Both the position numbers and the translations under genes were made by a program. The notes under the pieces were generated by a model that made no database searches, was not told the origin of the DNA, and was given only the letters and a program-made list of their open reading frames with translations. This document shows, one piece after another, positions 1 through 26,089 of a DNA stretch of 26,089 bases. The stretch is from a virus, in IMG/VR virus record IMGVR_UViG_3300048006_000180, positions 1 to 26,089 of that record, one strand, 5' to 3'. Positions within the stretch are counted from its first letter, which is position 1; every line of letters begins with the position of its first letter.

Positions 1-2086
1 TACCAAGTGTAGGCAGCCCAGTCAAAGAACTATATGCACCGTCAAAAGTATTCACTGTATCTGTAAACACAGCATTAGCAGGTACAGCAGTCTTAACATT
101 ATCAAACGCCCAATCAGAACTTATAGCTGTTGTGGTAGCACCATCTGTAGGTGTACTGCTTATGGCACGTTGTGATGTTATGTATCCAGCTGCACTATGG
201 TCTCCCCAACTATGAGCAGTGTCAGCTTTTGCTCCTTGCGCTGCGGTTGCAAAGTCACCAGTATTAGAAGTAGCAGCCGTACCTAATGTTCTTTTTTCAA
301 TCTCATTGCTTCCACCAACTATTAAAGCAGTTAATGAACTACTGTTTACATCAAGAGTATCTATATATAATTTACCTCTAACTTTAAGGTCTGCATAAGT
401 AGATAGCAAACCATTTTGGTCGTAAAAGTGAGGAGTTCTACGTCCAGTGGGATATCCACCCCAAACTTGACCTCCATATAAAATAATATCTCTATCTGAA
501 TAACTTCCTGTACTCCAGCTTGGGATAAACTCAACACGAACCTTGTGGTAATGACTTGTAGTGCTAGCCGTTTCATGCCATGCAATAGTGCTAAACGGAA
601 GCCACAAATGCCCAGGCCAAGAACTTACGTTAGTTGAAGAACTTGTGTGTTGATACCAAGTGTCGTTATCACTTCTCTGTTTCCATATATGTACTTTACT
701 GCTGTGACTTTGGCTTGACCAATAAAAGTAAATAGCATTGGCAAAGGTGTAGTATCTAGCATTAAACTCTACTCTAAACTTGTAAGCGGTGTTAGGAATA
801 ACAACATTAGAGTTATTAGTACGCAAGAATCTACGCTTTTGGTCATCACTAACAGTAACTTCTTCCCAAGCACTTGAAGATGTCATTTGCTTCCAGAAAG
901 TAATATCTGTTAAATCATCGTAGGAGTTAGACAAGTCAGTCTTACAAGTAAACTGCGAATCAAACAAAGCCATCTCTGTAACCGTTGGGTCACCCAAGTT
1001 GTTTCTTGGCGTACCAGAAGCTATTTGGCTAAATTCTCTTGCTCGTACACCATTAGCATCTTCGATATCAGAAGAATTTAAATCAAATGCGTCTGAACCA
1101 GCAGAGCCGCTCCAAGAAAGTTTACCGTTAAAGCTGTCATCAGTATTGCTGCGTAAAAATGCACTGCTGTCTATTCCGTCAAGTAAGTTGGAATCAGCTG
1201 CTTTAGCTGTAGCACCCAAAAAATCTCCTGTGTTAGAAGTTGCAGCTGTACCCAATCCTAAATTGGTACGTGCGGCTGAAGCCGTAGATGCTCCAGTACC
1301 ACCGTTGGCGATGGATAAGTCTGTACCGCTCCAGTTTCCGTTGTTTATGGATGTTAAGTATCCTTCAGTTCCGTGGTCGCCCCATCCGTAAGCGGTGTTC
1401 CAGTTTGAGTCGTTGTATCCACTTGCGGAAATTGTTCCAGAAATAGATGCATTACCAGCAAGCGTAAGATTACCACTTGTGGTAAGAGACATTGCTCCTG
1501 TTGATTTTGTTTGCCCACTGTATCCCCACCAAAAACCTCTGTCTGAATCATTGTTCATACAGAATGTCATAGCGTAATCATTAAGACCGCCATAGGTAAC
1601 ACCACTGGTCATACCAATACCATAAGTAGTACCACTCCATACAGAGAATTTTACATCTGCATTAGCACCAGTAGTAATCACTTGATTTCCACTTACAGTG
1701 ACATCACCGCTAAACGAACCAGTTGTTGCTGAAAGAGCAGTATTAGGTTGATAAGCGGAATCAGCTTTTGTTCCTTGTGCAGCGGTTGCAAAATCTCCTG
1801 TGTTAGATGTAGCTGCACTGCCTAATCCTAAATTAGTGCGTGCAGCAGATGCCGTAGAAGCACCAGTACCGCCATTGGCTATAGACAAATCTGCCCCAGA
1901 CCAATTACTATTGCTTACCGTTGTGAGATAAGTATTATTACTATCGAACTTTATTGCACCACCAGCCGATATTCTTATTCGGTCTGTTGTAAACCATACA
2001 TATGTATTAGTATCACCCTCGTGATAAATAGCATTTCCGACATTAAAGTTTTCAGAAGACGGATTGGATAAGAAACGTACAGACAT
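1..2086 (-). CDS. Tail fibre protein, C-terminus beyond the left edge
   Basis: An open minus-strand frame runs from ATG at 2084-2086 to the window edge, about 695 residues without a stop, so the C-terminus is missing. The protein starts MSVRFLSNPSSENFNVGNAI. It carries at least two copies of a phage tail repeat of the type NWSGADLSIANGGTGAST followed by ARTNLGLG, near residues 60-90 and 250-280, with ADTAHSWGDH-like linkers. The middle part is rich in aromatic residues and may be a receptor-binding or carbohydrate-binding domain. The repeat matches the known phage tail collagen/PTR-like repeats, so a side or tail fibre is likely. It is separated from the next fibre gene upstream by a strong terminator and has its own -7-like element. 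The exact receptor cannot be told from sequence. Confidence 0.85.
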   Translation of the reverse strand, partial: MSVRFLSNPSSENFNVGNAIYHEGDTNTYVWFTTDRIRISAGGAIKFDSNNTYLTTVSNSNWSGADLSIANGGTGASTASAARTNLGLGSAATSNTGDFATAAQGTKADSAYQPNTALSATTGSFSGDVTVSGNQVITTGANADVKFSVWSGTTYGIGMTSGVTYGGLNDYAMTFCMNNDSDRGFWWGYSGQTKSTGAMSLTTSGNLTLAGNASISGTISASGYNDSNWNTAYGWGDHGTEGYLTSINNGNWSGTDLSIANGGTGASTASAARTNLGLGTAATSNTGDFLGATAKAADSNLLDGIDSSAFLRSNTDDSFNGKLSWSGSAGSDAFDLNSSDIEDANGVRAREFSQIASGTPRNNLGDPTVTEMALFDSQFTCKTDLSNSYDDLTDITFWKQMTSSSAWEEVTVSDDQKRRFLRTNNSNVVIPNTAYKFRVEFNARYYTFANAIYFYWSSQSHSSKVHIWKQRSDNDTWYQHTSSSTNVSSWPGHLWLPFSTIAWHETASTTSHYHKVRVEFIPSWSTGSYSDRDIILYGGQVWGGYPTGRRTPHFYDQNGLLSTYADLKVRGKLYIDTLDVNSSSLTALIVGGSNEIEKRTLGTAATSNTGDFATAAQGAKADTAHSWGDHSAAGYITSQRAISSTPTDGATTTAISSDWAFDNVKTAVPANAVFTDTVNTFDGAYSSLTGLPTLG

Positions 2087-2107
2087 ACAATATTATATTA
2101 TGTTCCA

Positions 2108-2115
2108 CAAAGATA
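2108..2115 (-). promoter_or_regulatory. Putative -7 element TATCTTTG for the tail fibre gene
   Basis: On the minus strand TATCTTTG matches the Bacteroidota -7 consensus TAnnTTTG exactly and lies 22 bases upstream of the ATG at 2086. No good TTG is found 19-21 bases further up, so the -33 part is weak. It overlaps the end of the T-run of the preceding terminator, which fits a fresh transcription unit starting here. An 8-base match alone can occur by chance. Confidence 0.4.
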
Positions 2116-2150
2116 AAAAAAAGAGGGGTGCAGTCTGAACCACACCCCTC
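2115..2150 (-). terminator. Rho-independent terminator after the 741-aa fibre gene
   Basis: Read on the minus strand, GAGGGGTG (2150-2143) and CACCCCTC (2130-2123) form a perfect 8-bp GC-rich stem with a 12-base loop. Eight T residues follow directly (2122-2115). It lies 21 bases past the stop codon at 2172, a textbook intrinsic terminator. Confidence 0.92.
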
Positions 2151-2171
2151 GTATATTAAGATAAGTCTGTA

Positions 2172-4397
2172 TTAGTCTATCTTGGTAACCATAACGATGA
2201 TATCATTTGCTGCTGGTGCAGTGTTGAAGTCAATCGTTACATTACTGTCATCGGTTCTAACAACCTGTGCGTATACAGTCTCGAAGCTTGATGCATCATA
2301 CATTTGTACAATTACATCACGAGTACCTAAGCTGTGTGTTACTGCAATGCTTGTTGCTGCGCCATCACCGATTGCTGTTCTGTAAGAGCGTGCTGCAAGA
2401 CTTGCTGGCGTTACAGCTACTGAAGAGCTTGTTCCTGCAAGTGTTTCACCAGCAGTTGCAAGTTCTACGATACCTGCGTTAGTTGTAGAAGCAGTTTCTC
2501 CACTTACGGTAAACACACCAGAAGATACAGATACGTCAATACCACCACCTGCTGCTACTCTTGCACGACCAATTGTTGAAGCTGTTGCAGTGTCTACTAC
2601 GAAGTCTAACTCGTTGTTAGCGTCATCGTATGTAACAGTGATACCAGTCTCGGTATTCCCAGCAACCATCTCACCAACGTAATCCTGTACTTGCTCTTTA
2701 GAAAGCTGCGTGTTGGTGTTTGTTGAAGAGATTGTAGTCCCAGAGATAGTGATGTTTGAACCTACGTCCAACCAAGCAAATGCACCTGCTGAATCATCCC
2801 AGAATGCGATGCGGTCATCGTTAGGGTCAGTAAGAGATTCAAGTCCTAAGTGGCTAAGAGCAACCGAATCAGCGGCTACGCTAATACCTGTTCCAGCACC
2901 TACGTTTAAAGTCTTGCTGAAAGCACCGCTTGAAGCAGAACCGCCACCAGTAAGACCATTACCAGCAGTAACAGTTACCGCAGTAATATCACCTACGTTG
3001 TTGGTGTACTCAGCACTTACAGGAATGTTAAAGTATGTAGAACCGTCATTAGTAAACTCCCAACGGTCATTTGTTTCATTGTAACGTAATGCAGTATTGT
3101 TTTCTGTGCCACGCTCAACCTCAACACCAGCATTCTCTGTAGGAGTACCAGTTATATTGTTGTTAAGTACAATGATGTTGTCATTAACGGTAAGTGTTTC
3201 AGAGTTTACCGTTGTAGTAGAGCCGTCTACCTGTAGCGTACCACGGATAACAACTGTAGTGTCATCTCCAGAGTCACCAATGTAAAGTGTGTCTGCACTG
3301 TTTAGACCAGCAAGACGAGCTTTAAGGTTAGCCTCACTTACGTCAACATCCGTGTTGGTTGTTTTAGCAGTCCAAGAGAATGTTCCGTCACCGTCAGAAG
3401 TAAGTACTTGACCAGCTGTGCCATTACTACTCACATTTAACTCAGAAGCCCCTACAGCGTTTGCTGCAATCTCTGAAGCACCAACTGCGTTAGCATCAAT
3501 TTGAGCGGCTGTAACACTGTTTAAAGTAGCAAGAGAGCCAAGTCCTAAGTTTGTTCTCGCACCAGCAGCAGTAGATGCACCTGTACCACCATTTGCGACA
3601 GACAAGTCAGCTCCACTCCAGTCGGCATTGCTAATAGCAAGTGTACCACCAAGAGTTAAACTACCACTACTTGTTACCGTTCCAGTTAGAGTAATTCCGT
3701 TTACACTACCAGTAGTGCCTACGCTTGTTACCGTACCTGTGGTAGTAGAGAAGTTAGCATCGTTATTAAAGATACTTAATGGAATCTCACTTGCAGCCTT
3801 ACGCTTCTGAGAAGATGCATCGAGTACAACGAACTCATCAGTGGCAACCATTGCTTCAGTCATGTCTGTCAATTCAGACAAGTCAACATTAATGGTAAAC
3901 GAGCCAGATGTAGTAATTGTAGAACCAGTTACATCAATCAAGTTACCAGCAGTTACCCCTACAGAGGTTACAGTACCTGTGTTGGTTGTATAACCAAGAC
4001 CATCTACGTAATCGTATACGTGGTTACCAGTTACAAGAGTCGTAGCACCGTTAGATACCACTGCTGTTTTAGCTCTTACTTCGTCAGATACAATTTCAAT
4101 TGTTGTTCCATCTGCATTTACAGCAAGCGTTACACCTCCAGATGTCCCACCGCCTGTAAGACCGTTTCCAGCTGTTACAGCTGTGATGTCACCTGTGGTT
4201 GTAGAAAGAGCTTCCCATGCAGTTCCATTGTAGAACTTAATCGCATCAATGTCTGAGCGATAAATCATTCTACCCTCGAAGTTACCGCTTGAAGGGTCGG
4301 CAGTTACAACTTGGAAACGTGAGTCGATTAACTGACCTTGATTTAGGTCGATGTTACCGTCTACGTTTAAATTACTTAAAAATTTTACTTCAGCCAT
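2172..4397 (-). CDS. Tail fibre / tail-tip protein with phage tail repeats
   Basis: This 741-residue, low-complexity, Ser/Thr/Gly-rich protein is built from several modules. It has GNGLTGGGTSGG-type glycine repeats near residues 75-90 and 480-495. A phage tail repeat (SGADLSVANGGTGAST, then ARTNLGLG) lies near 260-290 and is nearly identical to the repeats in the neighbouring fibre gene. A SLTDPNDDRIAFWDDSAG motif lies near 540. The beta-rich C-terminus (AVTHSLGTRDVIVQMYD) is typical of marine phage fibres. The architecture implies an elongated trimeric fibre. The gene follows the 106-aa gene by one base, so it is probably cotranscribed with the baseplate genes, and a terminator ends it. The fibre class is secure; attachment point and receptor are inference. 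Confidence 0.88.
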   Translation of the reverse strand: MAEVKFLSNLNVDGNIDLNQGQLIDSRFQVVTADPSSGNFEGRMIYRSDIDAIKFYNGTAWEALSTTTGDITAVTAGNGLTGGGTSGGVTLAVNADGTTIEIVSDEVRAKTAVVSNGATTLVTGNHVYDYVDGLGYTTNTGTVTSVGVTAGNLIDVTGSTITTSGSFTINVDLSELTDMTEAMVATDEFVVLDASSQKRKAASEIPLSIFNNDANFSTTTGTVTSVGTTGSVNGITLTGTVTSSGSLTLGGTLAISNADWSGADLSVANGGTGASTAAGARTNLGLGSLATLNSVTAAQIDANAVGASEIAANAVGASELNVSSNGTAGQVLTSDGDGTFSWTAKTTNTDVDVSEANLKARLAGLNSADTLYIGDSGDDTTVVIRGTLQVDGSTTTVNSETLTVNDNIIVLNNNITGTPTENAGVEVERGTENNTALRYNETNDRWEFTNDGSTYFNIPVSAEYTNNVGDITAVTVTAGNGLTGGGSASSGAFSKTLNVGAGTGISVAADSVALSHLGLESLTDPNDDRIAFWDDSAGAFAWLDVGSNITISGTTISSTNTNTQLSKEQVQDYVGEMVAGNTETGITVTYDDANNELDFVVDTATASTIGRARVAAGGGIDVSVSSGVFTVSGETASTTNAGIVELATAGETLAGTSSSVAVTPASLAARSYRTAIGDGAATSIAVTHSLGTRDVIVQMYDASSFETVYAQVVRTDDSNVTIDFNTAPAANDIIVMVTKID

Positions 4398-4398
4398 T

Positions 4399-4719
4399 TT
4401 AGTTCATATAAGCCTTCCCACTCGTTGGGGCAGACAGGGTTATTGTTAAAGAATTATCATCTGTATATGATACAGCACCATAAAGAACTGTATCTGCACT
4501 ATCCACGACAGTAACCGATGGTTTCTTGCCGAGATTGTGTGTTACACTCCAAGTATCAGAAACAGAGTTCTGATTGTGTGTGTAGTGTGAATCTTTAGTA
4601 GTTATTACACCAGCTATAGAAACATTAATTTCTGGTTGAGACACAGTAGTAGTTGTTGCTACCGTGCTTACACCAGATATGTTTACTGAATCGCCACTAT
4701 TTATTTCTATGTTACTCAC
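4399..4719 (-). CDS. Small beta-rich tail/baseplate-associated protein
   Basis: This 106-residue protein has a low-complexity N-terminal third followed by a domain containing WSVTHNLGKKPSVTVVDS and ending in SGKAYMN. The HNLG-x2-PSVTV-D pattern recurs at the C-termini of phage fibre and baseplate proteins, including the SLGTRDVIVQ segment of the 741-aa neighbour. It overlaps the 119-aa gene upstream by 8 bases, which suggests translational coupling. A virion role at the tail tip or fibre base is inferred from this match and its position; no catalytic motif is visible. Confidence 0.65.
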   Translation of the reverse strand: MSNIEINSGDSVNISGVSTVATTTTVSQPEINVSIAGVITTKDSHYTHNQNSVSDTWSVTHNLGKKPSVTVVDSADTVLYGAVSYTDDNSLTITLSAPTSGKAYMN

Positions 4720-5071
4720 TTACGTCTTCGTTAATCTTAAAGATTCCGTATACCCATGTTTTTACAGTGCCACCATTAGTAGACTGAAGGTCGTAAACAT
4801 ACAAACCTCCTGCTGCTCCAGCCATTGTAGCGGCTGTAGCTGTTATAGTTAAAACTCCAGCACTTGTTCCGTTGTAGCTGAAGTCTCCGTCAGCAATAAT
4901 ATCAGAAGAAGATGTATCAGTTTCCTTTACATCCATCTTCCAAGTGTATCCTGTTAGGTCAATAGCATCACCATCATCATCAGTAAAAGTGAACTTAAGC
5001 TCGAAGCTGTCCCCTCTACGACAAGTAACGTCTACTCTTGATGCGTTGTCTAAGTTTATCTGTGTTGCCAT
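4712..5071 (-). CDS. Baseplate-like beta-sandwich protein
   Basis: This 119-residue protein starts MATQINLDNASRVDVTCRRG. A pattern of the type RGDSFELKFTFTDDDGDAIDLTGYTW (residues about 19-44) follows, found in small N-terminal domains of phage baseplate and tail proteins. The second half alternates short beta strands and ends in VYGIFKINEDVSE. Its ATG overlaps the region just after the stop of the preceding 411-aa gene (stop at 5072, start at 5071) and its end overlaps the 106-aa gene. I infer a structural role at the tail; the precise part is unknown. Confidence 0.65.
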   Translation of the reverse strand: MATQINLDNASRVDVTCRRGDSFELKFTFTDDDGDAIDLTGYTWKMDVKETDTSSSDIIADGDFSYNGTSAGVLTITATAATMAGAAGGLYVYDLQSTNGGTVKTWVYGIFKINEDVSE

Positions 5072-6307
5072 CTATCTAACCTCTATTTCTAATTCAAATG
5101 TTCCTTTAAGCTCAAACCCAGAAGGAAATGCGTTAGAATTGTCCGTAGAATCACCATAGATTAAATTAAACATATGGTAAACAATAGGATTTCCATTGTC
5201 ATCAAACATTCTGCTCCAAGCATAAATACTAGTATTAAACCCATTTGCAACGTTTGAGGGTTGCGTAGGAACTACATTTTCATACTTTAAATACCTGTTG
5301 TTAGCGTGACTTGCGTTATAAGCTAAATCGGAAGGTGATGCTATATAATGCTTATAGCTCTGATAGCTTGCAGGGGCATTATTTTGCACGTAATTGTAAG
5401 AATATGTATTGGGGAAAATAGCGGTAAGAGTGTTTATACTATATGTTTGATTAGTAGTGACTGGCAAATAAGTATCATCCCAGTATAAAGACCTGTGTAT
5501 GATTTTCATTGTTCCAAACTGTGCAGTAGTAAGACCCATTAATGTGTTTGAAACTTGACTTGCATTTTGTGTCAAATCACCTGCTGGGACATTAGTCTTT
5601 ACGGTAAATCGTTTAACCCTGTACTCCGAGTAAGCTGCTAATTTAGACCAATCTAAAAGTTGAATTCCAGCGCTATTACTGCCTAATACTAATTCTCTGG
5701 ATATAACCGTGCCACCACTGTATGCGCTTGAAACACTTCCAACTATTCCACCAACACCCCCTGTAGCTGAACGTACACCTCCAGAAGTTGGTGAGTTAAC
5801 ATCTACGGTGATATCGTTTGTATATAAAAGAGTTGCTGGAGAGGATGCAGTTGCTGGGGCTATAACAACCCATACTCCAACATTAGGGTTTTGTACACAC
5901 ACAAACTCGTACATTTGACCATCATTAGGAATGACATATGCGTCTCCAGCTGAAAGCCCTAAGACACTTCCTGTAGATGCATAAGGGTAAACCTCAATGC
6001 TTCTGGTTGAAGTATTTACTACTTTTACGGATGTGCCAATTACTGGTGCAGGAAGCTTAATAGCTATATTGCTTGCATCGGCTGATGTTATTAAACTAAC
6101 GCCAGCTTCAAGTTGTGCCGCAGTAGCTAGAGAAGTTCCAGTTGCCGCTACAGTTTTTTGAGAGTACTTTATAGACTGAACCGTTAATGAAGTAACATCT
6201 TCACCAGCTCCATTCTGAAGCTTACCTTCTTGAGGGCTACCAGCGGTAGTTCCTATAGTAAGTAAGTTTCCGTAAGTATCTTCTATTTGTGTATTAGTTA
6301 AATTCAT
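5072..6307 (-). CDS. Putative tail/fibre structural protein
   Basis: The chosen start gives MNLTNTQIEDTYGNLLTIG, 411 residues. A TTG 17 codons upstream (6358) would give a 428-residue form, but the shorter N-terminus matches that of the 248-aa protein at 12974-13720. Both share I/V-x-D-T-Y-x-x-L-L followed by D/N-G-A-G, which may be a common virion-anchoring module. Residues about 60-150 hold a beta-rich segment (IAIKLPAPVIGTSVKVVN, SAGDAYVIPNDGQMYEFV) seen in marine phage structural proteins. The C-terminal half looks globular. A tail or fibre role is inferred from content and place; it does not look like an HK97-type capsid protein. Confidence 0.6.
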   Translation of the reverse strand: MNLTNTQIEDTYGNLLTIGTTAGSPQEGKLQNGAGEDVTSLTVQSIKYSQKTVAATGTSLATAAQLEAGVSLITSADASNIAIKLPAPVIGTSVKVVNTSTRSIEVYPYASTGSVLGLSAGDAYVIPNDGQMYEFVCVQNPNVGVWVVIAPATASSPATLLYTNDITVDVNSPTSGGVRSATGGVGGIVGSVSSAYSGGTVISRELVLGSNSAGIQLLDWSKLAAYSEYRVKRFTVKTNVPAGDLTQNASQVSNTLMGLTTAQFGTMKIIHRSLYWDDTYLPVTTNQTYSINTLTAIFPNTYSYNYVQNNAPASYQSYKHYIASPSDLAYNASHANNRYLKYENVVPTQPSNVANGFNTSIYAWSRMFDDNGNPIVYHMFNLIYGDSTDNSNAFPSGFELKGTFELEIEVR

Positions 6308-6424
6308 TATGACCAGCTTTGATTGTTGTCTGAAAATGAAAAGCTGGCATTTCTCCAAACCCTAAACGTAGCGCTTGATATATATGCCATTACTTTATTT
6401 AAACCTATTCCTAATCCTAGCATT

Positions 6425-6691
6425 TTAAGCTAATCTATATGCTAACAACTTTCCGCTGTCAACTGTTATTTCTGTAAAAAGTCCATATATTGTTAAGCCA
6501 GCAGGTATTTCAACTGTGGTTAAATTATCCCCAAAGCTAGATACAGTGCTTATAACACTGCTCTCTAAGGTTGTTACAGCTACATAAGTATGTGCTGTTA
6601 AAGACCCAGCTCCACTTTGATAATCAAAACCAGATTGACCAAAAGCTTGAAGGTTTGCATTATAATCGTGTACTAACTTATTCTCTGCCAT
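6425..6691 (-). CDS. Small virion-module protein of unknown function
   Basis: This 88-residue protein starts MAENKLVHDYNANLQAFGQS. The second half is beta-rich (TVEIPAGLTIYGLFTEITVD). No signal peptide, membrane segment or enzyme motif is visible. It stands between the portal gene and the fibre genes, where capsid decoration or head-completion proteins often lie, but this is only positional inference. It has its own -7-like element upstream (6707-6714) and about 117 bases separate it from the next gene. Confidence 0.6.
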   Translation of the reverse strand: MAENKLVHDYNANLQAFGQSGFDYQSGAGSLTAHTYVAVTTLESSVISTVSSFGDNLTTVEIPAGLTIYGLFTEITVDSGKLLAYRLA

Positions 6692-6706
6692 TTCTTGTTC
6701 TTTTTA

Positions 6707-6714
6707 CAAAGGTA
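6707..6714 (-). promoter_or_regulatory. Putative -7 element TACCTTTG
   Basis: On the minus strand TACCTTTG is an exact TAnnTTTG match, 15 bases upstream of the ATG at 6691. The nearest TTG lies 16 bases above it (6731-6733), short of the usual 19-21, so promoter strength is doubtful. Confidence 0.35.
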
Positions 6715-6729
6715 GTAAATTACTGGTTA

Positions 6730-9168
6730 TCAAGAAGTTAGTCTATCTATTAAGCTATCTCCCTCATCTTCTAATTCCCCACGCTTTCCTTGGCGTTGAG
6801 AAATCATTTTAGATTGTTCAATAGCTTGTTTTTTAACTCTTTCGTCTTTAGCCTTTTCTTTGCTTGATTCTATTCCTTCACGGAACTGCATGTCTTGCTG
6901 CTTCATTCCCATTTGAACTTGGGTCTTAGCACTTTCAATTTGACCTTTTAGCTGATATTCTAATTGCAGCAACTGAGCTTTAGCTTGAGCGTCAGCTTGT
7001 ATCTCTGCAATCTTAGCTTGGCTTTGCATCTGAATCTCCTGCATCTTTCCTTGGCTTGCAACCTGTGCAGTCTGCTGATTCATTTGAGCTTGCATCTGAG
7101 AGTTTCTTTGCGCTATTTCCTGTTGCGCCTTCATTCTCTTCTTACGTCTTATAATAAGAAGTCTCTCCGCTTGGTCTACATCTTTTAATTGCCTTACAGA
7201 CATTGCGTCTTCTAAGTCAATTTCTTTTTGAGCAAGAGCCACTTGTATGTTCTGCTCTAAGTATGACTTTTCGGTTTCATCCATTTCTGTCTGAACCTTA
7301 ACCCCAAAGTTGTACATAGGAAGGTCTCCAAAAGAAGCTAATACTTTCATATTGGTCTTACCTATGGCCTGCTCATAAGCTTTAAATATAACAGACTTAG
7401 GAGGCAGTATCTGTAAACACTTTACGATATCCTCACATACTTTAGTATATAGATACAAAGCTGAATTAGATATGTCGTAGATGGCATTATTGCCAGCGGC
7501 AATTGCTTGCTGACGCACACCTACCAACTGCTCTCCCTTTGGAGATGTCCCATCCATTACTTCGTTAATACCTGTTGTATCACGGATAAGACGGAGATTA
7601 TGGTTATAGATACCGATAAGCTCATTGATATTCCTAATGCTATTGTCCAGAGACCTAACTGGAGGGTTCTGGAATCCACCTTCTGGATTCTTCGAGCGAT
7701 AGTAGAATACACCTGTTTGTTCATAGATGTCTTGTATATCTAATGGTTGTAGTTCACCGCCTTTACCTAACTGTACATTCTCTAACCCTTCAATGTCTAC
7801 AATCAATCCATCTGGCTTAGCCTTAGCAACAGCTTGCTGTAGCTTTAGGTGAGAAAGCTGTAACTGGTCAGCAAACCCTATTACCGAGCCCACAAGAGAC
7901 TTAGGCATCATTCTGCGCAAGTTAGTTGCAACTACAGAATAGGATAATCTAGCTTTAGTTAAGTCGTGTACGTTTTTGGGTATGTTTCTTTTTTGACCGT
8001 AGTCATAAATATAACCGCATCCTACAACATAGCTCCCTCCAAACACTGTTTGAATATTCATGTGCTTAGGTTTCCTGTCGTATACAGATTCTTTAGGCGG
8101 TGTGTAATCAAAGCCTTTGTAATAGAATCCGTTATTACCGAACTTAGACTTTTTCTGCTCAAACATCATGTCATCTGTAGACATGAATTCAAAGTCCATT
8201 ACTTCAACAATAAACTCATCATATCCATAAGTTGTACGGTCTAGAGTTTCATCGTAGTATTTATAGCTTAGTTTATCAGCTCGGTTCTGGTATTTATTTT
8301 TTACGCTTTGCCCTATTTTTTCATATTGCTCTTCTGTAAACTCATCACGAGCAATACGCTTAAGTTCTGAGATGCTGATTTTCTTAACGTGTCCTGCATA
8401 GATGAGGTCACTAAACGTAGGGTCTTCGGTGTAGCTATGGAAGAAAAATGCTGGGTCGATGTACTCTTCTTTGATTCCATAGTTCGGGTCGTTACTTCTT
8501 TTTATAACACCCATACCACAAGCTACTAAATCATTGACAGCTCTTCGATATACACGTTGGTCAAAATCATTCCACTCCAGTGTCATGTTAGTACCAACTT
8601 GCGCTGCAATCTCAGCTGCTGTTTTAATATTAGCGTCCATAAAAATCTCAGCTTCTTCTGCCGTTTCTGGTATTGAAGAAGTATCAATTTTTGTGTCTAC
8701 ACCTAGAGTTTCTAGGTCTTGTATAATGTCTTTGTTTTTAACTTGGAACATCTTCTTGGCTCTCTCTTTGTCTTTTTGAGACTGAGATAGAGGGTCAATA
8801 GCTGTAAGGTTTGGATATGGTTTTCTAGAAAGTATGTTGTTTACTACAATTTTAACAAACTTAGGGACGATAGGCACTGGAGACCAATCAAGGTTTAGTA
8901 ACGTACCGTCCCCACTGTTTGGGTCAAGAGAGTTTAATATCTGTTTGTAGATTGAAGTATCTTGCGTACCATTAGCGTAATCACGGTTGGTCTCAAAATC
9001 CTTCATGCGTCTTCGGAAAAGACTGCGCTCATCGTCAGAGCTTCCCCATTGTTTTTCAATAGCTTTAGCATACTTCAGACCGTAAGACTTATTAGTCTTA
9101 ACTGCATATTTAGCAAATGGGTCTGGGAAATTGCCGTACTTCCCTTTGTCGTTGTCGTTTTCGTACAT
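6730..9168 (-). CDS. Portal protein
   Basis: This 812-residue protein is the likely portal (head-tail connector ring, gateway for DNA packaging). The core (residues about 60-640) has the mixed helical/beta pattern of podovirus-type portals. The last 150 residues are a Gln/Lys-rich coiled coil (QAQMNQQTAQVASQG, then repeated EIQMQSQAKIAEIQ-like heptads) resembling the crown or barrel helices of long portals. It lies directly downstream of TerL, the usual packaging-gene pairing. It is longer than typical siphovirus portals and closer to those of Bacteroidota podoviruses. The assignment rests on size, context and coiled-coil tail; I cannot run a profile search. Confidence 0.75.
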   Translation of the reverse strand: MYENDNDKGKYGNFPDPFAKYAVKTNKSYGLKYAKAIEKQWGSSDDERSLFRRRMKDFETNRDYANGTQDTSIYKQILNSLDPNSGDGTLLNLDWSPVPIVPKFVKIVVNNILSRKPYPNLTAIDPLSQSQKDKERAKKMFQVKNKDIIQDLETLGVDTKIDTSSIPETAEEAEIFMDANIKTAAEIAAQVGTNMTLEWNDFDQRVYRRAVNDLVACGMGVIKRSNDPNYGIKEEYIDPAFFFHSYTEDPTFSDLIYAGHVKKISISELKRIARDEFTEEQYEKIGQSVKNKYQNRADKLSYKYYDETLDRTTYGYDEFIVEVMDFEFMSTDDMMFEQKKSKFGNNGFYYKGFDYTPPKESVYDRKPKHMNIQTVFGGSYVVGCGYIYDYGQKRNIPKNVHDLTKARLSYSVVATNLRRMMPKSLVGSVIGFADQLQLSHLKLQQAVAKAKPDGLIVDIEGLENVQLGKGGELQPLDIQDIYEQTGVFYYRSKNPEGGFQNPPVRSLDNSIRNINELIGIYNHNLRLIRDTTGINEVMDGTSPKGEQLVGVRQQAIAAGNNAIYDISNSALYLYTKVCEDIVKCLQILPPKSVIFKAYEQAIGKTNMKVLASFGDLPMYNFGVKVQTEMDETEKSYLEQNIQVALAQKEIDLEDAMSVRQLKDVDQAERLLIIRRKKRMKAQQEIAQRNSQMQAQMNQQTAQVASQGKMQEIQMQSQAKIAEIQADAQAKAQLLQLEYQLKGQIESAKTQVQMGMKQQDMQFREGIESSKEKAKDERVKKQAIEQSKMISQRQGKRGELEDEGDSLIDRLTS

Positions 9169-9193
9169 ATAGCGTTTCGCAAATACTTCCTCG

Positions 9194-9201
9194 CAAATAT
9201 A
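9194..9201 (-). promoter_or_regulatory. Putative -7 element TATATTTG upstream of the portal gene
   Basis: On the minus strand TATATTTG matches TAnnTTTG exactly, 25 bases before the portal ATG in the 53-base gap after terL. No clear -33 TTG is seen at the right spacing. It may allow extra portal transcription. Confidence 0.35.
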
Positions 9202-9221
9202 CGAAAATAAAGAGCTGAGTT

Positions 9222-11351
9222 TTAACGCCTTATCTCCTTAGTGTATCTACGAAAAAACTTCTTGTCATCGAATCGCGCCTCTTTTTTATTGACCTTCGTT
9301 TTTTGCGCCCCTAATAATGCAAGGCCGCTCGATATTGTTAAATCATATTTTGTACGATTGTCAATTTTGTAGCCAATCCAATCATCCAGAGTTCTTTGGA
9401 AATACATTTTTCCCATCTCCCCAGTCTGAGTATTTATACCTACGTGTTCTTCTACGTAAGCTTCTATTGCATGAGCATGAGCCTGTATGACATCTACTGA
9501 GTTAGAAGGTATACCTCTTGTCTTAGTATTGGAAGATGAATTAGGAGACTTTAGATGTTCTGGTCTCCTCATTACATACTCTTGGTATCCACGGGATTCA
9601 AAGTGTCTTACGATTCCGTATTTGTTATTCTCTATTAGAAGAGGATATCCGTAGAACACAGCGGCCATCAAAACGTCTTCGTAGAATATCTTTGCTAGAG
9701 GCGGTCTTGATGCATACTCTGCTACGAACATGTTTGCTGGAGCTGCCATATTAAACTTGTTGTACAAATGACAAGCACCCTTTGACCCTCTGTTGTCTGT
9801 CGTAGAATCTAAATCATAGCTATCCACACCGCCTACACCTATGTGCTCGTTTGCAGGATATTTAGCTCCATACTTTATAACGTGTTTGTTTCTGTTCTCT
9901 GGCTTAGGCATCCAAGAAACCCTCCACCTACCTTGAGGATTTGGACTAAATACAACCTCGCTGTCAGCAGCTCCTTCTTTCCAGCTAAAATTACCTTGAA
10001 CCACTGGATTTGGATACAACTCTTGATTGTGCTCAACTTGCTCGTATATCTTTCCGATATTAAAAGTAGACCCTTCAATACTGTCTCTCATTGACTCATC
10101 TATAGTAAACGGAAACTGACGTATAAATTCATTTAGCTCTCTAGCGTCATGCTTAAGCGCTTCTCTTTCATTCTTTAAATAAGTCTTTGCACCTATGTCT
10201 ACGTAATCACCGTCAATTGTTTTTACTGGCTTATCTGGGTTTTCTATAACTGGCATTCCGTACTCGTCAAAAAATCCCTCAAGAGCTTCAAAGGCTGGTA
10301 TAAATAAACGATACAGCCCTGTCTTTGTCCTGCCGTTTGCATTTCTATCTTCTGGGTCTGAGTCTCTCCAGAGCTCTTTGTATTGACGACCGCCTTTATC
10401 CATTGGGTTAACAGTAGAACCCATAAGACATTTACCTATAATCTTACGACCTACAATTAAACAGGTTTTTTCTATTCGCCATGCTTCACGAATATCCGTA
10501 GGCTTCTCCCACTTACCGCTTTCATCTAAATACATTAAATGAAGCTTCTCACCATCATATGCGTTATTGGTCGTGTTCTTCCAATTTATAATCGTATTAA
10601 GGGCTTCGCCCTTGTTAGATGTTTTATTATTCTTTGTGATACGTTTAGAAGGCTCTCTAAAGGCGAGCTCCATACGTGGATTGGTTGTACCATCCTGTAT
10701 AGGCTTAAAGAAGAAGGGGTAGCTTTTAAACATAGGAACTACCTTCTTCATAAAGATATTTTCCTGTGCGTCTTTACCTGTCTTGGACTGTATGCCTAGC
10801 AGTTTGTCTTTTACTTGAGTACCCTCGTCTACTAGTATAGCCGCTGAAATATTGGTGTATCCAGAGCGTCTACATTTGGTATACATCTGACCAATGCATC
10901 TTGAATCTGCTTCACAGGCCGCAAAATGAATAAATAGTTTTCTTTGAAAGTCTAAAAATGAAGCATAGCCTATATCCATCTTGCTCCATTGTAACATCAT
11001 ATAGTGTCTCCCTGTAATGTAGACAGGCTTGCCGTTATTGTAAAACCAAAGACCGTTGCGCCTGCGCTCAAACTCTTTCTCGATGTACGGAGAAAATTTC
11101 TTTTTGAATTCTGACTGCATTTCATACCACTCATCCATAGAGCGAATCCTCTGCAATTCTTCTGGCACAGGAAGTCTTCTCCACATTTGCAAATGAGGCT
11201 TCCGTTCATATCCAAGGATTTCTTTTTTAGGGGGTAATTTGGGAAGCTGAATATTAATCCCACCAATTTCGGTAACCTCGCCATCTGTATCGTTGGGACA
11301 TATATTGATAACATAGTTATCATACCCTTCAATTTGTTTAAGTCCAGCCAT
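9222..11351 (-). CDS. terL: Terminase large subunit (packaging ATPase-nuclease)
   Basis: The 709-residue protein has the two-domain layout of TerL, the motor that pumps DNA through the portal and cuts concatemers. After an N-terminal extension with YITGRHYMMLQW (111-122) comes a deviant Walker A, KCRRSGYTN (159-167), and a Walker B, LHLMYLDE (270-277), with D276 and catalytic E277. GSTVNP (311-316) fits the coupling motif. In the nuclease domain, acidic candidates are D510/D513 (GVGGVDSYDLD), E574 (LLIENN) and D620 (SVDVIQAHAHA). The N-terminal motif recalls TerL of crAss-like and Cellulophaga phages, from memory only. The 5' coding end carries a strong promoter for the opposite strand (11333-11364). 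Confidence 0.93.
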   Translation of the reverse strand: MAGLKQIEGYDNYVINICPNDTDGEVTEIGGINIQLPKLPPKKEILGYERKPHLQMWRRLPVPEELQRIRSMDEWYEMQSEFKKKFSPYIEKEFERRRNGLWFYNNGKPVYITGRHYMMLQWSKMDIGYASFLDFQRKLFIHFAACEADSRCIGQMYTKCRRSGYTNISAAILVDEGTQVKDKLLGIQSKTGKDAQENIFMKKVVPMFKSYPFFFKPIQDGTTNPRMELAFREPSKRITKNNKTSNKGEALNTIINWKNTTNNAYDGEKLHLMYLDESGKWEKPTDIREAWRIEKTCLIVGRKIIGKCLMGSTVNPMDKGGRQYKELWRDSDPEDRNANGRTKTGLYRLFIPAFEALEGFFDEYGMPVIENPDKPVKTIDGDYVDIGAKTYLKNEREALKHDARELNEFIRQFPFTIDESMRDSIEGSTFNIGKIYEQVEHNQELYPNPVVQGNFSWKEGAADSEVVFSPNPQGRWRVSWMPKPENRNKHVIKYGAKYPANEHIGVGGVDSYDLDSTTDNRGSKGACHLYNKFNMAAPANMFVAEYASRPPLAKIFYEDVLMAAVFYGYPLLIENNKYGIVRHFESRGYQEYVMRRPEHLKSPNSSSNTKTRGIPSNSVDVIQAHAHAIEAYVEEHVGINTQTGEMGKMYFQRTLDDWIGYKIDNRTKYDLTISSGLALLGAQKTKVNKKEARFDDKKFFRRYTKEIRR

Positions 11352-11364
11352 TTCATTAAATTTG
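11333..11364 (+). promoter_or_regulatory. Near-ideal Bacteroidota promoter for the plus-strand lipoprotein
   Basis: TTTG (11333-11336), a 20-base spacer, then TAAATTTG (11357-11364) match both elements of the Bacteroidota vegetative promoter with the preferred spacing. It lies inside the first codons of terL, read the other way. The expected start of transcription is within a few bases of the lipoprotein ATG at 11369, so the message may be leaderless. Confidence 0.75.
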
Positions 11365-11368
11365 ATTT

Positions 11369-11494
11369 ATGAAACGTATTATATTAATAGCTTCTATTCT
11401 TTTATTGTCATCTTGCGCTACACAAAAAAATTCGTGTAAGTCCTTGAATAAATGCACCTACGAAGGCGAGCATTATCATATTATTAGACATTAG
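11369..11494 (+). CDS. 41-aa predicted lipoprotein, opposite to the late genes
   Basis: This small plus-strand gene encodes MKRIILIASILLLSSCATQK followed by about 21 polar residues rich in Cys, Lys and His. The basic N-terminus, hydrophobic core and lipobox L13-S14-S15-C16 form a lipoprotein signal, giving a mature peptide of about 26 residues anchored by lipid at C16. The +2 residue is Ala, so outer-membrane sorting is possible. It is wedged between terL and the 97-aa gene, both on the minus strand, and has its own promoter. Known phage lipoproteins of this size act in superinfection exclusion or as outer-membrane spanins. Since a separate spanin is encoded at 15425-15841, an exclusion or host-altering role is the better guess. 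Confidence 0.75.
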   Translation: MKRIILIASILLLSSCATQKNSCKSLNKCTYEGEHYHIIRH

Positions 11495-11518
11495 TAGTCC
11501 CAGTAACAGAATATCTGA

Positions 11519-11812
11519 TTACTTTGAGAACTTTTCTGCAAATCCACCAGAGTAGTCTTGTTCTTCTTCGATTCCTCCAGTTTCTCGGAGTTCTCTAACC
11601 ATTTGTTCAAGTCTTTGGTATTCGATAAGCAGTTCTTTTGCATCAGTAGCTGTTTGTTTAATACTCTGTAATTCAGCCTTACGCTGAGAGCCAGAAAGTT
11701 CTGAGTCTACAGGCTTCCTAACCTCGTCAATCATGTTGTTTATCGCAACCTCCATAGAGGACAATAATCGAGTTGACGCTTCTTCTGTGGTAAATTTACT
11801 TTTCTTTGGCAT
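11519..11812 (-). CDS. Small helical protein upstream of terL
   Basis: This 97-residue protein starts MPKKSKFTTEEASTRLLSSM and is almost wholly helical and charged, with a probable coiled coil around residues 45-80 (KELLIEYQRLEQMVREL). Its start overlaps the GroES-like gene by 17 bases, so translation is probably coupled. The position just before terL would suit a small terminase subunit, but no helix-turn-helix is evident and the plus-strand lipoprotein lies between the two. I leave it as unknown, with a small terminase or scaffold as possibilities. Confidence 0.65.
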   Translation of the reverse strand: MPKKSKFTTEEASTRLLSSMEVAINNMIDEVRKPVDSELSGSQRKAELQSIKQTATDAKELLIEYQRLEQMVRELRETGGIEEEQDYSGGFAEKFSK

Positions 11813-12374
11813 ACACTAGTTCTGTTGTTCTCATACGGTACACCTTATCTCCATTTAGAAGCTCCATCTCGTATTCAGAATTCTTCGTGTAACCCACCAT
11901 ATCACCAGACTTCGTTCCAATCCATTCTGAATCTGAGGGTAGGGTGAGTAGTACGCCTTCCAGTTCTGGTTCTTTTTCGAGGCTAAGAATGATGCCAGAA
12001 TCACTTGTTTCCTCTTCCTGCTCAACAGGGGGTGCAACAAAACACCAATCCCCAAGCATAGTAATATCACCAGCTTCGTCTTCGATAGCGATAGCGTGGT
12101 TTGCATATCCTCCGATAGGGTCGTAGTTGACCAAAAATAAATCTTCTCCAAGGTCATACATTTGTTCCATTACAACGTGATGGTGGAAGTATAGAATAGC
12201 CCCTTCACAGCTTTCTATTGGACAGTCTACAGGACAGCCTACAATCTCACCGTAGTTTACTCTATGTTCGAACTCATTGAACTTGCTCACAAGTTGCAAT
12301 GTCCCTCCGTTGAATGAAACCTCATCATTAAACTTCTGAGGTATGTGCACTATAAAATGGTGTAGTGGCTTCAT
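11796..12374 (-). CDS. Two-domain GroES-like protein (candidate phage co-chaperonin)
   Basis: The 192-residue protein looks like two GroES-fold halves in tandem. The first begins KPLHHFIVHIP and runs through YGEIVGCP and EGAILYFHHHVV, echoing the GroES order: start strand, G-x-V-V turn, then GD-V-x-F. The second, from about residue 120, has SDSGIILSLEKEPELEGVLL, then SGDMVGYTKN and a closing RMRTTELVYAKEK, a clearer GroES match. Phage co-chaperonins (T4 gp31 is the known case) help host GroEL fold capsid proteins. The mobile loop that docks to GroEL may be the SDSGIIL region. It stands among head/packaging genes, which suits a folding role. The fold is inferred by eye. Confidence 0.5.
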   Translation of the reverse strand: MKPLHHFIVHIPQKFNDEVSFNGGTLQLVSKFNEFEHRVNYGEIVGCPVDCPIESCEGAILYFHHHVVMEQMYDLGEDLFLVNYDPIGGYANHAIAIEDEAGDITMLGDWCFVAPPVEQEEETSDSGIILSLEKEPELEGVLLTLPSDSEWIGTKSGDMVGYTKNSEYEMELLNGDKVYRMRTTELVYAKEK

Positions 12375-12375
12375 A

Positions 12376-12606
12376 TCAATCGAATCTTAAGTCATACTCC
12401 AGTATACAAGGCATATCATCAACCGCCTTCCATACCATTGTCCCTTCCTCGTTCTCTATGTATATGAGGTATCTCTTTTTACCAAAACGATGCAGATGTG
12501 CTTCGTCTTCTGTGATTGCTACGACTTTACCGCTTCCAGCTCTCATGCCTACATAGTAAGCCATAGCGTCCTTTGGGTCTCGCCCAATAACTATTTTTCT
12601 AATCAT
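12376..12606 (-). CDS. Unknown 76-aa protein upstream of the GroES-like gene
   Basis: The product starts MIRKIVIGRDPKDAMAYYVG and has a compact alternating beta/alpha pattern with no membrane segment or metal-binding cluster. It ends one base before the ATG of the GroES-like gene, so the two are almost certainly expressed together. No family is recognised. Similar short proteins occur in uncultured marine phages, which gives no function. Confidence 0.7.
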   Translation of the reverse strand: MIRKIVIGRDPKDAMAYYVGMRAGSGKVVAITEDEAHLHRFGKKRYLIYIENEEGTMVWKAVDDMPCILEYDLRFD

Positions 12607-12633
12607 TTTAATTTAATTGTAAGAGGATTCGAT

Positions 12634-12969
12634 TTAGTTTACACTATCGTCTCCTCTTGATAAATTTATCCAGTAATCTATACTCGATGGGTCTAGCCTT
12701 TCTTCTTCTTGCTCCATTCTGTAAGCCTCTACGGAATAAGAAAGTAAGTCATCAAGTTCTTCTTCGTCTGCTACAGAGAAAGAAGAAAGCAAGCTCATGT
12801 TGGCTCTCTCATCTCCCTCTTCATCAGTGTACCTTGTTTCTAGGTTTATGAAGCCTACAGCTATCGCTGCTAAGAACTCGTCTTCAAGTTCAAATTTTTT
12901 AACAACGTTATTTATAGCTACAACAAGTTCTTGTATTTCGAGGATGCAATCTTTTTGCTTTTCAGTCAC
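12634..12969 (-). CDS. Acidic helical protein of unknown function
   Basis: This 111-residue, strongly acidic protein starts MTEKQKDCILEIQELVVAIN and is predicted all-helical, with Glu/Asp-rich stretches at residues about 50-60 and 68-90. It has no signal peptide or enzyme motif. It begins 4 bases after the stop of the fibre-like gene (12974), so both sit in one operon driven by the promoter at 13743-13772. Acidic helical proteins in this place could be scaffolds or DNA mimics, but nothing in the sequence decides it. Confidence 0.65.
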   Translation of the reverse strand: MTEKQKDCILEIQELVVAINNVVKKFELEDEFLAAIAVGFINLETRYTDEEGDERANMSLLSSFSVADEEELDDLLSYSVEAYRMEQEEERLDPSSIDYWINLSRGDDSVN

Positions 12970-12973
12970 AGTT

Positions 12974-13720
12974 TTAATCTAATTTAGTTACAGCAAATGT
13001 GCTCTGAGTTGTCATAGTGGCTCCACCACCAGAATTCATTTTTACTTCGTAGTATATGTCATCAGAATCAGCACAGTGTGTAAACAAACTAAATCCAATA
13101 CCCATGTTTCCTGTCGATGCTTTTGACCTTACGATACTTTGAATTGTTGCAGCTGAACCACCACTTGGCTTTCGCATCACATTTATTGTGATGTCAGTAT
13201 TAGATACTGTGACCTCAAGCATAAGGTTTACATCAATTCTAATTGCACCATTACGAACGATAGTCATTGCACCTGTCGTTGTTGATGATGTTTGCAAGTG
13301 AGCATTACTAGAGTCGTTAAACAAGTAAGAACTTGAAACAGAATTATTGTTTACCGCCCCTTGAGATGGTGTATCTAGTGTTGTTGTTAGGGTGTATGAT
13401 GCGCTCGGTCTTAATACAAACATTGGGTTTGCAAAAGATTGAGCAGAAGCCGCAGAGAAAGCACTTGTGTCTAGTTCTCTTTTTACAACATTATTACTAG
13501 CGTCTACAAGTAGAACCGTAAGTTCCGATGAATCGGTTGTGGGTGCTGTGGTAAACGATAGTGTGCCGTCAACCTCTACAGTGTCTGTAGATAGCTTTAG
13601 TGCAGAGTCTGTACCTGCTCCATCCTCTACTACTTTTAGTGAAGATGTAATACCGTTTGAATCTAATTTTAATAGGGACGTATAGGTGTCCTTGACCTTA
13701 TTTCCAGAAAGAGTTGCCAT
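12974..13720 (-). CDS. Fibre-like virion protein
   Basis: The 248-residue protein is Ser/Thr-rich and beta-dominated. The N-terminus (MATLSGNKVKDTYTSLLKLD) shares V/I-x-D-T-Y-x-x-L-L and a following D-G-A-G with the 411-aa tail protein at 5072-6307, suggesting a common attachment module. Residues about 30-95 repeat short strands typical of fibre shafts (LKLSTDTVEVDGTLSF). The C-terminal half (about 100-248) looks like a globular beta-sandwich head that could be a receptor-binding tip. It is the first gene after a strong minus-strand promoter and is divergent from the winged-helix regulator. A minor fibre or head fibre is the best guess. Confidence 0.65.
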   Translation of the reverse strand: MATLSGNKVKDTYTSLLKLDSNGITSSLKVVEDGAGTDSALKLSTDTVEVDGTLSFTTAPTTDSSELTVLLVDASNNVVKRELDTSAFSAASAQSFANPMFVLRPSASYTLTTTLDTPSQGAVNNNSVSSSYLFNDSSNAHLQTSSTTTGAMTIVRNGAIRIDVNLMLEVTVSNTDITINVMRKPSGGSAATIQSIVRSKASTGNMGIGFSLFTHCADSDDIYYEVKMNSGGGATMTTQSTFAVTKLD

Positions 13721-13725
13721 TTGCT

Positions 13726-13740
13726 TAACTTTGTATACAA
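13726..13740 (+). promoter_or_regulatory. Putative plus-strand -7 element and palindrome for the winged-helix gene
   Basis: TAACTTTG (13726-13733) is an exact TAnnTTTG match, 23 bases before the ATG at 13757, although a -33 TTG at the right distance is missing. It overlaps the perfect 10-bp palindrome TTGTATACAA (13731-13740). The palindrome lies between the two divergent promoters, where a dimeric regulator such as the adjacent winged-helix protein could act on both. Confidence 0.5.
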
Positions 13741-13742
13741 TG

Positions 13743-13772
13743 CAAATTTAATAAAAATGGCAAAGCGCTCAA
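13743..13772 (-). promoter_or_regulatory. Bacteroidota-type promoter for the fibre-like operon
   Basis: On the minus strand TTG (13772-13770), a 19-base spacer and TAAATTTG (13750-13743) give a full consensus match. The ATG of the fibre-like gene lies 22 bases downstream at 13720. The -33 element falls inside the first codons of the divergent winged-helix gene. Confidence 0.72.
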
Positions 13773-14191
13773 GAAAAGGTATGTTTAGAGATTTTAAAAT
13801 CCGAAAACAGGAAACCCTCAATAAAAGTTATCTTAAATACCTACGTCTAGCCCAGAGAGACATAGTAGCGAGCTATGATGTGTCCGAAAGCGAACTAAAC
13901 TTTCTAATCTTTGCTTACGACTATGAGTTTTTTACAATAGACCACATTTCTTCTGCTTATTTCTACCATAAATTCAAATTTGGGCAAAGAATACTGTATC
14001 CCTTGTCAAAAAGAGACTATATATATAAGTATTACGACAAATTATCGCCTAATAGTTATGAGGATGCGGTATTTGATGAGAGTAAGATGAGGTATAGAGT
14101 CAGATATGCCTTAACCCAAAAGGCTAGACTCCTAGTTCAGAGATTTTACCGCAAGGTAGAGGGTCAAGAACAGATTAATGTGCCTTCTTAA
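13757..14191 (+). CDS. Winged-helix DNA-binding regulator (MarR-like)
   Basis: I choose ATG at 13757, giving MAKRSRKGMFRDFKIRKQET and 144 residues; a TTG at 13721 would overlap the divergent gene start. After a basic N-terminus, residues about 40-130 follow a winged-helix pattern: SESELNFLIFAYDYEFFTID, a recognition helix region, LYPLSKRDYIYKYYDK, and the wing RYALTQKARLLVQRFYRKVEG, which resembles the MarR-type Y-x-L-T-x-K-x-R signature. It lies alone on the plus strand within the minus-strand late block and faces the fibre-like operon across 36 bases holding both promoters and a palindrome. A switch or autorepressor controlling late genes is a reasonable inference. Confidence 0.72.
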   Translation: MAKRSRKGMFRDFKIRKQETLNKSYLKYLRLAQRDIVASYDVSESELNFLIFAYDYEFFTIDHISSAYFYHKFKFGQRILYPLSKRDYIYKYYDKLSPNSYEDAVFDESKMRYRVRYALTQKARLLVQRFYRKVEGQEQINVPS

Positions 14192-14333
14192 CCTTAAATG
14201 GCATCTTTAACGCTGCTCCTTTGTGCGGAACGAACTTCCCTTTGTGGGGCATTAGGTAATAACGCCCCCCTTCGGTCATCCAGTGATAACCGTCTGGGGC
14301 GTTAACCATTACTTTTTTCTTTGAGGCTTTCAC
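14175..14333 (-). CDS. Basic 52-aa protein started at GTG
   Basis: This small minus-strand gene reads VKASKKKVMVNAPDGYHWMT from a GTG at 14333 and ends in MPFKVKKAH. The GTG overlaps the stop of the 118-aa gene as GTGA, a classic coupling arrangement that supports the non-ATG start; an in-frame ATG at 14309 is the alternative (44 aa). The product is basic and has a GYHWM-x6-YYLMPHKGKFVPHKG core. Its 3' end overlaps the convergent winged-helix gene by 17 bases. An inverted repeat (TAACGCCCC at 14260, GGGGCGTTA at 14296) lies inside. Function is unknown, possibly a virion or DNA-associated protein. Confidence 0.65.
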   Translation of the reverse strand: MKASKKKVMVNAPDGYHWMTEGGRYYLMPHKGKFVPHKGAALKMPFKVKKAH

Positions 14334-14686
14334 TTCTTTCCTTTTTTCTTAGCATTAGCTTTGGCCATCATGATAAAGTCAGCTTTAGTAATCTTGCCGT
14401 CTTTGTTAAAGTCTAAACCTTTTTTCTTACCAAACTTACCGCCTTTTTTGTAGGTAGGCATCATACCGCCTTTCTTGCGCATGCCGTCATCTTCGAAAGG
14501 TGCTGGAGACATCAACTGAATGTTCTTGTTCTCTTTAGCAATCTTCTCTAGCTTCTTACGCATTGCTGCTGTAAGAGGGAAACCATCTTTTGTTTTACCT
14601 GTTTCTAATGCTTTTGCAGCATCGTTCCCCATATTGGCTTTTTCTTCAAAAGACCCTCCTTGTTCGTATTTCTTCTTTGCGTACAT
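14330..14686 (-). CDS. Lys/Gly-rich protein with an EF-hand-like loop
   Basis: The 118-residue protein starts MYAKKKYEQGGSFEEKANMG. A KKLEKIAKENK helix lies near residues 44-54, then a Gly/Lys-rich stretch with repeated YKKGGKFGKKKG. Near the C-terminus, DFNKDGKITKAD matches the 12-residue calcium loop pattern D-x-N-x-D-G-x-I-x-x-x-D, before a basic tail ending KKKGKK. Similar K-G-G rich proteins are common in marine phages. Its start overlaps the stop of the basic gene at 14686 by one base. It could bind DNA or calcium in the virion; the single loop without a paired EF-hand is closer to a dockerin-like site. Confidence 0.6.
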   Translation of the reverse strand: MYAKKKYEQGGSFEEKANMGNDAAKALETGKTKDGFPLTAAMRKKLEKIAKENKNIQLMSPAPFEDDGMRKKGGMMPTYKKGGKFGKKKGLDFNKDGKITKADFIMMAKANAKKKGKK

Positions 14687-14907
14687 TATTTTTTAGCTCT
14701 GTTGCGTTTAGCAGTTATAAATTTCTTTTCATCGTGGTCATAGTCCATACCATCTCCATTACCATATCTCCCAGACTTACGTCTCATCCTGTTTAAGAAT
14801 GCACGGTACTTCTTACGAGCTTCGGTAGAATGGTACTTCTTATCGTACTTCTTCTTTTTATCTCTGGCCTTTTTATTCTTGGCGTAGTATTTAGCCGTCT
14901 TACCCAT
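14686..14907 (-). CDS. Highly basic small phage protein
   Basis: I choose the ATG at 14907, giving MGKTAKYYAKNKKARDKKKK and 73 residues; an in-frame ATG ten codons earlier (14937) would overlap the endolysin more deeply. About 40 percent of residues are Lys or Arg. The motif RAFLNRMRRKSGRYGNGDGMD near residues 37-57 belongs to a small family that recurs in marine phages, from memory. It starts 8 bases inside the end of the endolysin gene. The charge suggests binding DNA or RNA, but no fold is evident. Confidence 0.72.
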   Translation of the reverse strand: MGKTAKYYAKNKKARDKKKKYDKKYHSTEARKKYRAFLNRMRRKSGRYGNGDGMDYDHDEKKFITAKRNRAKK

Positions 14908-15364
14908 ACGGTACGTATCTTGTTTTTCCGTCCACACGCACCGCTTTTAGTACTTGATTACGATTTCTACTATCTTTTTTGTGAGATATATGCACCCAGT
15001 CTGGATTCTCATCAGTCCCAAACTCCCAGATAAGCTGGTCAAATTCAAGCCTATCTAACGCAAAGTTAAATATGTCTGCATTAGTAATAACACCGTACAC
15101 GTCTGCATCGAGGTCAAGCGCCTCACCTTTACTATGCTGAGAGGTTTTACTCCCCCCGATAGCCTCATTAAGCGCTTCGCTTCTGTACCCAGAGCTCACG
15201 AAGATAGGGCACATAAATTCCTCACGAATAGGTTGGAATATGTTTTCTGCCACCGCCTTTAGATTCTCAAGATGCGCTTCTGTCGGTTCGTTTGCAATCC
15301 CTCGCCTCTTCGCAGTAGCAGACTTCGTCACTTCCGCAAGAGAAAGGTTCTTTGATAGATGCAT
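14900..15364 (-). CDS. Endolysin, peptidase M15 family
   Basis: This 154-residue protein carries the zinc-peptidase signature of the M15 family: S-x-H-x-x-G-x-A-x-D at 75-84 (SQHSKGEALD, with H77 and D84) and W-x-H at 123-125 (DWVHIS, H125). It also has a GYRS motif at 59-62 and WEFG near 113. These residues bind zinc and drive cleavage of peptide cross-links in peptidoglycan, so it lyses the cell from the periplasm after holin release. No signal peptide is present, as expected for a holin-dependent endolysin. It lies with the holin and spanin candidates in one tightly packed lysis cassette. Confidence 0.9.
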   Translation of the reverse strand: MHLSKNLSLAEVTKSATAKRRGIANEPTEAHLENLKAVAENIFQPIREEFMCPIFVSSGYRSEALNEAIGGSKTSQHSKGEALDLDADVYGVITNADIFNFALDRLEFDQLIWEFGTDENPDWVHISHKKDSRNRNQVLKAVRVDGKTRYVPYG

Positions 15365-15440
15365 AATTGTAATCGCTTAAGTAATAGTATGTTACAAAAG
15401 CAAAGATAATCAATAAAACTAGAATTATGAGCGCCACCAT
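15267..15440 (-). CDS. Small single-pass membrane protein in the lysis cassette
   Basis: From ATG at 15440 the frame reads MVALIILVLLIIFAFVTYYY, a strong transmembrane helix, followed by a short tail with four Cys near SCGSDEVCYC. An ATG at 15461 would add seven residues and overlap the spanin more. The hydrophobic part is coded almost exactly by the 60-base gap between spanin and endolysin, while the tail overlaps the endolysin start by 98 bases. Small membrane proteins here can be antiholins, second holins or pinholins. The long overlap leaves doubt that it is translated. Confidence 0.42.
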   Translation of the reverse strand: MVALIILVLLIIFAFVTYYYLSDYNYASIKEPFSCGSDEVCYCEEARDCKRTDRSAS

Positions 15441-15841
15441 TTTCCTACAATCATTATACAACCCATTAAAATGGATATCATTAATATCATATCTTTAAAC
15501 TTGTCCCAGAAAGTTTTCTTCTCTACGTATACTATCTTCTCGTAAGGAACTTCAATAGTCCGAACTATCGTATCCGAGTCGCATATTGCGTCTATAGTAA
15601 TCGTGTCGTTCACCTTTACTATCTTGACTCTCAGTCTGTCCTTTACCAGAGTAATAGTATCGTGTTGCTTCATAATCACAGTATCCGTGATAGCCACAGG
15701 TGGGCTGACAACCGTGTCCGTCACAACCAGCGTGTCTCTTTCCAGAATCATAGGGTCTTTCTGCACCGCTTTCTTTAAGTGCCATTGAGCGCTGCAACTC
15801 GTTAATGACGTTAGTAGAATTAACTTTACCAGCCATTTCAT
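15425..15841 (-). CDS. Putative unimolecular spanin (u-spanin)
   Basis: The 138-residue protein combines an N-terminal lipoprotein signal (MKWLVKLILLTSLTSCSAQW, lipobox L13-T14-S15, C16) with a C-terminal transmembrane helix (about residues 116-134, KDMILMISILMGCIMIVGKW). The central part is beta-rich with Val/Ile/Thr/Asp repeats. This is the layout of phage T1 gp11-type u-spanins, in which one protein links outer and inner membrane and fuses them in the last step of lysis of Gram-negative cells. Its ATG overlaps the holin stop by one base and the endolysin follows. It confirms a host with an outer membrane. Confidence 0.75.
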   Translation of the reverse strand: MKWLVKLILLTSLTSCSAQWHLKKAVQKDPMILERDTLVVTDTVVSPPVAITDTVIMKQHDTITLVKDRLRVKIVKVNDTITIDAICDSDTIVRTIEVPYEKIVYVEKKTFWDKFKDMILMISILMGCIMIVGKWWRS

Positions 15842-16092
15842 TACTCTCCCTTCTTAGTCGCAAACTTTTCTAACCCTGCAATACCAAAACTGCCAAGAGT
15901 CACTATTACAAAAGAATTGTAAGTAAACTCATTGATGACTAAATCTTTGCCTACAGCACCGCTGATTACATCAGCCAACATAACCAACACCATAACAGTA
16001 AATGATAGAAACCCAATAATTGTCTTCTCATTGTAGCTGTTGTCGTTTTTAAAAATCTCTCCGAATCCCATAATCTTTTTTATAACCTTCAT
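15841..16092 (-). CDS. Candidate holin
   Basis: This 83-residue protein has a charged N-terminus (MKVIKKIMGFGEIFKNDNSY), a first membrane helix (about 26-46, IIGFLSFTVMVLVMLADVIS), a second (about 58-76, NSFVIVTLGSFGIAGL) and a basic tail ending KKGE. Two helices and a small size suit a class II holin, which would let the endolysin reach the wall. It is the first gene of the minus-strand cassette of holin, spanin and endolysin. A -7-like element lies 28 bases upstream. No family is recognised by sequence; the call rests on topology and neighbours. Confidence 0.65.
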   Translation of the reverse strand: MKVIKKIMGFGEIFKNDNSYNEKTIIGFLSFTVMVLVMLADVISGAVGKDLVINEFTYNSFVIVTLGSFGIAGLEKFATKKGE

Positions 16093-16120
16093 AACTTATT
16101 GTATTATAGTATATTATATG

Positions 16121-16128
16121 CAAAGATA
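16121..16128 (-). promoter_or_regulatory. Putative -7 element for the lysis/late operon
   Basis: On the minus strand TATCTTTG is an exact TAnnTTTG match, 29 bases before the holin ATG at 16092. No proper -33 TTG is seen. The spot where it would lie adjoins the inverted repeat at 16154-16172, so a bound activator may replace it. Confidence 0.4.
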
Positions 16129-16153
16129 CCGCTTTTGTTTCATTTGCTCTCCA

Positions 16154-16172
16154 CTTAAAGTATCACTTTAAG
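16154..16172. promoter_or_regulatory. Candidate operator between divergent late and early promoters
   Basis: CTTAAAGT and ACTTTAAG form a perfect 8-bp inverted repeat around the 3-base centre ATC. It ends 2 bases before the TTGAC of the rightward promoter and lies about 26 bases above the leftward -7 element. It is therefore well placed for a dimeric regulator to act on both directions. Confidence 0.5.
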
Positions 16173-16173
16173 G

Positions 16174-16204
16174 TTGACAATGTCCAAAAAAAGTTGTAAC
16201 TTCG
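16174..16204 (+). promoter_or_regulatory. Rightward promoter P1, TTGAC-N18-TAACTTCG
   Basis: TTG (16174-16176), a 20-base gap and TAACTTCG (16197-16204) resemble the Bacteroidota consensus TTG-N20-TAnnTTTG with one mismatch. The same TTGAC-N18-TAACTTCG is found at 23139-23169. Transcription would begin near 16210 and read rightward through the control region. Confidence 0.62.
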
Positions 16205-16380
16205 CTAAGTCGAAAGACCACAGAGGACTTCAACAGAAGGACTCCTTCAAACACTTCTTTTCTGAAGATAACGGTGGTCGCCTCAAACGACCCACCGCTC
16301 ACTTACAATCCTTACGCATTGACATCAAAGGCGCATAGTACCCTATTCCGCAGAAGCGGTCGTTTTTCTGGGAGTTACAG

Positions 16381-16416
16381 AGTCCGATTAGTCCACTTAT
16401 TCCATCGGACTGGACT
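16381..16416 (+). repeat. Nested stem-loop with duplicated AGTCC/GGACT arms
   Basis: AGTCCGAT (16381-16388) pairs perfectly with ATCGGACT (16404-16411). A second AGTCC (16390-16394) and a second GGACT (16412-16416) offer alternative pairings, so the RNA could fold two ways. Confidence 0.5.
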
Positions 16417-16523
16417 GTCAGAATAGAAAACATTCCTGAGTAATACATTTTGTGGGGATTATATAGTATAAAAAACAATTGAGAATTCTACCCAAAGTCG
16501 ATTCTATACCCCAACCCCCTCGG

Positions 16524-16550
16524 CACACAGCAAAGCTGTGTGGACTTTTT
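16524..16550 (+). terminator. Rho-independent terminator in the control region
   Basis: CACACAGC and GCTGTGTG form a perfect 8-bp stem with an AAA loop, followed after three bases by five T residues. No coding gene lies directly upstream, so it would end a short RNA begun at P1. Confidence 0.75.
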
Positions 16551-16559
16551 GGCTTTTCT

Positions 16560-16607
16560 GCTAGTCGGACTAGCTATTGCTAGTCAGCGCGCGTTCTAGG
16601 GACTAGT
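16560..16607. repeat. GCTAGTC half-site cluster
   Basis: GCTAGTC (16560-16566), G, then GACTAGC (16568-16574) make a perfect inverted repeat. After TATT a further GCTAGTC follows (16579-16585), and GACTAGT occurs at 16601-16607. Three exact half-sites and one near copy within 48 bases suggest a protein-binding site such as an operator, iteron or attachment core. Confidence 0.55.
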
Positions 16608-16720
16608 ATATCAATAACTGGTATAGTTCTCAATAAAGAGATTAATAACCTTAGTAGGGTAAACACTAGCCGTGTGCCTGCATTATGCGCCCGCATCACG
16701 AGGAAATCGTCAGCCAATAT

Positions 16721-16739
16721 AGTATTACGTAGTAATACT
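16721..16739. promoter_or_regulatory. Inverted repeat just upstream of a possible promoter
   Basis: AGTATTAC-GTA-GTAATACT is a perfect 8-bp inverted repeat with a 3-base centre, the same geometry as the repeat at 16154-16172 but a different sequence. It ends 2 bases before the TTG at 16742. Confidence 0.5.
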
Positions 16740-16741
16740 TA

Positions 16742-16774
16742 TTGTCAAATCCTATTTTTTTGTTCGGAAATTTG
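16742..16774 (+). promoter_or_regulatory. Possible promoter for the first early gene
   Basis: TTG (16742-16744) is followed after 22 bases by GAAATTTG (16767-16774), one mismatch from TAnnTTTG. Spacing is slightly long. The site is 65 bases before the ATG at 16840 and lies past the terminator, so a promoter is needed in this stretch. Confidence 0.4.
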
Positions 16775-16839
16775 GTGGTATGTTAGTCGGCGATGGTTCA
16801 AACGAATTGAGCCACAAGTAATCTTCTAAAACTTATACT

Positions 16840-17220
16840 ATGAAGACTTATTCTTATTCTGACAAAGTAATCTATTTCACTAACAAAGCTAAAGACTCTA
16901 AGAGCTCTAAGCAAGCTTGGTACTTCTACGGCAAGGTTAAGAACCTTGTCAAGTGGTATGAACTTACTGAAGAAGAGATGGCTGGCCATCTAGCTTACTT
17001 ACCTAAGTTAGCTAAAGCTATCGAGAACAAGTATGGTTCTACTAAGACAGAAGCTAAGGCTTCTGCCCCTGTTACTAAAGTAACAGCCCCTGCCCCTAAG
17101 TTGGCTACGCCAACTGAACCTGCTGTTTCTAAGAATGGTAGAACTAACAATGCTCTTAGAGTTAAAGCGGTTATCGCTAACCTAGAGGCTTCTATCGAAA
17201 TCCTTAGAGCTATCAAGTAA
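16840..17220 (+). CDS. First early gene, basic protein with an Ala/Pro/Lys linker
   Basis: This 126-residue protein begins MKTYSYSDKVIYFTNKAKDS. An N-terminal domain of about 65 residues contains a run of aromatic residues (AWYFYGKVKNLVKWYELT). A low-complexity linker rich in Ala, Pro, Thr and Lys follows (about 70-100), then a C-terminal helix (NALRVKAVIANLEASIEILR). No catalytic motif is seen and no family is recognised. It is the first gene after the control region and has its own terminator 24 bases downstream, so it is a single-gene unit and probably strongly expressed early. A two-domain small nucleic-acid- or protein-binding factor is conceivable. Confidence 0.75.
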   Translation: MKTYSYSDKVIYFTNKAKDSKSSKQAWYFYGKVKNLVKWYELTEEEMAGHLAYLPKLAKAIENKYGSTKTEAKASAPVTKVTAPAPKLATPTEPAVSKNGRTNNALRVKAVIANLEASIEILRAIK

Positions 17221-17244
17221 GCAATAGCTTACTTAACTGAGCTG

Positions 17245-17274
17245 AGCCTCAGCCCTTCGGGGCTGGGGCTTTTT
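17245..17274 (+). terminator. Strong terminator with a TTCG loop
   Basis: AGCCTCAGCCC and GGGCTGGGGCT pair over 11 bp (one G-U) around the stable tetraloop TTCG, followed by TTTT. It ends the transcript of the 126-aa gene. Confidence 0.93.
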
Positions 17275-17314
17275 GTCGTTGTAATCAGTCCGTTAGGGCT
17301 ATAAATTAAATGCT

Positions 17315-17401
17315 ATGTTAAAGCTAATGATTGTATGCTTGTTAGGGTTAGTGAATTTGTGTTTGCTAACTATTGTTAAACCATTAAATGATGAGAAGTA
17401 A
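17315..17401 (+). CDS. 28-aa hydrophobic peptide
   Basis: ATG at 17315 opens MLKLMIVCLLGLVNLCLLTI plus eight residues, ending TAA at 17401. It would be one membrane-spanning helix with a short polar tail. It lies between a strong terminator and the coiled-coil gene; an ATG of that gene at 17403 follows its stop by one base, an arrangement suggesting coupling. It could be a leader peptide or a tiny membrane toxin. Size alone makes it uncertain. Confidence 0.4.
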   Translation: MLKLMIVCLLGLVNLCLLTIVKPLNDEK

Positions 17402-17402
17402 T

Positions 17403-17840
17403 ATGAAGTATCTGAAGATGATTGAATTCTTAGCTGGTGAGCTAGCTAAAGCAGAGGAACTTGTTAAGAATCAGAGTGTCATAAATGCTAAGCTAGAGCA
17501 GATGACTATAGAGAAAGACCATTGGAAGGAGGAGGCTCTAGAGTACAGGAATGAAATAGAACCTAAATGGTGGGATAAAGAGAAAGAGCTATACGAAGAG
17601 CTAGAGAAAGCTAAAGAGATAAACGATAAGTATAATATCGAAGTTCTACACGAGCAGTCTGACTTAGTAGCAGAGCTAGAAGAAAAGGTTAAGAGTCTTA
17701 ATGATAAGTACTCTAAGGCTTGGGCTAATGACTTTGCTTATCATCATCTAAAGAAAGTGTATGATGAAGACAAATCATACTATGAAAATAAGATAGCTAA
17801 GCTACAGGTAGAAATTAATCACTTTAAAAACAACAAATAA
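17403..17840 (+). CDS. Coiled-coil protein
   Basis: The chosen ATG at 17403 gives MKYLKMIEFLAGELAKAEEL and 145 residues; an upstream ATG at 17388 would overlap the small hydrophobic ORF. Nearly the whole length is Glu/Lys-rich heptad repeat, for example KELYEELEKAKEINDKYNIE (about 60-80) and a final KIAKLQVEINHFKNNK. No globular enzyme domain is visible. It starts a run of closely spaced genes (17842, 18077, 18283). Coiled-coil early phage proteins may hold or block host complexes; the target is unknown. Confidence 0.7.
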   Translation: MKYLKMIEFLAGELAKAEELVKNQSVINAKLEQMTIEKDHWKEEALEYRNEIEPKWWDKEKELYEELEKAKEINDKYNIEVLHEQSDLVAELEEKVKSLNDKYSKAWANDFAYHHLKKVYDEDKSYYENKIAKLQVEINHFKNNK

Positions 17841-17841
17841 T

Positions 17842-18075
17842 ATGAGTAAGAAGATTGAAAGCAATGGCTTCATTGCTAACTGGAACAAGATTATTAATTC
17901 TCAGTGTCGGGATGATGCTGAGAAAGATAACAAGGCTAAGGCTAAGATAATAGCTGATGACTATCGTAAGTACAATACTAATGCGGTAACTAAACCTGCT
18001 AAGATAGACAAAGAGCTAAAGGCTGAGGTCAAGAAGGATTTAGATAAACTATTTGATAACCTATTAAACTGGTAA
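17842..18075 (+). CDS. Lys/Asp-rich small protein
   Basis: This 77-residue helical protein begins MSKKIESNGFIANWNKIINS and has a C-terminal LKAEVKKDLDKLFDNLLNW helix. It starts one base after the coiled-coil gene stops and is followed one base after its own stop by the next ATG, so these are co-translated. It is highly charged with no cysteine cluster or membrane segment. No family is recognised. Confidence 0.7.
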   Translation: MSKKIESNGFIANWNKIINSQCRDDAEKDNKAKAKIIADDYRKYNTNAVTKPAKIDKELKAEVKKDLDKLFDNLLNW

Positions 18076-18076
18076 G

Positions 18077-18274
18077 ATGAGTAAGGAAAGAGAAATCCCT
18101 AAGAGATTAGAGGTAGCAACTTGGTACCTAATTAATGTGTGGCCTTACATTAGTAGTAAGGAAGATGAGATTGAGTGGTTGGTAACCCACTTACAAGAGC
18201 CTGCGTTTAAGGCTATTGAAGGTATGTATGATGAACAAATGAATAAACTTGAGGCCGATGGCTTCTTTAAATAA
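18077..18274 (+). CDS. Unknown 65-aa early protein
   Basis: The product begins MSKEREIPKRLEVATWYLIN and is mostly helical, with tryptophans at about positions 16, 22 and 34. It lies one base after the 77-aa gene and 8 bases before the 158-aa gene, all in one operon. No motif assigns a function. Its compact, Trp-bearing fold suggests a small interaction protein, but that is guesswork. Confidence 0.68.
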   Translation: MSKEREIPKRLEVATWYLINVWPYISSKEDEIEWLVTHLQEPAFKAIEGMYDEQMNKLEADGFFK

Positions 18275-18282
18275 ATAGAGTT

Positions 18283-18759
18283 ATGGGATTAGACATGTAT
18301 TTAACTAAGCGTACTTATGTACAGAACTGGGACTATATGAAAGAGTCTGAGAAGAACCACGTAAGTGTTAAGGGTGCTGATGCAAAGCACATTAAGAGTG
18401 AGAGGGTTCAGTATATTACTGAGCAACTAATGTATTGGCGGAAGGCTAATCAAATACACCAATGGTTTGTAAAGAATGTACAAGGCGGTGATGATGATGG
18501 TGATGAATATACAGTTAGCTTACCAGAACTTAAGCAACTAATGGATGTATGTTACGAGGTTATGACTGATAACAGCAAGGCTGAAGAGCTACTGCCTACT
18601 AGCAGAGGCTTCTTCTTTGGTGGCTATGACTATGATGAGTTCTACTTTACTCAAGTAACTAATACCTATAAGATACTTAAAGAGATGGTAGAAGAGTTAG
18701 AAGAATATAATACACCACTAAACAATAGAGCTTGGATACAATACCGAGCAAGTTGGTAG
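18283..18759 (+). CDS. Phage protein of the MGLDMYL type
   Basis: The 158-residue protein begins MGLDMYLTKRTYVQNWDYMK and contains YWRKANQIHQWFVKNVQGGD (about 51-70), then a helical segment, GFFFGGYDYDEFYF (about 109-122) and a C-terminal helix. The combination of the N-terminal MGLDMYL, WRKANQIH-WFVKNVQ and LLPT-x-GFFFG motifs recurs in many unrelated phages, in my recollection always without assigned function. The conserved Trp, His and Asp residues hint at an enzyme or binding pocket. It closes the first early operon and is followed by a large stem-loop. Confidence 0.8.
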   Translation: MGLDMYLTKRTYVQNWDYMKESEKNHVSVKGADAKHIKSERVQYITEQLMYWRKANQIHQWFVKNVQGGDDDGDEYTVSLPELKQLMDVCYEVMTDNSKAEELLPTSRGFFFGGYDYDEFYFTQVTNTYKILKEMVEELEEYNTPLNNRAWIQYRASW

Positions 18760-18769
18760 AATGCAAATC

Positions 18770-18823
18770 TACATTGAGGTAAATTTTCGTTTGACTACGT
18801 CAAACAAAATTTACTTCAATGTA
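18770..18823. repeat. Long near-perfect stem-loop
   Basis: The arms 18770-18795 (26 bases) and 18799-18823 (25 bases) are complementary along their full length except for one bulged C and one G-U pair, with a 3-base loop TAC. No T-run follows on either strand, so it is not an ordinary terminator. It could be an RNase III site, a transcript stabiliser, or a DNA cruciform or recombination site. Confidence 0.8.
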
Positions 18824-18869
18824 AAAAGCGAAGGAAGTTTGCCGTACCTTGAATGGAGTCGGTCGACAG

Positions 18870-18880
18870 CCCCCCCCCCC
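18870..18880 (+). repeat. Run of 11 cytosines
   Basis: A C11 tract sits in an AT-rich non-coding gap, followed by TTTCC. Such a tract is rare at this base composition and prone to slippage. It may vary in length between copies or mark a sequencing difficulty. Confidence 0.85.
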
Positions 18881-18916
18881 TTTCCACACAAAATAATATA
18901 ATTAAATAGATAGATT

Positions 18917-19159
18917 ATGAATGATTACAGATTCTCAGAAGAGTATTTAGACCGCTTCGGTCTTAACAAAGCAGACCTTTATCTAATAGATATAGCATTG
19001 CAAACATATACTAAGCAAGCTAATAAAGAAATAGATGAGGCTGAAGCTAAGGGCAACAGAAGTATTTTCGGTAAGAGTTTCTTTGAACAAAGAAGAGAAG
19101 ACATCTTAATGAAGCTAGAGATGTGGCTTAAGCCAGAACTAGTGTACGAAGAAGAATAA
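18917..19159 (+). CDS. Unknown 80-aa early protein
   Basis: This helical protein begins MNDYRFSEEYLDRFGLNKAD and ends KPELVYEEE. It shows a mixed charge pattern, EEIDEAEAKGN-like in the middle, and no membrane segment, cysteines or known motif. It stands alone between the C11 gap and a terminator whose stem begins 15 bases after its stop, so it forms a short unit. Function is not recognisable. Confidence 0.7.
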   Translation: MNDYRFSEEYLDRFGLNKADLYLIDIALQTYTKQANKEIDEAEAKGNRSIFGKSFFEQRREDILMKLEMWLKPELVYEEE

Positions 19160-19173
19160 TAATTTTAAGTATG

Positions 19174-19199
19174 GCCTCACCAAAGTGGTGGGGCTTTTT
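19174..19199 (+). terminator. Terminator between the 80-aa and DUF932-like genes
   Basis: GCCTCACCA and TGGTGGGGC pair over 9 bp (one G-U) around AAG, followed by TTTTT. It overlaps an in-frame ATG at 19171 of the next reading frame, which shows that this ATG is not the real start. Confidence 0.9.
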
Positions 19200-19221
19200 A
19201 TTAACCTGTAAATTAAATTAT

Positions 19222-20097
19222 ATGACTAAGCAGGAAAAAGTGTTTCAAGTATTGGAACAAACAGGATTGAATTGGACTGTTAACAAGAAGGAACTTGTAT
19301 CAGTTGATGGATTAACTACTGACTCATTCGGCATCTTCCGTAATGATAACAACCAATGGTTAGGTACAACAGGTAAGAGATACGAGCCGTATCAGAACCA
19401 TCAGTTAGTATCTAATATGGTAGAGATTACTGATGAGGTAGGCTTAGATGTTAGTCGAGGCGGTCAGTTAAATAGTGGTAGTAAGGTATTCTTACAAGCT
19501 GAGTTACCTCAAGATGCGGTAGGTAATAGTGGTATCAAGCGTTGGTTAACTACTACTAACAGCCACGATGGTACTAGTGCTATTACATTAGGGTATTCTA
19601 ATATGGTGATTGCTTGTAGTAATTCATTCCATGCCGCTAGTAAAGGGTCTAATAGATTCAGACATACTATCAATGCCGATGCTAACATACAAGAGAATGT
19701 TAAGCAGATACAACTAACCTTAGCTAATGAGATGAAGTTGATTGAGACATTCAAGGCTATGCAAGCTACTGATATCAGAGATGAGGCGGTAGATAAAACT
19801 GTTAGGGCTTTGTTTAGCATTGGATTAGATACTATGCAAGACGACATCAGTACTCGTAAGCGTAATCAAGTAGAGACCTTTAGTAACAACTTAGTTACTG
19901 AGATTAATACTCACGGCAAGACTATGTGGTCGCTGTTCAATGCAGTAACTAGGTATACTAATCACGAGGCTTCACCTAATGATGATGATGCTAAGAATAA
20001 CTACCTAATGAATGGTGGTGGGTTCAAGCTAAACAACATTGGCTACAATGAGATTATGAAGTTCGTTGATGCTAACACAGAAGGTATCTTAGTATAA
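19222..20097 (+). CDS. DUF932 / phage-plasmid-like family protein
   Basis: I choose ATG at 19222 (MTKQEKVFQVLEQTGLNWTV, 291 residues); an earlier in-frame ATG at 19171 lies inside a terminator stem. The protein matches the layout of the DUF932 family (also listed as phage/plasmid-like TIGR03299): an N-terminal GIFRNDNNQWLGTTGKRYEP segment with NHQLVSNM, a G-x-L-N-x-G-x-K-V-F core (about 78-90), TTTNSHDGTSAITLGYS (about 112-128) and a C-terminal helical part with NNYLMNGGGFKLN. The family is widespread on phages and plasmids with no settled function, possibly in replication or single-strand DNA handling. Recognition is from memory of the family pattern. Confidence 0.85.
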   Translation: MTKQEKVFQVLEQTGLNWTVNKKELVSVDGLTTDSFGIFRNDNNQWLGTTGKRYEPYQNHQLVSNMVEITDEVGLDVSRGGQLNSGSKVFLQAELPQDAVGNSGIKRWLTTTNSHDGTSAITLGYSNMVIACSNSFHAASKGSNRFRHTINADANIQENVKQIQLTLANEMKLIETFKAMQATDIRDEAVDKTVRALFSIGLDTMQDDISTRKRNQVETFSNNLVTEINTHGKTMWSLFNAVTRYTNHEASPNDDDAKNNYLMNGGGFKLNNIGYNEIMKFVDANTEGILV

Positions 20098-20124
20098 TTA
20101 ATAACTTAAATATTTATCAACCCT

Positions 20125-20152
20125 GCCCTGCCTCTATGAGGTGGGGCTTTTT
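20125..20152 (+). terminator. Terminator after the DUF932-like gene
   Basis: GCCCTGCCTC and GAGGTGGGGC pair over 10 bp (two wobble pairs) around the loop TAT, followed by five T residues. A GTG at 20141 in the next frame lies inside it and is therefore unlikely to be a start. Confidence 0.9.
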
Positions 20153-20164
20153 AATTCAATTATT

Positions 20165-20773
20165 ATGAAAACAAAAACAAACATTATGGACAAGTTCAAG
20201 CAAGTAATCATCAAGTGGTTAGGATTAGACTATGTAGTTAACAAGTTAGATAGCGTGTCAGAAGACCTATACAATAAAGATTGGGGTGCTGAGATTAATT
20301 ACAGAGATATAGAGAGAGAGTTAGACTATGGTAGGTTTGATATATCTTCTTCAGATGTAGCTGATAACTTTGATGCCGATGACATCGCTCGTGAGTTAGA
20401 CTATCACTCTATTGCTTATGAGTTAGATACTTATGAGATTGCATCCAACATAGAAGCTGGTGATATAGCTTACAACATTGACAAAGAAGAGTTAGCTGCC
20501 TGTGTTGATTGGGATGACTTAATAGCTGGGTCTTTAAACAGATACTTTGAAGGTGAGAAGATGAATGAGTTTGCTCATATAGTAGCTGAGAAGATAGCTG
20601 ACCGAGATGGTATGGTTGAGTTAGTCGGTGAAGAAGTATCTAATCAAGGGGTAACTATGGATGAGGTCAAGGCTATGGTGTTAGACTTTGTTGGTGACCC
20701 TATTGAACACAGAATCCGTGAGGCTATACTAAACACAGAGGTAATGGTGAGTGCTAAATTAAATGTAAAGTAA
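20165..20773 (+). CDS. Acidic protein with a tandem nonapeptide repeat
   Basis: The chosen ATG at 20165 gives MKTKTNIMDKFKQVIIKWLG and 202 residues; ATG 20186 is another option. Residues about 60-122 form seven consecutive 9-residue units of the pattern x-x-I/L/V-A-x-x-I/L/F/V-D/E-x: SDVADNFDA, DDIARELDY, HSIAYELDT, YEIASNIEA, GDIAYNIDK, EELAACVDW, DDLIAGSLN. A charged helical C-terminal part follows. Such acidic repeats may form a regular helical or solenoid surface. Comparable D-I-A-x-x-I-D strings occur in other phage proteins with no known role. It is the head of an operon with the 43-aa gene that it overlaps at its stop. Confidence 0.78.
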   Translation: MKTKTNIMDKFKQVIIKWLGLDYVVNKLDSVSEDLYNKDWGAEINYRDIERELDYGRFDISSSDVADNFDADDIARELDYHSIAYELDTYEIASNIEAGDIAYNIDKEELAACVDWDDLIAGSLNRYFEGEKMNEFAHIVAEKIADRDGMVELVGEEVSNQGVTMDEVKAMVLDFVGDPIEHRIREAILNTEVMVSAKLNVK

Positions 20774-20904
20774 TGAAACGAACATACACATTCAAATACT
20801 CTAAAGAGTTAGAGTTTGAGGCTGATTCTTACGAAGAAGCATTCGAGATGTTTACAAACTTTGATGACCCTATTATCACGGATTACATCTGCGAAGTAAA
20901 ATAA
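20773..20904 (+). CDS. 43-aa unknown protein
   Basis: ATG at 20773 overlaps the stop of the repeat protein by one base, and the product reads MKRTYTFKYSKELEFEADSY followed by an acidic helix ending DYICEVK. Its pattern (beta strand, then E-A-D-S-Y-E-E-A-F-E) is that of a small family of phage and bacterial mini-proteins with a conserved strand-helix unit. It lies 5 bases before the next start. No function can be given. Confidence 0.6.
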   Translation: MKRTYTFKYSKELEFEADSYEEAFEMFTNFDDPIITDYICEVK

Positions 20905-20909
20905 TTAAG

Positions 20910-21620
20910 ATGATGAGACAGAAGATAGTATGGTTAGATAAAGACAACATCTTTGTTGTATCTAAATCCAAAACAACTAACAAGAAGATTAGTGATGGGT
21001 CTGCCTTAGTGCAGACCTACACTTTCAGTAAAGAACAATGGGTACTAGCTACTACTAGCAGTGGGTTTGGTATGAAAAAGTTCTTTGCTTTAGATGCTAG
21101 TAATTGTATGGACTGCCCTTACTCTGGTAATCAAGGTGAGGGTGGCTGTTATACCCATAAGTTTAATCAGTATGTTGGCTTCCTTAGTATGCTTAGAAGC
21201 ATAAGGTCTGACCAATTGACACCGCTAGACAAGGCGAAGTTCACTATCATCAGTGATATGTGCGCTGACTCTTATGTTAGGTTCGGGACTTATGGAGAGC
21301 CAAGTCTATTAGACCTTCAATTAGTAAATAAGATGGTTAAGACTGCTAAGTCTTGGACAGGTTATACTCATCAATGGAATAAAGAGTGGGCTAATAAGTA
21401 TGGTGAATACTTTATGGCTAGTACTCATAACAAGGAGGAAACCTACAGGGCTAAGCAGAAGAACTACCGCTCATTCATTGCTACTAAGACAGGTAATGAA
21501 GAAGCGGTTACTTGTCCAGCTAGTGCTGAGGCAGGATTCAAATCAAACTGCGCAAGCTGTGGCTTGTGTAGTGGTACGTTAGGTAAAGGAAAGAAGGATA
21601 TTAAAATCTTAGAACATTAA
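20910..21620 (+). CDS. Cysteine-cluster phage protein
   Basis: The 236-residue protein begins MMRQKIVWLDKDNIFVVSKS. It carries two Cys groups: NCMDCPYSGNQGEGGCYTH near residues 67-86 and CPASAEAGFKSNCASCGLCSG near 202-222. A central segment (DMCADSYVRFGTYGEPSLLD) is well ordered. The Cys spacings suit zinc or an iron-sulphur cluster. I recall a phage family of this pattern without known activity. The gene ends two bases before the next ATG. An enzyme with a metal centre is plausible, but no canonical radical-SAM CxxxCxxC is present. Confidence 0.75.
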   Translation: MMRQKIVWLDKDNIFVVSKSKTTNKKISDGSALVQTYTFSKEQWVLATTSSGFGMKKFFALDASNCMDCPYSGNQGEGGCYTHKFNQYVGFLSMLRSIRSDQLTPLDKAKFTIISDMCADSYVRFGTYGEPSLLDLQLVNKMVKTAKSWTGYTHQWNKEWANKYGEYFMASTHNKEETYRAKQKNYRSFIATKTGNEEAVTCPASAEAGFKSNCASCGLCSGTLGKGKKDIKILEH

Positions 21621-21622
21621 TT

Positions 21623-22045
21623 ATGAATATTTACGAGCAACTAGAAGAAGAGGTTAAGATTATTAACCAGCAAGAGATTTTAGACAGAAAGATTTATGTT
21701 GAAGAACTAAAGTCTAGAGAAAAAAGAATGTTAGAGGCATTCGATAATATGGGTTTAGAATACAAAAAGGATGAAAGATACCTACTAGAAGATAGGATTG
21801 GTGGGAAAATCAAGTTAGAGTACCAAGTAAAGCTTCATCCTCAGAAATTTACTAAAGATAAATATGGTGAGAAGGAGGACTTTTACTTCACTAGAAATGT
21901 ACGAGCATCAAAATATGGTTACTATATAAGTGATGCTGACGGATATATTGGGCATCATGATAAAACCGTGACATTAAATGAAGTCATTGATAAATTAAAG
22001 GATGCTATAAGACGTGTAATAAAAGGTCAAATCATAAAACAATAA
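21623..22045 (+). CDS. Unknown 140-aa early protein
   Basis: The protein begins MNIYEQLEEEVKIINQQEIL with a charged N-terminal helix (about 1-45), then a beta-rich middle (GGKIKLEYQVKLHPQKF and FYFTRNVRASKYGYYISD) and a C-terminal basic helix ending GQIIKQ. No known motif is seen. Its stop is followed two bases later by the next ATG. It is first in a set of small genes whose starts share an identical leader sequence. Confidence 0.68.
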   Translation: MNIYEQLEEEVKIINQQEILDRKIYVEELKSREKRMLEAFDNMGLEYKKDERYLLEDRIGGKIKLEYQVKLHPQKFTKDKYGEKEDFYFTRNVRASKYGYYISDADGYIGHHDKTVTLNEVIDKLKDAIRRVIKGQIIKQ

Positions 22046-22050
22046 CTATG
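22035..22050 (+). repeat. Shared gene-start leader, copy 1
   Basis: AAAACAATAACTATG leads into the start codon at 22048. The identical 15 bases precede the starts at 22241 and 22447. Copies 1 and 2 also agree for a further 7 bases upstream (from 22029 and 22222). Confidence 0.8.
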
Positions 22051-22230
22051 GATGAGATAAACGAACAATTCGAAAACGACATTACTGATATAGCTATCAG
22101 TATAGTAGATGAATTAGTAGAGCAAGGTCTTATAAAAGACTGCACCGATACTGATGACTCAACTGAATTTGATTTTCAAGATGCAATCAAAGATGCCCTG
22201 TTTAGATACGAGGCTATGTTTAAATCATAA
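22048..22230 (+). CDS. Acidic 60-aa protein
   Basis: This small acidic helical protein begins MDEINEQFENDITDIAISIV and ends FRYEAMFKS. It has an Asp/Glu-rich body (KDCTDTDDSTEFDFQDAIKD) and no metal site or membrane segment. Translation starts from the shared AAAACAATAACTATG leader. Acidic small phage proteins sometimes mimic DNA, but that is speculation here. Confidence 0.65.
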   Translation: MDEINEQFENDITDIAISIVDELVEQGLIKDCTDTDDSTEFDFQDAIKDALFRYEAMFKS

Positions 22231-22240
22231 AACAATAACT

Positions 22241-22444
22241 ATGAATAATTTAATTAAAGAGCAAATCAAAAGACAGAGCAAGATATGTAGTGATACATAT
22301 TACTCTATTACTACTTGTGGAATGTGTCCATCGATTAATATCGTAGACATTAGAGATGAAGACCATCAGTGTCATGCCTGCGGATTCGAGGGGGACTTGA
22401 GTGATTTCCCAGATTTATTTTACCCAGAAATGGAAAAACAATAA
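22241..22444 (+). CDS. Small zinc-ribbon protein
   Basis: I choose ATG at 22241 because it carries the repeated leader; an in-frame ATG at 22154 would lie within the upstream gene. The 67-residue product begins MNNLIKEQIKRQSKICSDTY and holds two CxxC pairs, CGMC (about 26-29) and CHAC (about 44-47), spaced as in a zinc ribbon (DHQCHACGFEGD). Such ribbons bind nucleic acid or protein partners. It is the second gene in the set with shared leaders. Confidence 0.75.
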   Translation: MNNLIKEQIKRQSKICSDTYYSITTCGMCPSINIVDIRDEDHQCHACGFEGDLSDFPDLFYPEMEKQ

Positions 22445-22446
22445 CT

Positions 22447-22611
22447 ATGAAATACTTTACAACATTCTTCGTTGTCTGGAACAACGGACTAAGAGAAGAG
22501 ATTGGGACAGGTCTATACAGCCACCCAAAGAGAACACAATGGTTTAAGCATTGTGAATTATTATTTAACCAAGATAAATTGTTGACTTATGGATACGAAA
22601 GAAGTTACTGA
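22447..22611 (+). CDS. Unknown 54-aa protein
   Basis: ATG at 22447 follows the third copy of the AAAACAATAACTATG leader and gives MKYFTTFFVVWNNGLREEIG, ending LLTYGYERSY. It is aromatic and basic and probably a small beta-alpha unit. The next gene may start at 22613, one base past this stop, or at 22589 within it. No function is apparent. Confidence 0.62.
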   Translation: MKYFTTFFVVWNNGLREEIGTGLYSHPKRTQWFKHCELLFNQDKLLTYGYERSY

Positions 22612-22612
22612 G

Positions 22613-22882
22613 ATGAATGCTAATGACATTCACAGATTTGTAATGTTTGGGTTCAACTACCCACCTAACTTTATAGAAGAAGCTTGGGGTGATGAGCCGA
22701 TGATGAAAGACCACCTACAAAAGAAGTTCGTTGACTACTACAATATCTACGGAAGTAGTGCTGTGATGAATCAGTTTTGGGTGAACCTTGACGGAAAGAA
22801 CAGAGAGATACTAATCAATTATATTAACCTTAACTACAAGCAACGTGGAACAATTGGTTTCACACTTAAACAATCACTTTAA
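22613..22882 (+). CDS. Unknown 89-aa phage protein
   Basis: I place the start at 22613 (MNANDIHRFVMFGFNYPPNF), one base after the previous stop; an in-frame ATG at 22589 would add eight residues and overlap. The protein has a helical N-half (FIEEAWGDEPMMKDHLQKKF) and ends FTLKQSL. The pattern FVMFGFNYPPNFIEE-W recurs, to my recollection, in Bacteroidota phages without assigned function. It is part of the small-gene run after the cysteine-cluster protein. Confidence 0.65.
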   Translation: MNANDIHRFVMFGFNYPPNFIEEAWGDEPMMKDHLQKKFVDYYNIYGSSAVMNQFWVNLDGKNREILINYINLNYKQRGTIGFTLKQSL

Positions 22883-22905
22883 CTAAACACACTTAACTAA
22901 TCATT

Positions 22906-23124
22906 ATGAAAAATCAAAACGTAATTGCTAAAGCACTCAAACTTTACTTCGGTGACAAGATGAATCGCAACAATGTGCACAATGCCGAATCAGCCAAGTC
23001 ATTTGTACACAAGTGGCTTAATGAGGTAGAGAAAGGTGACAACAGACTAGCAGTCAAGTTCTTAGCCTCTGAAGTACGCAAGACAATTGACAATGAATGC
23101 GACTACAATGAGCTCTGGAAATAG
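22906..23124 (+). CDS. Unknown 72-aa basic protein
   Basis: The product begins MKNQNVIAKALKLYFGDKMN and is helical and moderately basic, with a KSFVHKWLNEVEKGDNRLAV helix in the middle and DYNELWK at the end. It has no cysteine cluster or membrane segment. It ends the operon: a promoter (23139-23169) and a hairpin lie directly behind. Possible nucleic-acid binding is suggested only by charge. Confidence 0.65.
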   Translation: MKNQNVIAKALKLYFGDKMNRNNVHNAESAKSFVHKWLNEVEKGDNRLAVKFLASEVRKTIDNECDYNELWK

Positions 23125-23125
23125 A

Positions 23126-23135
23126 GTATATATAC
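23126..23135. promoter_or_regulatory. Palindrome GTATATATAC upstream of promoter P2
   Basis: A perfect 10-bp palindrome ends 3 bases before the TTGAC of P2. Promoter P1 also has an inverted repeat directly upstream of its TTGAC, though of different sequence. A role as operator or activator site is inference. Confidence 0.35.
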
Positions 23136-23138
23136 CTA

Positions 23139-23169
23139 TTGACTTTGAATTTCCCGACTACTAACTTCG
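23139..23169 (+). promoter_or_regulatory. Rightward promoter P2, TTGAC-N18-TAACTTCG
   Basis: TTGAC (23139-23143), 18 bases, then TAACTTCG (23162-23169) repeats exactly the elements and spacing of P1 at 16174. It would serve the genes from 23249 onward. Confidence 0.62.
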
Positions 23170-23189
23170 GGTTGTTCTTCGAAGGATTT

Positions 23190-23217
23190 GTGAGGGGCGC
23201 CCCAAACGCCCCCTCAC
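23190..23217 (+). promoter_or_regulatory. GC-rich leader hairpin downstream of P2
   Basis: GTGAGGGGCG (23190-23199) pairs with CGCCCCCTCAC (23207-23217) with one bulged C, loop of seven bases. No T-run follows. It lies about 20 bases after the expected transcript start and 30 bases before the next ATG, where it could stabilise the mRNA or act as an attenuator. It could also end the upstream message. Confidence 0.6.
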
Positions 23218-23248
23218 TTGTCTATACTAATTACGCCAAAACTATATT

Positions 23249-23602
23249 ATGAATTTACTTAGAAAACTGATGTATCAGTATGGGTTTAGACAGCCTGTAA
23301 AGATTTACGAAAACAGAGGCGGTACTTTATACCGCTTCAAAGAAAACTTATTCAAGGACAATGAATGGGTAGAAGATGACAATAGTCTTAATTTGCTTTT
23401 TAATATAGAAGAAGGCGAACAATGTAAGGTAATGTTTACTGACTACGGAATGATAGGTTCAAAGATGATGTATCTATTCTGTGTCCATGATAATAGGTGT
23501 ACCTATTCATCCGAGTCTATCCTTGTAGACCTTGGAAGGGACTACAAGAATATACTAGGATACTACCCTAAGAAACTATTTTATACCAAGAACTATGAGT
23601 GA
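23249..23602 (+). CDS. Unknown 117-aa protein, first gene after P2
   Basis: The protein begins MNLLRKLMYQYGFRQPVKIY and is largely beta with aromatic residues (GGTLYRFKENLFKDNEW, KMMYLFCVHDNRCTYSS). It ends LFYTKNYE and overlaps the next gene by 8 bases, so the two are co-translated. It has two Cys but no metal motif. No family is recognised. Confidence 0.65.
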   Translation: MNLLRKLMYQYGFRQPVKIYENRGGTLYRFKENLFKDNEWVEDDNSLNLLFNIEEGEQCKVMFTDYGMIGSKMMYLFCVHDNRCTYSSESILVDLGRDYKNILGYYPKKLFYTKNYE

Positions 23603-23936
23603 ACTAGAGAGATGGATGAAATTACTGCTTGATAAAGGTGTATCTGCTAAGGGTATGCGAGAGTTCAAGAATACGTATCAAGACTTAATATTCTCTACGT
23701 CTATAAATGAAGATGTAGATAGAATGAGAATGCTTGAGATAATAGACTATATGGGTGAAGATGATTCCGAGTCAGAGATAATGAGGCGGTATCTTTATTA
23801 TATATACGGAAAGTTTATATCAGCTGATGCCTATGCTGGATGTATAGGCAAGTCTATGGCTGATGCAGATGATGATTGGAAGATGTTATTAGATTCTATA
23901 ATGGATGATGCTATAAACAAAATAACTGATTTATGA
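23595..23936 (+). CDS. Acidic helical 113-aa protein
   Basis: It begins MSELERWMKLLLDKGVSAKG and is all-helical, with an acidic centre (MGEDDSESEIMRRYLYYIYG) and end (DADDDWKMLLDSIMDDAINK). The start overlaps the previous gene by 8 bases and the stop overlaps the next by 4 (ATGA), so it belongs to a coupled set. It may be an interaction protein; no function is recognised. Confidence 0.65.
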   Translation: MSELERWMKLLLDKGVSAKGMREFKNTYQDLIFSTSINEDVDRMRMLEIIDYMGEDDSESEIMRRYLYYIYGKFISADAYAGCIGKSMADADDDWKMLLDSIMDDAINKITDL

Positions 23937-24127
23937 AGATAGGTAGAGTGAGAAAACACAAGGTGTACGTAGACACGTACTTAAATATTTTAAGATTTGA
24001 AATTGTAAACGCTAGTATTCAAGCATCCCGAAGCGGTGGTGTTGATAGCTTTTGTGCTGACAAGATAAACAGCAAGGCGAATCTCATAAGAAAATATGAG
24101 CGCAGAAAAAAGATTTTAAGTTATTAA
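23933..24127 (+). CDS. Basic 64-aa protein
   Basis: Its ATG forms an ATGA overlap with the stop of the acidic gene. It begins MKIGRVRKHKVYVDTYLNIL and is strongly basic, ending YERRKKILSY. The helix-rich layout (FEIVNASIQASRSGGVDSFC) suggests a DNA- or RNA-binding role, unproven. Encoded directly after an acidic partner, the two might form a complex. Confidence 0.62.
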   Translation: MKIGRVRKHKVYVDTYLNILRFEIVNASIQASRSGGVDSFCADKINSKANLIRKYERRKKILSY

Positions 24128-24128
24128 G

Positions 24129-24296
24129 TTGAGCTATAAGAAAATCTCTGATGTCTTAGGGATTGAAGGTTTACCTGCCGTTTACGGTTTACACAAAAGC
24201 TCAAGCCTCACGCAGGGGTTATCATAATATGTGAAGGTATTCAAAGACATTGACGCGGTGTTTTTATCTAGGTACATACTTGGATATTAACACCGC
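24129..24296 (+). other. Short gene remnant or untranslated spacer with a hairpin
   Basis: No convincing gene lies here. A TTG at 24129 opens 32 codons (LSYKKISDVLGIEGLPAVYG and so on) to TAA at 24227. A separate frame from GTG 24231 gives 19 codons (VKVFKDIDAVFLSRYILGY). Their protein-like look and order suggest a decayed or frame-shifted gene. GCGGTGTT (24255-24262) and AACACCGC (24289-24296) form an 8-bp perfect stem with a 26-base loop. Confidence 0.3.
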
Positions 24297-24329
24297 TTCT
24301 CTTATATTCGTTGATAAATCAAATTCATC

Positions 24330-24536
24330 ATGGCATATCACAACAGCAAAGCAGACAAGAAAATTATAGACTGTGTGCTAGAGCAAAACGCTAGACTCTT
24401 TCAAAACCTTGGCACTGATTGTTCTAAATCAGATTATGAAAAAGCAAAGATTGCTGAGCGACAGAAGCTTCGTAGAATAATGGATTTAGACCCAGAAAAG
24501 ATAGGCAGGCTTATCAAGGATTCACTAGATGACTAG
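24330..24536 (+). CDS. Unknown 68-aa helical protein
   Basis: This charged helical protein begins MAYHNSKADKKIIDCVLEQN and ends GRLIKDSLDD. No motif is clear, though AERQKLRRIMDLDPEKIGRL might be the second half of a small DNA-binding helix pair. Its stop overlaps the next ATG (24529) by 8 bases, in the same operon as the DnaA-like protein. A replication-linked role is conceivable only from neighbourhood. Confidence 0.65.
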   Translation: MAYHNSKADKKIIDCVLEQNARLFQNLGTDCSKSDYEKAKIAERQKLRRIMDLDPEKIGRLIKDSLDD

Positions 24537-24678
24537 TGTTGATAATACCGCTTTAAGACTTCTAGGCAAACACGGATTAAATAACGCTCTGATAGAAGCA
24601 GAGCAATGCTATTATTGTGCTCCCTCTAATAAGAAAGAATATTGGGGTCTCGTAGTAGACTATCTAAAAGCAATTTAA
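24529..24678 (+). CDS. 49-aa protein before the DnaA-like gene
   Basis: ATG at 24529 starts 8 bases inside the preceding gene and the stop at 24678 abuts the ATG of the DnaA-like gene with no gap, which supports a real, coupled gene. The product begins MTSVDNTALRLLGKHGLNNA and has a short QCYYCAP segment with two Cys. It is probably helical with no identified fold. Confidence 0.62.
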   Translation: MTSVDNTALRLLGKHGLNNALIEAEQCYYCAPSNKKEYWGLVVDYLKAI

Positions 24679-25236
24679 ATGAATATAATTTCTGAATCCA
24701 CAATCAACGCTTTAGACCAAGAGCTTTTAGTCAAAGAATTTTGGGAATCTATGGCTGATTTGTACACGCTAGAAAACAATAGGCAGCGAAGAAACATAGT
24801 CTACAAACATTCTTTCTTTGTTTCCTGTAGAGAGCTTACAACGCTTTCACTATCATCAATCGGTGGTGTTCTTGGCAAAGACCATGCTACTGTATTACAC
24901 GCTATTAAAAATCATTCTCAGAATTATATACATGATAAATCATACAGAGAGGTTTATGACCAGATGTATGACTCACTGCATTCCAGAATGGAAGACTTCA
25001 CAGAGGGAGTCAATACCTTAATACAGAGAAGAATTAATAAGATGGATATTGATTCCTTTTCTACTTCTATGATTACTATGTATAAATCTAGATTAGAAAA
25101 ACAGAAGTATAATTATGAGTTGCAGATTGAAGCTTTAAAGAGGGAAAACAAAATATTCAAGAAACAACTAAAGGCTAGTAGAAATCGTGAGCAAACACTA
25201 AATACAGAATGTTTAAGATTAAAGAATCTAATATGA
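24679..25236 (+). CDS. Stand-alone DnaA domain IV (origin-binding) protein
   Basis: The 185-residue protein lacks the AAA+ ATPase of full DnaA but carries its DNA-binding domain at about residues 35-85. LSLSSIGGVLGKDHATVLHA (56-75) matches the DnaA signature of bacterial initiators, G-x-D-H-x-T-V-x-x-A, with H69 and T71 as the usual DNA contacts. The C-terminal half is a Lys/Glu-rich coiled coil (KYNYELQIEALKRENKIFKK). It may bind DnaA boxes or a phage origin and recruit or block host DnaA. Candidate repeat sites lie just downstream (25401-25453, 25661-25696). It stands in a coupled operon of small genes. Confidence 0.85.
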   Translation: MNIISESTINALDQELLVKEFWESMADLYTLENNRQRRNIVYKHSFFVSCRELTTLSLSSIGGVLGKDHATVLHAIKNHSQNYIHDKSYREVYDQMYDSLHSRMEDFTEGVNTLIQRRINKMDIDSFSTSMITMYKSRLEKQKYNYELQIEALKRENKIFKKQLKASRNREQTLNTECLRLKNLI

Positions 25237-25373
25237 GTAAGATGAATCAATTCCTACGCATTGCAAATGCTAGACTAAAGAAGGTGTATCCTAATAAGAT
25301 GCAGAGAAAGGCTTGGGCTGCTAATATGTGGCGCAGGTATGTAGAACGCCAGAACATAGAAAAGGATTTATAA
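25233..25373 (+). CDS. Basic 46-aa protein
   Basis: The ATG forms an ATGA overlap with the DnaA-like gene stop. The product, beginning MSKMNQFLRIANARLKKVYP, is strongly basic and aromatic (MWRRYVERQ), suited to nucleic-acid binding. No function is known. It is the last gene before a repeat-rich gap. Confidence 0.62.
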   Translation: MSKMNQFLRIANARLKKVYPNKMQRKAWAANMWRRYVERQNIEKDL

Positions 25374-25400
25374 TCCTCACAACGATGAACCTTAAATTGT

Positions 25401-25453
25401 CACAAAGTAAGGGTAAAAATTGTACAATATGGTACACAAAATAAGGGTAAAAT
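25401..25453 (+). repeat. 19-bp direct repeats upstream of the 62-aa gene
   Basis: CACAAAGTAAGGGTAAAAA (25401-25419) and CACAAAATAAGGGTAAAAT (25435-25453) agree at 17 of 19 bases, 34 bases apart. TTGTACAA lies between them. They end at the start codon of the 62-aa gene, so they could be operator sites or iterons of an origin. Confidence 0.6.
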
Positions 25454-25640
25454 GAACAGAGAGATACTACTGGAGATGTACGAGAAACTTTGGAACGCTG
25501 ACAAGGATAAGTGGGCTTGGAATGCTATAGTTAAAGATTCTCTGGAGAAATTAGAAGCCAACAAAAGGTGTAAGCATATCAAAATAGAGGGTGAGAGTTG
25601 CAGACTAAACAACAACTGCACCTATCCAAATTGTAAATAG
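25452..25640 (+). CDS. Small Cys-rich 62-aa protein
   Basis: It begins MNREILLEMYEKLWNADKDK with an amphipathic helix and ends in a Cys-containing tail, RCKHIKIEGESCRLNNNCTY then PNCK. The spacing C-x11-C-x5-C-x4-C could bind zinc. Its start codon lies at the end of the repeat pair at 25401-25453, suggesting control by a repeat-binding factor. Confidence 0.65.
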   Translation: MNREILLEMYEKLWNADKDKWAWNAIVKDSLEKLEANKRCKHIKIEGESCRLNNNCTYPNCK

Positions 25641-25660
25641 AAAACTTACACCGAAGTGTA

Positions 25661-25696
25661 CAAAGTGTAAAATGAAAAGCACTCAAAGTGTAAAAT
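25661..25696 (+). repeat. Direct repeats CAAAGTGTAAAAT
   Basis: CAAAGTGTAAAAT occurs at 25661-25673 and 25684-25696, 23 bases apart, with a related GAAGTGTAC at 25653. They resemble the CAAAGTAAGGGTAAAA units at 25401. All are close to the DnaA-like gene and in a sparse coding stretch, so they are candidates for origin or operator repeats. Confidence 0.55.
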
Positions 25697-25771
25697 ATCT
25701 CAAATCGCAATACGCAATAAATCAAATGAGATGATGGGAAGTCCCACCATAAAAGGATGTTAAGGCATATA

Positions 25772-25876
25772 ATGATGGGAAAAGAAATCAAATCATACGC
25801 AACAACATATAAAACTAACTTTTGCCAGTATAACAGATTATTGGCATTATTAACCTTTAAAACAAACGAGAAATGA
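25772..25876 (+). CDS. 34-aa mini-protein
   Basis: ATG at 25772 opens MMGKEIKSYATTYKTNFCQY and continues to TGA at 25876, overlapping the next gene's ATG as ATGA. That overlap is the main reason to accept so short a gene. Basic and polar, no known fold. Confidence 0.45.
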   Translation: MMGKEIKSYATTYKTNFCQYNRLLALLTFKTNEK

Positions 25877-26001
25877 ACTACATAAAAATAGCAAAATGGT
25901 TTTATCAGCAAGGGCGTGATGACCAAGTATACGATAAGAGCAGAACTTTTGAAGAGGCTTTGAATCATTACATAGAAACCCAAAACGCCAAAGAGAAATG
26001 A
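25873..26001 (+). CDS. 42-aa unknown protein
   Basis: It reads MNYIKIAKWFYQQGRDDQVY and then an acidic-basic helix ending QNAKEK. Its ATG overlaps the stop of the 34-aa gene and its stop overlaps the next ATG, both as ATGA, so it is the centre of a translationally coupled string. Small proteins starting in this way occur in other Bacteroidota phages; the function is unknown. Confidence 0.6.
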   Translation: MNYIKIAKWFYQQGRDDQVYDKSRTFEEALNHYIETQNAKEK

Positions 26002-26089
26002 AAACACCAATGCAAGAGTTGATTGATATAATCAAGCAACGTATCAATGATGATGATAGTATACCTTATATGTACAACGAAAGAATACT
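25998..26089 (+). CDS. Unknown protein, cut at the right edge
   Basis: ATG at 25998 forms an ATGA overlap with the preceding gene. The visible 30 residues start MKTPMQELIDIIKQRINDDD and continue with helical character to the window end. The C-terminus is missing. Its N-terminal style is typical of the very short early genes of Bacteroidota phages. Confidence 0.6.
   Translation, partial: MKTPMQELIDIIKQRINDDDSIPYMYNERI

Follow-up and report, generated by a model that had tools for sequence, protein, structure and literature searches.

What does a phage gain from a gene of only 41 codons that lies on the strand opposite to both of its neighbours? The question is raised by a 26,089-base virus record (IMG/VR IMGVR_UViG_3300048006_000180, positions 1 to 26,089), which as a whole is called the window here. 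An earlier note, made from the sequence alone, had described in it a 41-aa lipoprotein gene on the plus strand between two late minus-strand genes, with a consensus promoter of its own, a probable leaderless mRNA and a role typical of superinfection exclusion or host modification. The locus has the following features.

9222..11351, minus strand: terL, terminase large subunit, the divergent neighbour (PHROG 6681, E=5e-203)
11333..11336, plus strand: TTTG, a -33-like element inside terL codons (read from the sequence)
11352..11518, no strand: insertion slot, 167 nt in the window against 37-40 nt in most empty-slot relatives
11357..11364, plus strand: TAAATTTG, which fits the Bacteroidota -7 consensus TAHHTTTG, with a predicted start at or next to the ATG (read from the sequence)
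11369..11494, plus strand: 41-aa lipoprotein precursor, type A family member (ORF, homologues, pS/pN, type B profile)
11414..11416, plus strand: codon of the lipobox Cys16, predicted lipidation site (Cys in 46 of 46 aligned members)
11435..11479, plus strand: conserved head C23-x5-C29-x5-H35-x-H37 (alignment of 46 members)
11519..11812, minus strand: p97, a 97-aa small gene before terL, putatively TerS-like, the convergent neighbour (weak PHROG 20415 match only)

PHROG matches place the lipoprotein gene in the head and packaging region, and a GroES-like gene is close by. Both neighbours are on the minus strand, as the note had it; their designation as late is drawn only from structural and packaging functions. 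The window TerL is 48% identical to that of the uncultured podovirus MW202828, about 40% to that of Flavobacterium phage Elemovirus and 33-38% to those of the Cellulophaga phages phi18:3 and phi38:1, and because of these identities a Bacteroidota host, probably a flavobacterial one, can fairly be assumed. In Elemovirus and Callevirus (L246, L249, L250), the annotated TerL follows the GroES gene directly and exceeds that of the window by about 170 aa. This suggests that a p97-like gene has there been fused to TerL and is functionally linked to it, which is why we read p97 as TerS-like. In the rightward region of the window, a 185-aa protein (24679-25236, plus strand) contains a DnaA C-terminal helix-turn-helix domain (PF08299, E=1.6e-9).

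The open reading frame is a gene under selection

The precursor reads MKRIILIASILLLSSC followed by ATQKNSCKSLNKCTYEGEHYHIIRH, with a clean signal peptide and the lipobox LSSC, and it lies where the note had placed it. Three further contigs (L104-L106) encode an identical protein; L013, the nearest homologue, is 68% identical and L024 51%. In the comparison of the window gene with L013, pS is 0.81 for synonymous and pN 0.22 for non-synonymous sites, which indicates that the gene is under purifying selection at the protein level. Because of this ratio, and because position, lipobox and motif recur across the family, the reading frame is better than chance; we consider the gene confirmed by these comparisons, and selection together with family conservation rules out a spurious ORF. 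Its independent placement, antisense to both terL and p97, is likewise genuine, judging by pS/pN, the family and the slot.

A family with two types

The window protein belongs to what we find, from sequence comparison, to be a previously undescribed family of tiny phage lipoproteins with a C-C-H-x-H head in uncultured Bacteroidota phages. Members have a lipobox Cys, then usually C-x4/5-C-x5/6-H-x-H, and a mature peptide of 26-39 aa (26 aa in the window). Across an alignment of 46 members, no change is seen in the lipobox Cys, in the second Cys of the head (C29) or in either His (H35, H37); the first head Cys (C23) is at least 90% conserved, and 44 members keep the head spacing. Loss of the lipobox in close relatives, which the note had named as an outcome that would speak against it, was not seen. 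Across divergent members the two Cys and the two His are the most conserved mature residues, and the rest is variable; most members are net acidic, and the window protein is positive. AlphaFold is confident only for part of the signal helix and, with a mean pLDDT of 61, uninformative beyond it.

Type A (the window, L013 and the L024 group) ends in KC[TR]YE[GP]EHYH. In type B, by far the more frequent of the two, the end of the protein reads C-x4-C-[DE]-I-x-A-[IV]-H-x-H or a closely similar variant. A type B profile matches the window protein with E=1.3e-8, signal peptide included. As signal peptides dominate such comparisons, we discarded the full-length A5-A8 comparison (97.9% probability) as evidence and used a test on mature sequences instead, in which types A and B give a weak match (E=0.007) that beats 40 of 40 column shuffles. 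Common descent of the two types is likely, though not proven, because this match comes together with the same slot and the same architecture.

The database searches used returned no annotated family member. Among 50,697 phage records there was no family match, in a search whose sensitivity is limited for a 41-aa protein, and cultured phages gave no credible match by tblastn with five members or by blastn with the window gene. Host origin was also considered: an exact match to the peptide pattern or the leader described below was absent from 84,980 prokaryote genomes, which excludes close copies only.

Occupied and empty slots

A terL search of viral contigs yielded 80 loci. As close relatives we took the 25 whose terL reaches 84% identity or more and whose upstream sequence is available, near-identical contigs among them, and since IMG/VR records are mostly fragments, presence or absence was scored only where the slot itself was sequenced. 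The lipoprotein that the note had proposed to look for at this spot was found in six of the 25 (L013, L015, L018, L022, L023, L024), and the slot is empty in 19. In seven representative cultured or named relatives the slot is closed, and a profile search of the whole records found no full-length family member. Both types stand next to each other in one slot at L087:5827-6138, and the same holds for L024, L088, L090 and L091; in this L024/L087 group, type A is co-oriented with terL whereas type B is antisense to it, and the two have a 45-nt spacer in common.

The gap between p97 and terL has a further peculiarity. In the +1 frame past the p97 stop (window 11491-11523, minus strand), the short extension S[SN]Q[VI]F[ICL]YWDY-stop is conserved in close relatives; in those further away, the +1 frame gives other extensions, such as one beginning SDWKEIVWKRNN. 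A conserved hairpin was rejected (minus-strand z = -2.4 in the window, but -0.6 in L082), and conservation in the gap points rather to a putative coding extension in the +1 frame, a candidate for a programmed frameshift or an overlapping ORF by terL.

Promoter-like sequences and the type B leader

Upstream of the window gene, the order is TTTG, a 20-base spacer, TAAATTTG, ATTT and ATG. Letters and spacing are as the note had described them, but as a promoter the match is no better than chance: TTTG-N18..21-TANNTTTG occurs once in the window against about 0.8 expected, and the -7 element TANNTTTG 28 times against 28.4 expected. The TTTG lies inside terL codons because terL starts at 11351, and it is also found in some empty-slot relatives, for the reason that it is terL coding sequence. 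The -7 candidate TAAATTTG is identical in L013 and L104/L105, and L013 agrees with the window in every base of the non-coding part, CATTTCATTAAATTTGATTT, though the adjoining terL codons have drifted.

Promoters of F. johnsoniae have TAHHTTTG as their -7 element, which precedes the start site by 4-5 nt, and a weak -33 element; of the transcripts predicted in this species, 87% have leaders longer than 10 nt (PMC6847099). If the -7 element of the window is used, transcription would possibly start at the ATG and the mRNA would be leaderless, as the note had proposed, but for type A only. Type B genes have TAnnTTTA, without the usual G, and 18-22 nt from this -7-like element to the ATG; because of this gap and of the F. 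johnsoniae leaders, a leaderless mRNA would be a peculiarity of type A.

Ahead of type B genes stands a leader that hardly varies, TAnnTTTACATTAAATTAACATT, with 2-8 bases between it and the ATG. A DNA-only scan of 2.9 million viral contigs with the leader core as pattern (ACATTAAMTTAACATTN{2,9}ATGARR) gave 69 contigs, of which 63 encode the lipoprotein, three are cut by sequence ends but fit, and three hold one unrelated gene. As such a scan itself selects for the leader, the reverse test was needed: a search by nothing but the peptide pattern gave 29 distinct proteins, of which 28 have the leader and the remaining one (L084) a near-variant. With up to 3 mismatches allowed, none of nine records has more than one copy of the leader, which rules it out as a general phage promoter, and in four records known to have the gene the single copy stands at the gene. 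It is more conserved than the type B protein. Upstream of the window gene the type B leader is absent; the region CATTTCATTAAATTTGATTT could have been derived from it by a deletion between two CATT repeats.

A moron-like cassette

Wherever terL is in view, type B loci are antisense to it and lie 34-50 nt from its start, or 178 nt in the L087 group, with type A in between. In four long records with a terL 66-67% identical (G013, G014, G016, G019), a single full-length lipoprotein is surrounded by small genes in the vicinity of a primase-helicase, and terL is about 16-18 kb away. In the L102/L103/L158 group it sits between minus-strand genes near exonuclease and rII-like genes, and the 63.6-kb record of this group has no homologue of the window terL; at least one phage (G011) has the cassette without a window-type terL. 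In the other inspected groups, too, the gene runs against its immediate neighbours. There is one copy per record searched, except in the L024/L087 group, where each type is present once.

The best explanation for this distribution is a compact, self-contained, moron-like accessory cassette, which would comprise its own promoter region and one tiny secreted lipoprotein, oriented against the surrounding operon. Since it opposes the direction of the operon, read-through would give antisense RNA and not message. As with phage morons, a single gene with a promoter-like region is present or absent between conserved genes among relatives (6 and 19 of the 25 above), and in type B it has a gene-specific leader; promoter activity is predicted. 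Classical morons come from temperate phages and also have a terminator. Unlike in those, none of the window proteins that were searched could be assigned to lysogeny, and 3' of the window gene there is only a weak hairpin (z = -1.9, plus strand) with no clear T-run, absent in L082, in a region that is also coding-like on the other strand. The broader proposal, that the mini-lipoprotein family (26-39 aa mature, C-C-H-x-H) passes from one Bacteroidota phage to another as an autonomous cassette with a dedicated leader, unrepeated elsewhere in the records checked, is one we put forward tentatively, at somewhat less than even odds.

What the lipoprotein may do

We suggest the following model. The host lipoprotein pathway would lipidate Cys16 and carry the peptide to the outer membrane. 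Bacteroidota lipoproteins destined for the surface have an export consensus just past the Cys, such as K-(D/E)2 or Q-A-(D/E)2 (PMC5080379). None of the 46 members has such a motif by patterns based on that work, and because of the lipobox and this absence we infer a position on the periplasmic face. There a disulfide or a metal ion would close the 26-residue head, C-x5-C-x5-H-x-H, and the head would attach to the periplasmic side of an outer-membrane protein. The most likely target would be the receptor of the phage, a TonB-dependent transporter or a porin, and its blockage would protect the infected cell from further phages. The working principle would be like that of T5 Llp or Cor, with a different build. 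By analogy with T5 Llp, a small periplasm-facing phage lipoprotein that blocks a TonB-dependent receptor and thereby adsorption (PMC9586334), such receptor blocking is the most likely mechanism, with a probability of roughly 0.4.

The likeness to Llp lies in a tiny phage outer-membrane lipoprotein that is expected to face the periplasm, has paired cysteines and would need no other phage protein. Llp, however, is longer, has a Cys11-Cys58 disulfide and is encoded beside the pb5 receptor-binding gene (PMC9586334), whereas the window protein has 26 mature residues with a C-C-H-x-H head and family genes lie beside terL or replication genes. The PDB match to Llp covers residues 1-19 only, mainly the signal peptide. 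Cor of T1/phi80-type phages (PHROG 1119) is also a short lipoprotein and gives a weak profile match (E=8e-4). Most of this match falls in the signal peptide, however, and across the family spanin profiles do equally well, so that we reject the match as a sign of membership in Cor. The family thus shares with Cor and Llp the lipobox signal peptide II (46 of 46), but the mature peptide (26-39 aa) has no detectable sequence relation to either. Nor do the loci lie beside a recognised receptor-binding gene, the neighbours being terL/p97/GroES, small genes near the primase-helicase, or exonuclease and rII-like genes. Both of these points argue against exclusion, as do the weak match between the mature parts of types A and B and the uninformative structure prediction.

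The paired Cys and His of the head fit metal binding as well as receptor binding. The lipoprotein might therefore be a periplasmic effector: with zinc, copper or haem bound by its C-x4/5-C-x5-H-x-H head at the outer membrane, it would inhibit a host metalloprotein, an envelope protease or a metal-uptake receptor, and so aid infection rather than exclude rivals. That precisely these four residues are the conserved ones in an otherwise variable mature peptide speaks for it, but Pfam and PDB searches gave no homologue of known metal-binding function, and in the oxidising periplasm the Cys pair may be a mere disulfide; overall we hold it to be rather unlikely. A role in lysis, as a minimal o-spanin or a bacteriocin-release-like peptide that disrupts the outer membrane, is less probable still. 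The protein is small, like Rz1-type o-spanins a short phage-encoded outer-membrane lipoprotein, and Rz-like spanin profiles (PHROG 1275) pick up nine members, but mainly via the signal peptide. Rz1-type genes lie beside or nested in the i-spanin gene of a lysis module; the window gene adjoins no i-spanin or lysis gene, is antisense to a presumed late operon and is dispensable, being missing from most close relatives. The lysis region of the window lies elsewhere (14900-15841) and has its own lipoprotein:

14900-15364, minus strand: M15-peptidase endolysin
15425-15841, minus strand: 138-aa lipoprotein beginning MKWLVKLILLTSLTSCSAQ, by the endolysin, no PHROG match

The latter is a probable lysis or spanin component and the better spanin candidate, and we regard a spanin identity as improbable for the window gene.

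Finally, the DNA rather than the protein could matter, if an antisense promoter or RNA held terL or late read-through in check. The high conservation of the type B leader relative to its protein and the antisense position close to the terL start would suit this, but the purifying selection on the protein, and the same cassette far from terL in related phages and in G011, make it highly improbable.

Significance

The gene is an example of how antisense genes of 41 codons get overlooked, and the leader core now makes it easy to find, as it retrieves the family almost without false matches. The family is small enough for peptide synthesis, its four or five invariant residues are open to single mutation, and close relatives with a naturally empty or occupied slot offer a ready comparison. 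To our knowledge, few superinfection-exclusion or host-takeover factors are known for marine Bacteroidota phages. If the proposal of a mobile family with a dedicated leader is true, the family would be a new class of metal- or disulfide-closed peptides among phage exclusion or host-takeover factors, with its own mode of expression.
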